From assembly GCA_937998305.1 (NCBI GenBank), contig CALLDL010000120.1, positions 1 to 64,000 of the forward strand: a stretch of 64,000 nucleotides of DNA, given 5' to 3'. This document shows positions 1-64,000 of this stretch, in pieces (positions within the stretch are counted from its first letter, which is position 1; every line of letters begins with the position of its first letter). Origin of the DNA: an uncultured Desulfobacterales bacterium. Its GTDB lineage: Bacteria; Desulfobacterota; Desulfobacteria; Desulfobacterales; UBA11574. A model generated the notes under the pieces. The model saw nothing but the letters and a program-made list of their open reading frames with translations. It had not been told where the DNA came from and did no database searches. Made by a program: the position numbers and the translations under genes.

Positions 1-3
1 ATT

Positions 4-38
4 TCACCCCTCACCATCACACGAATAGAGAGGGGTGA
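4..38. repeat. Hairpin-forming inverted repeat
   Basis: TCACCCCTC at 4-12 pairs perfectly with GAGGGGTGA at 30-38 across a 17-base loop. No T-tract follows on the + strand. It may be the 3' end of a transcript entering the window, or part of a dispersed element cut by the window edge. Confidence 0.4.
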
Positions 39-170
39 GCCATGTAGGATGGAAACAAAACGAAAGATTATTTTAGCCTTAGGTTTAAAATTATCAGATA
101 GTAACAAAGTTTTTCATTAGGTTAAAGAGTTATATTAAATATCAAAGAGCATATTAACGGATTAATGATC

Positions 171-290
171 ATGAAACTAGTAATTATCTTATTATTTGTC
201 ATCGTAATGATAGCTATTTTGTTGCAGTGTATACGGTCAATGCTTTACAGTGTCAGTGTAGACTATTTCCCCGGTATAAAGGATTTATGA
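171..290 (+). CDS. Possible 39-residue membrane peptide
   Basis: An ATG-started frame of 39 codons ends in TGA. The first 20 residues are almost entirely hydrophobic (start MKLVIILLF), followed by a short polar tail, so the product would be a single-pass membrane peptide. There is no clear Shine-Dalgarno sequence and no recognisable family. It stands alone in an otherwise gene-free stretch (1-943), so it may be chance. Confidence 0.2.
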   Translation: MKLVIILLFVIVMIAILLQCIRSMLYSVSVDYFPGIKDL

Positions 291-375
291 CACATCTTGA
301 CATATCACCACGTGGTATTATTTTTTAGACATTAGGTTGAAAATATATTTCTTCATTACCCAACCTCCTTAATGA

Positions 376-409
376 CCCCTGAGAGAGCGGCAACTCTTAG
401 GGGTTCTTT
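376..409 (+). terminator. Rho-independent terminator-like hairpin
   Basis: CCCCTGAGAG at 376-385 pairs with CTCTTAGGGG at 394-403 (ten pairs, one G-T wobble) and is followed by TTCTTTATT. No convincing gene lies just upstream, so it may end a transcript of the small frame at 171-290 or of something left of the window. Confidence 0.5.
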
Positions 410-561
410 ATTACCAAAGTTGCCGGTCCTCTCTCCCTGTTTAAATACATCTTTGCATACCACATTGTGATATTATTCGCGTTAAGATTTTGAGTGTATA
501 TGCCGATATCTTAAAAGAGGGATTTGGATTCTTATTTCTCTCCCTTTTTATCCCCTTGATT

Positions 562-606
562 AACCCCCGAAAATCGTGGGAGGCTACCTTACGTTTTCGG
601 GGGTTT
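562..606. terminator. GC-rich hairpin, terminator-like
   Basis: AACCCCCGAAAA at 562-573 pairs with TTTTCGGGGGTT at 594-605, twelve perfect pairs around a 20-base loop. The right arm resembles the TTTTCGGGGGTTTGC core of the repeats at 1591-1717 and 3185-3300. The rest of 607-807 shows no gene, RNA or repeat that I can recognise. Confidence 0.45.
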
Positions 607-807
607 CCTATTCACAGGACAAGCCCAAAAATCATCCCTTTGTTTTTGCATTGAACCAATTTGATATCACAATATCGTCTATAGTCCAGATACTGGCACC
701 CATTAAAAGGCCCCTGTCAAGAGAAAACACCTCTCCTTTCCATCGAAACTCTTAATTCATTGCTACTGCAATGTGACATATTCACATCAGAATTATTACG
801 CAATACT

Positions 808-854
808 ATGTAAATAATGTAATAATTTTTATGTAATTTGCCCCACAATTACAT
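808..854 (+). promoter_or_regulatory. Cluster of ATGTAAT boxes, putative activator site
   Basis: ATGTAA-type boxes occur at 808-814, 817-823 and 831-837, with the inverse ATTACAT at 848-854, the last two forming a 7-10-7 inverted repeat. The cluster ends 89 bases before the -24 element of the sigma-54-type promoter at 944-959. A similar cluster sits 95 bases before the second such promoter at 23790, which argues for an enhancer-binding-protein site. The identity of the activator is inferred: PEP-CTERM genes elsewhere are controlled by the sigma-54 regulator PrsR. Confidence 0.55.
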
Positions 855-943
855 AGTTTTTTCTATGAGTTTGCATACCTATTTTTCATCAAATTTATAT
901 TAACCATTTGATAAATCTATTATTAATAGACAACTTATTATTT

Positions 944-959
944 TTGCACGATTGTTGCA
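944..959 (+). promoter_or_regulatory. Sigma-54 (RpoN) type -24/-12 promoter
   Basis: TTGCACGATTGTTGCA matches the RpoN consensus TGGCACGNNNNTTGCW at all fixed positions except the second, with exact spacing between the -24 and -12 elements. Transcription would start near 970, giving a leader of about 90 bases before the PEP-CTERM gene at 1059. Confidence 0.7.
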
Positions 960-1058
960 TAATTATAGATTAATAAGTGTATTTATGCGTCCAAAAAAAA
1001 GCCAAACTGAAGACTTTGAATTATTATATTTGCATTTTTATAATAAAAGAGGAAAGGG

Positions 1059-1304
1059 ATGAAGAAATTATTTATGGTTTTATTTGTTGTGATTATGTTT
1101 TTTGGAATTGTAGGCTGCCCTTCGCCTGATGATGGGGGAACCACATCAAGCTTTAAATTAGCAACTTCAACACTAGTTGCTTCTGCTGATGGAACTTTAA
1201 CCGGAGATGCTCCTCTCGCAACACCTGAGCCTGCTACACTTTTTTTGCTGGGCACTGGCTTAGTTGGTCTTGCAGGATTAGGACGCAAAAGATTTAAAAA
1301 GTAG
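1059..1304 (+). CDS. Short PEP-CTERM protein with lipoprotein-like signal peptide
   Basis: The 81-residue product has a hydrophobic signal segment ending in IVGC (residues about 17-20, a lipobox), a low-complexity Ser/Thr/Ala linker of about 34 residues, and a typical PEP-CTERM tail: PEP motif (TPEPAT), hydrophobic segment and basic end (RKRFKK). PEP-CTERM tails are known to be processed by exosortase in the inner membrane of bacteria that make exopolysaccharide. The start has the Shine-Dalgarno GAGGAAAGG. A sigma-54-type promoter lies upstream and an Arg-rich 49-residue gene follows after two codons. A shorter paralogue is at 24062. The function of the passenger is unknown. Confidence 0.85.
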   Translation: MKKLFMVLFVVIMFFGIVGCPSPDDGGTTSSFKLATSTLVASADGTLTGDAPLATPEPATLFLLGTGLVGLAGLGRKRFKK

Positions 1305-1310
1305 TTGGGT

Positions 1311-1460
1311 ATGAATCGAATATTGACCGATAATGGAGGAAGACGTTTAGGTATTGAAAGGCGTCAATTCTCTTATGATTTTCACATTCCTGAACGCAGA
1401 TCTGGAAAGGAACGGCGAAGCGGACTCGATAGAAGGCTAAAACCAAGAACATCAGAATAA
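1311..1460 (+). CDS. Arg-rich 49-residue protein linked to PEP-CTERM gene
   Basis: Too short for usual gene calling, but supported by conservation: a 49-residue homologue lies at 24257-24406, also directly behind a PEP-CTERM gene, with about 32 of 49 residues identical by eye. Conserved features are an RR-x-G-xx-RRQFSY block and HIPERRSGKERR followed by DRRLK. The frame is the same as that of the PEP-CTERM gene and begins two codons after its TAG stop; ATG at 1311 (or TTG at 1305) is the likely start. The product would be strongly basic and soluble. Nucleic-acid or phosphate binding is a guess from charge only. A terminator follows at 1477. Confidence 0.7.
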   Translation: MNRILTDNGGRRLGIERRQFSYDFHIPERRSGKERRSGLDRRLKPRTSE

Positions 1461-1476
1461 CAAAAATTATTTTAAC

Positions 1477-1508
1477 AGGCAGGATCAGCTAATGGCTCTG
1501 CCTTTTTA
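1477..1508 (+). terminator. Terminator of the first PEP-CTERM/Arg-rich module
   Basis: AGGCAG at 1477-1482 pairs with CTGCCT at 1498-1503, with an inner AGC/GCT pair, followed by TTTTT. The second module ends in a closely similar hairpin at 24425-24454. Confidence 0.7.
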
Positions 1509-1590
1509 ATATCCATATCCTGTAGTTTGAGGTTTTAGAACCTATTGCATGTATCTGCTATGTATCTTGAGTTCTGAAGCTGGAAAAAAA

Positions 1591-1717
1591 TTTGTGATAT
1601 CGTTTTTCAATAAGGGCAAATCCATTTTCGGGGGTTTGCTTTTTTTGCATTTCTGTAAGAAATAAGATATATGTATTTGAAATTGAGATGCTTGGACCTG
1701 TTGTTTTGGCAAGAAAT
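1591..1717. repeat. Dispersed repeat, copy A (with terminator-like core)
   Basis: About 125 bp running from TTTGTGATATCG through a GGGCAAATCC...GGGGGTTTGC imperfect hairpin and a T-run, then GCATTTCTGTAAGAAATA, GATATAT and a CTTGGACCTGTTG...GGCAAGA end. Copies B (2421-2548) and C (3185-3300) share these blocks in the same order. The three copies separate single orphan genes. Confidence 0.7.
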
Positions 1718-1856
1718 CACAACTTCCCCTCTTCTAAATCTCCCCAAAAAATAATACCTATAATTGACATTTATTCCTTCGTGAATATTTATGTGCACAT
1801 AATGAATTATTTTTATTTCACAAATTCCAAGAAAGATAATTCGTCAGGAGAAAAAA

Positions 1857-2348
1857 ATGGAAATAATTAAAAAATATAGATTCCTAAGTGTTTTTTTAAT
1901 TGCCCTTATTATCTACAGCTGTGCTTCATGGCAAAAGAACTACGGAAAACTCAGAATTTTACCTGAAAGCCGGAACGAAGTGACCATTCAAAATCTAATA
2001 GACAAATGGAATGATTATAACATTTATTATTCAGACATATATGAAGGATACAACCCTCGAGCAGCTCTGGGGATCATGTTCGATCCGAAAAATAATGAAA
2101 CAACACTGGTGGGTGATCGCTGGAAAAAGGTCAAGGATCAGAAAGATTTGATAGAGATGACCAAGTGGATTTATTCGAACACTCAGTATGAACCTTGGCT
2201 CAACGAGATTTTAGGGCCAGATGGAAAATTTTATGGCTATCTCTATTATTCATATGGATTTGTAACCCTTAAAGTTGTTGATGATAAAACGATGTTTGTG
2301 TTTAACTTAGAGGAACCTCGTGAAAAGGAAAATCGAATCTTCCATTGA
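1857..2348 (+). CDS. Putative lipoprotein, function unknown
   Basis: The 163-residue protein begins with a basic N-terminus and hydrophobic segment ending in a lipobox-like IYSC (cysteine near residue 22), so it is probably a lipid-anchored envelope protein. The remainder is rich in Tyr, Trp, Asn and Asp, with no motif I recognise. ATG at 1857 is supported by AGGAG nine bases upstream. It stands alone between repeat copies A and B, and the B copy supplies its terminator. Low GC and lack of linked genes suit an accessory gene. Confidence 0.7.
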   Translation: MEIIKKYRFLSVFLIALIIYSCASWQKNYGKLRILPESRNEVTIQNLIDKWNDYNIYYSDIYEGYNPRAALGIMFDPKNNETTLVGDRWKKVKDQKDLIEMTKWIYSNTQYEPWLNEILGPDGKFYGYLYYSYGFVTLKVVDDKTMFVFNLEEPREKENRIFH

Positions 2349-2420
2349 TTAGATATAAATTCTCAATTCGGAACTTGCGATCACTGCTATTAAAACACAA
2401 GTATCATATCTAAAAAAAAT

Positions 2421-2548
2421 TGTTGTGATATCGTTTTTCAATAAGGGCAAATCCATTTCACCGGGTTTGCCCTTTTTTGCATTTTTGTAAGAAATACGAT
2501 ATATTACCGGGAATTGAGATGCTTGAACCTGTGTTTATGGCAAGATAC
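2421..2548. repeat. Dispersed repeat, copy B
   Basis: Shares TTGTGATATCGTTTTTCAAT, AAGGGCAAATCC, the T-run, GCATTT.TGTAAGAAATA, GATATAT and CTTGAACCTGTGTTTATGGCAAGATAC with copies A and C. It contains a strong intrinsic terminator at 2443-2478. Confidence 0.75.
2443..2478 (+). terminator. Rho-independent terminator after the 163-residue lipoprotein gene
   Basis: AAGGGCAAATCC at 2443-2454 pairs with GGGTTTGCCCTT at 2463-2474 (one T-G wobble) and is followed by six T residues. It is the best-formed version of the hairpin found in all three copies of the repeat. Confidence 0.85.
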
Positions 2549-2686
2549 ATGTAATTTACAGAAAAGCGTATTTCACACTCAGAAAAAGCTCTATACAAGC
2601 AAACATTCCCTGCATGTCCCTCTTTCAAAATAACCAGCCATGCTCTTAACAGAAAGAGGTGTTCTGTAAAGAGTAGAGAGATCACC

Positions 2687-3115
2687 ATGAAGCTTAAAGG
2701 AAAAATAAAGGTATTTGTTCTAATTATAGTAAGTTTATTAGCTGGTTTTTACTTTTATCAAAAGTGGACATCCGAAATCCTCTGGGGAATATTTTTTGTT
2801 ATTATATTTGTTGCGGTACCGATTTTGATAGTGGTAACCATGAGGCTCTGGACGAGGTGTCCTCGGTGCCGCAGATACGGAGCAATACAAAAAATAGGTG
2901 CGGAACTTAAGAAAAAAGGAATCGATCCCGATCTACCTCCAGACCATCCCATTTGGAAAAAAGAAGAAACATCTTTAGATTTATCCATAGATTTATACGA
3001 TCTATTTTGCCGTTACTGGTGCAAGTATTGTAACTTTGAGTGGGAAGAAAAACCGCCACCCAGTTACAGATTCGATTCGCCACCACCCCCGTATGAGACC
3101 GGAAGGGAGGATTGA
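2687..3115 (+). CDS. Membrane protein with a C-terminal zinc-ribbon-like Cys cluster
   Basis: The 142-residue protein has two hydrophobic segments (about residues 8-24 and 31-52) followed by a soluble part. CPRC near residue 58 and CRYWCKYC near residue 108 form two CxxC pairs that could bind zinc; the tail is Pro-rich. The start ATG at 2687 overlaps an AGAGATCACC leader with weak Shine-Dalgarno character. I recognise no family. It lies between repeat copies B and C as the only gene. Confidence 0.6.
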   Translation: MKLKGKIKVFVLIIVSLLAGFYFYQKWTSEILWGIFFVIIFVAVPILIVVTMRLWTRCPRCRRYGAIQKIGAELKKKGIDPDLPPDHPIWKKEETSLDLSIDLYDLFCRYWCKYCNFEWEEKPPPSYRFDSPPPPYETGRED

Positions 3116-3184
3116 CATCATACTACATTCTCACTTCACTCTCTATTTCTGATATTCTTTGATCTGAAACTTTAACCCCAGATT

Positions 3185-3300
3185 TTGTATATCATAAGGG
3201 CAAATTCTTTTTCGGGGGTTTGCTTTTTTGCATTTCTGTAAAAAATAAGATATATGTACTGGAAATTGAGGTGCTTGAACCTGTTGTACTGGCAAGATAT
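3185..3300. repeat. Dispersed repeat, copy C
   Basis: Shares ATAAGGGCAAAT, TTTTCGGGGGTTTGCTTTTT, GCATTTCTGTAAAAAATAAG, ATATGTA and CTTGAACCTGTTGTACTGGCAAGATA with copies A and B. It terminates the + strand gene 2687-3115 and also forms the 3' end of the minus-strand Lgt-like gene, whose last 40 or so codons are read from it. Confidence 0.7.
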
Positions 3301-4379
3301 TTCAAGAAAAAAGCAGGATATAATTTTTGTGATATCATCGGTGAGAAGGACTTTTTTCGAAGAAGATACTTATCCGTTTCTGTTGCATTTGATGTATTCG
3401 TCATATCTGCTGCTTCTATTTTGGGATACAGAATAGAGTAATTTAATCCGTCATGACGTTTCCCGTAGCGCTTTGGAATATCCTGGGTCCAATCACTTGG
3501 AATAATAGTTGGAAATAATAAAAGAATAATGAACACAACCCGTTTGAGGTTCAGCAATCGCGAGGATTCTATTCTCTGTGGACCCGTCGATACAGATGGT
3601 ATTGAATCATCCTCACCGCGTTGGGCCTTTCTGTAAAACCAAAACAGCATTACAATACCCAGCATCGTCATGAGAAGGTTGAATTCCTGGCCCGGAGGGA
3701 AGCCGTATAATTCAGTTCTGTATTCTCGGAAAAAATCTATAGGTATTCGAAGGAAACCATACCATAGTATAAACTGCGCCATGATAACTCCACGAGGCGG
3801 TTTATGTTTTCTTATCAGCAGCAGGAGTGGGATAAGCATGATGTTTTTTAAGCCATCGTATAGTACTACGGCATGTCGAAAACCTTCAGCATCCGGGAAT
3901 CGTACCGCCCACCATACGTCCGTAACACTGCCCACAATTTGGCCGTCTATAAAGTTTCCGATCCGGGCAATTCCCATAACGGCAGCGCCGGCAATTGCCA
4001 ATACATCAGCAACCGCGAGGAAGCTTTTTCTATAAACTTGACAAAATAGCACCATGCCGAGAATGCCGCCAAGAAGAATTCCATGGGTTGACATACCTCC
4101 CAGCCAAACCGCTGGTATGTGCAAAAGGTGAGAGCCGTAATATTCCCACTCGTAAAAAATTACCTCCACCATACGGCCACAAAGCAAAACACCAATGGCC
4201 ATGAAAAGGGTCAGGCTGTAAACTTCGTTTAAGCTCATTTCGAGTTGCTTGCGCGTTCTTTTTAACCAGAAGAAAACTTCGAGGAACCCGACTGTAAAAC
4301 TGGTTCCATAGAACCAGAGATAAAAGCCCCCGACTTTTGCATATATGGGATCTATATTATGTATGAATGGTCCGGGCAT
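3192..4379 (-). CDS. Lgt-like prolipoprotein diacylglyceryl transferase family protein
   Basis: The 395-residue multi-pass membrane protein shows Lgt hallmarks: a STHGILLGG segment near residue 100 (the His of the family), ARIGNFIDGQ near residue 140, corresponding to the GRIGNFINGE signature, and a C-terminal RIPIDFFRE block near residue 210. Lgt transfers diacylglycerol from phosphatidylglycerol to the lipobox Cys of prolipoproteins. The usual length is about 260-290 residues. Here an extra hydrophobic segment (about 282-296) is followed by a tail read from repeat copy C, so the natural end was probably altered by the repeat. A 36-residue membrane peptide gene sits 9 bases upstream. It may be a paralogue rather than the housekeeping Lgt. 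Confidence 0.75.
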   Translation of the reverse strand: MPGPFIHNIDPIYAKVGGFYLWFYGTSFTVGFLEVFFWLKRTRKQLEMSLNEVYSLTLFMAIGVLLCGRMVEVIFYEWEYYGSHLLHIPAVWLGGMSTHGILLGGILGMVLFCQVYRKSFLAVADVLAIAGAAVMGIARIGNFIDGQIVGSVTDVWWAVRFPDAEGFRHAVVLYDGLKNIMLIPLLLLIRKHKPPRGVIMAQFILWYGFLRIPIDFFREYRTELYGFPPGQEFNLLMTMLGIVMLFWFYRKAQRGEDDSIPSVSTGPQRIESSRLLNLKRVVFIILLLFPTIIPSDWTQDIPKRYGKRHDGLNYSILYPKIEAADMTNTSNATETDKYLLRKKSFSPMISQKLYPAFFLKYLASTTGSSTSISSTYILFFTEMQKSKPPKKNLPL

Positions 4380-4388
4380 TGTGTGTGC

Positions 4389-4499
4389 CTATATGTTCCC
4401 AAAGCGATATCCATCGAAATAAAAAAACAAAGCGATAGCTGAAAAGATTAGTATGAAAAACTCAAAGATATTGGCATTTATTGGTATTCTTTTTTTCAT
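4389..4499 (-). CDS. 36-residue membrane peptide upstream of the Lgt-like gene
   Basis: ATG at 4499 opens a 36-codon frame ending in TAG at 4389. It is preceded by AGAGGA with eight bases of spacing, a good ribosome site. The peptide has a basic start (MKKRIPIN), one hydrophobic segment of about 20 residues and a short polar end (FDGYRFGNI), so it is a likely single-pass membrane peptide. The stop is 9 bases before the Lgt-like ATG, so the two are probably cotranscribed and translationally coupled. Function is unknown. Confidence 0.6.
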   Translation of the reverse strand: MKKRIPINANIFEFFILIFSAIALFFYFDGYRFGNI

Positions 4500-5150
4500 T
4501 GTTAAAATCCTCTAATAGTAATTTTGAACCAATAAATAGCAACTCTCATACCAAAAATGGCAATATCCGTTACATTGTAATTTTAATGTTTTAGTAAATA
4601 TCTATATAGGGATGGCTTAAAAGGATATATTGCTGTAATTTCATCAGGATATGTTTTAGGTTGGAAATAAAATTCAAAATAACAAATTATTATGTTTTGT
4701 TTAACGCAACAGAATCAGTTAGGGAAGAAGTTATCAGAAGGGAGCAACAAAGGTTGACGTCGTCTCTATTATTTTAATTAACTTTCATAATATCAATTAA
4801 TTGAATGATTAAAAAAAGGTTTACAATGCAAAAAAAGTTGCACCGTTTCGGGGAGATGTTAATTGAATTGGTTAGTCGTTTTTATAGTGTTACTCCAGTT
4901 GCGATATTGTAAACGTATGTGATATTTACTTGAACCTGTGTTTACTGCTATGTATCCACCATTTTGACAACGTTTCAATTTGTTGTGATATCATACGCCA
5001 AAATTGAACTGGCATGTGATGTATTGATCCACCTGACGATTCTGTCAAATCAAATTTAGGTCTGGATCAATAATCAGACACCGCATGAAGTTTTTTCAAT
5101 GCTATTTTTGGTGCACTTGCAACTTGAATTCATCTTTTTAGAATAAAATG
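4500..5150. other. Gene-free AT-rich interval
   Basis: No frame with a plausible start and ribosome site is evident. It probably contains the promoter of the minus-strand 36-residue/Lgt-like pair. The stretch 4915-5000 has fragments of the A/B/C repeat family (ACTTGAACCTGTGTTTACTG and TTGTTGTGATATCAT), suggesting a decayed fourth copy. Confidence 0.5.
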
Positions 5151-5208
5151 AAAAAGCGAATAGCCTTTTTTACGACCATCCGCTTTTAAACAATAGGTTG
5201 CAACGAAT

Positions 5209-5294
5209 CTATTTGTGCGGCGCAGGTGCCGGAGATTTTGTCGCTGTCTTTTTCGCTTTTAGTGCTGCGATGTGTTTATCCACAACATCTATTT
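5209..5294 (-). pseudogene. 3' relic of the Lys/Ala-rich membrane protein gene
   Basis: Read on the minus strand, 5294-5209 encodes IDVVDKHIAALKAKKTATK followed by SPAPAPHK and a stop. This matches the C-terminus of the intact gene at 13037-14227 (AVVDKHIAALKAKKTATKSP). A degraded copy of that gene's terminator (AAGCG...CATCCGCTTTT) lies at 5152-5196. Similarity stops abruptly near 5295, just before the stop codon of the 171-residue gene. The relic and the intact gene bracket the whole RHS locus. Confidence 0.8.
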
Positions 5295-5304
5295 TTTTCC
5301 CACA

Positions 5305-5820
5305 TTATGACTTCTTGAGGGATTCTCGTAAATCTTTATCTGTTACAAGTAAAAAGCTTAGAGGGCCCCAGTGAATTTTCCTTATCTTATTAAGGCAATT
5401 CAGAAGTTCCTTATTTTGTAAGTCATTGTAGAGAATCTTCTTTTCTTCGAGAAGAAATGTAATGTGAAAATTGACGATTATGTTTTTAATATCATCAAAT
5501 GTGCTAGAGATTATATCTCCAGACCTATTCATATAAAACCGTAATTGACGAGATTTGAAATCAATGTTTATTTTATACGCACTTTTCTTGAGAAGCTTTT
5601 CCACGCAGTAATATAATAAGCATAAGAGTAATATTGCACAGATCGTAACTATAATATTTAAATTTCCTTTATATACAGCAAGTACTATAATGAGTATAGT
5701 AAGTATAAGAAATTTTCCTAAATGCTTGATCACAAAAATATATCCTGCGGAGTGAGAGAAGCTATACGTTCCCTTAAATTCGTTTTCTTTAATCATTTCT
5801 TTCACTTGTGCGATAAGCAA
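5305..5820 (-). CDS. Small membrane protein behind the RHS gene, possible immunity protein
   Basis: The 171-residue product has two adjacent hydrophobic segments (about 34-48 and 55-70) and a soluble C-terminal half of alternating beta-strand-like character, reminiscent of small bacterial PH-like membrane proteins, though I cannot assign a family. The start is uncertain: TTG at 5820 or ATG at 5796; neither has a strong ribosome site. It begins 6 bases after the RHS stop codon, the position where RHS and other polymorphic-toxin genes usually carry a cognate immunity gene. Immunity is inferred from position only. Its 3' end lies against the relic at 5209-5294. Confidence 0.6.
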   Translation of the reverse strand: MLIAQVKEMIKENEFKGTYSFSHSAGYIFVIKHLGKFLILTILIIVLAVYKGNLNIIVTICAILLLCLLYYCVEKLLKKSAYKINIDFKSRQLRFYMNRSGDIISSTFDDIKNIIVNFHITFLLEEKKILYNDLQNKELLNCLNKIRKIHWGPLSFLLVTDKDLRESLKKS

Positions 5821-5826
5821 ATCTCA

Positions 5827-8800
5827 TTAGAAGTCGATCATCCCCACGCCCCAACTGATTGGCGCAGTTGTCATTGCAGTAGTTACGTCCAGAACTGCTC
5901 CTCCTGCTCCAACAATAGTCTCTGTCGCAGCACCAAGTCCTCCGCCAATCGCTCCTGTCAAAGCCCCAATACCAGCGCCTTTGCCAGCCGCCCAAGCTAT
6001 ATCCCCGGTAGATGCACATGGGTTACTCCAGGCTTTACCAAACGCACCACCGAGTGCGCCACCAACTATTCCACCAGCTATTCCACCAACGAATCTTCCT
6101 AGCTGAGGTGCAACAATGCCAACCATGCCGCCAGCAAATCCACCCACAGCACCTGCTGCGATAGCTGTCCATACATTTCCGGATTGTATTCCTGAAAGGA
6201 ATCCACCATAGGCTCCTGCAATTGCGCCAATTACAACTCCAGCCTCACCAGTTGAATCAACTTTATTTATCGGATCGTTTAAGCAATATCCGTATAAGTC
6301 AGTATCTCCTCCAGTGAAAAGAATTGGATCTTTTGCGGTCCACCTACCGGTATCAGGATCATAGTCGCGGTATCCGAACCGAACTAATCCTGTGTCTCTA
6401 TCGTGCAGCCCCCCGGCAAAACAAAATGGCACCAAAAACGACGGATTGGTATCGTCAATGATATTCCCAAAGGAATCGTAATCGATTCTTTTTACCACAT
6501 TACCCGATGCATCTGCAACAATTCTTAAGGAACCCACCTGATCATAGGTGAGATAATAGGTGGAGCCGCCTTTGGTCATGGCAACGGGCGTTCGGCCGTC
6601 TGCATACTCAAATCGCATGAGGAGGTTGTCGCTGCCGTCATAAACTGCCAATAGTCGAGTTAACCCCTGCCAGAGATATTTTTCAGTGATGACACCATTA
6701 ATCTTTTTCACGATCCTTCTGCCTAATGGATCATGGACATGTTCGATGATCCGACCATCAGGGAGCGTAACGCTCAAAAGCTCCCCACGAGAGGAATAGT
6801 CATAAGTGGTGACATCTGATCCGTCGGTCTTGGCCGCTAAAAATCCGTCCAGGTTATAAGAATAAATTACAGAGCCTGCGGTTAACAGATGATCTTCGTC
6901 GTCGTAGGAAAAACTCTTTCCGGCAACCCCTCGTAATGTATTCATCTCATAAATGCGAGTTCCATTGGCATCGTATTGATATTCTTCAATCAGCGTGCTG
7001 TTTTTGGTTACCGTTCGCAGCCGCCCCATGGCATCATAGGTGTAGATGTAATCGGAAGATGTACTGCCGACAGTTTCTGACTTATTCGTTATACTTCCAT
7101 TATTATCCCTAATAAGATTCCATGAGGTTGAGTTTTGGCTATTTATAGTAAAGTCCTGTCCATCTATTTCGCCATAGCCATTAAAACTACGGCTCAGGTT
7201 CAGTGAACCTCCGGTTACGGACTCGGGAAGTCCATTTTGAGCATTGCGGGTGATAGCGAAACTGCCGGCACCGGTTAAAAGCCTGTCGTTGTCGTATGTG
7301 TAATTAACAGTATTGCTCGCATAGGTGAAGCATGTTAGGTCAAAATCATCGTTATAGGTGTAGCCAAAGGTCTGGTTTAACGTACCGCTCAAGGTTTCGA
7401 ACGTAACAAGTTTTCCATCATATCCATACGTAATCGATTCAGATCCCTTTGTGATCGAACCCACCTTTGTACTACATAGATAGGCAAAATCGATATTGCC
7501 TTCCGGGGTCTGGATCTGAGAAAGTCGTGTTGTATCATAGATATTTTTGATCTGGTTTCCGGAAGGAAAGTTGGTTTGTTTCAGTCTCCTGTCCTTGTCA
7601 TACACATAACTGTAGCTGCCGTTCAACGGGGTCTGGTATGCGTTGTTCAGATTGACCTTGTTATAACCAAACCCGTGATTGATGTTTGATGGATTGGTTA
7701 ACACGGTCATGTTGCCGTTTTTGTTGTAGGTTAAACCTATAGAGCTTCCATCTGGGCGGTTGATTCCGGTCATTCTGCCCACTGCATCACAACTGTAACT
7801 TGTTATGTAGTTCTCCGGATCGGTAATGGATTCCAGAAATCCTTGTGCATTATAAGTAAGGTCGGTCCCTCTGGTATTGGTATCCACAGACGTCAGCCTT
7901 CCTCTGGTATCATACCCGTAGGCCGTATCAAAAAGACCGGGTATGCTCATACTTTCTGTCACCAGTGTTGAAGGATCATAAAGCATGGTTATTGTTCTTC
8001 CTTCAGGAGACGTCACCGTTTTTTGAGATTTGAGAACGTTATTCTCAAACGTCGTCGACTTGCCGTTAACTGTCACCGTTTCGGTAATCAGATCCGGAAT
8101 GTCGTCCGTATCCGTATCCTGGTATGTCTTATCCCTGAGTGTAACCTTCTCCAGGGCGGAAGGCGTGGTTTCCATCATTTCTTTAACAAATTTAAATTTG
8201 TACTCAGAATCAAGGCCATATTTAAATTCAAGATCCATACCGCAGGGAAGGGTTTTATTCACGGTCAACCCATCGCCTGATTCACTAAACAGAGCCTGAG
8301 AGCCTGTAGGATCGTTAATGGTGGAAGTGTAAGCCCCGGTTGAGTATGTGTAATCCAAGTAAGAGGTAAGGTTTCCTTCTCCGGTGAGCACCTCTGTTAG
8401 AATATCGCCATTTGCAGAGGCCGTTCTGCTGAATTGCCAGTGTCCGCCTTCCTGATCTATAGCATCCGTCAACTTTCCGTTGGAATCAAACACATGTTCA
8501 AATCGATTTGCTTCAGGCTCTATCTTGGCTGTCATCAGCCCGTCAGGGGTGTACTCAAAGCTGTAGAAACTGCCTTCCGGATAGGTGATGCGGGTAAGAT
8601 GGTTATCGGCTTCTATGGTTAACTGGGTCGTGAGACCATCGAGAGAAGTAATCGATGTCGGCACACCGTTTCCGTTCCGATTGATTGTGGTTTGGTTGCC
8701 AAATTGATCGGTGATGTAGATCAGATTGTTGTTTTCGTCATAGCCGAATTCATGTATTATAGCTCCCGTATCAAGGTCGATGGTGGTTTTGTGAAGACTA

Positions 8801-11800
8801 TCACTGGACATGATATGCCCCAGACCATTCTCCTCTGCAAAGGGGATGTCTCCGCCGACCATTGAGGCTGCAAAAACAGAGGGTGGTCCTACCTTTCGGA
8901 TGCGGGAGCTATCAACGATAAATATATTTCCCGCGCTATCCGTCGCTAATCCTCTAGGATCGAAACCCGCATCCGTGGCAGGGCCGCCGTCTCCGCTAAA
9001 ACCACCGTATCCATTTCCTGCCACGGTGGTGATAATACCACTGGTGTCTACCCTTCTGATGCGGTAGTTCGATTGATCAGCGATAAATATATTTCCGGCG
9101 TTATCCACTGCTACTCCATATGGCATACTAAGACTTGCATTCGTGGCAGGGCCGCCGTCTCCGCTAAAACCATCGTATCCATTCCCCGCCACGGTGGTAA
9201 TAATACCGCTGGTATTCACCTTTCGGACGCGGTGGTTAAACCAATCAGCGATAAATATATTTCCGGCGCTATCCATCGCTAATCCTCTAGGATTGAAACC
9301 CGCATCCGTTGCAGGGCCGCCGTCTCCGCTAAAACCATCGTATCCATTCCCCGCCACGGTCGTGATAATACCGCTGGTGTCCACCTTTCTGATGCGGCGG
9401 TTATAGTAATCAAGGATAAATATATTTCCTGCGCTGTCTACTGCTACTCCACCAGGATCCAAACCTGCATCCGTGGCAGGACCGCCGTCACCGCTAAAAT
9501 CTCTGTTTCCATTCCCCGCCACGGTTGTGATAATACCGTTGGTGTCCACTTTTCGGATGCGTTTGTTAAACCAACACGCGATAAATATATTTCCTGCGCT
9601 ATCTACCGCTACTCCTCTAGGATCGAAACCCGCATCCGTTGCAGGGCCGCCGTCGCCGCTGTAATCCCAGGTTCCATTTCCAGCCACGGTAGTGATAATA
9701 CCACTGGTGTCTACCTTTCGGATGCGGCGGTTACTGGTATCAACGATAAATATATTTCCTGCGCTATCCACTGCTACTCCAAAAGGTTTATTAAGACTCG
9801 CATTCACGGCAGGGCCGCCGTCGCCGCTAAAACCATCGTATCCATTCCCAGCCAAGGTTTTAATGATGAGAATATTATTCGTAATTATTGTTCCGTCGCC
9901 CTTATTCAGGATAGACAAATTCATGGGACTGACTTTATGGTGGGAAGAAAAGGTCCAACCCTCTGCGATGACTCCCCTGCCCCTGACTTCGGAGTAAACA
10001 GTTAGATTGCTGTGCTTCCAGGAGATCAATTCCTGCCTGGCTATGATTGCTGTAATCTCGCTCCCAGCCCGAGCGAATGCCCGGCCGAGATTACTTGCCA
10101 GATAGTATACTGCATCGTAAAGAAAACCCACACTAATGCAGGCAACTACGGGACCCCTGACCGGTTTTCCTAAATGGTCCAACCTGTCCCAGACAAATTC
10201 CGTTTTCTGATTGGGCAGAGGGTTTAATATCTGTTCAAATATACGACCCGCCACCTCAATCTTTACAATTATACTTTTGAGGCTGGCGGGGATCGTTTCC
10301 CCGCTGGCAGGAACGGATATAGCGGTCTTGTAACCTTCTACCCGGTTGTTGGCATAATGAAGGATAGTATCCGTGCCGGGAATGGGAACGTCTTCGTGGA
10401 ATATCCGGCTTCTTTCTTCAACAAAGGAGCCAGTGTGCGATTGACAGTTTTTTGGTTCTTCGGTTTGCTGGTCTGCTGTCGGCATTCCCTCCGGGTTCGC
10501 GGGTATGGCATCTGCCGGGGGCCCATAAGGCCAATTGCAGTCCCAGGGGGTAAAATGGGTTACAGCCACTCGCCAGAAAGTGGAATCCGGTTGGTATGTC
10601 CCGGCATCGTTTAAGCCCGAAACTTCGTCACTGAATAATCCATTATCGTTAAGATCCTCGGGTTGATCATCTCCATCTGCATCCATAGCATCCACAATGC
10701 CGTCCGAATTCGTATCGAGAAGTTTCACAACAACACCGTTATCCGAGGGTACCCATACACCTCTGTCCCGATCGTAGTAGCCCACAGGGACAACCATCCC
10801 CACATCGAATCCAAGGAAATTATCCACCCATATCGTCACTGGTTTTTCAAACCGAACCCTTTGCGCGCCATCCACGCTAAGTTCTGCACAATATGTGTAT
10901 GCAGACGTGGGCGGCAAGACAGCCGGCATGGACTCAGGGGTCGTATACTCGGTGGCCCTGGTGATGATGGTGGTCAGCTCTTGAACATCATTGCCGTTTT
11001 CATCCACCAGATAGGCATGGTTATCTCCGGTAAAAACCATGGTCGCAGACCGGCTCCCGAATTCGTCGGTCACTTGCGTACTCTGGTGCGTAACCACCGT
11101 GTCCGGGTTGCCGTCAAAGGTGATGGTGGTGGCGATCGGGTCCTGGGTAATCATCTGGATGGTCTCGGCAATGGCAATGTCGTTCCAGGGCACATAGACC
11201 TTCCGATGGGCAATTATAAAGCCATCCTTTTCATAGACGACGGTTAACGTCGTTCCGCCTTCAACCGGAAGGGAAAATCGACCCTGTGCATCGGTTGACA
11301 CCGTGCCGTATTCCGGATGACCGTGCAGGGTCACGGAAACATCAGTTATGGGAGAATCGTCAATGGAACGAACCAGGCCGGTGATCAATGAAAATCGTTT
11401 GGAATCGTATTCATCCACCGTGGTATCGGTTGGAATCAGATCTTCATATTGTTCGCCGAAAGACCCTTCCGGCAGAGGCGCTGGATTCCCTGTCACCTGA
11501 ATCTTCGCTTGTGCACTGTTTGAGCCGGTGGGACCGGTTACCGTGATGGTGTAGGTGGTGGTATGGTCCGGTGAAACCGTTGTCGAACCATTCAACGGTA
11601 CGCTACCGACATCATTATCGATAAAGGCGCTTTGTGCTCTTTGAGAGTTCCAGGTCAGGGTTATCGATTCACCCTGAGAAATGCCCGCCGAAGCCGGGGT
11701 CATGGTTACGGTCGGGGGTGCGTTGGGATCGGTCACGGTGATGGTAACGTCAGCTGGGGCCGTGCCGCCGGGGCCGGTGGCGGTAATAGTGTATGTGGTG

Positions 11801-12585
11801 GTTTCTGAAGGTGATATTGACGTAGATGCATTGACTTCAACCGATCCGATACCCGGTTCGATTATGCAGGTACCTGCATGGGTGGAACTCCAGGTGAGGG
11901 TGGAGGATTCACCCAAAAGAATCGCTTCGGGATCGGCACCGATGCTAACGGTAGGCAAAGGTATGTTGACCGATACGGTGACGTTTTCAGTGGTTGTTCC
12001 GCCTGCGCCAACAGCGGTGAGCGTGTAGGTTGTGGTTTCGGCTGGAAAAACCTCATAAGACCCGTTTGGATCAACGCTCCCGATGCCTGGGTCTATGCTG
12101 ATGTTGTCGGCATCGATAACATCCCAGGCCAACGTGCTGGATTCTCCTAGTGTAATGGTCTGCGGATCTGCGGAAAAAGTGATTTCCGGAGGCAGAGCAG
12201 GGGTTCCTTCTGCATTGATCGTTATCGTTACGGAAGCTTCTGGGGTTCCTATGAGGAAAACGGTGATAAAGTTAATGGATCGTAACGTTATTTCTTTTTC
12301 AAACACGATTTCGTCCCCGAATAAAAAATTCCGAAGGGGAACAAGTGTGGTGTTGAAAAGAATAAATCCGCCGCTGGTCGGCTGATCGGGGGTATTTTTG
12401 TTGATGGTGATAATGCCTTCTCCAGGATCTTCGACATTGAACTTATGAACCGATGCGTGGATATGCCACTTTCCAATCTCAAAAGATTTTGGGCCGAATA
12501 CAGTTTGATTGTCTGCATGAATCAATGACGGGAAGGCAGAACAAATGAACAAAAAGATGAAGAGACAACATACTTTTCTATACAT
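5827..12585 (-). CDS. Giant secreted RHS/YD-repeat protein with Ig-like and NHL repeats
   Basis: ATG at 12585 is chosen because GGAGG lies seven bases upstream and a signal peptide follows (about residues 1-24). The 2252-residue product contains, in order: three Ig-like repeats of about 80-90 residues (each with LGESSTLxW and TTTYTxTxxG), a carboxypeptidase-regulatory-like fold near 400-480, six NHL repeats (about 904-1230, consensus GDGGPATDAG and VDSAGNIFI), many YD repeats, and the RHS core terminus DPDTGRWTAKDP near 2080. The last 140 residues form a Gly/Ala-rich glycine-zipper-like tail where RHS toxins usually have their variable domain. The protein is probably exported; whether it is a toxin, adhesin or wall protein is unknown. 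A sigma-54-type promoter lies 63 bases upstream. Confidence 0.9.
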   Translation of the reverse strand: MYRKVCCLFIFLFICSAFPSLIHADNQTVFGPKSFEIGKWHIHASVHKFNVEDPGEGIITINKNTPDQPTSGGFILFNTTLVPLRNFLFGDEIVFEKEITLRSINFITVFLIGTPEASVTITINAEGTPALPPEITFSADPQTITLGESSTLAWDVIDADNISIDPGIGSVDPNGSYEVFPAETTTYTLTAVGAGGTTTENVTVSVNIPLPTVSIGADPEAILLGESSTLTWSSTHAGTCIIEPGIGSVEVNASTSISPSETTTYTITATGPGGTAPADVTITVTDPNAPPTVTMTPASAGISQGESITLTWNSQRAQSAFIDNDVGSVPLNGSTTVSPDHTTTYTITVTGPTGSNSAQAKIQVTGNPAPLPEGSFGEQYEDLIPTDTTVDEYDSKRFSLITGLVRSIDDSPITDVSVTLHGHPEYGTVSTDAQGRFSLPVEGGTTLTVVYEKDGFIIAHRKVYVPWNDIAIAETIQMITQDPIATTITFDGNPDTVVTHQSTQVTDEFGSRSATMVFTGDNHAYLVDENGNDVQELTTIITRATEYTTPESMPAVLPPTSAYTYCAELSVDGAQRVRFEKPVTIWVDNFLGFDVGMVVPVGYYDRDRGVWVPSDNGVVVKLLDTNSDGIVDAMDADGDDQPEDLNDNGLFSDEVSGLNDAGTYQPDSTFWRVAVTHFTPWDCNWPYGPPADAIPANPEGMPTADQQTEEPKNCQSHTGSFVEERSRIFHEDVPIPGTDTILHYANNRVEGYKTAISVPASGETIPASLKSIIVKIEVAGRIFEQILNPLPNQKTEFVWDRLDHLGKPVRGPVVACISVGFLYDAVYYLASNLGRAFARAGSEITAIIARQELISWKHSNLTVYSEVRGRGVIAEGWTFSSHHKVSPMNLSILNKGDGTIITNNILIIKTLAGNGYDGFSGDGGPAVNASLNKPFGVAVDSAGNIFIVDTSNRRIRKVDTSGIITTVAGNGTWDYSGDGGPATDAGFDPRGVAVDSAGNIFIACWFNKRIRKVDTNGIITTVAGNGNRDFSGDGGPATDAGLDPGGVAVDSAGNIFILDYYNRRIRKVDTSGIITTVAGNGYDGFSGDGGPATDAGFNPRGLAMDSAGNIFIADWFNHRVRKVNTSGIITTVAGNGYDGFSGDGGPATNASLSMPYGVAVDNAGNIFIADQSNYRIRRVDTSGIITTVAGNGYGGFSGDGGPATDAGFDPRGLATDSAGNIFIVDSSRIRKVGPPSVFAASMVGGDIPFAEENGLGHIMSSDSLHKTTIDLDTGAIIHEFGYDENNNLIYITDQFGNQTTINRNGNGVPTSITSLDGLTTQLTIEADNHLTRITYPEGSFYSFEYTPDGLMTAKIEPEANRFEHVFDSNGKLTDAIDQEGGHWQFSRTASANGDILTEVLTGEGNLTSYLDYTYSTGAYTSTINDPTGSQALFSESGDGLTVNKTLPCGMDLEFKYGLDSEYKFKFVKEMMETTPSALEKVTLRDKTYQDTDTDDIPDLITETVTVNGKSTTFENNVLKSQKTVTSPEGRTITMLYDPSTLVTESMSIPGLFDTAYGYDTRGRLTSVDTNTRGTDLTYNAQGFLESITDPENYITSYSCDAVGRMTGINRPDGSSIGLTYNKNGNMTVLTNPSNINHGFGYNKVNLNNAYQTPLNGSYSYVYDKDRRLKQTNFPSGNQIKNIYDTTRLSQIQTPEGNIDFAYLCSTKVGSITKGSESITYGYDGKLVTFETLSGTLNQTFGYTYNDDFDLTCFTYASNTVNYTYDNDRLLTGAGSFAITRNAQNGLPESVTGGSLNLSRSFNGYGEIDGQDFTINSQNSTSWNLIRDNNGSITNKSETVGSTSSDYIYTYDAMGRLRTVTKNSTLIEEYQYDANGTRIYEMNTLRGVAGKSFSYDDEDHLLTAGSVIYSYNLDGFLAAKTDGSDVTTYDYSSRGELLSVTLPDGRIIEHVHDPLGRRIVKKINGVITEKYLWQGLTRLLAVYDGSDNLLMRFEYADGRTPVAMTKGGSTYYLTYDQVGSLRIVADASGNVVKRIDYDSFGNIIDDTNPSFLVPFCFAGGLHDRDTGLVRFGYRDYDPDTGRWTAKDPILFTGGDTDLYGYCLNDPINKVDSTGEAGVVIGAIAGAYGGFLSGIQSGNVWTAIAAGAVGGFAGGMVGIVAPQLGRFVGGIAGGIVGGALGGAFGKAWSNPCASTGDIAWAAGKGAGIGALTGAIGGGLGAATETIVGAGGAVLDVTTAMTTAPISWGVGMIDF
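8895..9873 (-). repeat. Six tandem ~168-bp coding repeats (NHL units)
   Basis: Within the RHS gene, a unit of about 168 bp recurs six times with very high DNA identity, visible as repeated GATAAATATATTTCC, GGCAGGGCCGCCGTC and GCCACGGTGGTGATAATACC blocks. Each encodes one NHL blade of about 56 residues. Near identity between units implies recent amplification or gene conversion. Confidence 0.9.
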
Positions 12586-12647
12586 GGCGAACCTCCGGAT
12601 GATGTTTGGCACTTCAACACAATTTCAATCTCGCGGAAATGTTTATG

Positions 12648-12663
12648 AGCAACGTCCATGCCA
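12648..12663 (-). promoter_or_regulatory. Sigma-54 (RpoN) type promoter of the RHS gene
   Basis: On the minus strand the sequence TGGCATGGACGTTGCT reads from 12663 to 12648. It agrees with TGGCACGNNNNTTGCW at every position but one, with exact spacing. Transcription would start near 12637, about 50 bases before ATG at 12585. A direct repeat TTGAAACAG lies just upstream (about 12677-12701). The ATGTAAT boxes of the PEP-CTERM promoters are absent here. Confidence 0.7.
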
Positions 12664-12839
12664 AAAAGAAAATTTCTTTTGAAACAGCGGCATTTGAAAC
12701 AGATTTTTTAATCCAAAACTCTTCGCAATCAGTGCCTTGAAAAGGGTTCAGGTGGCCCTGAAAAAAATTGCACTTTTTAGAAAAATGAATGGATCAGATG
12801 AGAGGGAAAGGTTTTAGAAAAGAAAATCAAACAGAGATT

Positions 12840-12879
12840 TGCACACAAAGCTGTGCAGCAATGCACAGCTTTGTGTGCA
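12840..12879. repeat. Perfect 18-bp inverted repeat with GCAA loop
   Basis: TGCACACAAAGCTGTGCA at 12840-12857 and its exact reverse complement at 12862-12879 enclose the tetraloop GCAA (a GNRA-type loop). No T-tract flanks it on either strand, so it is not a standard terminator. It lies in the 450-base gap between the RHS gene promoter and the 3' end of the Lys/Ala-rich gene; the rest of that gap shows nothing else. Confidence 0.85.
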
Positions 12880-12978
12880 TTCTGATAAAGGGTGTGAAGC
12901 AGAAAATAGAAAATACTTTTGGGAAAGACTGTTTTTTAGACGTTGAATGAAAAGATCAATTTTGAGGGAAAATAAAAA

Positions 12979-13010
12979 AAGCGGATGGCCGTTTTAACGA
13001 CCATCCGCTT
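12979..13010 (-). terminator. Rho-independent terminator of the Lys/Ala-rich gene
   Basis: AAGCGGATGG and CCATCCGCTT (12979-13010) form a ten-pair stem. On the minus strand the hairpin is followed by TTTTTTATTTT. A degenerate duplicate lies at 5152-5196 beside the gene relic. Confidence 0.85.
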
Positions 13011-13036
13011 ATTAACAATGGGTTACAATCAATCAA

Positions 13037-14227
13037 TTAGCCGTGCGGCTTTCCGTGTGGTGCAGGTGCCGCGGGTGCCGGAGATTTTGTTTTGGCTGGC
13101 GGTACGGGTGCCGGTGATTTTGTCGCTGTCTTTTTTGCTTTTAGTGCTGCGATGTGTTTATCCACAACAGCTATTTTTTGGTGGATCAAATCAAGCTGTA
13201 TATCATCGATATCCAACCGCGAAGCTTCGGAAAGATATCCTTTTGCCTCTTTAAGGTCAGAAAGGGTGGATTTGCTGGCTGCCACATCTGCCTTGTACAA
13301 AAGAATCATCAGATCGATGTTGCTCAAGCGCCTAAAAACGATGTCTTTGGAGGCCGGTGTTACGGCATACGGTGACGCTTTATTTATATACGTTTTAATT
13401 CCTTCAAAATCCGGCAGGCCTGGAACCTTCAATAGGGTGTCAGCCTTTTCCACATAATAGTTGAAAATAATTGGGTAAACATCTGTTTTGGAATAAATGT
13501 CTTTGGCTTTTTCAGGTGCCTGGACACCGGGCAGCGAGATCAAAAGTTTTTCGCCCATGGGAGCAAAACTTCCCTGAAAGACTTCTATTGCACCGTCTGT
13601 GGAATGGATATAATATTTACCCTGGTTGATCATGCTGCTGCCGATAACAAGTGCGATAAGGACTGCAAAAGCGGCAGCCAGATATTTCATTCCCTTTTCC
13701 ATGGGATCAGATGGAATGGTGTCGTCGGAATCGGGTGGTTCATATGATACCGAAACTTCAGGTTCTGCGGTCTTTTCAGCAGCAGCCTTTTCGCCGGCAG
13801 CCTTAATCTCCGCCAGATCATATTTTTTCAGCAGGAGTTCTTTGATTCGCTTCTGTTCTTCTTCCGGGCCCGAGACAAAGGGCGGTGCCGTAAAATCCTT
13901 GGCATCTCCTTTATCCGGAGCGACGGCGTAAAATTTTTCCGGTTTCCACACAGGAAATTTTTTCTTAAGAAGATCTTTCACAGAAACCGGTTTCTTTTTT
14001 GGGGCAGGAGCGGCTTTGGGCTTTGCAACGGCCTTGGCCTTTGCAGCAACTTTGGCCTTTGGAGCGGCTTTGGCTTTAGCGGCAGTTTTGGCCTTTGGTG
14101 CAGCCTTGGTTTTAGCAGCAACTTTGGCCTTAGCAGTGGCTTTGGCTGCGGCCTTTTTTGCTGTTTTTTTCTTTGCGGCGCTTTTTTTCCCTTTGGTCGT
14201 TGATTTAACTAAGCTGTTTTTTCCCAT
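13037..14227 (-). CDS. Lys/Ala-rich protein with one membrane segment and extracytoplasmic domain
   Basis: The 396-residue protein starts with about 75 residues of Lys/Ala/Pro repeats resembling histone H1 or AlgP-type tails, followed by an acidic linker, one hydrophobic segment (about residues 185-205) and a 160-residue C-terminal domain ending in another Lys/Ala/Pro tail. ATG at 14227 has GAGG six bases upstream. The basic tail could bind DNA or polyphosphate on the cytoplasmic side, but this is inference from composition. No enzymatic motif is seen. Its 3' end is duplicated at 5209-5294. It is monocistronic by its terminator. Confidence 0.75.
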   Translation of the reverse strand: MGKNSLVKSTTKGKKSAAKKKTAKKAAAKATAKAKVAAKTKAAPKAKTAAKAKAAPKAKVAAKAKAVAKPKAAPAPKKKPVSVKDLLKKKFPVWKPEKFYAVAPDKGDAKDFTAPPFVSGPEEEQKRIKELLLKKYDLAEIKAAGEKAAAEKTAEPEVSVSYEPPDSDDTIPSDPMEKGMKYLAAAFAVLIALVIGSSMINQGKYYIHSTDGAIEVFQGSFAPMGEKLLISLPGVQAPEKAKDIYSKTDVYPIIFNYYVEKADTLLKVPGLPDFEGIKTYINKASPYAVTPASKDIVFRRLSNIDLMILLYKADVAASKSTLSDLKEAKGYLSEASRLDIDDIQLDLIHQKIAVVDKHIAALKAKKTATKSPAPVPPAKTKSPAPAAPAPHGKPHG

Positions 14228-14434
14228 AAAAAACCTCTTTGAAATTGTTTTTGTTTTTTCCCATAAAATGTAAAATATGTTATATTAAGAAAGATTTTTA
14301 TATATGAATCTACATGTTTTGTAAACATTTTTTTACTGGACGAATTCAGACTTTTTTATTCGTTCAATTTGTTTTATAAATGGGCGTTATGGGTGATATC
14401 CTATTGCGAAAGGAACTTGAGAGAAAATAAAAAT

Positions 14435-15253
14435 ATGGAAACAAATAGCGTGATCAAAAAAAAAGATCATCTGCGTTCAATCTTGAAAGGATATGGATCT
14501 CTTCTTGTGGCATATTCAGGCGGGGTTGACAGCTCCTTTTTGCTGGCAGTGGCACATGAAGCGCTGAATAAAAATCTCCTTGCCGTCACCTCAGCGTCGC
14601 CGCTTCACCCGGAAAGGGAGATCCGCGAAGCAATCGATTTTGCAAAATTGCTGGGTGTGGAGCACATGGTCATTCAATCCAGGGAAATGCAACGGGGTGA
14701 CTTTATATCCAACACAAAAGAGCGGTGCTACCTGTGCAAAAAATACCTTATAGAGGAATTGTTGAAAATCTCAAATCATAGGAACATTCAGCATGTGGCC
14801 CATGGCGCAAATATCGATGATTTAAGCGATTATCGACCCGGATTCGCCGCGGCTCAAGAAATGGGAATCAAAGCGCCGTTGGTGGATGCGGGACTGACAA
14901 AAAACGACATCCGCCGGCTTTCAAAGCAGATGAATTTAATCACCTGGAACAAGCCGCCAATGGCATGTCTTGCCACAAGAATTCCATATGGAACATCAAT
15001 CACCATAAAAGACCTTAAAATGATAGAACAGGCTGAACAGGTTTTAACAAACATTGGTTTCACAGGATGCCGGGTTAGAGTGCATGACAAGGTTGCCAGG
15101 ATCGAGGTCGATGCCGGAGATATTGAAAGAATCATCGATCGAAAGACAAGATCTCTCATTGTAGAAAAATTGAGAAAAATCGGGTTTATTCATGTGGCGG
15201 TTGATCTGGAGGGGTATTGTCAGGGGAGTATGAACAGGGCTTTAAAGCTTTGA
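14435..15253 (+). CDS. larE: LarE-type ATP-dependent sacrificial sulfur transferase
   Basis: The 272-residue product has the PP-loop ATP-binding motif AYSGGVDSSFLL near residue 26, the ERCYLCK segment, and PPMACLATRIPYG near residue 175. The latter contains the cysteine which in Lactobacillus LarE gives up its sulfur to build the nickel-pincer nucleotide of lactate racemase. ATG at 14435 fits the family start; the longer frame from 14369 has no homologous lead. LarB, LarC and LarA are not in the window. It is convergent with pyrG. Related PP-loop sulfur-transfer roles are possible. Confidence 0.85.
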   Translation: METNSVIKKKDHLRSILKGYGSLLVAYSGGVDSSFLLAVAHEALNKNLLAVTSASPLHPEREIREAIDFAKLLGVEHMVIQSREMQRGDFISNTKERCYLCKKYLIEELLKISNHRNIQHVAHGANIDDLSDYRPGFAAAQEMGIKAPLVDAGLTKNDIRRLSKQMNLITWNKPPMACLATRIPYGTSITIKDLKMIEQAEQVLTNIGFTGCRVRVHDKVARIEVDAGDIERIIDRKTRSLIVEKLRKIGFIHVAVDLEGYCQGSMNRALKL

Positions 15254-15281
15254 GACCTTTGAAAAACGGTCCTTTTTTCTC
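15252..15281 (+). terminator. Weak terminator after larE
   Basis: GACC and GGTC enclose a ten-base loop and are followed by CTTTTTTC between the convergent larE and pyrG genes. The stem is short. Confidence 0.4.
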
Positions 15282-15301
15282 TATGTTAAATAAGTTGCAG
15301 C

Positions 15302-16990
<1,689 letters not shown>

Positions 16991-17026
16991 TTATTCTTTT
17001 TAGGGTTTAATACCCCGCGGAGCAGT

Positions 17027-17869
17027 TCATTTATATATTTTTTTGAATTCGTCTATGGTTTTTTGAACTTCATCCAGTTCCTCTTTATCCCCATTTTTCG
17101 GTTCAGCAGGAGCATCCTGGGGATAAAGCGATTTAAGTTGTTGAATATCAAATAAATCTGCTTGGAAAGAAGGGTTCACCTTAATGTCCTGAACATGGAT
17201 TTCACGGACCAGGTTACCATTTGAAAAAAATTCGATACGCATTGGATACCAGGTCCGATTCAATTTTTTCCAATCAAGATACAAAACTTCCAAGTTTTGT
17301 GTTGCGTTGCCGGTTATTATCCAGCGAAAAGGGAGGAATGTTTTCTTGTCCAGCCATACTTGAGGCAGGGTTTCATCCGGATATTGGGCGCCTAAAACGT
17401 AAGCCGGCCTGCCTTGAAAACGACCAAAGCTTGTAACCTTTACATCCACACCAAGATTTGACAACCGTTCTTGAAGAATTTCTCTGGATCTAAACAGGAT
17501 AAGATCCTTGTAATGATCATAGGAATTTTCAGGTTCATCTGAAATTTTTCCATCAACAACCGTGAATACGCTGCGATCTGATAAGATGCGAATTCTTTGA
17601 ATATTTTCCGAGACGATGTCCGAACGGAATGTTTTCGGGAACTTGAACTTTAAGGTTTCACTGAGTTCATCAGCACTCATGTTCGGGTTGTCATCATGTA
17701 GAACCAGTTTTTGAGTTACCAAGAGACGGTTGGCAATACCGAGATTTTGGGTCATTAATTTCAAAAGGTAAGGGCCTGGCAGAACATAGGCATGTAGAGA
17801 GACCTGCTGAAATCCTAATGTTGCAAGGAAGAAAAAAATGGCTAACGATTTTCTCAGAAAGTATTGCAT
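17027..17869 (-). CDS. Secreted protein with LolA-like outer-membrane-lipoprotein-sorting fold
   Basis: The 280-residue product starts with a signal peptide (hydrophobic to about residue 27, SLHA cleavage region). The body has the strand-rich pattern of LolA/LolB-like periplasmic proteins: FRSDIV, DRSVFTVVDGK, VWLDKKTFLPFRW and MRIEFFSNGNLVREI, the last two resembling the repeated strands of these domains. The C-terminal 30 residues are charged and probably helical. Precise function is unknown. It lies between eno and pyrG on the same strand, spaced by 38 and 78 bases, so cotranscription is possible. Confidence 0.65.
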   Translation of the reverse strand: MQYFLRKSLAIFFFLATLGFQQVSLHAYVLPGPYLLKLMTQNLGIANRLLVTQKLVLHDDNPNMSADELSETLKFKFPKTFRSDIVSENIQRIRILSDRSVFTVVDGKISDEPENSYDHYKDLILFRSREILQERLSNLGVDVKVTSFGRFQGRPAYVLGAQYPDETLPQVWLDKKTFLPFRWIITGNATQNLEVLYLDWKKLNRTWYPMRIEFFSNGNLVREIHVQDIKVNPSFQADLFDIQQLKSLYPQDAPAEPKNGDKEELDEVQKTIDEFKKIYK

Positions 17870-17907
17870 CCCAGTTTTAAAAACAACTACCTTTTTTAGA
17901 AGAACAC

Positions 17908-19176
17908 TTACAGTATTTCGTCTTCAAAAATTGCGCCTTCTCCGAGTTCTTCTTCAATCCGCATGAGCTGGTTGTATTTCGATACACGATCGCTGCGGGA
18001 CATAGAACCTGTTTTTATCTGGCCGCCGCTAACACCCACAACAAAATCTGAGATAAAGGTATCTTCCGTTTCGCCGGATCTGTGAGAAATGACGGTGGTA
18101 TATCCGGATTGCTTTGCCATCTCAATGGTATCGAGAGTCTCGGTGACCGTGCCGATCTGATTCAACTTTATCAGGATGGAATTGGCAATGCCTTCTTCGA
18201 TCCCTTTTTTGAATATTTTGGGGTTGGTGACAAAGATATCATCGCCGACGATCTGGATGGATCCTTCCAAACGATCTGTCATCAAGGCCCAGCCTTTCCA
18301 ATCCTGCTCTGCAAGACCATCTTCAATAGAGAGAATCGGATATTTATCAATTAAAGTCTGATAATAATCGATCAGCGCTTCGGCAGTCAGTTTTTTATTT
18401 TCTGATTGAAGAATATATTTTCCTTTTTTGTAAAATTCGCTGGCGGCTGAATCCAAAGCCAATCCAATATCACTTCCCGGCTTGTAACCGGCAGATTCGA
18501 TGGCTCTAATGATAAACTGGATGGCTTCTTCATGAGACGCAAAATCCGGCGCAAAACCGCCCTCGTCCCCCACAGCGGTATTGAGACCCTTGTCTTTTAG
18601 TATCTTTTTCAGGCTGTGAAAGGTTTCTGCTCCCATCTGAACGGCCTGGGTGATGGATTTTGCACCCAAGGGTACGATCATAAATTCTTGGATGTCAAGA
18701 TTATTGGCGGCATGGGCACCACCGTTGATGACGTTCATCATGGGAAGGGGGAGCCGCCGGGCATTCATTCCTCCCAGATATTTGTAAAGGGGCAATCCAT
18801 AAGCCTGTGCAGCGGCTCTGGTTGCTGCCATCGATACACTCAGGATTGCATTTGCTCCGAGTTTTGACTTATTGGCCGTACCATCCAGTTTGATCATAAT
18901 GTTGTCTAACACGATTTGATCCGCTGCATCCATTCCTCGAACAGCGGGGAAAATTTTATCCATTACATTTTTAACGGCCGTGGCAACACCTTTGCCCCCA
19001 TATCGCTTTGATCGCTTGTTACGAAGCTCCAAGGCTTCACGTTTTCCTGTAGAAGCGCCGGATGGGACTGCAGCACGACCAACGGCACCACAGGAAACAT
19101 AGACGTCGGATTCAATTGTAGGATTGCCTCTGGAATCGAGTATTTCCCTTGCTTTTATTTCAATTATTTCGGTCAT
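17908..19176 (-). CDS. eno: Enolase
   Basis: This 422-residue enolase converts 2-phosphoglycerate to phosphoenolpyruvate in glycolysis and gluconeogenesis. Visible signatures are [14 protein letters not shown] near residue 8, AVPSGASTG near 37, the catalytic GDEGGFAP near 207, [11 protein letters not shown] (metal ligand) near 284, and the [11 protein letters not shown] and [12 protein letters not shown] loop near 335-372. ATG at 19176 has AGGAGG directly upstream; the 8-residue longer frame lacks one. An extension of CACCTAATCCGAGTGTTTCAAA lies just upstream (see the repeat note at 25637). Confidence 0.97.
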
Positions 19177-19411
19177 GCTTCCCTCCTGTAAATGTTTCAC
19201 CTAATCCGAGTGTTTCAAATTGTGACATGATAAGCTGGGTTTGTGATTGCCCGAAATTGTACGCAACGTCCTGCCATGCATATGTATTTTTGCAACTTGA
19301 CAATTTGGGAATAAATGTTACTCTCCTAATAATTTAATGTCAAGAAGCGGAAATACGATATCTTTTTTAATTTTCAATAATAAATGGCCTGTTCCATTGG
19401 GTTGAACCACC

Positions 19412-19834
19412 ATGCAACATCCTGATTTATATTCCAACGCTCATCTTGTGATTGCAGCCATAAGGATATTCACCCACAAGAATTCAAAACATCCTTCTAT
19501 GAATGAGATTTGCAAAACCCTATCTTTTTCTTTGGAACAAGGCAATCTAATCTGTAAAAAGCTAAAAGATTTAGGGATAATTGACGTGGTCGAAGGTGCC
19601 TTTGAAAATCATCTTTTTATCAAAAACCATTTGAAAATAGAAGAAATCCCCAGGGACAAAAAGGAAGATAGGCTAGAGGATGCGCTTAAAAAATTTAAAG
19701 ATTCAAAAAAAGATTTTTCGAAAAAAATAGAATCTTTTCAGGCCAAACAGGCAGAAAAACAAAAAGCCCTTTTTGCTGAACTGGAAGAAAAGCTGAAAAA
19801 AGATTCAGATAAAACCAAATCCTCACCTGAATAA
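19412..19834 (+). CDS. Winged-helix and coiled-coil protein, function unknown
   Basis: The 140-residue product has an N-terminal helix-turn-helix-like region (HPSMNEICKTLSFSLEQGNL, about residues 27-47, then KKLKDLGIID), typical of a winged-helix DNA-binding fold, and a strongly charged C-terminal coiled coil rich in Lys and Glu (residues 78-140). No ligand domain is evident. The Shine-Dalgarno sequence is weak. It stands alone between divergent eno and the cyclophilin gene. A regulatory role is inferred from the fold only. Confidence 0.65.
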   Translation: MQHPDLYSNAHLVIAAIRIFTHKNSKHPSMNEICKTLSFSLEQGNLICKKLKDLGIIDVVEGAFENHLFIKNHLKIEEIPRDKKEDRLEDALKKFKDSKKDFSKKIESFQAKQAEKQKALFAELEEKLKKDSDKTKSSPE

Positions 19835-19888
19835 ACACTGGATTCGTATTCGAAATGTGAATCGAGTCGTCAGGCATTAACTTCACAC

Positions 19889-20090
19889 TTATAACCTCCA
19901 GCCCCAGAATTTGAGAAATGTCGCAAAATCCCACATATCCGACGCTTCCCGATTCCAGGGTTTAAGGCTGGTATAAAAGGGATTGTCGGTTTCTTTACTA
20001 TCCGCATAGATCTTGTCGATTCCCACAAAAAAATCAAGACTCCATAGATTCAAAGCAAAAGCTGCTTCATGTTTTATCGGAACGAATGAG
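19889..20090 (-). pseudogene. Coding remnant lacking a start
   Basis: Read on the minus strand, about 65 codons are open and protein-like: LNLWSLDFFVGIDKIYADSK, then NPFYTSLKPWNREASDMWDF and a FLKFWGWRL end before TAA at 19889. An in-frame TGA lies just upstream and no ATG or GTG with a ribosome site is seen. The aromatic-rich content suggests the C-terminal piece of a decayed gene. No family is recognised. Confidence 0.4.
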
Positions 20091-20201
20091 AATCAAGAAC
20101 ATTTTTTGATAGACTCTTTGGGGCTATCTTGATATCGATATGCGCTACCCTATAATTTTAAAATTGTGTTTTTATATACTTAAGGAAAGGATTTTTATAA
20201 A

Positions 20202-21041
20202 ATGAGAAATGTAATCCTGACAATCGGAATGATGTTGTGTATATTAACGGCCGGTATTGGATGGACCGGTGAAAAAAAACAAACGGAAAATCCTGTGTAT
20301 GTCATCCAAACAACTCTCGGAGACATTGAAGTGGAACTGTTTCAGAGCGAAACCTCAAAAACCGTCGCCAATTTTATCGGTCTGGCTGAAGGCACCAAGG
20401 AATTTGAGGATAGCAAGACCGGAAAAAAGGTTAAACGGCCCTATTACAACGGCCTGATTTTTCACCGGGTTATCCAGAAATTCATGATCCAGGGCGGATG
20501 TCCTCTGGGTAATGGTCAGGGTGGGCCGGGCTATACTTTTGCCGATGAAATCGATGCCACAGCACTAGGTCTCGGTAAAATAAAAGCGTTCGATTCCCAA
20601 AAGGGCCCCCATCGTTACTTGATGATCCGCAGACAGGAGGACTTTCAGCAAAACATTCTGGTGCCTTTGTTTCGAGCGATGAAAATCAACTCGCAAGAAG
20701 AGCTCGATCAAAGAAAAAAAGAATTTGAGACCAGGCTCGATAAGTTGACGATCAAGGAGGCTTACGAAAATATGGGTTATGTCTATTCCGAAGACGGATC
20801 AGAGCATCCGCCTGTTCGCGGTTCACTGGCTATGGCCAATGCAGGTCCCAATACCAATGGGTCACAATTTTTTATTAATCTGGTGGATACGGACTGGTTG
20901 ACCGGCAAACACACCGTTTTTGGAAAAGTGGTAAAGGGAATGGATGTGGTGGATAAGATCGGAGCGGTCAAAGTCGATTCGAGGCAAAAACCGGTTAAGG
21001 ATGTGAAAATTATTTCCATTTACCGAAAAACATCTTCATAA
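20202..21041 (+). CDS. Periplasmic cyclophilin-type peptidyl-prolyl isomerase with insertion
   Basis: The 279-residue protein has a signal peptide (about 1-22) and a cyclophilin domain: [11 protein letters not shown] near 50, [11 protein letters not shown] with the catalytic Arg near residue 90, [10 protein letters not shown] near 110, and, after an unusual insertion of about 90 residues (115-205), [19 protein letters not shown] and [12 protein letters not shown]. It would isomerise Xaa-Pro bonds in the envelope. The insertion is helical and charged and sits where typical cyclophilins have a short loop. ATG at 20202 is preceded by AAGGA. Confidence 0.9.
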
Positions 21042-21145
21042 TGTATGATTTTTTGTAGCCTAATTTTTTATTATGGTCGTTAAGTCACGAGAAAAAACGA
21101 TATATTGCCTTTGGTGCGGGGCTTGTTCGGATTTGGAGAATTAAA

Positions 21146-22267
21146 ATGGGGTTTTGTCTTATGGAGGGAAATGAAGCAATAGCCTGGGGGGCGATTGATT
21201 CAGGATGCCGTTTTTTTGCAGGGTATCCCATCACTCCGGCAACAACCATATTTAATACCATGCTTAAGCTTTTGCCACCTCTGGGAGGCATCTGCCTTCA
21301 GGGTGAAGATGAAATCGCTTCCATCGGCTACTGTTTAGGGGCGTCCATGGGGGGCTTGAAGGCCATGACCGCCACATCAGGACCGGGAATAAGCTTGTAT
21401 AGTGAGCATATTTCTTTTGCCATTGGAAGCGAGATTCCCATTGTCATTGTGGATGTCCAACGGCTTGGGCCGTCTACCGGCTCGGCCACCCGGGGTGCTG
21501 ACGGTGATATTCAATTTTTGCGCTGGGGCAACAGCGGAGGATTGCCTGTTATTGTACTGGCCCCTGTGGATGTTAGCGACTGCTATTTGCTGACCATTAA
21601 AGCCTTTAATCTTGCTGAAGAATTTAGGTGTCCGGTATTTATTGCCTCCAACAAAGAGATCGCCATGACCCGTGAAAATCTGAACATGGATGCCGTTGAT
21701 GTGCCCAAAATTATAGAACGTATATCCCCACCGACCGGAAAGCCGTTTATTCCTTTTGAAGTGCCTTTAGAAAGTAGGATTCCTTACTTTTTACCTATCG
21801 GCGGTGATGTGATCGTTCGTCAGACCTCTTCGACGCACGGGGCCGACGGCTACATAACCACCGATTCCGATGAAATTGCCCGGGTTCAGGACAGACTCAA
21901 AACCAAGCTGACCTCTAAAGTTAAAAGGTTCAGTTTTCACGAATCTTTTCTGGAAAAAGATGCGGACACACTTCTTTTGACATATGGGATTACCGCCCGG
22001 GCTGCCCGTGATGTATACCAAGTGTGTAAAAGCTCGGAAAGTCCCATTTCGCTCCTTATTCTCAAAACCCTCTGGCCGGTGCCTGAAGAATTAATTAAGG
22101 AAAAAGCAAAGCATGTTCAGCGGGTTGTTGTGGTGGAGATGAATCTCGGACAGTATGTTCGAGAAATAGAGCGGATTCTGCCAGATAAAACCATCGATTT
22201 TTTGGGCCAAATGGACGGACGTCTGATATCCCCGAACCAAATATTGGAGGCTTTGGCTCATGGGTAG
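21146..22267 (+). CDS. korA: 2-oxoacid:ferredoxin oxidoreductase, alpha subunit (KorA type)
   Basis: This 373-residue subunit belongs to the 2-oxoacid:acceptor oxidoreductases that decarboxylate a 2-oxoacid to acyl-CoA with ferredoxin reduction. Seen are GYPITPATTI near residue 26, LQGEDEIASIG near 52, TATSGPGISL near 73 and the RLGPSTGSATRGADGD segment near 110, all typical of the KorA pyrimidine-binding part, plus the C-terminal domain with LKTLWPVPEE. GGAG lies before ATG at 21146. It overlaps the next gene by 8 bases. Substrate (2-oxoglutarate or another acid) cannot be fixed from sequence. Confidence 0.88.
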   Translation: MGFCLMEGNEAIAWGAIDSGCRFFAGYPITPATTIFNTMLKLLPPLGGICLQGEDEIASIGYCLGASMGGLKAMTATSGPGISLYSEHISFAIGSEIPIVIVDVQRLGPSTGSATRGADGDIQFLRWGNSGGLPVIVLAPVDVSDCYLLTIKAFNLAEEFRCPVFIASNKEIAMTRENLNMDAVDVPKIIERISPPTGKPFIPFEVPLESRIPYFLPIGGDVIVRQTSSTHGADGYITTDSDEIARVQDRLKTKLTSKVKRFSFHESFLEKDADTLLLTYGITARAARDVYQVCKSSESPISLLILKTLWPVPEELIKEKAKHVQRVVVVEMNLGQYVREIERILPDKTIDFLGQMDGRLISPNQILEALAHG

Positions 22268-23555
22268 TTTGTTAAACAAAAGCAGGCCGCCGGTTTTCTG
22301 TCCGGGGTGTTCTCATGACCGGATAACCCAAACCCTCGATCGAGCTTTTCTGAACATGGGACTGAGAGGAGAAGAGATTGTTATTGTCTCCGACATTGGA
22401 TGTTCAGGACTTTTTGACACCTTTTTTAACACCCATGCATTTCATGGCCTTCACGGCAGGGCGCTGACCTATGCCACTGGTTTGAAAATGGCCCAACCCA
22501 ATCTTCATGTCATCGTAACCATGGGAGACGGAGGTCTGGGTATCGGCGGTGCCCATGTCCTTTCTGCATGTCGTCGCAATCTTGATTTGACACTTTTGGT
22601 ATTGAACAACTTCAATTTTGGGATGACCGGCGGACAGTTTTCGGCAACCACCCCATCGACCGCCCAGGTGGGGTCCGGTTTTTTAAACCGCTTGGAGCTT
22701 CCTTTTGATGTATGCCGGGTCGCAGCATCGGCAGGGGCTGCCTATGTCAGACGCTGTTCCGGGTTTACAAAAAATCTTTGGAAAGAGATAGAAAATGCCG
22801 TTCGTTTTGACGGTTTTTCTGTCCTTGATATCTGGGGAATATGCCCGGGGCGCTACACCAAACGCAACAAACTCACACCACAGATCATTGAAGAATCCCT
22901 CGCCAAAATGCCGCCGATCAAAAATCCGGTGCCTGAAAACCAAAGAGAAGAATATGGGCGCCACTACAGAAACCTGGCTGCCGGACAAAAACAGGTTTCA
23001 CCGCCTAAGAAAATGACGGCGCAATTCGACCCTATTGAACGAAAAAGAATGGATGTGGTTATTCTGGGTAGCGCCGGTCAGCGGATCATCACCGCCGGTG
23101 AAATCTTGTGCCTGGCAGGGCTTACAGCCGGGTTTCAAACCACTCAGAAAAATGAGTACAATATCACCGTTCTTAGGGGGCCTTCCATAACGGAGGTGAT
23201 TCTGTCTCCACAAGCAATCGGTTACACGGGCATCGAACGACCGGATGTTATTCTGGCGTTAAGTCAGGAAGGGGTGGATCACCGGATAGGTCTTTTTGAT
23301 TCGCTGGATAATTCGGTCCTGGTCCTCCAGGCCCCTGGGGTTTCCATTCCATCCTGTAAAGCCGAAATTCTTCAACCAAACTTTAAATCACAAAAAATCA
23401 AATCCACTGACTGGGCCCTGGCCGCCTTAATCGTCCTTGCCAAAATAAAAAGGGTCATTCATCTTGAGATGCTTAAAACTGCCCTTAAATACAAATTCAG
23501 GAATAAAATTATGAATTCTTCGCTTGATCTTATTGAACGAGTTAGGGCAGACTAA
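22260..23555 (+). CDS. 2-oxoacid:ferredoxin oxidoreductase, fused beta and gamma subunits
   Basis: The 431-residue product joins two subunits. Residues 1-240 are a thiamine-diphosphate-binding beta subunit: FCPGCSHD near 13, SDIGCSG near 45, the GDGGLGIGG motif near 90 and WGICPGRY near 197, whose cysteines can hold a 4Fe-4S cluster. Residues 255-431 match the gamma subunit (MDVVILGSAGQRIITAGEIL, then TEVILSPQAIG). Gamma is usually encoded separately. The ATG at 22260 overlaps korA, indicating translational coupling. No ferredoxin-like delta subunit is adjacent. Confidence 0.85.
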   Translation: MGSLLNKSRPPVFCPGCSHDRITQTLDRAFLNMGLRGEEIVIVSDIGCSGLFDTFFNTHAFHGLHGRALTYATGLKMAQPNLHVIVTMGDGGLGIGGAHVLSACRRNLDLTLLVLNNFNFGMTGGQFSATTPSTAQVGSGFLNRLELPFDVCRVAASAGAAYVRRCSGFTKNLWKEIENAVRFDGFSVLDIWGICPGRYTKRNKLTPQIIEESLAKMPPIKNPVPENQREEYGRHYRNLAAGQKQVSPPKKMTAQFDPIERKRMDVVILGSAGQRIITAGEILCLAGLTAGFQTTQKNEYNITVLRGPSITEVILSPQAIGYTGIERPDVILALSQEGVDHRIGLFDSLDNSVLVLQAPGVSIPSCKAEILQPNFKSQKIKSTDWALAALIVLAKIKRVIHLEMLKTALKYKFRNKIMNSSLDLIERVRAD

Positions 23556-23668
23556 ATTTTTGTAGGATAACGAAAAATTGATCATGGGCATTATGTGAAC
23601 TTTTTTATAGAGCACATTATTCCATCCTGTTTTATTCAATAACTTCCCCTATTTTAACTGTTACCCAA

Positions 23669-23694
23669 ATTACATGTTGTGTAATAAATGTAAT
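23669..23694 (+). promoter_or_regulatory. ATGTAAT boxes upstream of the second PEP-CTERM promoter
   Basis: ATTACAT at 23669-23675, GTGTAAT at 23679-23685 and ATGTAAT at 23688-23694 reproduce the box cluster at 808-854. The cluster ends 95 bases before the -24 element, nearly the same distance as in the first module (89 bases). Confidence 0.55.
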
Positions 23695-23789
23695 AACAAT
23701 TATGGTGTTTGCTTCATAATTTGTTGTGATATTTTTTTGAAGTTAAAGTAACTACTTGAAATTTAAAGGAGCAAATTAATTGTTTGATT

Positions 23790-23805
23790 TTGCATGATTT
23801 TTGCA
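23790..23805 (+). promoter_or_regulatory. Sigma-54 (RpoN) type promoter, second PEP-CTERM module
   Basis: TTGCATGATTTTTGCA fits the -24/-12 consensus with exact spacing and shares TTGCAYGATTNTTGCA with the promoter at 944. Transcription would start near 23816, leaving a leader of about 245 bases before the gene at 24062, much longer than in module 1. Confidence 0.65.
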
Positions 23806-24061
23806 TGTCCTATAGAGATATAGTCAGTATAAAAAAACTTAACTTCAACCTTTTTGCTGCATTCGATTCTTGGCGAGTTCCTTTTAAACTTCACTGAGAA
23901 ACCCTTAAAATATAGCATGTGTTGCTTTCAACAAAATAATTATTCTTTGTTAGAAGCTTAAAAAATATTCGGTTATCCATTTATCCAAAGTAACACGGAT
24001 GATCTTTTAAACGTTCACCGTGAATCGTTCTTAATATATCTGCTTTGTTTGGAAAAGTATT

Positions 24062-24250
24062 ATGAAAAAAAACTTCGTCGCCTCGGTGCTTTTAATTATA
24101 TATATATTCGGGTTTATAATTATCTCGACAGTTTTTGCTGATAATGGGGTAATTGACTCAATCTCCGTTCCAGAGCCTGCCTCCTTGTTCCTAATGGGAG
24201 TTGGTTTGGTTGGTCTTGCAGGGTTTGGACGCAAAAAATTTAAAAAATAG
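24062..24250 (+). CDS. Minimal PEP-CTERM protein
   Basis: This 62-residue protein is almost only sorting signals: an N-terminal signal peptide (1-26, ending VFA), about nine passenger residues (DNGVIDSIS), then PEP-CTERM (VPEPASLF, hydrophobic GVGLVGLAGFG, basic RKKFKK). If signal peptidase and exosortase both act, the released product would be about ten to fifteen residues. It is a paralogue of 1059-1304: the last 16 codons are nearly identical. It is followed after two codons by the Arg-rich gene and preceded by a sigma-54-type promoter. Confidence 0.8.
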   Translation: MKKNFVASVLLIIYIFGFIIISTVFADNGVIDSISVPEPASLFLMGVGLVGLAGFGRKKFKK

Positions 24251-24256
24251 CTTACT

Positions 24257-24406
24257 TTGAATACTCCATTGACTAATAATAACGATAGGCGTTCGGGTGT
24301 TGATAGACGTCAATTTTCATATTATGCACATATTCCAGAACGAAGGTCTGGTAAAGAAAGGAGAATTAAGTTCGATAGAAGACTAAAACTGAGCAAATCA
24401 AAATAA
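24257..24406 (+). CDS. Arg-rich 49-residue protein, second copy
   Basis: The homologue of 1311-1460, with the same length and the same HIPERRSGKERR and DRRLK blocks, also in the frame of the upstream PEP-CTERM gene and beginning two codons after its TAG. Here the start is TTG at 24257, aligned exactly with ATG at 1311. Conservation of length, frame and position in two copies 23 kb apart is the main evidence that both are expressed. Function is unknown; the charge pattern is highly basic. Confidence 0.68.
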   Translation: MNTPLTNNNDRRSGVDRRQFSYYAHIPERRSGKERRIKFDRRLKLSKSK

Positions 24407-24424
24407 TAAAAAGGACTTCAAACC

Positions 24425-24454
24425 GGCAGGGTCAATTATGACGCTGCCTTTTTT
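24425..24454 (+). terminator. Terminator of the second PEP-CTERM/Arg-rich module
   Basis: GGCAGGGTCA and TGACGCTGCC (24425-24434 and 24439-24448) form a hairpin with an ATTA loop followed by six T residues. It closely resembles the terminator at 1477-1508. Confidence 0.85.
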
Positions 24455-24619
24455 CAAGCCACCTCAAAAATACATCTAACGCCCAATTACAGCGTTGCGA
24501 GTCTCTTCAAAATGCTCACTACTCCCATGTATGCTCCGCTTTTTCATATGTTACACGTTGACGCCTACGGCGTCTCGCGCCTTGTCCTTGAACGTAATTT
24601 GCATTTTTGAGATGGCTTG
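24455..24619. mobile_element. Short inverted-repeat (MITE-like) element
   Basis: CAAGCCACCTCAAAAAT at 24455-24471 and ATTTTTGAGATGGCTTG at 24603-24619 are 17-bp terminal inverted repeats with one mismatch, enclosing about 130 bases without a coding frame. The element begins immediately after the T-tract of the preceding terminator. No transposase is present. Confidence 0.6.
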
Positions 24620-24670
24620 TCGTTTTTAGGGACTTATCACCAGAAAAACAAATCCGTTCAATGATTGTAT

Positions 24671-25516
24671 ATGCTTAAAAACACATTTCTCCATATTCCG
24701 GGAATCGGAATCAAAACAGAAAAACGATTATGGAAATCCGGAATTTACAACTGGGATTTTTTTTTAAACAATCGGAAAACGGATATACCGCCAAAGAAAC
24801 TCGACACCAGGTCCGAATGTTTAAAAGAATCAATAAATCAAATGGCGTCTTTGAATCCAAACTACTTTGCCGAACTGATACCTGCAAGTCATCACTGGCG
24901 CTTTTTCCCGGAATTTCGAAATGCCACCGTCTATCTGGACATTGAAACCACAGGATTGAATCGTTATTATGAAACCATTACCACCATTTCACTCTATGAT
25001 GGCAAATCGATTTTCTATTATGTCAAAGATCAAAATCTGGACGACTTTCCTGAGGATATAAAACAATACAAAGTCATTGTAACTTATAACGGAAAAAGTT
25101 TTGATGTTCCGTTTATTGAAAGGTATTTTAGCATTCAGTTGAACCAAGCGCACATTGACTTGAGATATATTCTGGCGAGTTTGGGGTATAAAGGGGGTCT
25201 GAAATTTTGTGAAACCCGGTTGGGATTCAACCGGGGAAATTTAACGGATATTGATGGATTTTTCGCAGTCCTGCTTTGGTATGACTATTTGAAAAACCGG
25301 AATGAAAAGGCATTGGAAACTTTGTTGGCTTATAATATTCAAGATGTCCTGACCCTTGAGATGTTGATGGTGATTTCCTACAATTTAAAAATCAAGGACA
25401 CCCCGTTTTACCGAAACAGTTTACCGGAGCCGATTTTACCGAAATCACCCTTTCGTGTGGATATGGAAACGGTGGAGAGGATCCGATCCGAGCAAATCTA
25501 TTTCGGGTTTGCTTGA
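24671..25516 (+). CDS. RNase H-fold 3'-5' exonuclease-like protein (YprB type)
   Basis: The 281-residue product begins with a helix-hairpin-helix-like LHIPGIGIKTEKRLW segment, then a DEDD exonuclease fold: YLDIETTG near residue 94 (motif I), VTYNGKSFDVPF near 137 (motif II) and YNIQDVLTL near 215 (motif III). These acidic residues would bind two metal ions. The family acts on DNA or RNA ends; the substrate is not predictable here. ATG at 24671 is preferred; a TTG lies two codons earlier. No strong ribosome site is seen. It is monocistronic. Confidence 0.75.
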   Translation: MLKNTFLHIPGIGIKTEKRLWKSGIYNWDFFLNNRKTDIPPKKLDTRSECLKESINQMASLNPNYFAELIPASHHWRFFPEFRNATVYLDIETTGLNRYYETITTISLYDGKSIFYYVKDQNLDDFPEDIKQYKVIVTYNGKSFDVPFIERYFSIQLNQAHIDLRYILASLGYKGGLKFCETRLGFNRGNLTDIDGFFAVLLWYDYLKNRNEKALETLLAYNIQDVLTLEMLMVISYNLKIKDTPFYRNSLPEPILPKSPFRVDMETVERIRSEQIYFGFA

Positions 25517-25636
25517 ATCTGAAAAAATATGGCGCTGGTCCTTCGAGGATAACATCAGAAAAAAACACAATTATTAAATAAGCTTACATAAACCTAAAAT
25601 TTTTCCACCTTGACACTATCCCTCCATTTATTTATA

Positions 25637-25660
25637 CCTAAGCTGAGCGTTTCAAATTTT
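25637..25660. repeat. CCTAA-TGAGCGTTTCAAA dispersed motif
   Basis: CCTAAGCTGAGCGTTTCAAA also occurs in variant form upstream of eno at 19201-19220 (CTAATCCGAGTGTTTCAAA) and as both arms of the hairpin at 34907-34939. All three are intergenic. The meaning is unknown. Confidence 0.35.
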
Positions 25661-25763
25661 AAAAGGGGATAAAATATCTTTTATTTTTAATGAATTATCT
25701 TTATTTATATTTATTGTTTTTATCTCAAATATAATGCCATTTATTGGTTAGGATCATTTGCCC

Positions 25764-27209
25764 ATGCCTTTAAAAAACACAAAAGAATTTATCAAAAAAC
25801 TTGAATCCGAGGGCGAACTGAAAAGGATCTCTGCAGAAGTGGATCCTGTATTGGAAGTGACTGAAATTGCCGATCGGATAAGTAAAAACCATGGCCCGGC
25901 ACTGCTTTTTGAAAATATCAAAGGTTCTTCGTTTCCGCTGATAATTAATGCCTTCGGCAGTTTTCGACGAATGGAGATGGCACTGGGATGCGATTCCTTT
26001 GACGATATCGGCCGACGCATCGAATCACTCATAAAAATGAAACCCCCCGGCAGTTTCACCCAAAAAATTAAAATGCTCCTTGATCTCAAAGCACTGTCGG
26101 GGGTTACACCGAAGAAAGTGAAACGGGCGCCATGCCAGCAGCAGGTCTATGACCTAAAAGGCCCCCTATTGGAAGTGCTTCCCATACTCACCTGCTGGCC
26201 TAAAGATGGCGGCCCGTTTATCACGCTTCCCATTGTCATCACCAAAGATCCGGATACGGGCATTCAGAATTTGGGCATGTACCGCATGCACAAATATGAT
26301 CATGCGACCACCGGCATGCACTGGCAGTACAATAAGGACGGCAACCGCCACTTTGACAAATACAAATCGAGGGAAAAGCGCATGGAGGTGGCGGTGGCCC
26401 TTGGTGGATCACCTCTGGTGACATATTCGGCAACAGCGCCATTGCCCCCTGATATGGACGAGTTGTTACTGGCCGGTTTTATCGGATCAAAACCCATAGA
26501 AATCACCCGGGGCAAAACCATTGACATCTTTGTTCCGGCAGAATCCGATTTTGTCATTGAAGGATATGTGGATCCGAACGAGGATCGTATCGAAGGCCCT
26601 TTTGGAGATCATACCGGATTCTATTCTCCTGCGGACCGTTATCCGGTATTCCATGTCACCTGCATAACTTGCAGAAATGACGCTGTTTATCCGGCGACCA
26701 TCGTGGGAAAGCCCCCCATGGAAGACTGCTACATGGCCAAGGCTACGGAAAGGATTTTTCTGCCGGCAATAAAAATGATCATTCCGGAAATCGTGGATAT
26801 GGAACTCCCCATGGAGGGTGTATTTCACAACTGTGCCCTGATCGCCATTGACAAGAAATTTCCCGGTCAGGCCAAGAAGGTTATCAGCGCCCTCTGGGGG
26901 CTAGGACAGATGGCTTCCACTAAATATATTGCAGTATTTGACAAAGATATCGATTTGCGAGATTCACGGACAGTGGTCTGGAAGCTTTTAAACAATGTCG
27001 ATCCAAAAAGGGATTTATTATTATCGGAAGGCCCCCTGGATGCACTGGACCATTCAGCACCGTATCCGAATTTTGGCGGAAAAATGGGAATAGATGCCAC
27101 GCGGAAAACCCGTGAAGAAGGCATGGGAAGAGAATGGCCCGATGAGATCAACATGTCTGAAGAGATCATAGAAAAAGTTAACAGCCGCTGGAAAGAATAT
27201 GGATTTTAA
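25764..27209 (+). CDS. mqnL: UbiD-family decarboxylase of futalosine menaquinone synthesis
   Basis: A full-length UbiD-type enzyme of about 481 residues, which decarboxylates the naphthoate ring using prenylated FMN. Typical stretches are GPALLFENIKGS, a MHKYD/HWQYNKDGNRHF segment, the GPFGDHTGFYSP signature near residue 280 (with the E-R-E catalytic network around it) and WGLGQMASTKYIAVFD. ATG at 25764 is preferred over TTG at 25758 because AGGA lies ten bases away. It overlaps the UbiA-type gene by 11 bases and opens an eight-gene operon. It needs UbiX (28112) for cofactor. Confidence 0.88.
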   Translation: MPLKNTKEFIKKLESEGELKRISAEVDPVLEVTEIADRISKNHGPALLFENIKGSSFPLIINAFGSFRRMEMALGCDSFDDIGRRIESLIKMKPPGSFTQKIKMLLDLKALSGVTPKKVKRAPCQQQVYDLKGPLLEVLPILTCWPKDGGPFITLPIVITKDPDTGIQNLGMYRMHKYDHATTGMHWQYNKDGNRHFDKYKSREKRMEVAVALGGSPLVTYSATAPLPPDMDELLLAGFIGSKPIEITRGKTIDIFVPAESDFVIEGYVDPNEDRIEGPFGDHTGFYSPADRYPVFHVTCITCRNDAVYPATIVGKPPMEDCYMAKATERIFLPAIKMIIPEIVDMELPMEGVFHNCALIAIDKKFPGQAKKVISALWGLGQMASTKYIAVFDKDIDLRDSRTVVWKLLNNVDPKRDLLLSEGPLDALDHSAPYPNFGGKMGIDATRKTREEGMGREWPDEINMSEEIIEKVNSRWKEYGF

Positions 27210-28041
27210 AAAATTTTCCGAACTGATTATGATCGAACAGACTCTTTTTGCGCTTCCCTTTGCATTACTGGGGGTACTTTTCGCCGGGGGGGGAACTATT
27301 GGGACCTGGTTCTGGGTGATTATTGCAATGGCGGCTGCCAGAACCGCCGGCATGTCTTTTAATCGGGTCATCGATGCGGGTATTGATGCAAAGAATCCAC
27401 GCACCAGGGATCGGTTGATTCCAAAAGGGGAGGTTCGGCCCAAAACAGTGTGGATGACGGCAGTGATTTCTTCGCTGGTGCTTATAGGTGCCTCATTCAT
27501 GCTGAACAGACTCTGTTTTTATCTGTCGTTCCCGGCGGTTTTTATGCTGTTTACCTATTCCTACTTTAAACGCTTCAGTGCTTCATCTCATTTTTATCTG
27601 GGTTTGGTGGAAGCCGTCGCCCCCATCGGCGGATATATTGCCGTGACCGGAGAATTTACGCGTGTTCCCTTTGTACTTGGATTGGTTATTTTCACCTGGA
27701 TCGCCGGACTCGATATTGTGTATGCGATACAGGATATGGAATTCGATATCAAAGAAAACCTTCATTCCATACCGGTTCGAGTGGGAAAGAAAAAGGCGCT
27801 TTTCATCTCTACCGCCTGCTATATGGTTTCCATAAGCGCCATGGTATATGCGGGTTTTTTAACCCATAAGAATGTCTTTTACTGGGCTGCGGTTGTATCC
27901 GTTGGAATGATATTTTTATATCAGCAGCGGTTGGCCAGGAGCCATAACATTGCGTTGGCGGTAAAAAAATTTTTTAAAGCCAATATGTATATATCCCCGA
28001 TACTTTTTATTGGGACATTTACGGATGTCTTTATCTTGTAG
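27199..28041 (+). CDS. mqnP: UbiA-family prenyltransferase (MqnP type)
   Basis: The 280-residue multi-pass membrane protein has the UbiA aspartate motif NRVIDAGIDAKNPRTRDR near residue 56 and a second, DIVYAIQDMEFDIKENLHS, near 175, both binding the metal-diphosphate of the prenyl donor. In futalosine pathways this enzyme prenylates the dihydroxynaphthoate ring. Start ATG at 27199 overlaps the UbiD-type gene. Position within the mqn operon supports the role over a 4-hydroxybenzoate enzyme. Confidence 0.88.
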   Translation: MDFKKFSELIMIEQTLFALPFALLGVLFAGGGTIGTWFWVIIAMAAARTAGMSFNRVIDAGIDAKNPRTRDRLIPKGEVRPKTVWMTAVISSLVLIGASFMLNRLCFYLSFPAVFMLFTYSYFKRFSASSHFYLGLVEAVAPIGGYIAVTGEFTRVPFVLGLVIFTWIAGLDIVYAIQDMEFDIKENLHSIPVRVGKKKALFISTACYMVSISAMVYAGFLTHKNVFYWAAVVSVGMIFLYQQRLARSHNIALAVKKFFKANMYISPILFIGTFTDVFIL

Positions 28042-28111
28042 GGATGGAATTTTCTTTTAATTTTGGACGTTGAACTTGGACATCAAATAATAACAGGAGC
28101 ATTTGAATAAA

Positions 28112-28714
28112 ATGATCGTTGTTGCAATTTCAGGGGCAAGCGGCCCGATTATCGGAATTCGTTTAATAGAAGAACTCCTCAATTCAAAAGAACGGGTTGC
28201 CGCCATCGTTTCACAACCGGCCGGCCAGATCATCGAATATGAAATGTTATTTGGAAAAGAGCCTTTTTCATCTTTGAAAGCGCTGCTTGAAAAGCGCGAT
28301 ATAGCAAAAAACATCGATCTTTTGAGCGAGTACAAAAACAATGATTTTTTTGCACCGATGGCCAGCGGATCTGCTGAATTTGAAGCGATGGTCGTGATTC
28401 CCTGTTCCATGAAAACACTGTCTGCCATTGTTCATGGATATGCCGATTCGTTGATGAATCGAGCATGTGATGTGGCACTCAAAGAAAAACGAAGATGTAT
28501 TATTGTGCCCAGGGAAACACCGCTTAGCGTCATTCACACTGAAAATTTACACAAGGCAGCGTTGGCTGGAATAGAAATCGTACTGCCGGTGCCGGGATTT
28601 TACACGCGGCCCGAATCCCTTGATGATGTCATTGACTTTGTTGTGGGCAAGGTGTTGAACCTTTTGGGCAGAAAGCACAACCTGTTTGAAAGCTGGGGAA
28701 AGAAGAAAATATAA
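28112..28714 (+). CDS. ubiX: UbiX-type flavin prenyltransferase
   Basis: The 200-residue flavoprotein shows VVAISGASGPIIGIRL at the N-terminus, the APMASGSAEFEAMVVIPCSM segment near residue 80, and RRCIIVPRETPLS near 130, all typical of UbiX/Pad1. It makes prenyl-FMN for UbiD decarboxylases, fitting the upstream UbiD-type gene. ATG at 28112 is chosen; AGGAG lies 12 bases upstream, while TTG at 28103 would be too close. It ends one base before mqnE. Confidence 0.92.
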   Translation: MIVVAISGASGPIIGIRLIEELLNSKERVAAIVSQPAGQIIEYEMLFGKEPFSSLKALLEKRDIAKNIDLLSEYKNNDFFAPMASGSAEFEAMVVIPCSMKTLSAIVHGYADSLMNRACDVALKEKRRCIIVPRETPLSVIHTENLHKAALAGIEIVLPVPGFYTRPESLDDVIDFVVGKVLNLLGRKHNLFESWGKKKI

Positions 28715-28715
28715 A

Positions 28716-29834
28716 ATGGCGTTCCCGAATAACATACAAAACAAAAAGCTTCGCAGTATCGCTGAAAAGGTCTCCAGCAATGTTCCGGTGACCAAAGAAG
28801 ATGCGCTCTGCATGCTCAAAACAGATGATATTCTGGATCTTGGCGCCATTGCCAACCATATCAGGACAAGATTGCATGGAAACATCGCATACTACGGCGT
28901 TAACATGAATCTGAATTACACCAATATTTGCGAGTTGAGATGCCCGCTATGCGCCTACTCTTGTGATGAGAACGATGAAAATGCATTTTTACTTTCTTTT
29001 AACGAAATCGAAGAGAGGATACGACGTGCGGTTTCTATGGGGATCGACGAAGTTCACATCGTGGGTGGACTCCATCCAAAACTGACGCTGGGTTATTTCG
29101 AAAAGATGATAAGGCTCATTAAAGAGATAAAACCGGATATGCACATTGTTGCATTTACTGCCGTTGAATATGATTACTTTGCCAAAATAAACAAGGTTTC
29201 TCTGGAAGAAGTGTTCAGGAGGCTGATGGATTCAGGTGTCGAAGCGCTTCCCGGCGGTGGGGCCGAAATCTTTTCTGTGCATGTTCGGGATATCATCGCA
29301 CCCAAAAAAATATCCGGGACAAAATGGTTGTCCGTCATGCGGACGGCCCACAAAATGGGCCTTAAAACAAATGCAACCATGCTGTACAATCATATCGAGG
29401 AACCCGAGGATATTGTCGATCACCTGTCGCGGATTCGTGATCTTCAGGATGAAACTGGCGGCTTTAAAACCTTTGTACCCTTACAGTTTCACGGAGAAAA
29501 TACGAAAATCGATGTCAAACGTTTTACAACGGGCTACGATGATATAAGGATCTATGCCACGAGTCGCATTTTCCTTCACAATGTACCTCATTTAAAGGCT
29601 TTGTGGATGTATGTTGGAGAAAAGATGGCCCAGGTGCTCCTCAAGTTCGGCGTCGATGACATCGGTGCCACCTACCACAATGAAAAAGTGGTTCATGCTG
29701 CCGGTGCACAGACACCCGATTTTGGATCCGAATCGTTTTTAAGAAGACTGATCCATAAGGCTCAACTCATGCCTGAACGAACAACCGCCAGCTACCGAAC
29801 TGTTTCAGCCCATCCGAAAGAGGCAGCGATATGA
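28716..29834 (+). CDS. mqnE: Aminodeoxyfutalosine synthase (radical SAM)
   Basis: The 372-residue radical SAM enzyme carries the CELRCPLC cluster motif (CxxxCxxC) near residue 71, VHIVGGLHPKL near 108 and the GGGAEIF segment near 182, typical of the MqnE/MqnC/CofH group. MqnE joins 3-enolpyruvylbenzoate with SAM-derived adenosine to give aminodeoxyfutalosine. ATG at 28716, one base after the ubiX stop, gives the family start; longer frames overlap ubiX. Its stop overlaps mqnA ATG (ATGA). Neighbouring mqnC is distinguished by its CEAACAFC motif. Confidence 0.92.
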   Translation: MAFPNNIQNKKLRSIAEKVSSNVPVTKEDALCMLKTDDILDLGAIANHIRTRLHGNIAYYGVNMNLNYTNICELRCPLCAYSCDENDENAFLLSFNEIEERIRRAVSMGIDEVHIVGGLHPKLTLGYFEKMIRLIKEIKPDMHIVAFTAVEYDYFAKINKVSLEEVFRRLMDSGVEALPGGGAEIFSVHVRDIIAPKKISGTKWLSVMRTAHKMGLKTNATMLYNHIEEPEDIVDHLSRIRDLQDETGGFKTFVPLQFHGENTKIDVKRFTTGYDDIRIYATSRIFLHNVPHLKALWMYVGEKMAQVLLKFGVDDIGATYHNEKVVHAAGAQTPDFGSESFLRRLIHKAQLMPERTTASYRTVSAHPKEAAI

Positions 29835-30643
29835 AACTGGGCTACATCGACTATCTCAACTGCTATCCGTTTTATTTTCGCATGTTCGAAAAACAAGCCG
29901 TCAATGGGATCAGCATCTATCCGGGATATCCATGTATGCTCAACAAAATGATGGCGGACCGACAACTCGACATGAGCCCCATTTCCTCTGCAACCTGCGC
30001 AGAAATTGCTGATAATGTAGTTGTGCTGCCGCAATTTTGTTTAAGCTCGGTTGGATATGTCGGTTCGGTGATTCTGGTGAGCAAAATACCCATTGAGGAT
30101 CTGAATCAAAAAAGAGTGGGAATTACCAGTGCTTCACATACTTCTGAAGTACTTTTAAAAGTTCTTCTCAAGCATTTTTACAATTTAGAACCGGTGTATA
30201 TACCGACCCAACCCAGACCCGTTCTCAAAGATATGGATGCGGCTCTGGTCATCGGGAACGATGCCATGGCCATATCTTCCGAACCGATTCCCTATATTTA
30301 TGATCTCGGAGATTTATGGCTGAGAAAAACCGGTTTTCCGGTGGTATTTGCCGTTTTTGCCGTAAGAGAAAGCGTGGTTGAAAAATATTCGTCCCGGATA
30401 AAATCTGTTATTTCTTCTTATCACCGTTCACTTGGCTGCCTTGAAGAAGAAAAAGAACATGTCGTTTCAAAAGCAAGAGCAAAATATCCGGATATTATTT
30501 ACGATATCAATAGTTATTTTGATCTGTTAGAGTTTAAATTAGATGATGAATTAAAAAAAGCCCTGATGTTTTACTATACCGTAGCAGGAGAAATGGGCCT
30601 GCTCAAAAAGGTGACAAAGCTGAACTATTTGGATAAATATTAA
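29831..30643 (+). CDS. mqnA: Chorismate dehydratase
   Basis: A 270-residue periplasmic-binding-protein-fold enzyme that dehydrates chorismate to 3-enolpyruvylbenzoate, the first futalosine-pathway step. The N-terminal GYIDYLNCYPFYF, the MSPISSATCAEI block near residue 48 and the VGITSASHTSEVLLK segment near 96 are typical of MqnA, and VIGNDAM near 135 lines the site. It overlaps mqnE by four bases and its stop (TAATG) overlaps the mqnC start, so translation is coupled. Confidence 0.93.
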   Translation: MKLGYIDYLNCYPFYFRMFEKQAVNGISIYPGYPCMLNKMMADRQLDMSPISSATCAEIADNVVVLPQFCLSSVGYVGSVILVSKIPIEDLNQKRVGITSASHTSEVLLKVLLKHFYNLEPVYIPTQPRPVLKDMDAALVIGNDAMAISSEPIPYIYDLGDLWLRKTGFPVVFAVFAVRESVVEKYSSRIKSVISSYHRSLGCLEEEKEHVVSKARAKYPDIIYDINSYFDLLEFKLDDELKKALMFYYTVAGEMGLLKKVTKLNYLDKY

Positions 30644-31728
30644 TGCCTGAATCTTGCCTGAAAATTGATGAGAACCTTTATCATAAGATCTACGAGGGTG
30701 GACGGATCACTCCTGAAGAAGCGCTTGAACTCTTCTCCTGGGACATCATCGAGCTGGGAAATGCCGGGGATATGCGCAGAAAATTAGCATTTCCCGAAGA
30801 AACGGTGGGATTCATTATCGACCGGATTATCAATTTTACCAATATTTGTGAGGCGGCATGTGCGTTTTGCGCATTTCATGCCCGGGCAAATCTTATTGAG
30901 CCTTATGAAGTGACCATGGACGATATTTATCTAAAGATCGAAGAACTTATAACTGCCGGGGGCACTCAGGTCATGCTTCAGGGCGGACTTCATCCCGACT
31001 ATACATTGAACACGTATATCGACATAGTAACATCGGTAAAAAAACGGTTCCCGGACATCTATCTTCACTCTTTTTCTCCTTCAGAGATCGTTCATATTTC
31101 ACGGAAAAGTTCGGCGCCCATCAATGATGTGGTGAAAGCACTTAAATCAGCCGGTCTCGATTCCACGCCCGGTGCGTCCGATCTGCTGGTGGACAGGATC
31201 CGAAACAAAGTCAGCCCGAAAAAAACCACGGTGGATGAATGGCAAGAGGTCATGCGTGCGCTTTATCGGAATGACATGATGTCGTCGGCAACCATGACGT
31301 ATGGAATGGGAGAGACCGATGAAGAAAAGATCGCCCATTTAAAGGTCATCCGGGATATCCAGGATGAAACCGGAATTTTGCAGGCCTTTATTCCCTGGTC
31401 TTTTTCACCGGCAAAGACGCGTATGGAAGATACGCTTCCGGCGACGGGAATCGATTATCTTAAAATACTGGCCATTGCACGGATTTTTCTCGACAATATC
31501 ATCTATATTCAAGCAGGATGGCTAACCGAGGGTCTGAAACTTGCTCAGGTTGCCTTGACCATGGGGGCAAACGATATGGGCGGGGTGCTCATGGAAGAGG
31601 TCGTGGTAAAGGCAACAGGGATAACAACCAGGACCAACGACAAGGAGCTTATCCATATCATTCAAAATGCCGGAAAAATCCCTGTTCAAAGGGATTCCCG
31701 CTATCAGGCGATAAAGGAGTATGTATGA
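30643..31728 (+). CDS. mqnC: Cyclic dehypoxanthinyl futalosine synthase (radical SAM)
   Basis: The 361-residue radical SAM protein has CEAACAFCAFH (CxxxCxxC) near residue 70, QVMLQGGLHPDY near 107, PSEIVHISRKS near 150 and DSTPGASDLLVD near 185. MqnC cyclises dehypoxanthinyl futalosine to the naphthoquinone precursor skeleton. Start and stop both overlap neighbours (TAATG with mqnA, ATGA with mqnD). Confidence 0.93.
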   Translation: MPESCLKIDENLYHKIYEGGRITPEEALELFSWDIIELGNAGDMRRKLAFPEETVGFIIDRIINFTNICEAACAFCAFHARANLIEPYEVTMDDIYLKIEELITAGGTQVMLQGGLHPDYTLNTYIDIVTSVKKRFPDIYLHSFSPSEIVHISRKSSAPINDVVKALKSAGLDSTPGASDLLVDRIRNKVSPKKTTVDEWQEVMRALYRNDMMSSATMTYGMGETDEEKIAHLKVIRDIQDETGILQAFIPWSFSPAKTRMEDTLPATGIDYLKILAIARIFLDNIIYIQAGWLTEGLKLAQVALTMGANDMGGVLMEEVVVKATGITTRTNDKELIHIIQNAGKIPVQRDSRYQAIKEYV

Positions 31729-32525
31729 CACGTCTCGATATCGCTTTTTCAACATGCCCAAACGACACGTTTATTTTTCACGCAATGCTTCATGATTGTA
31801 TCGATACAAGAGATTTTCGTTTCATTCCCCATATGCACGATGTGGAAGAATTAAATAAAAAGGCTTTTTCCAAAACATTCCATGTCTCCAAGCTCTCTTT
31901 TTATGCCTATCTTAAACTCAGACAATCCTATGAAATCCTTGATGCAGGATCCGCCTTAGGGTTTGGATGCGGGCCGCTGCTTGTGGGAAGATCAGCGGAT
32001 ATTTCATTTTCAAAAGCAAAAATTGCCGTGCCCGGAGAATACACCACCGCAAATCTTCTCATGAGGTTGTGGAATCCTTCAATACACAATGTCGAAGTCA
32101 CCCGGTTTGACAATATTCTCGAAGGCGTCCAAATCGGAAAATACGATGCCGGACTCATCATTCACGAAGGCCGATTCATCTATCCGGAGTATGACTGTGT
32201 CGAAATCATCGATCTTGGCAAATGGTGGGAGGACGAAACATCGCTTCCCATCCCATTGGGATGTATTGCCGTCAGAAAAGATCCCCCTTTTATCGATTAT
32301 AAACAGGATATGGAATCTGTTCTACGCAATTCGGTGGCGTACGCTTTCAATAACAGGGATGCATCCAGGGAATTTGTGAAATTTCATGCCCAGGAAATGG
32401 ACGATCAGGTGATTGACGGGCACATTGACCTTTATGTCAATAATTTTACCCTATCGTTAGGGGATACAGGAAAAGAAGCCGTTCAGGCCCTTGAGGAGAT
32501 GGCACGTTGGAAACAGATATTGTAA
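31725..32525 (+). CDS. mqnD: 1,4-dihydroxy-6-naphthoate synthase
   Basis: The 266-residue protein has the MqnD pattern IAFSTCPNDTFIFHAML at the N-terminus, VSKLSFYAYLK near 53 and GFGCGPLLVGR near 79, with IHEGRFIY near 145. It releases dihydroxynaphthoate from the cyclic futalosine product. ATG at 31725 overlaps the mqnC stop and has GGAG just upstream; the frame extends further upstream inside mqnC but without a homologous lead. It overlaps mqnB by 19 bases. Confidence 0.92.
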   Translation: MTRLDIAFSTCPNDTFIFHAMLHDCIDTRDFRFIPHMHDVEELNKKAFSKTFHVSKLSFYAYLKLRQSYEILDAGSALGFGCGPLLVGRSADISFSKAKIAVPGEYTTANLLMRLWNPSIHNVEVTRFDNILEGVQIGKYDAGLIIHEGRFIYPEYDCVEIIDLGKWWEDETSLPIPLGCIAVRKDPPFIDYKQDMESVLRNSVAYAFNNRDASREFVKFHAQEMDDQVIDGHIDLYVNNFTLSLGDTGKEAVQALEEMARWKQIL

Positions 32526-33196
32526 CGGCCATTGTCATGGCCACCATGCTTGAGGCAAAGCCATTTGTCCTGGGGATGTCCTTACGGCAGACCCGGAAAA
32601 TTCCTTTCCGATTGTTCCAAAATGACGGAATTTTATTAATTATTTCGGGCATCGGCAAAGCCAATGCCGCCATGGCGACGGCGTATAGCTGTCTGAAATT
32701 CAAGCCGGCCTGCATCTGTAATTTGGGCGCAGCTGGCGCCACACATTCCGGATATGATCTTGGAGAGATATGTCATATTCAGAAAATTGTCGAACCTGAC
32801 CGGCCCGATCTCAAAACCGGGAAACCATGTGTTCACAAACCGGATTTACTGGCAGGATTCAATACCACGATACTGGCCACCAGGGATCGGGCGGTTCTCG
32901 ATCCTAAAGAAAGAAAAGCGATTTCCATAAATGCCGATCTTGTAGACATGGAAGGCGCCTCGGTGGTTCAGGCCTGCAGAACGTTTAAGAAAAATTGTTA
33001 TCTATTCAAATTCGTCAGCGACACACCGGATCATACGCGCGATCAGGATATTGTGAATCATATTCGGCTTTACCGCAAAAAATTTTATGATTTTTTTACG
33101 GATTCCGTAAGGCCGGTGTTGCCTGTCCCTTCCGCGTTCTCCCGCGAAAAGCATGCGGGAGTCGAGGTCTCCCCCACTTCTAAGTCATTGAAATGA
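32507..33196 (+). CDS. mqnB: Futalosine hydrolase, 3' end altered by a repeat
   Basis: A nucleosidase of the MTA/SAH-phosphorylase fold: AIVMATMLEAKPF near residue 8, IISGIGKANAA near 45, NLGAAGA near 72, DMEGASVVQA near 147 with the acidic base-binding residues, and FKFVSDTPDH near 167. It removes hypoxanthine (or adenine) from futalosine. TTG at 32507 is favoured by GAGGAGA eight bases before it. The last 30 residues or so (from about VRPVLPV) are translated from the dispersed repeat at 33111-33282, so the native C-terminus was replaced; the core is complete. Confidence 0.88.
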   Translation: METDIVTAIVMATMLEAKPFVLGMSLRQTRKIPFRLFQNDGILLIISGIGKANAAMATAYSCLKFKPACICNLGAAGATHSGYDLGEICHIQKIVEPDRPDLKTGKPCVHKPDLLAGFNTTILATRDRAVLDPKERKAISINADLVDMEGASVVQACRTFKKNCYLFKFVSDTPDHTRDQDIVNHIRLYRKKFYDFFTDSVRPVLPVPSAFSREKHAGVEVSPTSKSLK

Positions 33197-33282
33197 CGAA
33201 GCCACTTCGCCAACTCGCCTGCCATGCAAGGCACGAGCGGGCAGGTATCGTTTCACGAGGAAGCACACCCGGTGAACACATA
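33111..33282. repeat. Truncated copy of a foldback element, fused to mqnB
   Basis: About 140 bases match the centre and right arm of the element at 46955-47169 (shared blocks GTTCTCCCGCGAAAAGCATG, CTAAGTCATTGAAAT, GAAGCCACT and CGCCAA), with an extra 32-base piece here (CTCGCCTGCC...GAGCGGGCAGG, itself a hairpin). The left arm is missing. Its 5' part supplies the end of the mqnB reading frame. Confidence 0.75.
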
Positions 33283-33399
33283 TAAAAAAATGTCGAGTAG
33301 GATTTGTACTCTTTAGTAAGTGTTTATTTTCAGAACTCCAGTGAAAGTCCGTGTTTGAAAACCGATATGATAATAAATTGCCGAGTCGTCAAACACAGT

Positions 33400-34869
33400 T
33401 CAAGTGGCAGATCCTCCGGCAGAACTTGTCGGTGATGACCCTTCCGGCAGCATTGCCGAGTCCACAACAAAAATACCGTCATCTTTTAAGCCGGCCAGTT
33501 CGTTTAATGCCTCCCGGATTTCTGTTGCCCCTCTGTCTCTTACAAGTTTCACAGAACCGAACTCCTTCTTGGTCTGGGCGAGAGAAAATCGTCCGGCTGT
33601 CTTTTCGAGATAGGCATACACGAAGCCTTTCACAGCTTGCCAACTGTCGCGACGCGTCTGATTTTCAAGGGGGGTAAGTTTGTCCAGATCTCTAAGAACA
33701 CGAGAATAAAAACGGGCTGCCCGACGCTTCATGAGCAGGGTGGACCACAGGAAAAATACTATCAAAGCAGCGACACCTCCGACACCTATAAGCATACGCT
33801 GGTCCATGCCCCCTAACATACCGGAGATCATAAGACCGAAAGTTGCGCTTGCGCCGAGAAGAAGACTCACCAAAAAGCCGATAAAGGTGTGTTTCCAGCG
33901 AAATTTGCGCAATCTTCGACGGTAGTTCATCAGGGCTTCAAGGAAATGGCCCAGGCGTTCGCCATGGGTTTCGACAAAGGTGGCCAGGTGATCGAGACGA
34001 TGTCTCGGGGCTTTAAGGATGGCCTTTTTCAATTCCTCGCGCTGATTTTCCAGATGACCTAAAAAACTCATATCCCCTCCGGACCGTTTCCCTGCACGCA
34101 ACATGGCCCGCGGAGAGTAGGTGAGGCAGATGGGGGGGATGTCCTTCCGACCGGTGATCTGAGATAGATTCCAACACAGCGTTCCATAGACCTGCAAAAG
34201 ATCGACAAAGGAGACACATTCATCAATTCGGTTCAAAACAAAGAGCAGACGGTCTTCATAGGTACGGGTCGGCAGGGTTTCTCGAATGCTGATATATGAT
34301 TCACGTACCGTTCCTGCCTTATGGGGATCGAAGACCACCAAAACCAGGTCGGCTATCTGTGCCAATTCACCTATGACTTCTTGATAGTCATACCCGCGAT
34401 CCCGTTCGGTGATACTGTCAAGCATTCCAGGGGTATCAATGATGGCAAGGGTTTCTAAAAAAGGCGCATTCACTTTTTTCAGGCGAAAGTGAGAGGCAAA
34501 TCGTTGTCCGTGTTTTCTCAGTGTTTCAAAGGGATATTCCGGATCATTGAGCAAAAACTTGCCATCTCGTTCTTCAACAACGCGAACGTTTTCCGCGGTA
34601 GTCGCAGAATCGTCATAGGTGATGACGGTAAAGGAATCGTCGGTGGGCGCCTGACCGGTTGCTTGAATATCCGCTCCAAGAAATTCATTGATAAGGGTTG
34701 ATTTGCCGGAAGAATAGTTCCCTAAAACAAGGACAAGTGGCCGCCATTTAATGTTTGTTTCCAAGGGAACATCACTATAACCGTAATGGAGCGCTGCAGG
34801 GGAGAGGTAGTCTGATACCATTTTCACCAGCTCGGTTCGAAGCGAATTAATGTAATTCTGACGATACAT
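33400..34869 (-). CDS. Dynamin-like (EHD-type) membrane GTPase
   Basis: The 489-residue protein has a dynamin-family GTPase domain: P-loop GNYSSGKST near residue 51, TDDSFT (switch I) near 76, DTPGML (G3) near 143 and NRID (G4) near 212. Two hydrophobic segments (about 331-350 and 360-376) form a membrane hairpin, followed by a helical tail. The family remodels or tubulates membranes. ATG at 34869 is the likely start. It lies 75 bases after a small membrane protein gene on the same strand, suggesting a functional pair. The function in bacteria is unclear. Confidence 0.82.
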   Translation of the reverse strand: MYRQNYINSLRTELVKMVSDYLSPAALHYGYSDVPLETNIKWRPLVLVLGNYSSGKSTLINEFLGADIQATGQAPTDDSFTVITYDDSATTAENVRVVEERDGKFLLNDPEYPFETLRKHGQRFASHFRLKKVNAPFLETLAIIDTPGMLDSITERDRGYDYQEVIGELAQIADLVLVVFDPHKAGTVRESYISIRETLPTRTYEDRLLFVLNRIDECVSFVDLLQVYGTLCWNLSQITGRKDIPPICLTYSPRAMLRAGKRSGGDMSFLGHLENQREELKKAILKAPRHRLDHLATFVETHGERLGHFLEALMNYRRRLRKFRWKHTFIGFLVSLLLGASATFGLMISGMLGGMDQRMLIGVGGVAALIVFFLWSTLLMKRRAARFYSRVLRDLDKLTPLENQTRRDSWQAVKGFVYAYLEKTAGRFSLAQTKKEFGSVKLVRDRGATEIREALNELAGLKDDGIFVVDSAMLPEGSSPTSSAGGSAT

Positions 34870-34906
34870 CGCTATCTCCCATTTATCCGTCTATATCTCA
34901 CTTCTA

Positions 34907-34939
34907 CCTAAATTGAGCGTTTGAGACGCTCAGTTTAGG
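34907..34939. repeat. Intercistronic hairpin with CCTAAATTGAGCGT arms
   Basis: CCTAAATTGAGCGT at 34907-34920 pairs with ACGCTCAGTTTAGG at 34926-34939 (14 pairs, one wobble) across a TTGAG loop. It lies between the two minus-strand genes, has no T-run, and its arms resemble the motif at 25637. It could protect or attenuate the mRNA. Confidence 0.7.
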
Positions 34940-34944
34940 TTCTA

Positions 34945-35487
34945 TTATTGGGTGTCCTTCACGCTTTTTCGCTTCATCCACCATCGAAGACCTAACAGTG
35001 AAAGCGCCCATCCTAAAAAAATGCTGTCGTCTATTTTTCCCATAATGAAATCCGGCATGAAAAAATAAACAGTAGCCCCAAAAAGAAAGCTGATGAACAA
35101 GGCGGTAGTATAACGCATCCAAGTGAAGATTCTAAAGAAAACCATAAACAGTAATGTCCAGAAAAGATAGAATACCGTGGTGGCTGTGACTCGGTACTTC
35201 ACGGGGATACTTTCTGATACTTTTGATAAGAAAAGGTGAAACCTTTTACTTGGCTTGTGGAGCCGGTAATGGAGGATCTCTTTCACCGTTATTGTTTCAT
35301 CGATGTAACGTCCTGCCGGTATAAGAAAATCGAGAGTTAACGGGAACCCTTGCTCATGGAGACGGTCGTTGGTCTGGCGAAAAGGAAGAGATAGGATCTT
35401 TCGAAATCCTGTGTAAAAGACGCTGATGATCGCTATCAAAGACACCAAAGAAAGCACTGTCCAGAGAATTTTAGCCCGTATAACCAT
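34945..35487 (-). CDS. Membrane protein upstream of the dynamin-like GTPase
   Basis: The 180-residue product has an N-terminal hydrophobic segment (about 7-27), an extracytoplasmic region of about 65 residues, and two or three further membrane segments (about 100-165), ending in a basic tail (RWWMKRKSVK). No family is recognised. The upstream position and shared strand suggest it works with the GTPase at 33400-34869, for example as a membrane anchor, but this is inference. Confidence 0.65.
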   Translation of the reverse strand: MVIRAKILWTVLSLVSLIAIISVFYTGFRKILSLPFRQTNDRLHEQGFPLTLDFLIPAGRYIDETITVKEILHYRLHKPSKRFHLFLSKVSESIPVKYRVTATTVFYLFWTLLFMVFFRIFTWMRYTTALFISFLFGATVYFFMPDFIMGKIDDSIFLGWALSLLGLRWWMKRKSVKDTQ

Positions 35488-35961
35488 CTATGTGCCCTGA
35501 CCTCCAGAGATAAAAATATAAGAACCTGCAGGGGCTTTGATTTTATATCTGAATCTTGCATATGAAAGCCTCCAACTCGTGCAAAATTCAGGTTATAGAA
35601 TCCGTTGGTTGAAAATAGTGAACAAATACTTGTCGTATACAAAATTCCAGTTAACCGTAATATCTAAAACCATTTATTTTAATGCTGACTTGTCTCAAAG
35701 CTACCAGAGGCGATCCAAGGTGTCAACTGACACTTTTGGGTCCGGCTGAAAAACTATGGCCATGCAGATATTGATTTTGCCAATCATAATCCGCCCAACT
35801 ATTTGCATTATCAATTTTACTTATCGTTTATCATTATATTATAGATTCATCACCTTAAATGAATTTTATTCGAAAAGATAAAAAAATAAGAATGGTTGAT
35901 TTTAAGAAAAAAATCGACGGTGTTTTTATAAAAGGTCCAACGTATCGTCGTCACTTTATTG
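35488..35961. other. Gene-free interval
   Basis: This stretch holds no convincing frame. It should contain divergent promoters for the membrane protein gene (minus) and the MauE-like gene (plus). GTGTCAACTGACAC near 35718 is a small palindrome. Nothing else is recognisable. Confidence 0.5.
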
Positions 35962-36510
35962 ATGGGAAGACAGCGTTCAATGAACGGTCAAGAAGCGGAA
36001 ACAATTAACGGCCGGAAAGAGGAAGGAATATTTGTCCTGATAAATTCTTTTCCGTCTCCCTTAATCTACCATTTGATTCGTATTTTGCTGAGTGTAATTT
36101 TTTTGTGGTCCGGCATTTCAAAGCTGATGGATCCTGCAGAATTTGCCGTAATTATAAATGGATATGGTTTAATGCCCGACGCTTGGATTCTGCCTCTGGC
36201 CATTGCCTTACTTTTGCTGGAAATGGTCTTCGGCTTGGGTCTATTATTGGATATCCGGGGATCTCTGGTCGTCATCACGGGTCTTTTAATGTTGTTTATT
36301 GCTATCCTTAGCTACGGCATCTGGTTGGGGCTCGATATCGACTGCGGCTGTTTCGGTCCTGAAGATCCGGAGGCCAAAGCCTTTCACGGACTTTGGTCGG
36401 CCCTTGTTCGGGATATCATAATGATGCTGGGAATTTTTTATCTTTATTACCATCGGTTTAACCAGATTGTTACTCCTAAACGGTTAAGAAATCTGTTTAA
36501 AATTAATTAA
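35962..36510 (+). CDS. MauE/DoxX-family membrane protein
   Basis: The 182-residue protein has four hydrophobic segments after about 30 polar residues. The motif WSGISKLMDP near residue 50 and DIDCGCFGPEDP near 132 is characteristic of MauE/DoxX-type proteins, where the CxC pair is thought to move electrons across the membrane to periplasmic redox partners. The start is uncertain (ATG at 35962 or 35980; no clear ribosome site). It lies 14 bases before the rhodanese gene, suggesting a sulfur-redox role for the pair. Confidence 0.75.
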   Translation: MGRQRSMNGQEAETINGRKEEGIFVLINSFPSPLIYHLIRILLSVIFLWSGISKLMDPAEFAVIINGYGLMPDAWILPLAIALLLLEMVFGLGLLLDIRGSLVVITGLLMLFIAILSYGIWLGLDIDCGCFGPEDPEAKAFHGLWSALVRDIIMMLGIFYLYYHRFNQIVTPKRLRNLFKIN

Positions 36511-36524
36511 AAGCAGGAGGATTA

Positions 36525-37058
36525 ATGATGCGAATCGGGAAAACTGTCTTTAGCCTTGTTGTTCTGGGATTGTTTGTGATAGGTCTGACAAGTCCGTCTT
36601 TGGCCAAAAACAAATTCGAAAAAGAAGTGGAGAAAGAACAGGACGCTGTAAAACTGGTCCGGGAAGTTCAGCGAGGAGGTTATGGCGTAATTACCACTAA
36701 AGAACTCAAGGATATGATCGATTCCGGCAAGGATGTTCTCATTGTTGATACCATGCCTTATGAGGCCAGCTATAAAAAAACACACATTCCCGGTGCCGAG
36801 CAGTTTTTATTTCCCATTCCTGAAATGAAAGAATGGAATACTAAGGAGACAGGCGGAAAGACCGTGGATGATTTCAAAGTGCTGCTGGGTCCGGACAAAA
36901 ACATAACTATTGTTGCCTATTGCGGGTTTGTCAAATGTACTCGGAGCCACAACGGGGCCATGTGGGCCGTAAAATTAGGCTACAAGAACGTGTTGCGTTT
37001 TCCGGGCGGCATTTTTGCCTGGAAAGGGGCCAGGTACCCGACAGAAAAAGCCAAATAA
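36525..37058 (+). CDS. Periplasmic rhodanese-like protein
   Basis: The 177-residue protein has a signal peptide (about 1-27, SLA cleavage) and a rhodanese domain with ITTKELKDMIDSGKDVLIVD near 58, HIPGAEQF near 87, and an active-site-like AYCGFVKCTRSHNGA loop near 130 in which the second cysteine occupies the catalytic position. Such proteins carry persulfide sulfur or selenium. Two adjacent ATGs (36525, 36528) follow AGGAGG. It sits between the MauE-like and C_GCAxxG_C_C genes upstream of selD. Confidence 0.85.
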   Translation: MMRIGKTVFSLVVLGLFVIGLTSPSLAKNKFEKEVEKEQDAVKLVREVQRGGYGVITTKELKDMIDSGKDVLIVDTMPYEASYKKTHIPGAEQFLFPIPEMKEWNTKETGGKTVDDFKVLLGPDKNITIVAYCGFVKCTRSHNGAMWAVKLGYKNVLRFPGGIFAWKGARYPTEKAK

Positions 37059-37164
37059 GGATTCATCTTCGAATGGAGCAACACCGCTCAATTTGAAGAT
37101 ATCCGTTTGTTGTTGTTTTGATACGAATTCTGAGCCGATCAGGGTTCAAGTGACATTATTTCTC

Positions 37165-37746
37165 ATGATACGATTAAATAAAGAAACTAAGTTGTTGGGT
37201 TATAATGGCGAAACGCTGATTAACAAAATCCGGCAGCGTACCGAGAACCTGTTCATGACTGGCCAACTGATGTGTTCCGAAGCAGTATTGACGGTATTGA
37301 ATCAAGGTCTCAAGGGGGGATTATCGCCGGAGATCGCCGTTCGTATTACTTCCGGCCTCCCTGAAGGATTTGGAAAAAGCGGCTGCACTTGCGGCGCATT
37401 AAGTGCCGGTGTTATTGCCCTTGGGTTGTTTCTGGGTCGCAACGGTCCCGGTATCCTGAACAACAGAACGGTTTACACCGCTTCCCGAGAACTCCACGAG
37501 CGGTTCAAAACAAAATTCGGCGCCACCTGCTGCCGGGTGCTGACAAAAAATATCGAAGTCGGTACGAAGAGCCATTTTAGATTTTGTGCTCGGTATGCCG
37601 GAGAAATTTCTGATCAGACCGCACGTATTGTCCTTGACCATGAGCCGGAGCGACTTGAACTGGCGGATTGGACGTATTTGAATCAAACAGATTCCAAAAT
37701 GAGCGCAAGGATCAAACAACTCACCAACATATTTCGATCAAAATAA
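37165..37746 (+). CDS. C_GCAxxG_C_C family protein
   Basis: The 193-residue product has the conserved cysteine pattern of the C_GCAxxG_C_C family: MCSEAVL near residue 37, KSGCTCGALSAG near 73, GATCCRVLT near 122 and a later FCARYAG. These are putative redox or metal-binding proteins, often encoded near selenium- or metal-related genes. ATG at 37165 is chosen because the longer frame runs into the rhodanese gene. The ribosome site is weak. selD follows after 137 bases. Confidence 0.75.
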   Translation: MIRLNKETKLLGYNGETLINKIRQRTENLFMTGQLMCSEAVLTVLNQGLKGGLSPEIAVRITSGLPEGFGKSGCTCGALSAGVIALGLFLGRNGPGILNNRTVYTASRELHERFKTKFGATCCRVLTKNIEVGTKSHFRFCARYAGEISDQTARIVLDHEPERLELADWTYLNQTDSKMSARIKQLTNIFRSK

Positions 37747-37883
37747 AACGCGTTTTTCCGGATCAGTCCATTTACTCCATCAAAACCGACAACGTGTTTT
37801 TTTAGCGAAAAAACCTTGACCGGCATTTAAAAGGGAAAGAATAATAAGGATAATCCAAATAAAAATTTAGGAGCATATAGACA

Positions 37884-38942
37884 GTGAAACTGAACTTTTT
37901 TAAAAAACCGACACTGCTGAGCCTTTCAAAAACCTGTGGTTGAGCCGCTAAAATCAACCCGGTCGGGCTTGGCAATTTGTTGGAGAATCTCCCGAAGAAT
38001 AAAGATCCGAACTTGCTGGTGGGCTATGAAACCAGTGATGATGCCGGCGTTTATCGATTGACTGATGATCTGGCCATAATAATGACGGCCGACTACATAA
38101 CACCGCCGGTGAACGACCCGTATATATACGGTCAAATAGCGGCAGCCAACGCCATCAGTGATGTCTACGCCATGGGCGGAAAACCCATCGCATGTCTCAA
38201 CCTGGTCAGTTTTCCCTCTAAAAAGCTGCCTCCGGAAGTCCTTCACCAAATCGTGGCCGGAGCTCTGAGTAAGATTACCGAAGCCGATGCTGTATTGGCG
38301 GGAGGGCATTCCGTGGAAGACGATGAACCCAAATTCGGTCTGGCGGTAACCGGGATCGTGCATCCTGACAAACTTTGGACCAACCAGGGTGCTCAACCCG
38401 GGGATGTGCTGATTCTGACCAAACCCGTCGGGAGCGGTGTTTTGTTTAACGCCAATTTAAAAAAATGGGTTTCCAAAGAGGCCATGGAGACCTGTTTGTC
38501 AATTCTCATAACGCTCAATCGAACCGCTGCTGAGGTTATGTCCGGTTTTGATATCCACGCCGCAACGGATGTCACTGGATTCGGATTGGCCGGGCACGGC
38601 TTTGAAATGGCCAAAGCATCCAGAGTGTGTTTGGAAATCAGTATCAAAGATCTGCCGATCATGGACGAGGCCCTGATGGTGTATAAAAAAGGAATGACCA
38701 CCGGCGTAAATGCTTACAATCGGCAAATGGTAGAACAACATTTGTGGCTTGAGACCGATTTATCCCCCTGGCACGAAGAAATCGTATTTGACCCACAAAC
38801 CAACGGTGGTTTGCTTGTGGCGGTAGCGGAGAACCAGGGAGAAAATCTCGTCAATGCCTTGCATGCCAAAGGAGTGACGGCTGCCAAAATCATCGGTGGT
38901 GTTCATGAACTTAAAGCGGGGATTCATTTGAAATTCAAGTAA
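37884..38942 (+). CDS. selD: Selenide, water dikinase, a selenoprotein with in-frame UGA
   Basis: SelD makes selenophosphate from selenide and ATP for Sec-tRNA and selenouridine. The conserved body (GYETSDDAGVY, MTADYITPPVNDPYIYG, ANAISDVYAMGGKP, LAGGHSVEDDEP, TDVTGFGLAGHG) is in one frame that continues upstream through a TGA at 37941-37943 to GTG at 37884, preceded by TAGGAG. The read-through N-terminus is SKTCG-U-AAKINP, exactly the SelD active-site motif (GGCxxK or GGUxxK). So the TGA most likely encodes selenocysteine at residue 20 of a 352-residue protein. Without read-through the enzyme would lack its active site. A hairpin follows the UGA. Confidence 0.9.
37944..37973 (+). promoter_or_regulatory. 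Putative bacterial SECIS hairpin in selD
   Basis: Twelve bases after the UGA, CAACCC at 37955-37960 pairs with GGG and TTG at 37965-37971 (one bulged C) around a GGTC loop; GCC at 37944 and GGC at 37971 can extend the base. A G-containing apical loop at this distance from UGA is what SelB recognises in known bacterial SECIS elements. Confidence 0.55.
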
Positions 38943-39095
38943 ATTAGATGCTGCTGTACCATTTTTACGATCTCGGTTGGCAATAATTATATACCCAAAA
39001 GTATCTTTCCATGTTTAATGAAAGAGGTCGATATCAGGATATGGATACTTTCCGTAAACTCAGATAGAAAAGAAATTTTTATACACCTATTAGAA

Positions 39096-39506
39096 CTACA
39101 GTCGTTCTATTTTTTCAGCGACGATTTTTGGCAAAGGGATTGCCTTCCAGGTGTGATCGATGGCAACGAAGGTAACGTTTCCCTCTGCCATCAACCGGGT
39201 TTCCGGCGGGCGGTAAAAGTGAAACTGAAAGACGATGGCCTTTTCTTTGATTTCTTTTATTGAAGTATGCATTTCAAGTAAATCGCCATAGTAGGCCGGG
39301 GCTATAAAACTGCAGTTGGCAGCCACTTTGGGCATGCCGTATTTTTCTTTTTTATTACGAAAGAAGGTTTCCGGAGGTATGTCGATATACCGGAGAAATT
39401 CTTCAATCCCCTGATGGAAATAGCGAAAATAGGCGACAAAATAAACAACACCATACGGATCAGTATCACCGAAGCGAACCTGTACTTTGGTTTTATGAAT
39501 GAGCAT
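39096..39506 (-). CDS. Acyl-CoA thioesterase, 4HBT/YbgC family
   Basis: The 136-residue hot-dog-fold protein has RFGDTDPYGVVYFVAYFRYFHQG at residues 11-33, with the catalytic Asp of the 4HBT family (DxDxxGVVYF). It would hydrolyse acyl-CoA thioesters in the cytoplasm. A good AGGAGG lies before ATG at 39506. It is divergent from the interrupted hydrolase gene at 39581. The substrate is not predictable. Confidence 0.85.
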   Translation of the reverse strand: MLIHKTKVQVRFGDTDPYGVVYFVAYFRYFHQGIEEFLRYIDIPPETFFRNKKEKYGMPKVAANCSFIAPAYYGDLLEMHTSIKEIKEKAIVFQFHFYRPPETRLMAEGNVTFVAIDHTWKAIPLPKIVAEKIERL

Positions 39507-39580
39507 GTCATACCTCCTGTGGGTGATGAAATAACTATTTCCTTGATAAAATTATTGGGTGTCCATAAATTAAAGGGGTC

Positions 39581-40480
39581 ATGATGCGATTTGTTAAATG
39601 TTTTTTTCTGATCTGCTTTTTTATTCTTATCGGCGCAAGCCAAACCCCCAGAGCTGCTGAAAACATCGATGTCGATCTGGTCAGATTGCAAACCGAAGAC
39701 GGCGTAAGGCTAACCGGTATTTTACGCCAGCCCCGTATGGCCAAAGCAAAAGCCTGCGTGGTGTTGATTCACGGTTACAGCGGCAACTTTTACTCAGGCA
39801 TTATGGGCTTTCTTCCAGAAACCCTGACAGATAGAGGATTTGCCACTTTGGCGCTCAACATGCGTGATCATGATCGGGGTCCTAAAAAAAACCGGTTTGA
39901 AGAAAACCGTTATAACATTGCGTTAGCCGTCGATAAAATGGCCTAGCTGGGTTATTATTCTATATTCCTTTACGGCCACAGTATGGGTACCAACCGGGTG
40001 CTATATTACATTGCAGCAACCCAGGATCCCAGAATTAAAGGCATACTTCTAACCGGTCCTCCGGGCAATCTTTTCGAGTGGAATATCAGTGTGTTCGGAC
40101 CTGAGACGGCAAACAGCGTCCTCCATCAGGCCCAGGACCTGGTGGCAAAAGGTAAAGGAGATCAATGGATGCTGATCAATCTGGGGCCTTTGGGCAAAGC
40201 GCTTTATACCGCCAATCATGTTGTAAGCCTCAGGGGCCCGAAAACCGTATCTGATCCCTACAAAAACATTTCCAGTATTTTTCAACCCATACTCGTTGTC
40301 CACGGCCTTGCTGATCGCCTGGCCAATCCCGATGTAGCTGACCGCCTCCGAAACAGTGCAACGCCTAAGACAAATGTTACGGTTGTTAAAATTCCCGGTG
40401 CCAACCACCGTTTCAGTAATCACCGAGAAAAACTTGCAAGCATTGTAACCCGATGGATGCTTGAGCATCTGAGTCACTAG
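39581..40480 (+). pseudogene. Alpha/beta hydrolase interrupted by an in-frame amber codon
   Basis: The frame encodes a signal peptide, LIHGYSGNF (oxyanion region, near residue 64) and TLALNMRDHDRG, stops at TAG (39944-39946, codon 122), and continues in the same frame with LGYYSIFLYGHSMGTNR (nucleophile elbow GHSMG), LVVHGLADRLANPD (acid) and PGANHRFSNH (catalytic His), to 40480. Together it is a complete secreted hydrolase of about 299 codons with a single amber. Ordinary use of TAG as a stop in nearby genes makes a nonsense mutation the simplest reading; suppression or pyrrolysine is possible but unsupported. Confidence 0.75.
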
Positions 40481-40486
40481 TTCGGG

Positions 40487-41062
40487 CTAATATGACTGTT
40501 CAAGATCGCTGATAAGATTTTTAATTTCTGATCTGTTTAATTTAAGTTTAACTTTTCCTCCGCCCGGATGTGCGAGACTTAACGTACAACCTTCGTTGCT
40601 TTTTATTACCGCCCATTTTTGTCCCTTTGGAAGTACAAGAGATTTGTCCAGCCAGTCGTCGGGACTGAACTCGGCAATCTGAATCAGAACACCAAAAGCA
40701 TCTTTGGGATGAATAAAGATCTCTTTCCAAAAGTCGCCGTATTCGTTATGCCCGAAATAAGGAATGTTGTGATCTTCGAGCTTTCGAATCGCATTTTGAA
40801 TATCCGGGGTTTGCAGGGAGATATGATGAAGGCCCCCGTTGTTATTTTTCTTTAGGAACTTTGTCAAAAAAGTTTTTTTCTCAAGTGGGGTTATAAGCTC
40901 GAGACGTGAAAGATCGCCAAATGAAAAAATCTGCCAATGATATTTCATATCATTATTTCGATCACCAGCACCGAAGACCGCCCCAAGTATGTCTTTAAAA
41001 AAATGGAGCGCTGCCGGATAATCTTTCACGGCGATTGAAATATGATCGATCCTTGAAATCAT
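40487..41062 (-). CDS. Methylmalonyl-CoA epimerase-like VOC protein
   Basis: The 191-residue product has two VOC beta-alpha-beta modules: RIDHISIAVKDYPAALHFF at the N-terminus (His metal ligand) and GGLHHISLQTPDI near 76, with FIHPKDAFGVLIQIAE near 117. This arrangement is that of methylmalonyl-CoA epimerase, which links propionyl-CoA to succinyl-CoA. The last 55 residues extend beyond the usual length. It lies 18 bases upstream of the inositol-phosphatase-like gene's end on the same strand order. Confidence 0.75.
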   Translation of the reverse strand: MISRIDHISIAVKDYPAALHFFKDILGAVFGAGDRNNDMKYHWQIFSFGDLSRLELITPLEKKTFLTKFLKKNNNGGLHHISLQTPDIQNAIRKLEDHNIPYFGHNEYGDFWKEIFIHPKDAFGVLIQIAEFSPDDWLDKSLVLPKGQKWAVIKSNEGCTLSLAHPGGGKVKLKLNRSEIKNLISDLEQSY

Positions 41063-41080
41063 TTTACATTTTTAAAAAGA

Positions 41081-41881
41081 TTAAGAAATCTCCTTTAGAC
41101 TGTTGCGAACTTGTGTATAAATGCCTGGGGCCATAACCAGAAGGCGGTCATTGATCTTTTGGCCGTCCAGATATTCATTGAGAAAAAAGTCGTTTCCATC
41201 TAACTTACAGATCTTTCCGCCTGCCGCCTCAAGAATAATACCGGCTGCAGCAAGATCCTGATACGATTCATTCTCAATTACAGCCGCTTCGGCGCGACCC
41301 GTTGCAACATAACAAATGTGAGCACCGGTGCACCCCAAATCGCGAATTTTCCCCGGAAATGTTGAACGATAACGTTGATGAAATCGTGAATACGTAAAAA
41401 GAAGGCTCTCGTCATTAATGTTTTTCTTGCTCGAAACGCGAATTTCCTTATCTCCCAAGAAAGCTTTTTGATCCGCCCGTGCGTGAAAAAGATCGCCGGT
41501 TGCCGGCATATAGAACACCCCGAAAATAGGCCAGAAATTTTCTATCAGTGCAAGGGAAGTTCCCCATATCGGAATTCCCGCCTGAAAATTGGCCACCCCA
41601 TCTAATGGATCATAAATCCAGATATATCGCTTTCCATCATGGGTGTAGTCTCTGTTCACCTGATTGTTTTTAAATACCTGATGTTCAGGAAAATGGTTGT
41701 CAAGTTGATCCTGAAAAAAATTCATTAAATGGGAATCCGCTTCTGTGACGAGCTCTTCATCAAATTTGATGCGACGATCTCCCTTACCATAATAGGAAAG
41801 TGCTTCCTCCCCGGAACGTCGAATCACTTCCACTGCGAACTGTGTTAAATCTTCAATCCCATGACGTTTAATTTCAGCCAC
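41081..41881 (-). CDS. Inositol monophosphatase family protein
   Basis: GTG at 41881 is preferred: AAGGGGG lies just upstream and homology begins there, while the longer frame would overlap the next gene. The 266-residue protein shows the FIG superfamily metal motifs DPLDGVANF near 89, EADSH near 47 and DLAAAGIILEAAGG near 205. Members hydrolyse inositol phosphate, fructose bisphosphate or 3'-phosphoadenosine 5'-phosphate. In a sulfate reducer the last is an attractive substrate, but the sequence does not decide. Confidence 0.8.
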   Translation of the reverse strand: MAEIKRHGIEDLTQFAVEVIRRSGEEALSYYGKGDRRIKFDEELVTEADSHLMNFFQDQLDNHFPEHQVFKNNQVNRDYTHDGKRYIWIYDPLDGVANFQAGIPIWGTSLALIENFWPIFGVFYMPATGDLFHARADQKAFLGDKEIRVSSKKNINDESLLFTYSRFHQRYRSTFPGKIRDLGCTGAHICYVATGRAEAAVIENESYQDLAAAGIILEAAGGKICKLDGNDFFLNEYLDGQKINDRLLVMAPGIYTQVRNSLKEIS

Positions 41882-41942
41882 CTTACCCCCTTGTTTGGTC
41901 GTATCCGCGGGTCGAAACTTATTGTGGATGGCAATAAATGTG

Positions 41943-42245
41943 TTAAAATTCGCCCAGCGGTCGTTTGAATGTAAAATCGCCAGGTTCTTTGACCAATTTT
42001 TGGGATGCCTGTTTGGTATTTCCACCTATAGCTGAAAAGGGAAGGGATACAATAAAGACGGCAAAACCCAAAACGGTTGCGACGATTCCCAAAGGCCTGA
42101 CAAGAAGAAGATCAGCGGTCATTAGGGCGCCGCTGTTTTCCTCATCTAGCGTCTGTCCTTGTGCAAGGACAGACGTTCCGAATGGGATAAAAACAAGGGT
42201 TATAATTAACAATAGCACCGTGGATTGTTTTGTAATTTTATTCAT
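41943..42245 (-). CDS. Small exported membrane protein, function unknown
   Basis: The 100-residue protein has a signal peptide (1-28, VLA cleavage), a second hydrophobic segment (about 52-72) and a C-terminal KRPLGEF. ATG at 42245 has a strong AGGAGG. This size and layout recur in proteobacterial hypothetical proteins, but no role is known to me. It precedes the inositol-phosphatase-like gene on the same strand. Confidence 0.65.
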   Translation of the reverse strand: MNKITKQSTVLLLIITLVFIPFGTSVLAQGQTLDEENSGALMTADLLLVRPLGIVATVLGFAVFIVSLPFSAIGGNTKQASQKLVKEPGDFTFKRPLGEF

Positions 42246-42585
42246 GATTTCCTCCTTTAGGTTGGTTTGCTATCTATTAAAATGTTTCTTTATTAAAGTC
42301 GGTGCTTGAAACGTTCCGGTACGGACCGTTTGGGCATGAATGTTTTGGGCGTTTGAATAAGCCAAGGTCTTTAAAACAGGGTTGTTCATGACTGATTTAG
42401 AGATGGTTGAAAAACATTTGTATTAAGGCTATAGTGTTCAAAAGAAAATATTTAAGAAAAATCTAATTTTCACAGACAGTTTGCATATTACAGATTAGAA
42501 AAAAGCTGATGAAGTGTCAAGAAAAAAGCCTTCATCTCACATCGGTTTTGCTGCTTATAAAAGGAATTCAGACGGACTGAAAGAA
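42246..42585. other. Divergent intergenic region before priA
   Basis: No gene is seen. It should hold the promoters of the exported protein (minus) and priA (plus). I find no clear operator or riboswitch. Confidence 0.5.
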
Positions 42586-45027
42586 ATGACAACGGTATCA
42601 TCTTGTATAGAAGTCGCCATCGCCTTGCCGGTATACAGCACATATGTTTACAGCGTTCCAAAAAACCTGTTAGCGCTGGTTTCGACAGGGAAAAGAGTTC
42701 TTGTACCATTTGGCCGGCGCAGAGTAACGGGATACATTCTGGGTGCATGCAAAAAATCGGATCAGGGGAAGATAAAAAATATTCTTGATATTCTTGATGA
42801 AGAGCCGCTTTTCCCTTCAAGTATGATACATTTTTTCCGATGGACGGCTGATTACTACCTGCATCCCATCGGAGATGTTATCAAATGTGCACTGCCTGCT
42901 GGACTTAATGTTTATGATTTTGCCGCCATTGCCATTACGAAAAAGGGAGAAGAAGCCCTTTCCAGGAATTTTCTTACACCTTTGGAAAGGGAAGTCTTAA
43001 ACTTGTTAAAGGGAGAGTCTTGTGGATTAAAAAAACTTCGCGAAAAACTTAACAACAAAATTCCTAATGCCTTAATCTATGCCATGCAACATCAAGGGTT
43101 CATTGTTCATGAACGGGAGTTAAAAGGCGGGATCATAAAACCAAAAATACAAAGGCATGTGTCATTGATCGATTCAAATATCCCTATGGGCAATCTATCT
43201 GCGTCAAAACAAAAGATCATTGAAGCAATCAGAAGCCAGGGTGAAGTCAGCGTAAGCAAACTAAAAAAACTTGTTCCATCTGCTCCGAAATTAATAAAGC
43301 ATTTAGAAGCGGACAGGTATATTTCTATTTTTAATAAACAGGTTTATCGTGATCCTCTTGGTGAATTTATAAAACCTGATACACCCCACAGGCTTAATGG
43401 AGAACAAAACCGTGTAGTCTCAAAAGTGATAAGGACTCTTGGTGGAAAATTTAGTACCTGGCTTTTAACCGGCGTTACCGGAAGCGGTAAGACAGAAGTT
43501 TACATGCATATTGCAGCAAAGGCGATTGACTCGGGTTATAGCGTTCTGGTTCTGGTTCCTGAAATTGCCCTTATATCCCAGACGGAAAGGCGATTCAGGG
43601 CACGCTTTGGTGATCGTGTTGCTATTCTTCACAGCGGACTTTCTGCTGGAGAGCGTTACGATCAGTGGGTACGTATTGCAAGGGGTGAAGTTTCCATCAC
43701 CATTGGTGCCAGATCCGCTGTTTTTGCACCCTTAACGAATATTGGCATTATTATCGTTGATGAAGAACATGACACATCTTACAAGCAGGATAGCCGTTTG
43801 AGATACAATGCCAGAGATCTTGCCGTGGTAAGGGCAAAGCAACAGAACGCTGTGGCACTTCTGGGGTCTGCCACGCCTTCAATACAATCCTATTATAATG
43901 TAAAAACAGATAAGTTCAAGGGGGTTACATTAACACAGCGGGTTGAAAAAAGATCGCTCCCCAAGGTAACAGTTGTTGATCTTCGTAAAAGCAGAGATGT
44001 TCGGGGAAGTCGACGGTTTATCACTTCGGAGCTTTATGAAGCAATGGAAGCGACACTTGGACGCGGTGAGCAGGCGCTCCTTTTTTTGAACCGGCGTGGC
44101 TTTGCCAGCTATCCGGTTTGCTCAGCCTGCGGTGAAGCGATACGATGTAAAAATTGTGATATTTCTTTGACATTGCATCAAAAGGCCAATGCATACAAAT
44201 GCCATTACTGTGGATTTACACGAGCGTCAGCATCGAACTGCATTTCCTGCGGGTCCTCTAAGATCATGCTTTTAGGGCTTGGGACCGAAAAAGTCGAGGC
44301 GGCGGTAAAGATGCTTTTCCCTCAGGCCTCAGTCGCCAGAATGGATCGTGACACGACGCGACGCAAAGGATCAATGATAAAGATACTTAAAGGTTTAAGA
44401 AACCGGACCATTGATGTTCTGGTGGGGACTCAGATGGTGGCTAAAGGTCATGACTTTCCAAACATTACCCTTGTTGGTATTATCTGTGCGGACCTCTCTT
44501 TGAATTTTCCTGATTTTCGAGCCGGAGAACGTACATTTCAGCTGCTGGCCCAGGTTGCCGGACGCGCCGGGCGAGGGGTTGTGCCCGGACGTGTTATTCT
44601 GCAGACGTATAACCCGGATCATTTCAGCATTTTATCTGCAACCGAGCAGGACTTGAAGCCGTTTTACAAGGTCGAGATCGGGTTTCGAAAGAGCCTGAAT
44701 TATCCTCCATTTTCCAGAGTGGTTCAGATTAAAATATCTGGAAAAAACAAAGAAAAGACCCGGCAGCATGCCCAGACTGTAGGAGATCTTTGCAATACAT
44801 TAAAACAAAAGAACAGATCGTTATCAAGGTCCCTTGAAATATTGGGGCCCATTGAAGCACCGCTTTTCAAGATTGCAAAAAAATACCGGTGGCAGATCCT
44901 TTTAAAAGGTTTGGAGGTCAAACCGCTCCACCGATTTCTTAATAATTTATGGCTCGAGAACAGAGCACTAATAAACCGGCGCGATGTCAAGGTCGTCCTT
45001 GATGTAGATCCGATTTTTATGATGTAA
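42586..45027 (+). CDS. priA: Primosomal replication-restart helicase PriA
   Basis: The 813-residue 3'-5' helicase restarts stalled forks. Seen are the N-terminal DNA-end-binding domain (VAIALPVYSTYVYSVP), Walker A GVTGSGKTEVY near residue 298, DEEHDTSYKQ near 393, the eight-cysteine zinc region (CSACGEAIRCKNC then CHYCGF and CISCGS, about 512-560), and the helicase GTQMVAKGHDFPN and QVAGRAGRG motifs. ATG at 42586 gives the family start; a GTG 72 bases earlier in frame has no ribosome site. Confidence 0.96.
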   Translation: MTTVSSCIEVAIALPVYSTYVYSVPKNLLALVSTGKRVLVPFGRRRVTGYILGACKKSDQGKIKNILDILDEEPLFPSSMIHFFRWTADYYLHPIGDVIKCALPAGLNVYDFAAIAITKKGEEALSRNFLTPLEREVLNLLKGESCGLKKLREKLNNKIPNALIYAMQHQGFIVHERELKGGIIKPKIQRHVSLIDSNIPMGNLSASKQKIIEAIRSQGEVSVSKLKKLVPSAPKLIKHLEADRYISIFNKQVYRDPLGEFIKPDTPHRLNGEQNRVVSKVIRTLGGKFSTWLLTGVTGSGKTEVYMHIAAKAIDSGYSVLVLVPEIALISQTERRFRARFGDRVAILHSGLSAGERYDQWVRIARGEVSITIGARSAVFAPLTNIGIIIVDEEHDTSYKQDSRLRYNARDLAVVRAKQQNAVALLGSATPSIQSYYNVKTDKFKGVTLTQRVEKRSLPKVTVVDLRKSRDVRGSRRFITSELYEAMEATLGRGEQALLFLNRRGFASYPVCSACGEAIRCKNCDISLTLHQKANAYKCHYCGFTRASASNCISCGSSKIMLLGLGTEKVEAAVKMLFPQASVARMDRDTTRRKGSMIKILKGLRNRTIDVLVGTQMVAKGHDFPNITLVGIICADLSLNFPDFRAGERTFQLLAQVAGRAGRGVVPGRVILQTYNPDHFSILSATEQDLKPFYKVEIGFRKSLNYPPFSRVVQIKISGKNKEKTRQHAQTVGDLCNTLKQKNRSLSRSLEILGPIEAPLFKIAKKYRWQILLKGLEVKPLHRFLNNLWLENRALINRRDVKVVLDVDPIFMM

Positions 45028-45176
45028 AATTAAAATAAAAAGATGCGCCTTGACATTCTATATAATGCACCTTAAATAAGCTGTTCATGCCTTGGCAGCT
45101 TGATGGTTGCTGAGGTCGTGAATCGGATGTTTGAGTCAATATGAACCGGCCAATTTTTTTTAAGGACATTTTTAAC

Positions 45177-45908
45177 ATGAAACTTAAACTTATTTTCATC
45201 TTTTTCGCCGCTATTTGTATTATGTCTTTTAATAGCGGCGCATTCGGCGCTTCGAAACAAACACCTCCATCACCTTCTGTCGTTGTACCCGAAAGCCGGT
45301 ACACATTCCCCACAGTTATAGATGGTACTGAAGTCACACATGATTTTATCATACAAAACAAAGGAGACGCGCCGCTTGCGATTGAAAAAGTCAAAACCGG
45401 CTGAGGGTGTACCGCTGTCTCATATCCGAGACAGATCCCTCCCGGCGGTGAGGGAAAAATTGTTATTAAAGTCGATACAGCGGGATACGGCGGAAAAACA
45501 CTCACCAAAAAAATAACGGTCAAAACCAATTCTCTGAAACATTCTGTGCTCTATTTGACCATTATGGGAAATGTTGAACAATTTGTTGACATTGTTCCAA
45601 AGAGAGTTGTTTTGCGTGGTTTTGCAGGCAATCCAATAAAAGCAAAGGTGAAGATCATTCCGAAAGATAAGTATCCATTCACAATTAAAAAAGCTAAGGC
45701 AACCAATACAAAAAACATTGCCTTCACACTGGATGAAACTAAAAGCTCAGAAAAAACGGAATATGTTCTAACGGTTGAAAATCTGAAAAAAACCAAGGGG
45801 CGCTATGTTGACGCCATAAAATTAAAAACAGACAGCAAGATACGTCCCGAAATTAAAATCCATGTTATCGGGAACATTCTCGACAGGCCGAAAAACGAAA
45901 AACAATAA
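45177..45908 (+). CDS. DUF1573-type exported protein, candidate selenoprotein (in-frame UGA)
   Basis: A 243-codon frame starting at ATG 45177 (AAGGA ten bases upstream) is interrupted only by TGA at 45402-45404 (codon 76). The N-terminus is a signal peptide (to about residue 25). The sequence around the TGA is RYTFPTVIDGTEVTHDF, APLAIEKVKTG-U-GCTA, IPPGGEGKI and KKITVKTN, which matches the DUF1573 fold, where this position is the first Cys of a conserved CGC motif. The second half (about 120 residues) is a further beta-rich domain. Cys replaced by UGA, a strong hairpin right behind it, and a UGA-containing selD in the same window support selenocysteine. Function is unknown; a redox role is inferred. 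Confidence 0.75.
45403..45441 (+). promoter_or_regulatory. Putative SECIS hairpin of the DUF1573-type gene
   Basis: CTGTCTC at 45415-45421 pairs perfectly with GAGACAG at 45428-45434 around an ATATCC loop, and GAGGG at 45403-45407 (overlapping the TGA) pairs with CCCTC at 45437-45441. The UGA thus sits at the base of a two-part stem, as in characterised bacterial SECIS elements, although the loop lacks a G. Confidence 0.6.
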
Positions 45909-45910
45909 AG

Positions 45911-46537
45911 ATGGAAAATATCAAAGTTGTCGCTTTTGACTGTGATGGCGTCATGTTTGATACAACGAAAGCAAACAAGGCGTATTATAACGAAATATTG
46001 CAGCATTTCGGTCGGCCAACCTTGACCCCCGATCAGTTTGCGTATTGTCACAGCCACACCGCAGACCAATCGATTGAACGCCTGTTTAGTGATGCAAAAA
46101 GCTTCAGGGAAGCTCAGAATTATCGAAAAAATATGAGTTATGTTCCGTTTTTAAGATATATGGTTTTGGAACCCTATTTAAAACCTCTGCTCGAAAAACT
46201 CAGACCCAGATACAAGACTGCCATTGCGACAAACCGATCGAACACAATGGATCGGGTTCTTAGCGCACATGGTCTGGAAGAATATTTTGACCTGGTTGTT
46301 AGTTCCAATGACGTCGATCGCCCCAAACCTTATCCGGACCCGCTGATCAAAATTCTGGAACATTTTGAAATAGAAGCATATAATACCTTATATGTGGGAG
46401 ATTCGGAACTTGACGAAATTGCTGCAAAAGCGGCGGGTGTGCCGTTTGTGGCGTATCAAAACAGATCTCTTTCCGCCAATTTTCATATCAAGAGCTTAAA
46501 AGAAATTGCTCAGATACTTGATATAAAAATAGCGTAA
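45911..46537 (+). CDS. HAD-superfamily phosphatase (phosphoglycolate phosphatase-like)
   Basis: The 208-residue protein has HAD motifs: FDCDGVMFD at residues 8-16 (nucleophile Asp), IATNRSN near 98 (motif II), a Lys in DRPKPYPDP near 138 and VGDSELDEIAAKAAG near 160 (motif IV). The cap is of the helical type used by phosphoglycolate phosphatase and beta-phosphoglucomutase. It starts two bases after the DUF1573-type gene. The substrate is not known. Confidence 0.82.
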   Translation: MENIKVVAFDCDGVMFDTTKANKAYYNEILQHFGRPTLTPDQFAYCHSHTADQSIERLFSDAKSFREAQNYRKNMSYVPFLRYMVLEPYLKPLLEKLRPRYKTAIATNRSNTMDRVLSAHGLEEYFDLVVSSNDVDRPKPYPDPLIKILEHFEIEAYNTLYVGDSELDEIAAKAAGVPFVAYQNRSLSANFHIKSLKEIAQILDIKIA

Positions 46538-46556
46538 CAATTTTTAATGTTTTTCA

Positions 46557-46954
46557 ATGCAAATTATAACCGATGTTGTTAAAGACGCACAAAAAGCCGC
46601 CGATTTCATCTTCATGAAAGCGGCCCTGCTTGTTGTTGTCGTTGTTTTAGCCCTTTGTTGTGACGGGTTAAAAATAATTCATATTCTAAAGAACCTTTAC
46701 AAAACATTCCCATCGGAGACACGGTTCAAGGTGATGTGGACGACGGATTATGGGACGGTCCGATTCTTTTTTACAAAGGAAACGGAAAGCCCATTCACCT
46801 GATCCTGGTGGAGAAGGCCCTCCAAAAGCTTCACTTATATTTCTATGACGGTCGCTACCAGTTAATAAAGAGCTATGATTGCAGTACCGGAGAACAGCCC
46901 GGGAAAAGACCTTATGGTATTACTCAGGCGGGAGTGGAGCGAGGAATGATGGAG
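46557..46954 (+). pseudogene. Broken L,D-transpeptidase gene next to a foldback element
   Basis: One frame from ATG near 46557 supplies a signal-like hydrophobic segment. A different frame then supplies NIPIGDTVQGDVDDGLWDG and IHLILVEKALQKLHLYFYDG followed by IKSYDCSTGEQPGK, the start of a YkuD-type L,D-transpeptidase domain. The frames do not connect, so a frameshift has occurred, and the catalytic half of the domain is missing because the sequence runs into the element at 46955-47169. The remaining 3' part is absent. The gene was therefore inactivated. Confidence 0.7.
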
Positions 46955-47169
46955 CGTACGTATTCACGGGGTGCGCTCCCCCGCTTCACTCCGGCGTCTA
47001 CGTGTCCGGTTATTTCAATGACTTAGCATCGGTGGCATTCCTGCCCCTTCCACGTTCTCCCGCGAAAAGCATGCGGGAGCCGCGGTCTCCCCTACTGCTA
47101 AGTCATTGAAATAAAGAAGCCACTCCGCCAATATCGTTACACGGGGAAGCGCACCTCGTGATATGTACG
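46955..47169. mobile_element. Foldback/MITE-like element with TA-flanked inner inverted repeats
   Basis: The outer arms are long imperfect inverted repeats: left begins CGTACGTATTCACGGGGTGC and right ends GAAGCGCACC...ATATGTACG. Inside them TTATTTCAATGACTTAGC at 47010-47027 and its exact complement GCTAAGTCATTGAAATAA at 47097-47114 form perfect 18-bp inverted repeats, with TA at both ends. A GC-rich hairpin (CTCCCGC...GCGGGAG, 47057-47078) sits at the centre. A partial copy is at 33111-33282. No transposase is encoded. Confidence 0.75.
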
Positions 47170-47190
47170 ATTGATAGGTGTATGGGAGGT

Positions 47191-47415
47191 TTATTGATTT
47201 CCGAATCCGTTATTTGCACCGCAATCCGGGCACCCCCAGGTTATTCCGTTGCATGACATACCCCAGAAATTTTCCATCATGCATTCCTGACAAATAGCGA
47301 AGTCGCAACGGCATCTCCAGCAAAAAGGTGGATTTTTCCTGCAACAATGACATCCGATTTGCCGGGCTCTATGACGTCTTTGCCTATAAGATGTTTTTTT
47401 TACAGAGTCTGTCAT
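47191..47415 (-). CDS. Small cysteine-rich protein, putative zinc-binding
   Basis: About 74 residues with a basic start (YRQRRHRARQIG) and ten or more cysteines: CHCC near 22, CWRCRCDFAICQECM near 32, C near 54 and CPDCG near 63. The paired CxxC units imply zinc ribbons. ATG at 47415 overlaps the 3' end of the CoA-binding protein gene by 32 bases in another frame, so the two are likely coupled. Function is unknown. Confidence 0.6.
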   Translation of the reverse strand: MTDSVKKTSYRQRRHRARQIGCHCCRKNPPFCWRCRCDFAICQECMMENFWGMSCNGITWGCPDCGANNGFGNQ

Positions 47416-47818
47416 GTTCAATCTTTATACATTTGTTCATGACGACATCGATGCCCGCTTTTACTAAAAGCGATGCCGCTTTTTGATTTTCGATACCAAG
47501 CTGCATCCAAAAAACCTTGGGTTGCATCCGTATCGCCTCGTGCGCATGGGGTAACATCTGTTTAGAATTTCTAAATACATCCACAATATCCACGTTTTTC
47601 TTGATATCATCGAGGGTGGTATAAGCGCTTTGTCCCAAGATCTCTTCTTGGCCGGGCCTGACCGGAATGATTCTATATCCATGAGCTTTCATATATCTGG
47701 CGACCCTATTGGAATCCCTTTCGGGTTTAGGGCTTAGGCCGAGGATTGCGATGGTCTTGGCATTTTCAAGTATATCTTTTATTTCGCTGTCTTCGCTAAT
47801 TATTTTGCCTGATTTCAT
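47384..47818 (-). CDS. CoA-binding domain protein (YccU type)
   Basis: The 144-residue Rossmann-fold protein has AKTIAILGLSPKPERDSNRVARY at residues 19-41, YRIIPVRPG near 48, VDIVDVFRNSKQM near 76 and FWMQLGIEN near 103, as in the CoA-binding proteins related to succinyl-CoA synthetase alpha. AGGAG precedes ATG at 47818. It is divergent from polA. The biochemical role of the family is not established. Confidence 0.85.
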   Translation of the reverse strand: MKSGKIISEDSEIKDILENAKTIAILGLSPKPERDSNRVARYMKAHGYRIIPVRPGQEEILGQSAYTTLDDIKKNVDIVDVFRNSKQMLPHAHEAIRMQPKVFWMQLGIENQKAASLLVKAGIDVVMNKCIKIEHDRLCKKNIL

Positions 47819-47979
47819 GTGATGACTCCTTAAGCGGCCTTGCTGTCTTATGGAATTAATGATAGGAATAAAAGCTTAACAATTTTTTAAATCGAAATTA
47901 ATGCAACAGTGTATTCTTGTCAACCACTAGCAATCTTTAAAGATATATGGGATGAATATCATCTGCAAACTGAATCCAT

Positions 47980-50658
47980 ATGAAAAATGATAGAACATTA
48001 TATTTGATAGACGGAAGTGCATATATTTATCGTGCCTATCATGCCATAAGGAGTTTGGCCAATTCAAAAGGTTTCCCCACTAACGCAGCATTCGGATTCA
48101 CTCGAATGCTAATCAAACTCATAGAGGATCGATCTCCTGAATATGTGGTCATGTTCTTTGATGCCAAGGGGCCGACCTTCAGGCATGAAATCTACCAGGA
48201 ATACAAGGCGAATCGACCTCCCATGCCCGAGGATTTGTCGATTCAGATTCCTTATATAAAGGAAATAACCCATGGATTCAACATACCGGTTATTGAAATG
48301 CAGGGTTTTGAGGCCGATGATCTTATCGGCACTTTCAGATATCAGGCTGAAAAAGCCGGGTTCTTTGTTGTAATGGTTACCGGGGACAAAGATTTTGTTC
48401 AGCTCGTCACAGACAATGCCGTCATCTGGGATCCCATGAAAGAAAAAACCATTGATATCAAAACGGTTAGAGACGATTTTGGTGTTGAACCTTACCAGAT
48501 GATAGATGTAATGGCGCTTTCAGGTGATGCGTCAGACAATGTGCCCGGTGTTCCCGGTATTGGGCCCAAAACAGCCCTGTCTTTAATCAAAACTTTTGGA
48601 ACCGTGGAACGTCTTTATGAACGCGTTCATACGATTACAAAGAAAAAACAGCATGAAAACCTAGTTCAGTACAAAGAACAGGCTTTTATGAGCAAAGAAC
48701 TGGTTAAAATCAATATTGATGTACCGTTTCCATTTAATCCTGAAAATTTCAATTATAAAACACCGGATAACACCAGGCTGTCAAAACTTTTTAAAAATCT
48801 GGAATTTAGACAATTGCAGCAAGCTTTTCCCAAACGATCCGATCTTTCAAATAAAAATTACCGTGCGATATATGATATGTCGGTGCTGTTTGATCTGATT
48901 GAGCGACTTAAAAAAGCTGAAACATTCGCTATCGATACCGAAACCACCTCAAAAGATCCTATGAAAGCAAATCTTGTGGGGTTGTCGTTTTCAATGGAGC
49001 CTGACGAAGCTTTTTACATCCCGTGTGCCCACGATTATCCAGAGGCCCCGGAACAGCTTGAGCTTAAAAAAGTATTAAGCCAATTGAAACCCGTGCTTGA
49101 AAATCCGGATGTAAAAAAAATTGGGCAGAATATAAAATATGACTGGATGGTGCTTAAACGTCATGGGATAAACCTGGCCGGCGTGATTTTTGACACCATG
49201 CTGGCGTCCTATCTGATTAACCCTTCAAAACGGGCCCACAACCTGGACCAGATCGCTATCGATTTTCTGGATCACAAAACGACGACGTACAAGGAGATTT
49301 CAGGTAAGGGGAAAAAAGATGTGAGTTTTTCCGAAATTTCCCTGGAAAAGGCGGTGCCATATTCCTGTGAAGATGCAGATATTACGTTGATGGCCTATCA
49401 TGTTCTAATGCCTTTGATAGACAGAGCGGGCCTGATGGAACTGTATAATAACGTTGAGTTACCCCTTGTACCGGTTTTAATGAACATGGAAATGACAGGG
49501 GTTTGTGTTGAAAAAGAAAAGCTCGTGGATCTTTCTAAATCTTTTGAAAACCAGCTTGAACAGCTTGAAAGCATGATTTATTTAATTGCTGGAGAAGAAT
49601 TTAATATCAGATCGTCCCAGCAGCTGGGGAGGATACTATTTGAAAAACTCAAGCTGCCGGTTCAAAAAAAGACCAGAAAAAAAACAGGATATTCAACAGA
49701 TGTTAACGTGCTGACAGCCCTTTCAGACAAGCATGAACTTCCGGAGCTTATTTTAAGACACAGAACCCTTGCCAAGTTGAAATCAACCTATACGGATGCC
49801 CTGGTTGATCTTATTCATCCGGAAACCGATAGGATTCATACATCCTACAATCAAACGGTTACCGCTACCGGAAGACTGAGCAGTTCTGCCCCGAACCTTC
49901 AAAATATACCCATCAGGACAGATGAGGGCATGGAAATTCGTAAAGCATTTGTTCCCAGGAAAGAATGGATAATGGTTTCAGCTGATTATTCTCAGATAGA
50001 ACTCCGCATTCTGGCCCATTATTCCGATGATGATATTCTGATAAAGGCATTTAAAAATGATGAGGATATTCACACCCGCACCGCGACCGAAGTATTTCAG
50101 GTTTTTCCCTCATTTGTTACTTCCGAACTGAGACGACAGGCCAAGGTGATTAACTTCGGTATTGTGTATGGTATGAGCCCTTACGGGCTTTCCAAAGAGC
50201 TGGGCATCAGTCGAAAAATGGCCAAAACTTATATAGATAATTATTTTGCCAGATATAAAGGTGTCAAAAGATTTGTTGATCAAACCATCAGCGATGCCAG
50301 AAAAACCAAAAAAACGAGTACCCTCTTGGGCCGCATCAGGCTGCTGCCGGATATCAATAGTCCCAATAAAGTTGTACGGGAATTTGCAGAACGTACGGCC
50401 ATCAACACACCCGTCCAGGGAACTGCCGCTGATCTCATTAAGCTGGCCATGATCCGTGTGGATGCCGCATTCAAAGAAGGCAGTCTAAACAGCGCAATGC
50501 TTCTTTCGGTACATGACGAAATCGTTTTTGAAGTTCCCCCTGAGGAGCTTGCGTCCGTCAAGGTCCTTGTCAAAGAAATCATGGAAGGGATTTGGAATCT
50601 AAAGGTGCCTCTGAAGGTCAATCTGTCATCGGGCAAGAACTGGGCTGAGGCCCATTAA
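47980..50658 (+). CDS. polA: DNA polymerase I
   Basis: The 892-residue protein has all three domains: 5'-3' exonuclease (1-290; LIDGSAYIYRAYHA, GFEADDLIGT, SGDASDNVPGVPGIGPKTA), 3'-5' exonuclease (about 310-490; FAIDTETTSKDP keeps the DxE motif, and later Asp residues are present, so proofreading is probably active) and family A polymerase (RLSSSAPNLQNIPI, ADYSQIELRILAH, RRQAKVINFGIVYG, LSVHDEIVFEVP). It fills gaps in repair and Okazaki fragment processing. No strong ribosome site precedes ATG at 47980. Confidence 0.97.
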   Translation: MKNDRTLYLIDGSAYIYRAYHAIRSLANSKGFPTNAAFGFTRMLIKLIEDRSPEYVVMFFDAKGPTFRHEIYQEYKANRPPMPEDLSIQIPYIKEITHGFNIPVIEMQGFEADDLIGTFRYQAEKAGFFVVMVTGDKDFVQLVTDNAVIWDPMKEKTIDIKTVRDDFGVEPYQMIDVMALSGDASDNVPGVPGIGPKTALSLIKTFGTVERLYERVHTITKKKQHENLVQYKEQAFMSKELVKINIDVPFPFNPENFNYKTPDNTRLSKLFKNLEFRQLQQAFPKRSDLSNKNYRAIYDMSVLFDLIERLKKAETFAIDTETTSKDPMKANLVGLSFSMEPDEAFYIPCAHDYPEAPEQLELKKVLSQLKPVLENPDVKKIGQNIKYDWMVLKRHGINLAGVIFDTMLASYLINPSKRAHNLDQIAIDFLDHKTTTYKEISGKGKKDVSFSEISLEKAVPYSCEDADITLMAYHVLMPLIDRAGLMELYNNVELPLVPVLMNMEMTGVCVEKEKLVDLSKSFENQLEQLESMIYLIAGEEFNIRSSQQLGRILFEKLKLPVQKKTRKKTGYSTDVNVLTALSDKHELPELILRHRTLAKLKSTYTDALVDLIHPETDRIHTSYNQTVTATGRLSSSAPNLQNIPIRTDEGMEIRKAFVPRKEWIMVSADYSQIELRILAHYSDDDILIKAFKNDEDIHTRTATEVFQVFPSFVTSELRRQAKVINFGIVYGMSPYGLSKELGISRKMAKTYIDNYFARYKGVKRFVDQTISDARKTKKTSTLLGRIRLLPDINSPNKVVREFAERTAINTPVQGTAADLIKLAMIRVDAAFKEGSLNSAMLLSVHDEIVFEVPPEELASVKVLVKEIMEGIWNLKVPLKVNLSSGKNWAEAH

Positions 50659-50710
50659 CCTGAATTTCTCATGAAGAATTTATCTAATCTTAGAACAACG
50701 TTAACACTCG

Positions 50711-50887
50711 CTATTCAGATTGTTCAGCATCCTTATCTTCTTGAAAACCTTTTACAGTTTCTTCAACCGTTTTGTAAACAGCCTTGAATGTTTCTTGAAA
50801 ACCAGCCGGTCCCACTCTGCCCGTTTCAATAAATTTTACGACGATTTCTTTGGTTGATCTGAGAATCAGTTCATCAATTGAGCTCAT
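50711..50887 (-). CDS. Small conserved-looking protein, function unknown
   Basis: A 58-residue soluble protein (MSSIDELILRSTKEIVVKFI) with an amphipathic helix, a GRVGPAGF turn and an acidic end. ATG at 50887 has AAAGG eight bases upstream; GTG at 50896 is an alternative. Composition and the ribosome site suggest a real gene. No motif identifies a role. It is convergent with polA. Confidence 0.6.
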   Translation of the reverse strand: MSSIDELILRSTKEIVVKFIETGRVGPAGFQETFKAVYKTVEETVKGFQEDKDAEQSE

Positions 50888-51070
50888 TTTTGACACCTTT
50901 GCTTTATTTATAATAATTTTAATTTGTTATCAAAACTAAAGATTCGTGTCAAGATCCCTGCAAAGTTCGATAGGGTCTGCATAAAAAAATCAGGCGGTTT
51001 GTTTGACAGAAAAGGTTTTCTTCATTATTATAGCATTTCTCGAAAAATCGTAAGACTATTTTAAATTAAA

Positions 51071-51499
51071 ATGTCATGGAGCATTAAAAAAGTGTCGGCA
51101 TCATTAGAAAAGGAAATAAAATATACCATTGAAAGTCCGGATATTGTAAAGACTGACGTGCTTGTTCCAATGGAATATCAATATCAAAACCAAAGGGACA
51201 TTGATATTGTCATTCAACAACCTGAGTATACCTCTGTATGCCCAATGACCGGATTGCCGGATGTAGGATGTATAACGATAACCTACCGGCCGTATAACAA
51301 AATCGTTGAATTGAAATCTTTGAAATTTTATCTGCTGCAATATAGAAACGTGGGTATTTTCTATGAACATGTGGTCAACCGGATCCTTGAAGATCTTGTC
51401 GCTGTACTGGAGCCCAAATACATTGAAGTTACAGGAGATTTTACGGCAAGAGGGGGTATTACGACCAAAGTTACAGCCGTGTTCAAAGGGAAAAAATAA
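51071..51499 (+). CDS. queF: NADPH-dependent 7-cyano-7-deazaguanine reductase
   Basis: The 142-residue product is a short (type I) QueF of the tunnelling fold. The motif YTSVCPMTGLPDVG near residue 53 has the catalytic cysteine that attacks the preQ0 nitrile, and ELKSLKFYLLQYRN (the E-S/L-K-S-x-K signature) lies near 85. It reduces preQ0 to preQ1 in queuosine synthesis. Its TAA overlaps the ATG of the lipoprotein gene. Confidence 0.92.
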   Translation: MSWSIKKVSASLEKEIKYTIESPDIVKTDVLVPMEYQYQNQRDIDIVIQQPEYTSVCPMTGLPDVGCITITYRPYNKIVELKSLKFYLLQYRNVGIFYEHVVNRILEDLVAVLEPKYIEVTGDFTARGGITTKVTAVFKGKK

Positions 51500-52458
51500 T
51501 GTTTCAAAGATTTAAATCCTTTGCCGTAAAGATTCATCCGGTCGTCGGTATGTTGTTTTTGCTGCTATGTTTAGTTTCGATTACAGGATGTTCCACCGTT
51601 GCTTCGATTGAGAAATCAACCAAGAGAATGGTCAGAGATTTTAGGGCTCCAGATAATGATTTGAAAAAAAGGGTTGGAATACTGTTATTTGAAAATAAAA
51701 CGATTCTTGCTAACAAAGATGTAGAAGAGAAGTTTATAAGAGATCTATCTGAAACCATTGCATCTTCTTGCCCGAACATTCTTTTGGAAAAGCCGGGCGA
51801 TTTCGGCTATCCTGACGATTTGGAAAGGGTGCCAAGGACAAGATCCGGATGGATCGACAACTTGGCCCTGGCCAAGACCGGTCGGCAGCTTGGTCTGAAT
51901 GCCATTGTAACCGGCGCTTTAATAACCATCACACCGAACAAAAAAAAGCAGGGTGTCTTGTGGTTAAAAGATACCCATTATTTTGTCCAAGTGCGAATTG
52001 CCACGGAAGTTTACGATACTGAAACCGGTGCAAAATTACTGGATGAAAGTTTTGTTCACGATATAGAAGTTGATGAAATGGATCTGGAATCAATCAATGC
52101 CGACGGTGAAATGAATGCATTAATAGTGGATGAGGCGTTTGGGACCATTGCAGACAAAATGGGCGAAAAGGTTTGTAATGCCATCGTTTTTCAACCCTGG
52201 AAAGGGTTTATCGCTTCAATTGACTCAGACAAAATTTTTTTAAATTTCGGGGAAAACATTGGCCTAAAAATCGGTGATTTGTTTGAAGTCTTTGATAGCA
52301 GCAGTATATTCGAAGGGCTGGAAGGGCACCGATTCTTTAAACCAGGCCTTAAGACCGGTGAAATCAAAATCACTGCGGTATATCCTGACACTGCTGAAGC
52401 GATTCTTGTTTCAGGTCATGATATACGACCGGGATTTTGTGTTCAGCCAAAGGAATAA
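51499..52458 (+). CDS. FlgT/TolB-like lipoprotein
   Basis: The 319-residue protein has a hydrophobic segment (about 16-30) ending in lipobox SITGCST, a TolB-N/CsgG-like domain (KKRVGILLFENKT, LGLNAIVTGALITI, VRIATEVYDTETGAKL) and a C-terminal domain with NIGLKIGDLFEVFD and a SH3-like end (GEIKITAVYPDTAEAILV) like that of FlgT. Known FlgT supports the flagellar outer-membrane ring, but no flagellar genes are near, so an envelope role is all that can be said. It overlaps queF by one base. Confidence 0.75.
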   Translation: MFQRFKSFAVKIHPVVGMLFLLLCLVSITGCSTVASIEKSTKRMVRDFRAPDNDLKKRVGILLFENKTILANKDVEEKFIRDLSETIASSCPNILLEKPGDFGYPDDLERVPRTRSGWIDNLALAKTGRQLGLNAIVTGALITITPNKKKQGVLWLKDTHYFVQVRIATEVYDTETGAKLLDESFVHDIEVDEMDLESINADGEMNALIVDEAFGTIADKMGEKVCNAIVFQPWKGFIASIDSDKIFLNFGENIGLKIGDLFEVFDSSSIFEGLEGHRFFKPGLKTGEIKITAVYPDTAEAILVSGHDIRPGFCVQPKE

Positions 52459-52509
52459 AAAAAATTTATTTCGGCCCGCTACTTCAAAGGCTTATCAACT
52501 TAAAAGGAA

Positions 52510-54822
52510 TTATAATTTTTCTATGTGTTCGTAGAGTAGGGAGTGGGTACAGACTTCATAGTATTTTTTATCTGTCTTTCGAATGATGCTAAAATCGTGA
52601 GGGGAAATAACAGATATTCGATCTTCTCGTATAATTAATCTGTGGTACTTGCCGGTTACCGTTGGAAACTTTCCTGTGTGAACTCTAATCTTCTCCGCTT
52701 GTAACTCCGGGATGTGACACTCTAATGGCTTTAGGTCGATTTCTTGTGATAGTTTTTCAAAACCCTCGGCATTCAATTCAATACCGTTAACATTATGGCG
52801 CAACAATATATCATCTGTCGGTGTGGCGGTGCTATTTTCTGATGCTTTTTGAAAGACATATAGATTAAACGGGTTTTTTAGGTTTGAGATTGCTTGAGAT
52901 AATGGTTTCGTACATTTGGACATTCGATCCGCCGCATTAATAGCAGGTGAGATCATGATGCGGTTACTTTCATCAAAGAGAAATGTCGGAGGGCTGTTAT
53001 TATAACTTATTCCGATGCCCAGTTCGAGTACCGGAAGTTTATGTTTTTCGCTTTTTGAGTTATATTTCTGTACAATCTGAAGTGTTTTCCTTGCTATGCC
53101 ACAAGCCCGTGCGACACAATACCATTCTTCAGGTGTATCTTCATGTTCAGATATTGCCAGGATAATTGCATCACCTTCGAGGAATACCTTTTCGGCCGAA
53201 TAATCAAATAAAATACTGGTAATGGGAACAAAAAAATTAAGACTGAAAAAGGATGCCGGGTTTAATCCTTTTTCTTTCATTTTAAGCGTAATATGTGTGG
53301 AATCACGCAGGTCCGCCTTGATAATCACATGATGCATGATCGGTTTTTCTTCTGGTGGCTGTTCGTCGGGCAGTAAAAATTCATACAGAATATTATTTTC
53401 ACGTGAAAGGTCGATGATCTTTTGTTCCGATACCAGATTAATGCTGTCCATGGCGCCTTTGAGCATCAAATAATTTTGAAAATCTCTGTGATAACGGGCA
53501 AAGTCATTTATAAATTGAATTAAATACTTTTTTTTCTCTCGAACGGTAATTTTTCTCAGATCTGCAATCTTTTTTTTCAAAAGTACAAGGGAGAAAGATT
53601 TACCATAAAATCCTTTTACACGAGAAAGTTGACTTGCGATATTCTTCCTTTGTTTGGGTTGAATCAGAAACTGTAAAACCTGATGAGGTACCAAAGGCGG
53701 ACAATACTCAAGATAGACAGGTTTCATTTCATAAAAAGCGGTAATCCTTTTCATAAGGCCGGTCTTGTTAAATTTTTTATAGAAAAAATTTAACAGTCTT
53801 TCTTGGTTTTTGGCCAGTTTCTTGAGATTTTCGATGTCCTTTCGAGCCTTTTTTTGTTTTTTTAGTGATTGATAACGCTCCCTGGATTTAAAGCTGTTAA
53901 ATAACAAATCGATATTATCAACATGATTTAACCATATATCTATGGTGTCATAGCGGGTATCCTGATAATATTTTTCAGATTTACCATACGCCTTTTGGGT
54001 AATTATTGCTTGATTTATAGATCCGCCCGCAACAGATGAATCAGTTAAAAAAATTTTTAAAAGAATTTTTCTTAATAGACTTCTGATTAAAGACAACAAA
54101 TTTTCATAACTATCCGGATCCTCAAAACGGTGGCCGATCAATACGTATTCATCCATCATAAATAGATCTTCAAATGGGTTCTCTGCATGGATGATGGGAT
54201 TGGAAAAGACATCATCAGGAAGAATTGTCTCGGGTCCCAGGATCGACTCGCGCATCTCTGTTATGTTTTCGTGTTGAACTTCTATCAGATACTGAAACAG
54301 CTCTGCAGCAACGTTAAGTAAAATGGATTTCTTATTCTGCTGTATCTCGGATAGTTTCTCTTTTATTTTGATATAGCTGTTTAACCCTTCGCTGGACGCG
54401 ATTTCATGTCTTTGAGCATTATCATTAAAGTTTTCAATCAATGCGTTGTATTGGCATGGAATGTCTTGGGCTAATTTTTTGACAATGGTTATCTGGGCCA
54501 ATAGATCGATTTGGATTTCTGAAGCAGACTTTGCCTGATTGACAGCCGTATGCAATACATCGCGGCAAAGATGTTTGAACTCGTCTCGTTCAGTGGCCAA
54601 ACTCGATGTGGGGTCGATAGTCAATATTTTTTGGGCTTTGGCATGTTTTAAAAAAAGTTGGTAAACTAATTTGCTGATTGATTTACAAAAATCCGGACTT
54701 AATAGAACATCATGACGGATATTGTCCACACCCGGAGTCAGTCGGTCCAATGGGAATCTTACCGAATAAGCTTTGAGAGGAAGTCCTATAAGATCTGAAA
54801 AATTTGAAAACAATGTAAACAT
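52510..54822 (-). CDS. Large protein with C-terminal nucleotidyl cyclase homology domain
   Basis: The 770-residue soluble protein has a long helical N-terminal part (about 1-490) without a recognised domain and a class III cyclase homology domain (about 500-660): VIIKADLRDSTHI near 499 (first metal Asp), KVFLEGDAIILAISE near 540 (second Asp), LELGIGISYN near 595 and SPAINAADRMSK near 622. A beta-rich tail of about 100 residues follows. Both metal aspartates are present, so cAMP or cGMP synthesis is possible, but degenerate members exist. No membrane segment is seen. It is convergent with the FlgT-like gene. Confidence 0.7.
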   Translation of the reverse strand: MFTLFSNFSDLIGLPLKAYSVRFPLDRLTPGVDNIRHDVLLSPDFCKSISKLVYQLFLKHAKAQKILTIDPTSSLATERDEFKHLCRDVLHTAVNQAKSASEIQIDLLAQITIVKKLAQDIPCQYNALIENFNDNAQRHEIASSEGLNSYIKIKEKLSEIQQNKKSILLNVAAELFQYLIEVQHENITEMRESILGPETILPDDVFSNPIIHAENPFEDLFMMDEYVLIGHRFEDPDSYENLLSLIRSLLRKILLKIFLTDSSVAGGSINQAIITQKAYGKSEKYYQDTRYDTIDIWLNHVDNIDLLFNSFKSRERYQSLKKQKKARKDIENLKKLAKNQERLLNFFYKKFNKTGLMKRITAFYEMKPVYLEYCPPLVPHQVLQFLIQPKQRKNIASQLSRVKGFYGKSFSLVLLKKKIADLRKITVREKKKYLIQFINDFARYHRDFQNYLMLKGAMDSINLVSEQKIIDLSRENNILYEFLLPDEQPPEEKPIMHHVIIKADLRDSTHITLKMKEKGLNPASFFSLNFFVPITSILFDYSAEKVFLEGDAIILAISEHEDTPEEWYCVARACGIARKTLQIVQKYNSKSEKHKLPVLELGIGISYNNSPPTFLFDESNRIMISPAINAADRMSKCTKPLSQAISNLKNPFNLYVFQKASENSTATPTDDILLRHNVNGIELNAEGFEKLSQEIDLKPLECHIPELQAEKIRVHTGKFPTVTGKYHRLIIREDRISVISPHDFSIIRKTDKKYYEVCTHSLLYEHIEKL

Positions 54823-55138
54823 TATCTTAAATTTATGCGTCGTTTTGTAAAATATAAACTTTTAATAAAGAATTTAGATCCAATATTGTTATTCTGGCTC
54901 TGATTTGAATGCCAGATATTTTTTTTAACGTTGTGATTATATCATGAAAATTCATATTTCTCAAGATTTACACATTTCTTAAAAACATTATCGACATTAG
55001 ATATTATTGCCTTAAGTGGTATTAATTCTCCCTGATACGGAATATGAGATGATGTTTTACAAGGAATGGGTATTATGATAAAAATATCCTGATCCTTAAG
55101 CTATATTTAATAATTTGCTTTTAATAAGGAGGTCCCAA
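54823..55138. other. Divergent AT-rich intergenic region
   Basis: Apart from the AAGGAGG ribosome site of the downstream hydrolase gene, I see nothing recognisable. It should contain the promoters of both flanking genes. Confidence 0.5.
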
Positions 55139-55822
55139 ATGACACTAAAAATAACGTGGTATGGACATGCATGTTTTTTAATTGAAGCAGGTAAAACAAA
55201 GCTGCTGACCGATCCCTTTATTACCGGCAACCCCTTGTCTCCAGTCCAAGCAGATGAGGTTGAGGCGGATTATATCCTTGTTTCACACGGACACGGGGAT
55301 CATTTAGGGGATACTCTGGACATTGCAGCAAGAACCGGAGCGACCGTGATTTCAAACTATGAAATTCAAAACTGGGTCGTAAATCAGGGATTCGAAAATG
55401 TTCATCCGCAGCATATCGGCGGCGGCTTTGATTACCCTTGGGGTCGTGTTAAATTGACGATTGCCCAGCACGGATCAGCGCTTCCGGATGGCACCTACGG
55501 CGGTAATCCTTGTGGCTTTCTGTTTTACATCCATGGGAAAAAGATTTATCATGCCTGCGATACAGGCCTTTTTTACGATATGAAGCTTATCGGCGAAGAG
55601 GGAATCGATTTAGCGATTTTACCCATTGGTGATAACTTTACCATGGGACCGGATGATGCCTTGCGAGCGGTAAAACTGATTGAACCGACACACGTCATTC
55701 CGATTCACTATAACACATTTGATGTGATCAAACAGGATCCGCATGCTTGGGCCGATAAAGTGAAAGAAGAAACCTCGGCCAAAGTAACGGTAATGAAACC
55801 AGGAGACGTTCTTGAGCTTTAG
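55139..55822 (+). CDS. Metal-dependent hydrolase, UPF0173 (MBL fold)
   Basis: A 227-residue metallo-beta-lactamase-fold protein with the UPF0173 pattern: TWYGHACFLIE near residue 6, LVSHGHGDHLGD near 48 (zinc-binding HxHxDH), HACDTGLFYDM near 138 and IPIHYNTF near 188. ATG at 55139 has AAGGAGG seven bases upstream; an earlier frame start is less likely. The substrate is unknown; neighbours give no hint. Confidence 0.88.
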   Translation: MTLKITWYGHACFLIEAGKTKLLTDPFITGNPLSPVQADEVEADYILVSHGHGDHLGDTLDIAARTGATVISNYEIQNWVVNQGFENVHPQHIGGGFDYPWGRVKLTIAQHGSALPDGTYGGNPCGFLFYIHGKKIYHACDTGLFYDMKLIGEEGIDLAILPIGDNFTMGPDDALRAVKLIEPTHVIPIHYNTFDVIKQDPHAWADKVKEETSAKVTVMKPGDVLEL

Positions 55823-55949
55823 CTTTTATCACTTTAGAATCCAATTCGGCGATATTCGTTATTGTTTGTTTAAGATCATATGATGCGTATTTTAGGTGAG
55901 TTAGAGTCAGCAATAATTTGTTCATTGACTTTAAAGAATTTGTAATATT

Positions 55950-56756
55950 ATGCCGCAAAGAGATTATTATCAGATATTGGGTGTGAAAAAAGATGCCGGA
56001 CCGAAAGAAATCAAGGAGGCCTACCGGCAGTTGGCCTTTAAATACCATCCAGACCGAAATAAAGAGAATCCGGAATCTTCTGAAGAAATGAAATCTGTTA
56101 ATGAAGCCTACGCTGTCCTTTCGGATACGGCGAAAAGACATGAATACGATATTTTGAGGCAGCGGTTTGGGTCCTCTGCTCATCACCAGTTTAGAAGCAA
56201 CTACTCTGAACAGGATATTTTCAGTGGCTCAGATATCAACCATGTTTTTGAAGAAATGGCAAAGGCATTTGGATTCAGGGGGGTTGATGATATTTTCAGG
56301 GAATTTTACGGGAAGGAATACCGAACATTTCAGTTTAAACGTCCCGGCATTTTTGCCGGAGGATTTATATTTACCGGTCCCCTTAAAAGAGGCGAATACG
56401 GTCAATCCGTGTTACCCCGGTCGGGCAAACTTGGAAAACTCTCCAGATTTTTGTTAAAACAAATCAGTGGGTTCCAAATGGCAAAAAACGGTAAGGATGT
56501 GGATGACGTCATTCGCTTGACCCCCGAGCAGGCACTGAAGGGAGGTCCTTATGCATATTTTTTGCGAAAAAAATCCAAGAAACTGGTGGTGAAGATCCCA
56601 CCGGGAGTCCGTGAAGGGCAGCGAATACGGCTTGCGGGAATGGGGGAAGACGGGAAAGGTGGGGGAACGTCCGGAGATCTTTATCTAAAAATTCAGATCA
56701 AAAGACCTCTCATTCAGAAAATAAAAAAATCGATTACCGATCTTCGCAAAAGGTGA
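55950..56756 (+). CDS. J-domain cochaperone (DnaJ-like, no zinc finger)
   Basis: The 268-residue protein starts with a J domain ([23 protein letters not shown] motif in KYHPDRNKE near residue 33), a Gly/Phe region with [19 protein letters not shown], and a C-terminal part with [15 protein letters not shown] and a substrate-binding-like [15 protein letters not shown] and [12 protein letters not shown] sheet. The cysteine zinc finger of DnaJ is missing, so it is nearer CbpA. It would stimulate a DnaK. Confidence 0.85.
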
Positions 56757-56794
56757 ATAGTGCATTAGCGTAAGGTGCCAGAACAAACTATTCT

Positions 56795-57373
56795 TCAGAC
56801 GACCCCTTTTAAACCGATTTCTTCGGCAACTTCCCGCATGCCCATAATTGTATCCGTAATCAGTTCTGTCCGTTCCATACCCAGCATTTGGGCACCCTTA
56901 TCAATGATAGATCGATCGACGCCGGCGGCAAAACGTTGATCCTTCCATTTCTTTTTTACGGATTTGGCTTTTAAATCCATAACACTTTTTGAAGGGCGCA
57001 CCAAGGCTGTTGTTACCACCAGACCGGTAAGTTCATCGATGGCATAAAGCACCTTTTCGAGTTCTGTTTTCGGCTCAACATCCGAGCAAATCCCCCATCC
57101 GTGACTGACCACCGCACGGATGTATTCTTGGGGCCAGTTATTTTCCTTTAAAATCTCCTCGGTTTTGCGACAGTGTTCTTCTGGAAACTGCTCATAATCG
57201 AGGTCATGAATCAGGCCGATAATTCCCCATTTTTCTTCGTCTTCTCCTCGTTTTCGGGCAAAATAGCACATCACACCCTCCACGGCCAGCGCGTGTTTAA
57301 TAAGGTTTTCATTTTTATTATATATTTTTAGAAGGTTAAGGGCCTGTTCACGGGTTGGAATATTTGGATTCAT
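56795..57373 (-). CDS. HD-domain phosphohydrolase-like protein
   Basis: The 192-residue HD protein shows HALAVEGVM near residue 27 (first His), GLIHDLDYEQFP near 53 (HD motif), VVSHGWGICSD near 88 (His) and LYAIDELTGLVVTTALV near 109 (final Asp). These residues bind metal ions in HD phosphohydrolases. ATG at 57373 has AGGAGATAAAAA upstream. The natural substrate is not predicted. Confidence 0.82.
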   Translation of the reverse strand: MNPNIPTREQALNLLKIYNKNENLIKHALAVEGVMCYFARKRGEDEEKWGIIGLIHDLDYEQFPEEHCRKTEEILKENNWPQEYIRAVVSHGWGICSDVEPKTELEKVLYAIDELTGLVVTTALVRPSKSVMDLKAKSVKKKWKDQRFAAGVDRSIIDKGAQMLGMERTELITDTIMGMREVAEEIGLKGVV

Positions 57374-57499
57374 TTTTTATCTCCTATGGTAAGGGTGTCA
57401 AACTGCATTGCCAGGAACTATACTCATGAATTTGTTTTATTGTAAATACCGATATAGAAAAACCTCTTGACAGGCGCTAGCATATCCTTTAGAAAATTT

Positions 57500-57680
57500 G
57501 GCAAGGTGCCTGTTAAAGGCTTAATAGGGAATCCCGTGAGAATCGGGAGCGGTCCCGCCGCTGTAATCCTGCCCCTTTTTCATAAAGGGAACCTTTTTAG
57601 CAAATATGTGTCACTTTTCCGATAAATTGGAATGGGAAGGCCGCTAAAAGGGCGGGAAAGTCAGAAGACCTGCCTGAACA
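57500..57680 (+). promoter_or_regulatory. Cobalamin (B12) riboswitch
   Basis: The aptamer blocks are clear: GGCAAGGTGCC at 57500, AAAGGCTTAATAGGGAATCC, the B12-box-like GAGCGGTCCCGCCGCTGTAA near 57550, a variable arm, GGGAAGGCCGC and GTCAGAAGACCTGCCTGAAC at the 3' end (57660-57680). Between it and the small gene at 57853 lies an intrinsic terminator (57753-57792), so control is probably by transcription termination with repression by cobalamin. Confidence 0.92.
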
Positions 57681-57752
57681 ATATAGACACACCTCCGCGG
57701 CATGACGGGGTGATGTGGCTTCAGAAAAATAGGGTCAAGTAAACTGGGTGCA

Positions 57753-57792
57753 GCCCTTCAATCTTTTGTTATGAGATTGAAGGGCTTTTTTA
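57753..57792 (+). terminator. Riboswitch expression-platform terminator
   Basis: GCCCTTCAATCT at 57753-57764 pairs perfectly with AGATTGAAGGGC at 57774-57785 around a nine-base loop and is followed by TTTTTTATTT. It lies between the B12 aptamer and the only downstream gene. Confidence 0.9.
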
Positions 57793-57852
57793 TTTGTATG
57801 TATAAGGCATCTTCGGCGGGGCTGAAAAAAATAGTGAAAGGAGGTGAGAGCA

Positions 57853-58113
57853 ATGAAAACGGGATTAATTGTGTATGTTGTTGGAACAGAGCCTGTCGAT
57901 TGGGATGCGGATTCTGAATTGAGAGCCATCCAGCAAAGCAGTCGAGCTGACCTGGTTGAGATCATCACCGTCAAATCGGGTCATTTTGATGTTTTGGATG
58001 CCTGGTGGTCCCTTTTGACCAGAGGAATGAAGCGAATTGTCTGTATCATTGGAGAATTTACTCCAAACGGCAATCTGACCCTTAAGGGACGTAAGCTTTG
58101 TCTGTGTGAATAG
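57853..58113 (+). CDS. Cobalamin-riboswitch-controlled 86-residue protein, function unknown
   Basis: ATG at 57853 follows AGGAGG with eight bases of spacing. The soluble product has a beta-alpha pattern: LIVYVVGTEPVDWDADSELR, RADLVEIITVKSGHFDVLDA, then KRIVCIIGEFTPNG and a CxC end (KLCLCE). I recognise no family. It is the sole gene between the riboswitch terminator and a downstream hairpin, so it is a monocistronic B12-regulated gene. A role in corrinoid uptake, synthesis or sparing is inferred from regulation alone. Confidence 0.75.
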   Translation: MKTGLIVYVVGTEPVDWDADSELRAIQQSSRADLVEIITVKSGHFDVLDAWWSLLTRGMKRIVCIIGEFTPNGNLTLKGRKLCLCE

Positions 58114-58174
58114 GAAATAGGGCGGTTGTCATATTCAGACGATGTTTTTAGCGGATTAGAATACAAACCTCAAC

Positions 58175-58209
58175 ACCCCCGATTGAGGCCTTGGCCCAAT
58201 TGGGGGTTT
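58175..58209 (+). terminator. Terminator-like hairpin after the B12-regulated gene
   Basis: ACCCCCGATTG at 58175-58185 pairs with CAATTGGGGGT at 58197-58207 (one mismatch), with an inner GGCC-type stem and a short TTT tail. Confidence 0.6.
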
Positions 58210-58213
58210 AACT

Positions 58214-58392
58214 AGTTTCCATCCATAAATGGCCTTTATCAGCAATCTCGGCGCTTACCCTGTGAAATGCGAAGCCTATTTCTCTGGGGTCAATCTGCGG
58301 GATTCCTTGTGCGACGTACTATAGTACGTCTCTTCGTAATCCCCTGATTTCCTTGATCTTGCGCAAAAATTCTAATTTCTGGATTGGAAACT
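58214..58392. mobile_element. Inverted-repeat (MITE-like) element with central palindrome
   Basis: AGTTTCCATCCATAAAT at 58214-58230 and the complement of AGTTTCCAATCCAGAAAT at 58375-58392 are imperfect terminal inverted repeats. The centre carries the perfect 18-bp palindrome GACGTACTATAGTACGTC at 58313-58330 inside a longer imperfect stem (GGGATT...AATCCC). No frame is encoded. It begins right after the preceding terminator. Confidence 0.6.
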
Positions 58393-58425
58393 CAATAGTG
58401 TCCAATATTTATTCGTGGATGGACA

Positions 58426-59238
58426 TTAACCAAGATCATAAAGTTCAGGTCTTCTGTTGGGCAAAAAGTATCGCATCCGGTGCTCTCTTACTCGGTCGAG
58501 GTCTTCGGATTTTAGATCAGCAAGAACAAGACTTTCCTTGTCGCTCAAAATTTTATTAATAACGTTTCCGGATGGCCCAATGATCACTGCGATACCTGGA
58601 AAACGAAGCCCTTTTTCATTTTCCCCGGTTTGGTTGCAGGCGACGATAAATAGGCCGTTATCAAACGCTCTTGCTGTGAGATGGCGCATCCATGATCTGT
58701 ATTTCTCTTCGGGTGTTCCTCTTGGGGAGGCATGAGGAATAAAAATCAGATCAGCACCTTTTATTGCCATGTGGGTGGAAAGCTCAGGGAAATGGGCATC
58801 ATAACAAAGTTGTATGCCGAACTTGACGCCCCTTGCATCAAACAAAGGAATCGTATCGCCTGGTGTGAAAATGTCTTGTTCAGGAGGGGCGATGTGTAAC
58901 TTTCGATAGACGCCCACAAACCCGTCTGGTTTTATGACCAGGTGGCTGGAAAAAATATGACCTTTTACATCTTTTTCAACAATTCCTGCCAAAATGATAA
59001 TCTTTTGGGATTTGGACAAATTTGAAAGATCTTCGGTTATAGGACCGGGAACAGGTTCTGCCGCATTCTTAATCCCCTTAAGATTACTGTAGCCCGTGAT
59101 ATTCAATTCAGGAAAACATATGACTTGGGCACCTTCATTTTTTGATATCTTTATCCAGTGGACCATGGCGTCAAGATTACGACGCACATCTCCTGAAACT
59201 GAACGAAAGATCATGGCTGCAATACGGATGTCTTGCAT
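58426..59238 (-). CDS. Carbon-nitrogen hydrolase (nitrilase superfamily)
   Basis: The 270-residue protein has the nitrilase Glu-Lys-Cys triad: CFPELNITGY near residue 42, YRKLHIAPPEQD near 108 and IQLCYDAHFPE near 142. Members hydrolyse amides or nitriles; the omega-amidase and N-carbamoyl-hydrolase branches are nearest in general pattern. ATG at 59238 is the likely start. The neighbouring AhbA/B-like gene is on the same strand, 82 bases upstream. Confidence 0.85.
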   Translation of the reverse strand: MQDIRIAAMIFRSVSGDVRRNLDAMVHWIKISKNEGAQVICFPELNITGYSNLKGIKNAAEPVPGPITEDLSNLSKSQKIIILAGIVEKDVKGHIFSSHLVIKPDGFVGVYRKLHIAPPEQDIFTPGDTIPLFDARGVKFGIQLCYDAHFPELSTHMAIKGADLIFIPHASPRGTPEEKYRSWMRHLTARAFDNGLFIVACNQTGENEKGLRFPGIAVIIGPSGNVINKILSDKESLVLADLKSEDLDRVREHRMRYFLPNRRPELYDLG

Positions 59239-59320
59239 AACGAATTTAGTACCTCAGTTGAGACAATACTGTCGGTTGTAGGGTATGATACGATGAATCC
59301 GGGTAATTGATGTATAAAAA

Positions 59321-59776
59321 TTAAAGATCAAAATGTGCTTTAATTTTATACATTTTGGTTGCAGGCAGGTTTATAATTCCCTTTACACTTGTCTCCTGAG
59401 AGATATTTTCAAGGTTATTTTTTATTTCATCCATGGATTGAGCGATAAAGGTGAACCAGATGTTATACTTATTATCCCGCCGGTAGTTATGGGTTACTCC
59501 CGGATAACGGTTAACGGCCCTGGCAAAACGGTCAATTTTGCCTTGGGAGACCTTTGCCGCACAGAGAGTACTGACAAATCCTAATTTTTCAGGAACAAAA
59601 TTGCCGCCGATCCGGCGGATAATTCCTTTTTTCTTCAGCCGTTTTAGTCTCTTGATAACTTGATCTTCCGAAAGATTAAGGTTTTCAGCAATTGAAAGAT
59701 AGGGGCGTGTTGTTATAGGAAAGTCGGATTGAATCCGATTGAGTATCATTCGGTCAATTTCATCTATTGACAGCAT
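59321..59776 (-). CDS. AhbA/AhbB-type siroheme decarboxylase subunit
   Basis: The 151-residue Lrp/AsnC-fold protein has an N-terminal helix-turn-helix (YLSIAENLNLSEDQVIKRLK), KKGIIRRIGGNFVPEKLGF near residue 50, and the siroheme-decarboxylase motif YPGVTHNYRRDNKYNIWFTF near 92, with the conserved His and Arg. AhbA and AhbB form a complex that turns siroheme into didecarboxysiroheme in the alternative heme pathway of sulfate reducers. Only one of the pair is present here. AGGAG precedes ATG at 59776. It follows yjbQ by three bases. Confidence 0.8.
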   Translation of the reverse strand: MLSIDEIDRMILNRIQSDFPITTRPYLSIAENLNLSEDQVIKRLKRLKKKGIIRRIGGNFVPEKLGFVSTLCAAKVSQGKIDRFARAVNRYPGVTHNYRRDNKYNIWFTFIAQSMDEIKNNLENISQETSVKGIINLPATKMYKIKAHFDL

Positions 59777-59779
59777 GGT

Positions 59780-60184
59780 TTACTCCTGAAATTGTTCTTT
59801 TATCAAACGCACATGGACCTTTCTGGTTCGGGGGCCGTCAAATTCACAGAAAAATATTCCCTGCCACGTACCCAGGATCAGTCGGTCATTTTCTACGGCG
59901 ATCAGTTCTGAAGGCCCGATAAGAGTGGATTTGATATGGGCCGGCGAATTTCCTTCCAGATGACGATATCCCGCCTTCCAGGGTATAATGGTGTTGATGA
60001 CCATTAAGATATCATCTTTAACACTCGGATCAGCACTTTCATTAATAGTTATGGCAGCAGTTGTGTGCGGGACATAAAGCATACAGAGCCCCTGGTCGAT
60101 GCCTGCAGAAAGGACGATATCCTGAATTTTAGAAGTAATATCGATTAGTTCCGTCCTGTTTGTCGATTTGATTGTGCAGATCAT
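59780..60184 (-). CDS. yjbQ: YjbQ family protein (UPF0047)
   Basis: The 134-residue protein shows the family signature YVPHTTAAITINESADPSVKDD near residue 43 and GNSPAHIKSTLIGPSE near 98, with conserved His residues. Related proteins have weak thiamine phosphate synthase activity, but the physiological role is uncertain. It is cotranscribed with the AhbA/B-like gene. The dsrC terminator lies between it and dsrC. Confidence 0.85.
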   Translation of the reverse strand: MICTIKSTNRTELIDITSKIQDIVLSAGIDQGLCMLYVPHTTAAITINESADPSVKDDILMVINTIIPWKAGYRHLEGNSPAHIKSTLIGPSELIAVENDRLILGTWQGIFFCEFDGPRTRKVHVRLIKEQFQE

Positions 60185-60200
60185 ATCATCTCTCCATTAC

Positions 60201-60236
60201 AAAAAAAAGCTCTGCAAAAATGCAGAGCTTTTTTTT
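60201..60236. terminator. Bidirectional terminator after dsrC
   Basis: GCTCTGCA at 60209-60216 pairs with TGCAGAGC at 60221-60228, flanked by A8 on the left and T8 on the right, so it works on either strand. On the minus strand it ends dsrC and lies just upstream of yjbQ. Confidence 0.9.
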
Positions 60237-60269
60237 GTAAAATGGGTAAACTAATTTTCGTCTTTTTTA

Positions 60270-60587
60270 TTAGACACATCCCGTGGGCTTCGGAAGACCG
60301 GCCATCTTACATGCTCCCTTGCCGGGGCCTGAAGGGAACAGTTCATAAATATGTTTCAGTTTAAAACCAGTTACTTTTGAGAGGATCCGAACCATGGGAG
60401 CAATCCCATTTTTTTCATAGTATTCCTGAAGAACCGTAATCACCTTCTTGTGCTCATCATTCAATTCTTCAATCCCTTCCTGATGCTTTACCCACTGCAC
60501 CCACTCTTCACAATAGCTTTCGTAGGTATCGATAAAGCCGTCTTCATCTACGGTAAATGTCTTTCCCATATACTCAACTGTTGCCAT
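60270..60587 (-). CDS. dsrC: DsrC, sulfur-carrier partner of dissimilatory sulfite reductase
   Basis: The 105-residue DsrC/TusE-family protein has VDEDGFIDTYESY near residue 14 and ends with CKMAGLPKPTGCV, carrying both cysteines of the DsrC C-terminal arm (the penultimate one and one about eleven residues earlier). In sulfate reducers it forms the trisulfide product of DsrAB and delivers it to the DsrMKJOP membrane complex. A strong AGGAGG precedes ATG at 60587, and a terminator follows, so it is monocistronic, as is common. Confidence 0.95.
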   Translation of the reverse strand: MATVEYMGKTFTVDEDGFIDTYESYCEEWVQWVKHQEGIEELNDEHKKVITVLQEYYEKNGIAPMVRILSKVTGFKLKHIYELFPSGPGKGACKMAGLPKPTGCV

Positions 60588-60833
60588 TCAAAACCTCCTT
60601 TTTACTTTAATTATTTTTTTGGCGTTCTGCCTATACCTTTCTTTAAAAAGAATTAAAACAATTATCTGATTGATTTGTCAATGTCAATATGAAAAATATA
60701 AATACTTTTTATTTGATAAAGATAATGTATTTTAAATTTTTGATTGCTTTAACTGCAATGCTGATTTTATTTGAAAGCAAAAAAGATATCCTGTAAGTGA
60801 TGCTTAATTTGAAAAACTTGAAAAGGATAATCG

Positions 60834-61769
60834 ATGTATTTTAAGGGTGTTAAGCCAAAGGTGATTGTAATATGCGGACCAACGGCTTTGGGGAAAACAT
60901 CTACGGCCATTCATCTTGCAAAACACTTCGATGGTGAGATTATCGGCGCTGATTCAATGCAAATATACAGATATATGGATATCGGAACAGCCAAGCCCAC
61001 ATTGGACGAGCAAGCTCGTGTCAAACACCATATGATTGATTTCGTAAATCCGGATGAACATTTTGATGCCAGGAAGTATGCAAGCCTGTCCCGTGAAAAG
61101 GTTATGGAACTTTGTGGACAAAAGATAATCCCTTTTGTTGTCGGGGGGACAGGACTTTATATCAAAGCACTCTTTCACGGTCTTTTTAAAACCGAAGCAT
61201 CAGACTCCGATATCCGTGGCCGTTTAAAAGCCGAAGTTCAGGCCCGCGGAAACGATTATTTATACAAAAGATTATGTCGGCAGGATCCCGACACTGCAAA
61301 AAAGATACACCCTAACGACACATACAGGATCGTGAGAGCTTTGGAAGTATACGCCTTAACTGGAAAAACGCTTTCGGAACTCCACCAGGTCCATGGTTTT
61401 AAAGACAGTCCGTTTGTCGTTCTGAAAATCGGTCTTCATATCCATCGGGAAATACTTTATGATCGTATTAACAAAAGAGTGGAGATAATGATCAACAGTG
61501 GTTTTGTTAACGAGGTAAAACGACTGCTGGCAATGAGGTATTCGCCGGAGCTGAAATCCATGCAGTCTATCGGTTATCGTCATATCGTCAATTTTATAGA
61601 AGGTCATTGCACATGGGATGAGACGGTAAGGACGCTGAAGCGGGATACAAGAAGATATGCAAAACGTCAAATGACATGGTTCAAAGCGGATCCGGAAGTC
61701 ATATGGAAAGAACCGGAAGCCTTAGAGGATATCAAAGGGTTGATAAAAAAATTCTTGCAAGAAGGATAG
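60834..61769 (+). CDS. miaA: tRNA dimethylallyltransferase
   Basis: The 311-residue enzyme isopentenylates A37 of tRNAs reading UNN codons. Seen are the P-loop GPTALGKTSTAIHLA near residue 15, DSMQIYRYMDIGTAKP near 40, HHMIDFVNPDEHFDARKY near 63, VVGGTGLYIKALFHG near 101 and the C-terminal SMQSIGYRHIV and TRRYAKRQMTWF motifs. ATG at 60834 is the conserved start. Confidence 0.95.
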   Translation: MYFKGVKPKVIVICGPTALGKTSTAIHLAKHFDGEIIGADSMQIYRYMDIGTAKPTLDEQARVKHHMIDFVNPDEHFDARKYASLSREKVMELCGQKIIPFVVGGTGLYIKALFHGLFKTEASDSDIRGRLKAEVQARGNDYLYKRLCRQDPDTAKKIHPNDTYRIVRALEVYALTGKTLSELHQVHGFKDSPFVVLKIGLHIHREILYDRINKRVEIMINSGFVNEVKRLLAMRYSPELKSMQSIGYRHIVNFIEGHCTWDETVRTLKRDTRRYAKRQMTWFKADPEVIWKEPEALEDIKGLIKKFLQEG

Positions 61770-61852
61770 AGATATATCAATAAGTAAAGAATCCTGGCCC
61801 GGAGGACCGGGCATTGGTTTGTCCCTGATAAGGGGCAGTTTGTCACCGAATC

Positions 61853-62001
61853 GATTCAGTGTGAAGTGACTAAAGTGAGCTAAAGTGCCTATTTATCCCT
61901 TATTCATCGGGGAAGTTAAGGCGTTGCTTTACTCCACTGGTTTTTTATATAATTGGCAGAATTCCTTAACTTTAGCTCACTTCAAACTTTTATCCTGATT
62001 C
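61853..62001. mobile_element. Short inverted-repeat element upstream of nadE
   Basis: AAGTGAGCTAAAGT at 61873-61886 and ACTTTAGCTCACTT at 61969-61982 are perfect inverted repeats; outer parts (GATTCAGTGTGAAGTGA and TTCAAACTTTTATCCTGATTC) continue the symmetry imperfectly. The left arm has a tandem CTAAAGTGA/GCTAAAGTG duplication. About 150 bp, no coding frame, no transposase. The rest of 61770-62069 holds only a GGCCCGGAGGACCGGGC hairpin near 61797. Confidence 0.55.
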
Positions 62002-62069
62002 GTATGGCAGAGCCAATTAACTCTGGCCACGCCCACAAAACGTGGTTTTCAAGGTTTAAATGGATTATC

Positions 62070-63728
62070 ATGAAAATAGCCATAGCACAGATAAATCCGA
62101 TTATCGGCGACTTTAAACACAATTTTGACAAGATGAAGCATTTTGCAAATCAGGCCATAAAGCTTCAATGTGATCTTGTTGTCTTTTCAGAACTCGTGGT
62201 TACAGGATACCCACCTCGAGATCTTCTTGAAAGAAGGGATTTTATCGATGCGAATCTTGCCTGTTTAGAACGGCTGATGACCTCCATCCGCGGAATCGGG
62301 GTGATATGCGGCTTTGTGGACAAAAATCCTGCGGGAAAAGGAAAACCGTTATATAATACGGCCGTTCTTTTTGAAGACGGCAACATTGTTCATAAGGTTC
62401 ATAAAAGGTTACTGCCGACGTATGATATATTTGATGAGCGGCGATACTTTGAACCCGGCAGGAAAAGTCTGCCATGTTCGTACAAGGGACACAGAATAGG
62501 GCTTACAATTTGTGAAGATGCTTGGAATGACGAAGATATTTTTCAAAAGAGAATTTATGCTCATGACCCCGTGGCTCAGAATGTTCAAGCCGGGGCTGAT
62601 CTGGTGATCAATATTGCCGCATCTCCTTATTATCTGGGACAAGATAAATTCAGGCAAAACATGTTCGCGTTTATGGCACAAAAATTCAGGCTTCCCTTTA
62701 TGTTTGCCAACCAGGTTGGCGGCAATGACAGCATTCTTTTCGACGGGTCAAGTTCTGTTTTCGACAAAAATGGTAAAGTGATTGCCAGGGCTTCAGACTT
62801 TTCAGAAGATATTGTGATCTTTGATTCAAAAACATTACAAGCCAGCAAAGACAGCATCCACAACATTTCACAATCGGATACGGAATCTATATTAAAGGCC
62901 TTGGTTATGGGAACCCATAACTATGTGACCAAATGCGGTTTTTCCAAAGTGGTTATCGGTTTGAGTGGGGGTATAGATTCAGCTCTGACCGCATGCATTG
63001 CAGTCAGGGCTTTGGGTCCAGAGAATGTTTCTGTGGTTTTTATGCCGTCTCCGTATACATCTAAAGAAAATTTTGAAGATACACAAAAGCTGGCCGCGAA
63101 CCTGGGTGTGGTTCTGACCACCATCCCCATTAAAAGCATGTTTAAAGAATTTTTAAGGTTTCTCTCACCTGCGTTTAAAGACACCGAACCGGATATTACG
63201 GAACAAAACATCCAGGCCAGAATCAGAGGCACCATCCTTATGGCACTTTCCAACAAACATGGTGCACTTGTTCTCTCCACAGGCAACAAGTCTGAACTTG
63301 CCGTTGGGTATTGTACGCTCTATGGCGATATGACCGGCGGCTTGGCTGTCATTTCGGACATTCCAAAAACCATGGTTTATGATCTTGCGCATTTTATTAA
63401 TCAGAAAAAAGAGTTAATTCCTCCCCGAATCATTACCAAAGCGCCTTCCGCCGAACTCAAACCTGATCAAATCGACCAGGATGACCTGCCGCCTTATGAC
63501 ATTCTGGATGCGATTTTAAAAGGGTACATCGAAGAGGTTAAGGGAATCGAAGATCTGGTTCAAATGGGGTTTGATAAAAGGGTTGTCGAGGATGTTATTT
63601 TCAGGGTTGACAGGAATGAATATAAACGGCATCAGGCGGCGCCGGGTCTTAAGGTGACGTCAAAGGCGTTTGGTTATGGCAGAAGATATCCACTGGCGCA
63701 GCGGTACACAGGAAAATCCAAACTATAG
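62070..63728 (+). CDS. nadE: Glutamine-dependent NAD synthetase
   Basis: The 552-residue two-domain enzyme makes NAD from deamido-NAD. The N-terminal nitrilase-type amidase has FSELVVTGYPPRDLL near residue 42, HKRLLPTYDIFDERRYF near 112 and LTICEDAWND near 149 (Glu-Lys-Cys triad). The C-terminal synthetase has the PP-loop GLSGGIDSALTA near 296 and NKSELAVGYCTLYGD near 406. ATG at 62070 fits the family start; an earlier in-frame ATG lies inside the repeat element. Confidence 0.95.
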   Translation: MKIAIAQINPIIGDFKHNFDKMKHFANQAIKLQCDLVVFSELVVTGYPPRDLLERRDFIDANLACLERLMTSIRGIGVICGFVDKNPAGKGKPLYNTAVLFEDGNIVHKVHKRLLPTYDIFDERRYFEPGRKSLPCSYKGHRIGLTICEDAWNDEDIFQKRIYAHDPVAQNVQAGADLVINIAASPYYLGQDKFRQNMFAFMAQKFRLPFMFANQVGGNDSILFDGSSSVFDKNGKVIARASDFSEDIVIFDSKTLQASKDSIHNISQSDTESILKALVMGTHNYVTKCGFSKVVIGLSGGIDSALTACIAVRALGPENVSVVFMPSPYTSKENFEDTQKLAANLGVVLTTIPIKSMFKEFLRFLSPAFKDTEPDITEQNIQARIRGTILMALSNKHGALVLSTGNKSELAVGYCTLYGDMTGGLAVISDIPKTMVYDLAHFINQKKELIPPRIITKAPSAELKPDQIDQDDLPPYDILDAILKGYIEEVKGIEDLVQMGFDKRVVEDVIFRVDRNEYKRHQAAPGLKVTSKAFGYGRRYPLAQRYTGKSKL

Positions 63729-63729
63729 G

Positions 63730-64000
63730 TTAACCATCAACATGCTTTCCCTGCCATGAATTCCTTTTTTCAAGCGTTTCTCTAATTTGAGCGATGGTTT
63801 CCATCTTTTTAAGGGACCATGTGGGTGCCACCAGTTCATTTGGATGTGGATCTCCGGTAAGACGTTGAATAATCACATGTTTTGGAATACGTTCCAAAAA
63901 ATCACAGACGATATCTATGTATTCATTTTGCTCCAGACATTTGTATTTGTTCGTGCGGTAAAGCGTATCCAGTTTTGTGCCCTTTACAACGTAAAGGAGA
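63730..64000 (-). CDS. 3' end of a YhcC-type radical SAM protein (partial)
   Basis: Read on the minus strand from the window edge, 89 codons end at TAA (63730-63732). The segment LLYVVKGTKLDTLYR, IVCDFLERIPKHVIIQRLTG and the GDPHPNELVAPTWSLKK signature belong to the C-terminus of the TIGR01212/YhcC radical SAM family. The catalytic cysteines lie beyond the window. It is convergent with nadE, two bases apart. Confidence 0.8.
   Translation of the reverse strand, partial: LLYVVKGTKLDTLYRTNKYKCLEQNEYIDIVCDFLERIPKHVIIQRLTGDPHPNELVAPTWSLKKMETIAQIRETLEKRNSWQGKHVDG

Follow-up and report, generated by a model that had tools for sequence, protein, structure and literature searches.

The stretch of DNA analysed here, the window, is 64,000 nt long and comes from an uncultured Desulfobacterales bacterium. 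Two copies of a short foldback element concern us, one following the remains of an L,D-transpeptidase gene and the other at the end of mqnB. The features at these two loci, with the evidence by which they were placed, are as follows.

32507–33196, plus strand: mqnB, futalosine hydrolase-like (PF01048), 229 aa, the last ~20 residues coming from the MITE
33118–33283 (left limit approximate), plus strand: 5′-truncated MITE of the 246-bp form, whose start supplies the MqnB C-terminus (family alignment, congeners)
46557–46949, plus strand: L,D-transpeptidase pseudogene with a 1-nt deletion near 46665 and a 509-bp deletion (congener alignment)
46899–46910, no strand: junction of the 509-bp deletion between short direct repeats, separate from the element (congener alignment)
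46947–46949, plus strand: original L,D-transpeptidase stop codon TGA, retained left of the element (alignment with congeners G195 and G196)
46948–46955, no strand: left 8-bp target duplication, decayed, GATGGAGC (judged against G195 and G196, which have one copy each, GATTGATA and GATGGATA respectively)
46956–47168, plus strand: near full-length MITE, 213 bp (consensus 214 bp), 93.7% identical to the consensus (family alignment and consensus; empty site in G195 and G196)
46956–46983, plus strand: left terminal inverted repeat, 28 bp in the consensus (family alignment, consensus)
47010–47028, plus strand: inner inverted repeat, left arm; it does not mark an end of the element (repeat search, family alignment)
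47096–47114, minus strand: inner inverted repeat, right arm (repeat search, family alignment)
47142–47168, minus strand: right terminal inverted repeat, one base deleted relative to the consensus (family alignment)
47169–47176, no strand: right 8-bp target duplication, GATTGATA (comparison with G195 and G196)

The near full-length copy has a perfect 19-nt inner inverted repeat enclosed by long outer arms, and its DNA fold (z = −6.1) is more stable than any of 200 shuffles, in agreement with the foldback that the sequence-only reading had described. That reading placed the element at 46955–47169, which is correct but for one flanking base too many on each side, the limits given above having been fixed by family alignment together with the target duplications. 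An 18-mer, TTATTTCAATGACTTAGC, has three matches in the window at up to three mismatches (0.11 expected), the third being the partial copy near mqnB.

Searching the host assembly (3.35 Mb in 239 contigs, 88.6% complete) returned 40 matches to the family, or ~36 loci after pieces of single copies were joined, with 87–92% identity among the longer matches, and this genome-wide search bears out the earlier proposal of a mobile foldback that lacks its own transposase and is present elsewhere in the genome. These counts are of assembled copies; several copies end at contig ends, as expected since repeats break draft assemblies. Aligned copies have common sharp ends, GTAC...GTAC, and the 214-bp consensus is self-complementary at 70% over its entire length, with 28-bp terminal repeats that begin GTACGTGTTCA(C/G)GGGG and agree at 27 of 28 positions. 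Short, multi-copy, bounded by terminal inverted repeats and without a transposase gene, the element is a MITE. A 246-bp form contains an additional 32-bp hairpin, always at one position, and three short copies, about 120 bp from end to end, are without the centre. The possibility that the latter are ancestral empty forms, with the centre a nested inner element, was considered and rejected, since their three differing junctions between near-identical GTCATT..AATGAC repeats look like separate deletions. No match to the MITE was found in the plasmid and phage records searched.

The flanks of the element provide the evidence for transposition. In 36 copies with both ends, drawn from the host and its relatives and from named Desulfobacterales records, the flanks agree over 8 bp, with 68% identity compared to 31% when re-paired, a value reached in none of 2000 shuffles and peaking at 8; as loci in different records may in some cases be orthologues, not all of these copies are independent. 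Empty sites, which the sequence-only reading had proposed to look for in relatives, were found in congeners at both window loci. Duplications of 8 bp combined with empty sites show transposition and argue against a duplicated RNA or regulatory element. Copies lie mostly at intergenic positions and insertions avoid genes, with 6 of 34 empty sites falling in an ORF of at least 120 aa versus 469 of 600 random points at the same loci; targets are AT-rich (69% versus 54%). Identical insertion flanks (TACGGAACATGCTT followed by the MITE) were seen in Desulfobacteraceae BM005 (L045) and at host position C148:21507, indicating that some insertions are common to species-level records.

It is very probable that the element is a non-autonomous transposon which a single-ORF transposase of the IS66 family mobilises in trans, that the window copy lies at a stop codon and that the adjoining gene was lost separately. 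In the proposed mechanism, a transposase with PF03050 and DUF6444 would recognise ends of the form GTANNN(A/G)TTCA(C/G)(A/G)GGG and move the MITE in trans. IS66 elements as a rule have GTAA ends and 8-bp duplications, checked here on the elements named below. Single-ORF IS66-family elements with PF03050 and DUF6444 from the same order, a group whose label we take to be ISBst12-like, carry MITE-like ends. The element L086, from the same family as the host, ends in GTACGTATTCAGGGGG and GTAATTGTTCAGGGGG; L126, L130, L131 and L174 have MITE-like ends together with identical 8-bp duplications, and the ends of L134 also match. One genome (G333) contains both L174 and a divergent MITE. Eight IS66 elements were chosen because their ends could be located, and each of the 16 ends scores 12–15 of 16 against the MITE end, whereas a score of at least 12 occurs at 5 positions among 127,970 in the window, some of which are the MITE itself. 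Comparison of the ends showed similarity over the ~16–20 terminal bases and none beyond, and IS66 elements at greater distance end differently, for example in GTAACCATTCACTCCCC. The likeness comprises both the end motif and the 8-bp target duplications; the two differ in that the IS66 elements are 1.5–1.7 kb long and encode a transposase of ~460–480 aa, while the MITE is 214 bp and non-coding, with likeness seen at the ends alone.

The partner can only be inferred, as a search of the host assembly (draft, 88.6% complete) gave no PF03050 transposase. None was found either in the MITE carriers G120, G103, G066, G193 and others, which are mostly incomplete drafts (G066 is a single contig), and four genomes of G103's family, the one richest in perfect MITE ends, yielded no IS66. 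That the transposase is missing from most genomes with the MITE speaks against an IS66 partner; however, such absence is weak evidence because most of the genomes are drafts. Alternatively, and rather improbably, the MITE would belong to another transposase family with 8-bp duplications, and the likeness to IS66 ends would be convergent. The lack of an IS66 transposase in most sampled MITE-bearing genomes is consistent with this, but several IS66 elements match the MITE at both ends (12–15 of 16 positions), show the same choice of C or G at position 12 and likewise duplicate 8 bp of target. Mobilisation by the DUF6444-bearing IS66 group appears to be the best-supported interpretation.

The element was previously thought to have broken the L,D-transpeptidase gene, and this does not hold. 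In G195 and G196 the frame is intact, with 303–308 codons between stops and the ending GAG GAA TGA, and the end of a convergent gene follows within ~20 bp of the TGA. Compared with these congeners the host locus differs in three ways: one nucleotide is deleted near 46665, a 509-bp deletion took away most of the gene, and the MITE has been inserted at the original TGA, where the MITE-free sites hold a single copy of the target. The gene is broken by the 509-bp deletion and the 1-nt frameshift and not by the MITE. The copy would have landed at the stop codon, in the short gap before the convergent gene, with neither gene damaged, and the L,D-transpeptidase gene would have been lost separately through the deletion and frameshift. 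It is quite unlikely that the MITE itself caused the 509-bp deletion, for instance as a deletion adjacent to a foldback: the junction is ~45 bp from the element, but the deletion ends sit in the gene's own ~11-bp direct repeat, CCGGGAAAA(A/G)A, the element is untouched and copies of the target duplication are present on both sides. The cause of the gene loss is thereby corrected, the nearest repeat not being responsible for it. The suggestion of recent mobility holds in part. The element was mobile, and congeners 92–94% identical at this locus do not have it; "recent" is overstated for the window copy, since its target duplication retains 5 of 8 bases and it differs from the consensus by ~6%.

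At mqnB, the claim that a partial copy forms the C-terminus of the protein is upheld, ~20 residues being encoded by the MITE in the host and the element being missing from the congeners. Congener MqnB ends at ~210 aa, with the endings ...RPVLPVPGIL in G196 and ...RPMLPGLDI in G194, whereas host MqnB runs from RPVLPV into the truncated MITE and ends after 229 residues. The partial copy was initially given as 33111–33282; it exists, with limits of ~33118 to 33283. No duplication is visible, as the left junction falls within the element. Probably, the inserted copy lost its left half along with the last mqnB codons, and what is left of it encodes the new tail. Two further repeats were noted here. 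The 32-bp hairpin of the 246-bp form, CCCGCCTGCCATGCAAGGCACGAGCGGGCAGG (window 33214–33245), also occurs at L009, L011 and L014, and is present in G205 without the MITE (L116, near mqnB), so that this hairpin may be a small repeat in its own right. Another repeat, TATCAGTAAAAAATGTCGAGTAGGATTTGTACTCCTTAGTAA, follows the MITE fragment behind mqnB (window 33285–33320) and also follows another MITE copy; it was noted at loci L156–L164 and L010, the host has as many as 14 matches to it, and at other sites a conserved TTGATATCAAAGTCAGCATATCAG stretch precedes it.

When 194 genomes from the order and 291 from the class were sampled, every match listed fell within the order. MITEs related to this one occur in other families, measure 212–216 bp and are 71–83% identical over the aligned part, and their inner arms differ yet stay complementary. 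Apart from L049 (JAACEJ010000521.1, labelled Actinomycetota), which has the MITE core and is perhaps a mis-binned contig, all MITE records are from Desulfobacterales or Deltaproteobacteria. In the 2.3-Mb draft G103, from another family of the order, the MITE end is matched 62 times in forward and 60 times in reverse orientation, in many cases perfectly, and these matches include 39-bp minimal copies with little beyond the two ends.

In an alignment of 14 sequences with 68 pairs, 93.8% of cells are paired and double changes occur in 28 of the 68 pairs; double-change cells number 115 compared to 43.6 in shuffles and 6–17 in slid controls, although the structure was taken from the same alignment and is somewhat favoured, and related rows are counted more than once. 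Length, the central hairpin and some internal loops are kept through compensatory changes in several families of Desulfobacterales. Selection on the entire 214-nt foldback as a DNA structure, beyond its ends, nevertheless seems doubtful; if true, IS66-type mobilisation or tolerance by the host may depend on a cruciform or a single-strand hairpin. Two papers describe template switching between the arms of inverted repeats, which is reported to homogenise the arms and to maintain hairpins (PMC8604942, PMC8794818), and such switching would account for the covariation no less well than selection. A non-coding transposon with covariation this strong is a natural case for separating template-switch correction from structural selection.

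The same covariation across families of the order, and conserved unpaired stretches such as TCTCCC, might point to a structured RNA, or to a regulatory element, that spread through duplication and was retained for RNA function. This is very unlikely: apart from the evidence for transposition above, strand bias is absent, 17 pair columns having G.T and 22 having A.C mismatches and hence no sign of a strand-specific RNA, Rfam covariance models gave no match at E up to 1, and switching between arms, as those papers describe it, yields such covariation free of selection. Negligible, finally, is the probability of an IS630/Tc1-type element inserting at TA and bounded by the inner repeats, the origin suggested by the sequence-only reading, because the TTA...TAA edges of those repeats are substitutions private to the window copy (the consensus and other copies read GGTCATTTC...GAAATGACG), and the empty sites show duplications of 8 bp rather than TA, outside GTAC ends of IS66 type.

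The elements described here constitute a new MITE family, a known kind of element with an unusually well-maintained structure. QMITE2 of Coxiella burnetii is likewise short and non-coding with a stable whole-length fold, and bacterial MITEs of this type have 23–29 bp terminal repeats, 7–9 bp duplications and an intergenic bias (PMC10969869). The window family shares these traits; it differs from QMITE2 in sequence, host and probable transposase, and in spanning several bacterial families with compensatory changes. IS66 is not mentioned in that review of prokaryotic MITEs (PMC10969869), and our search of the open-access literature found no paper on an IS66-linked MITE. Our results define a MITE family across an order of mostly uncultured relatives of sulfate reducers and tie it to IS66-type ends. 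Small dispersed repeats of the ERIC or Correia type are also foldback, intergenic and sometimes fused to genes, and are set apart by description through their sequence, size and target. Elsewhere in the window, a cobalamin riboswitch (RF00174, 85.8 bits) lies at 57487–57691.
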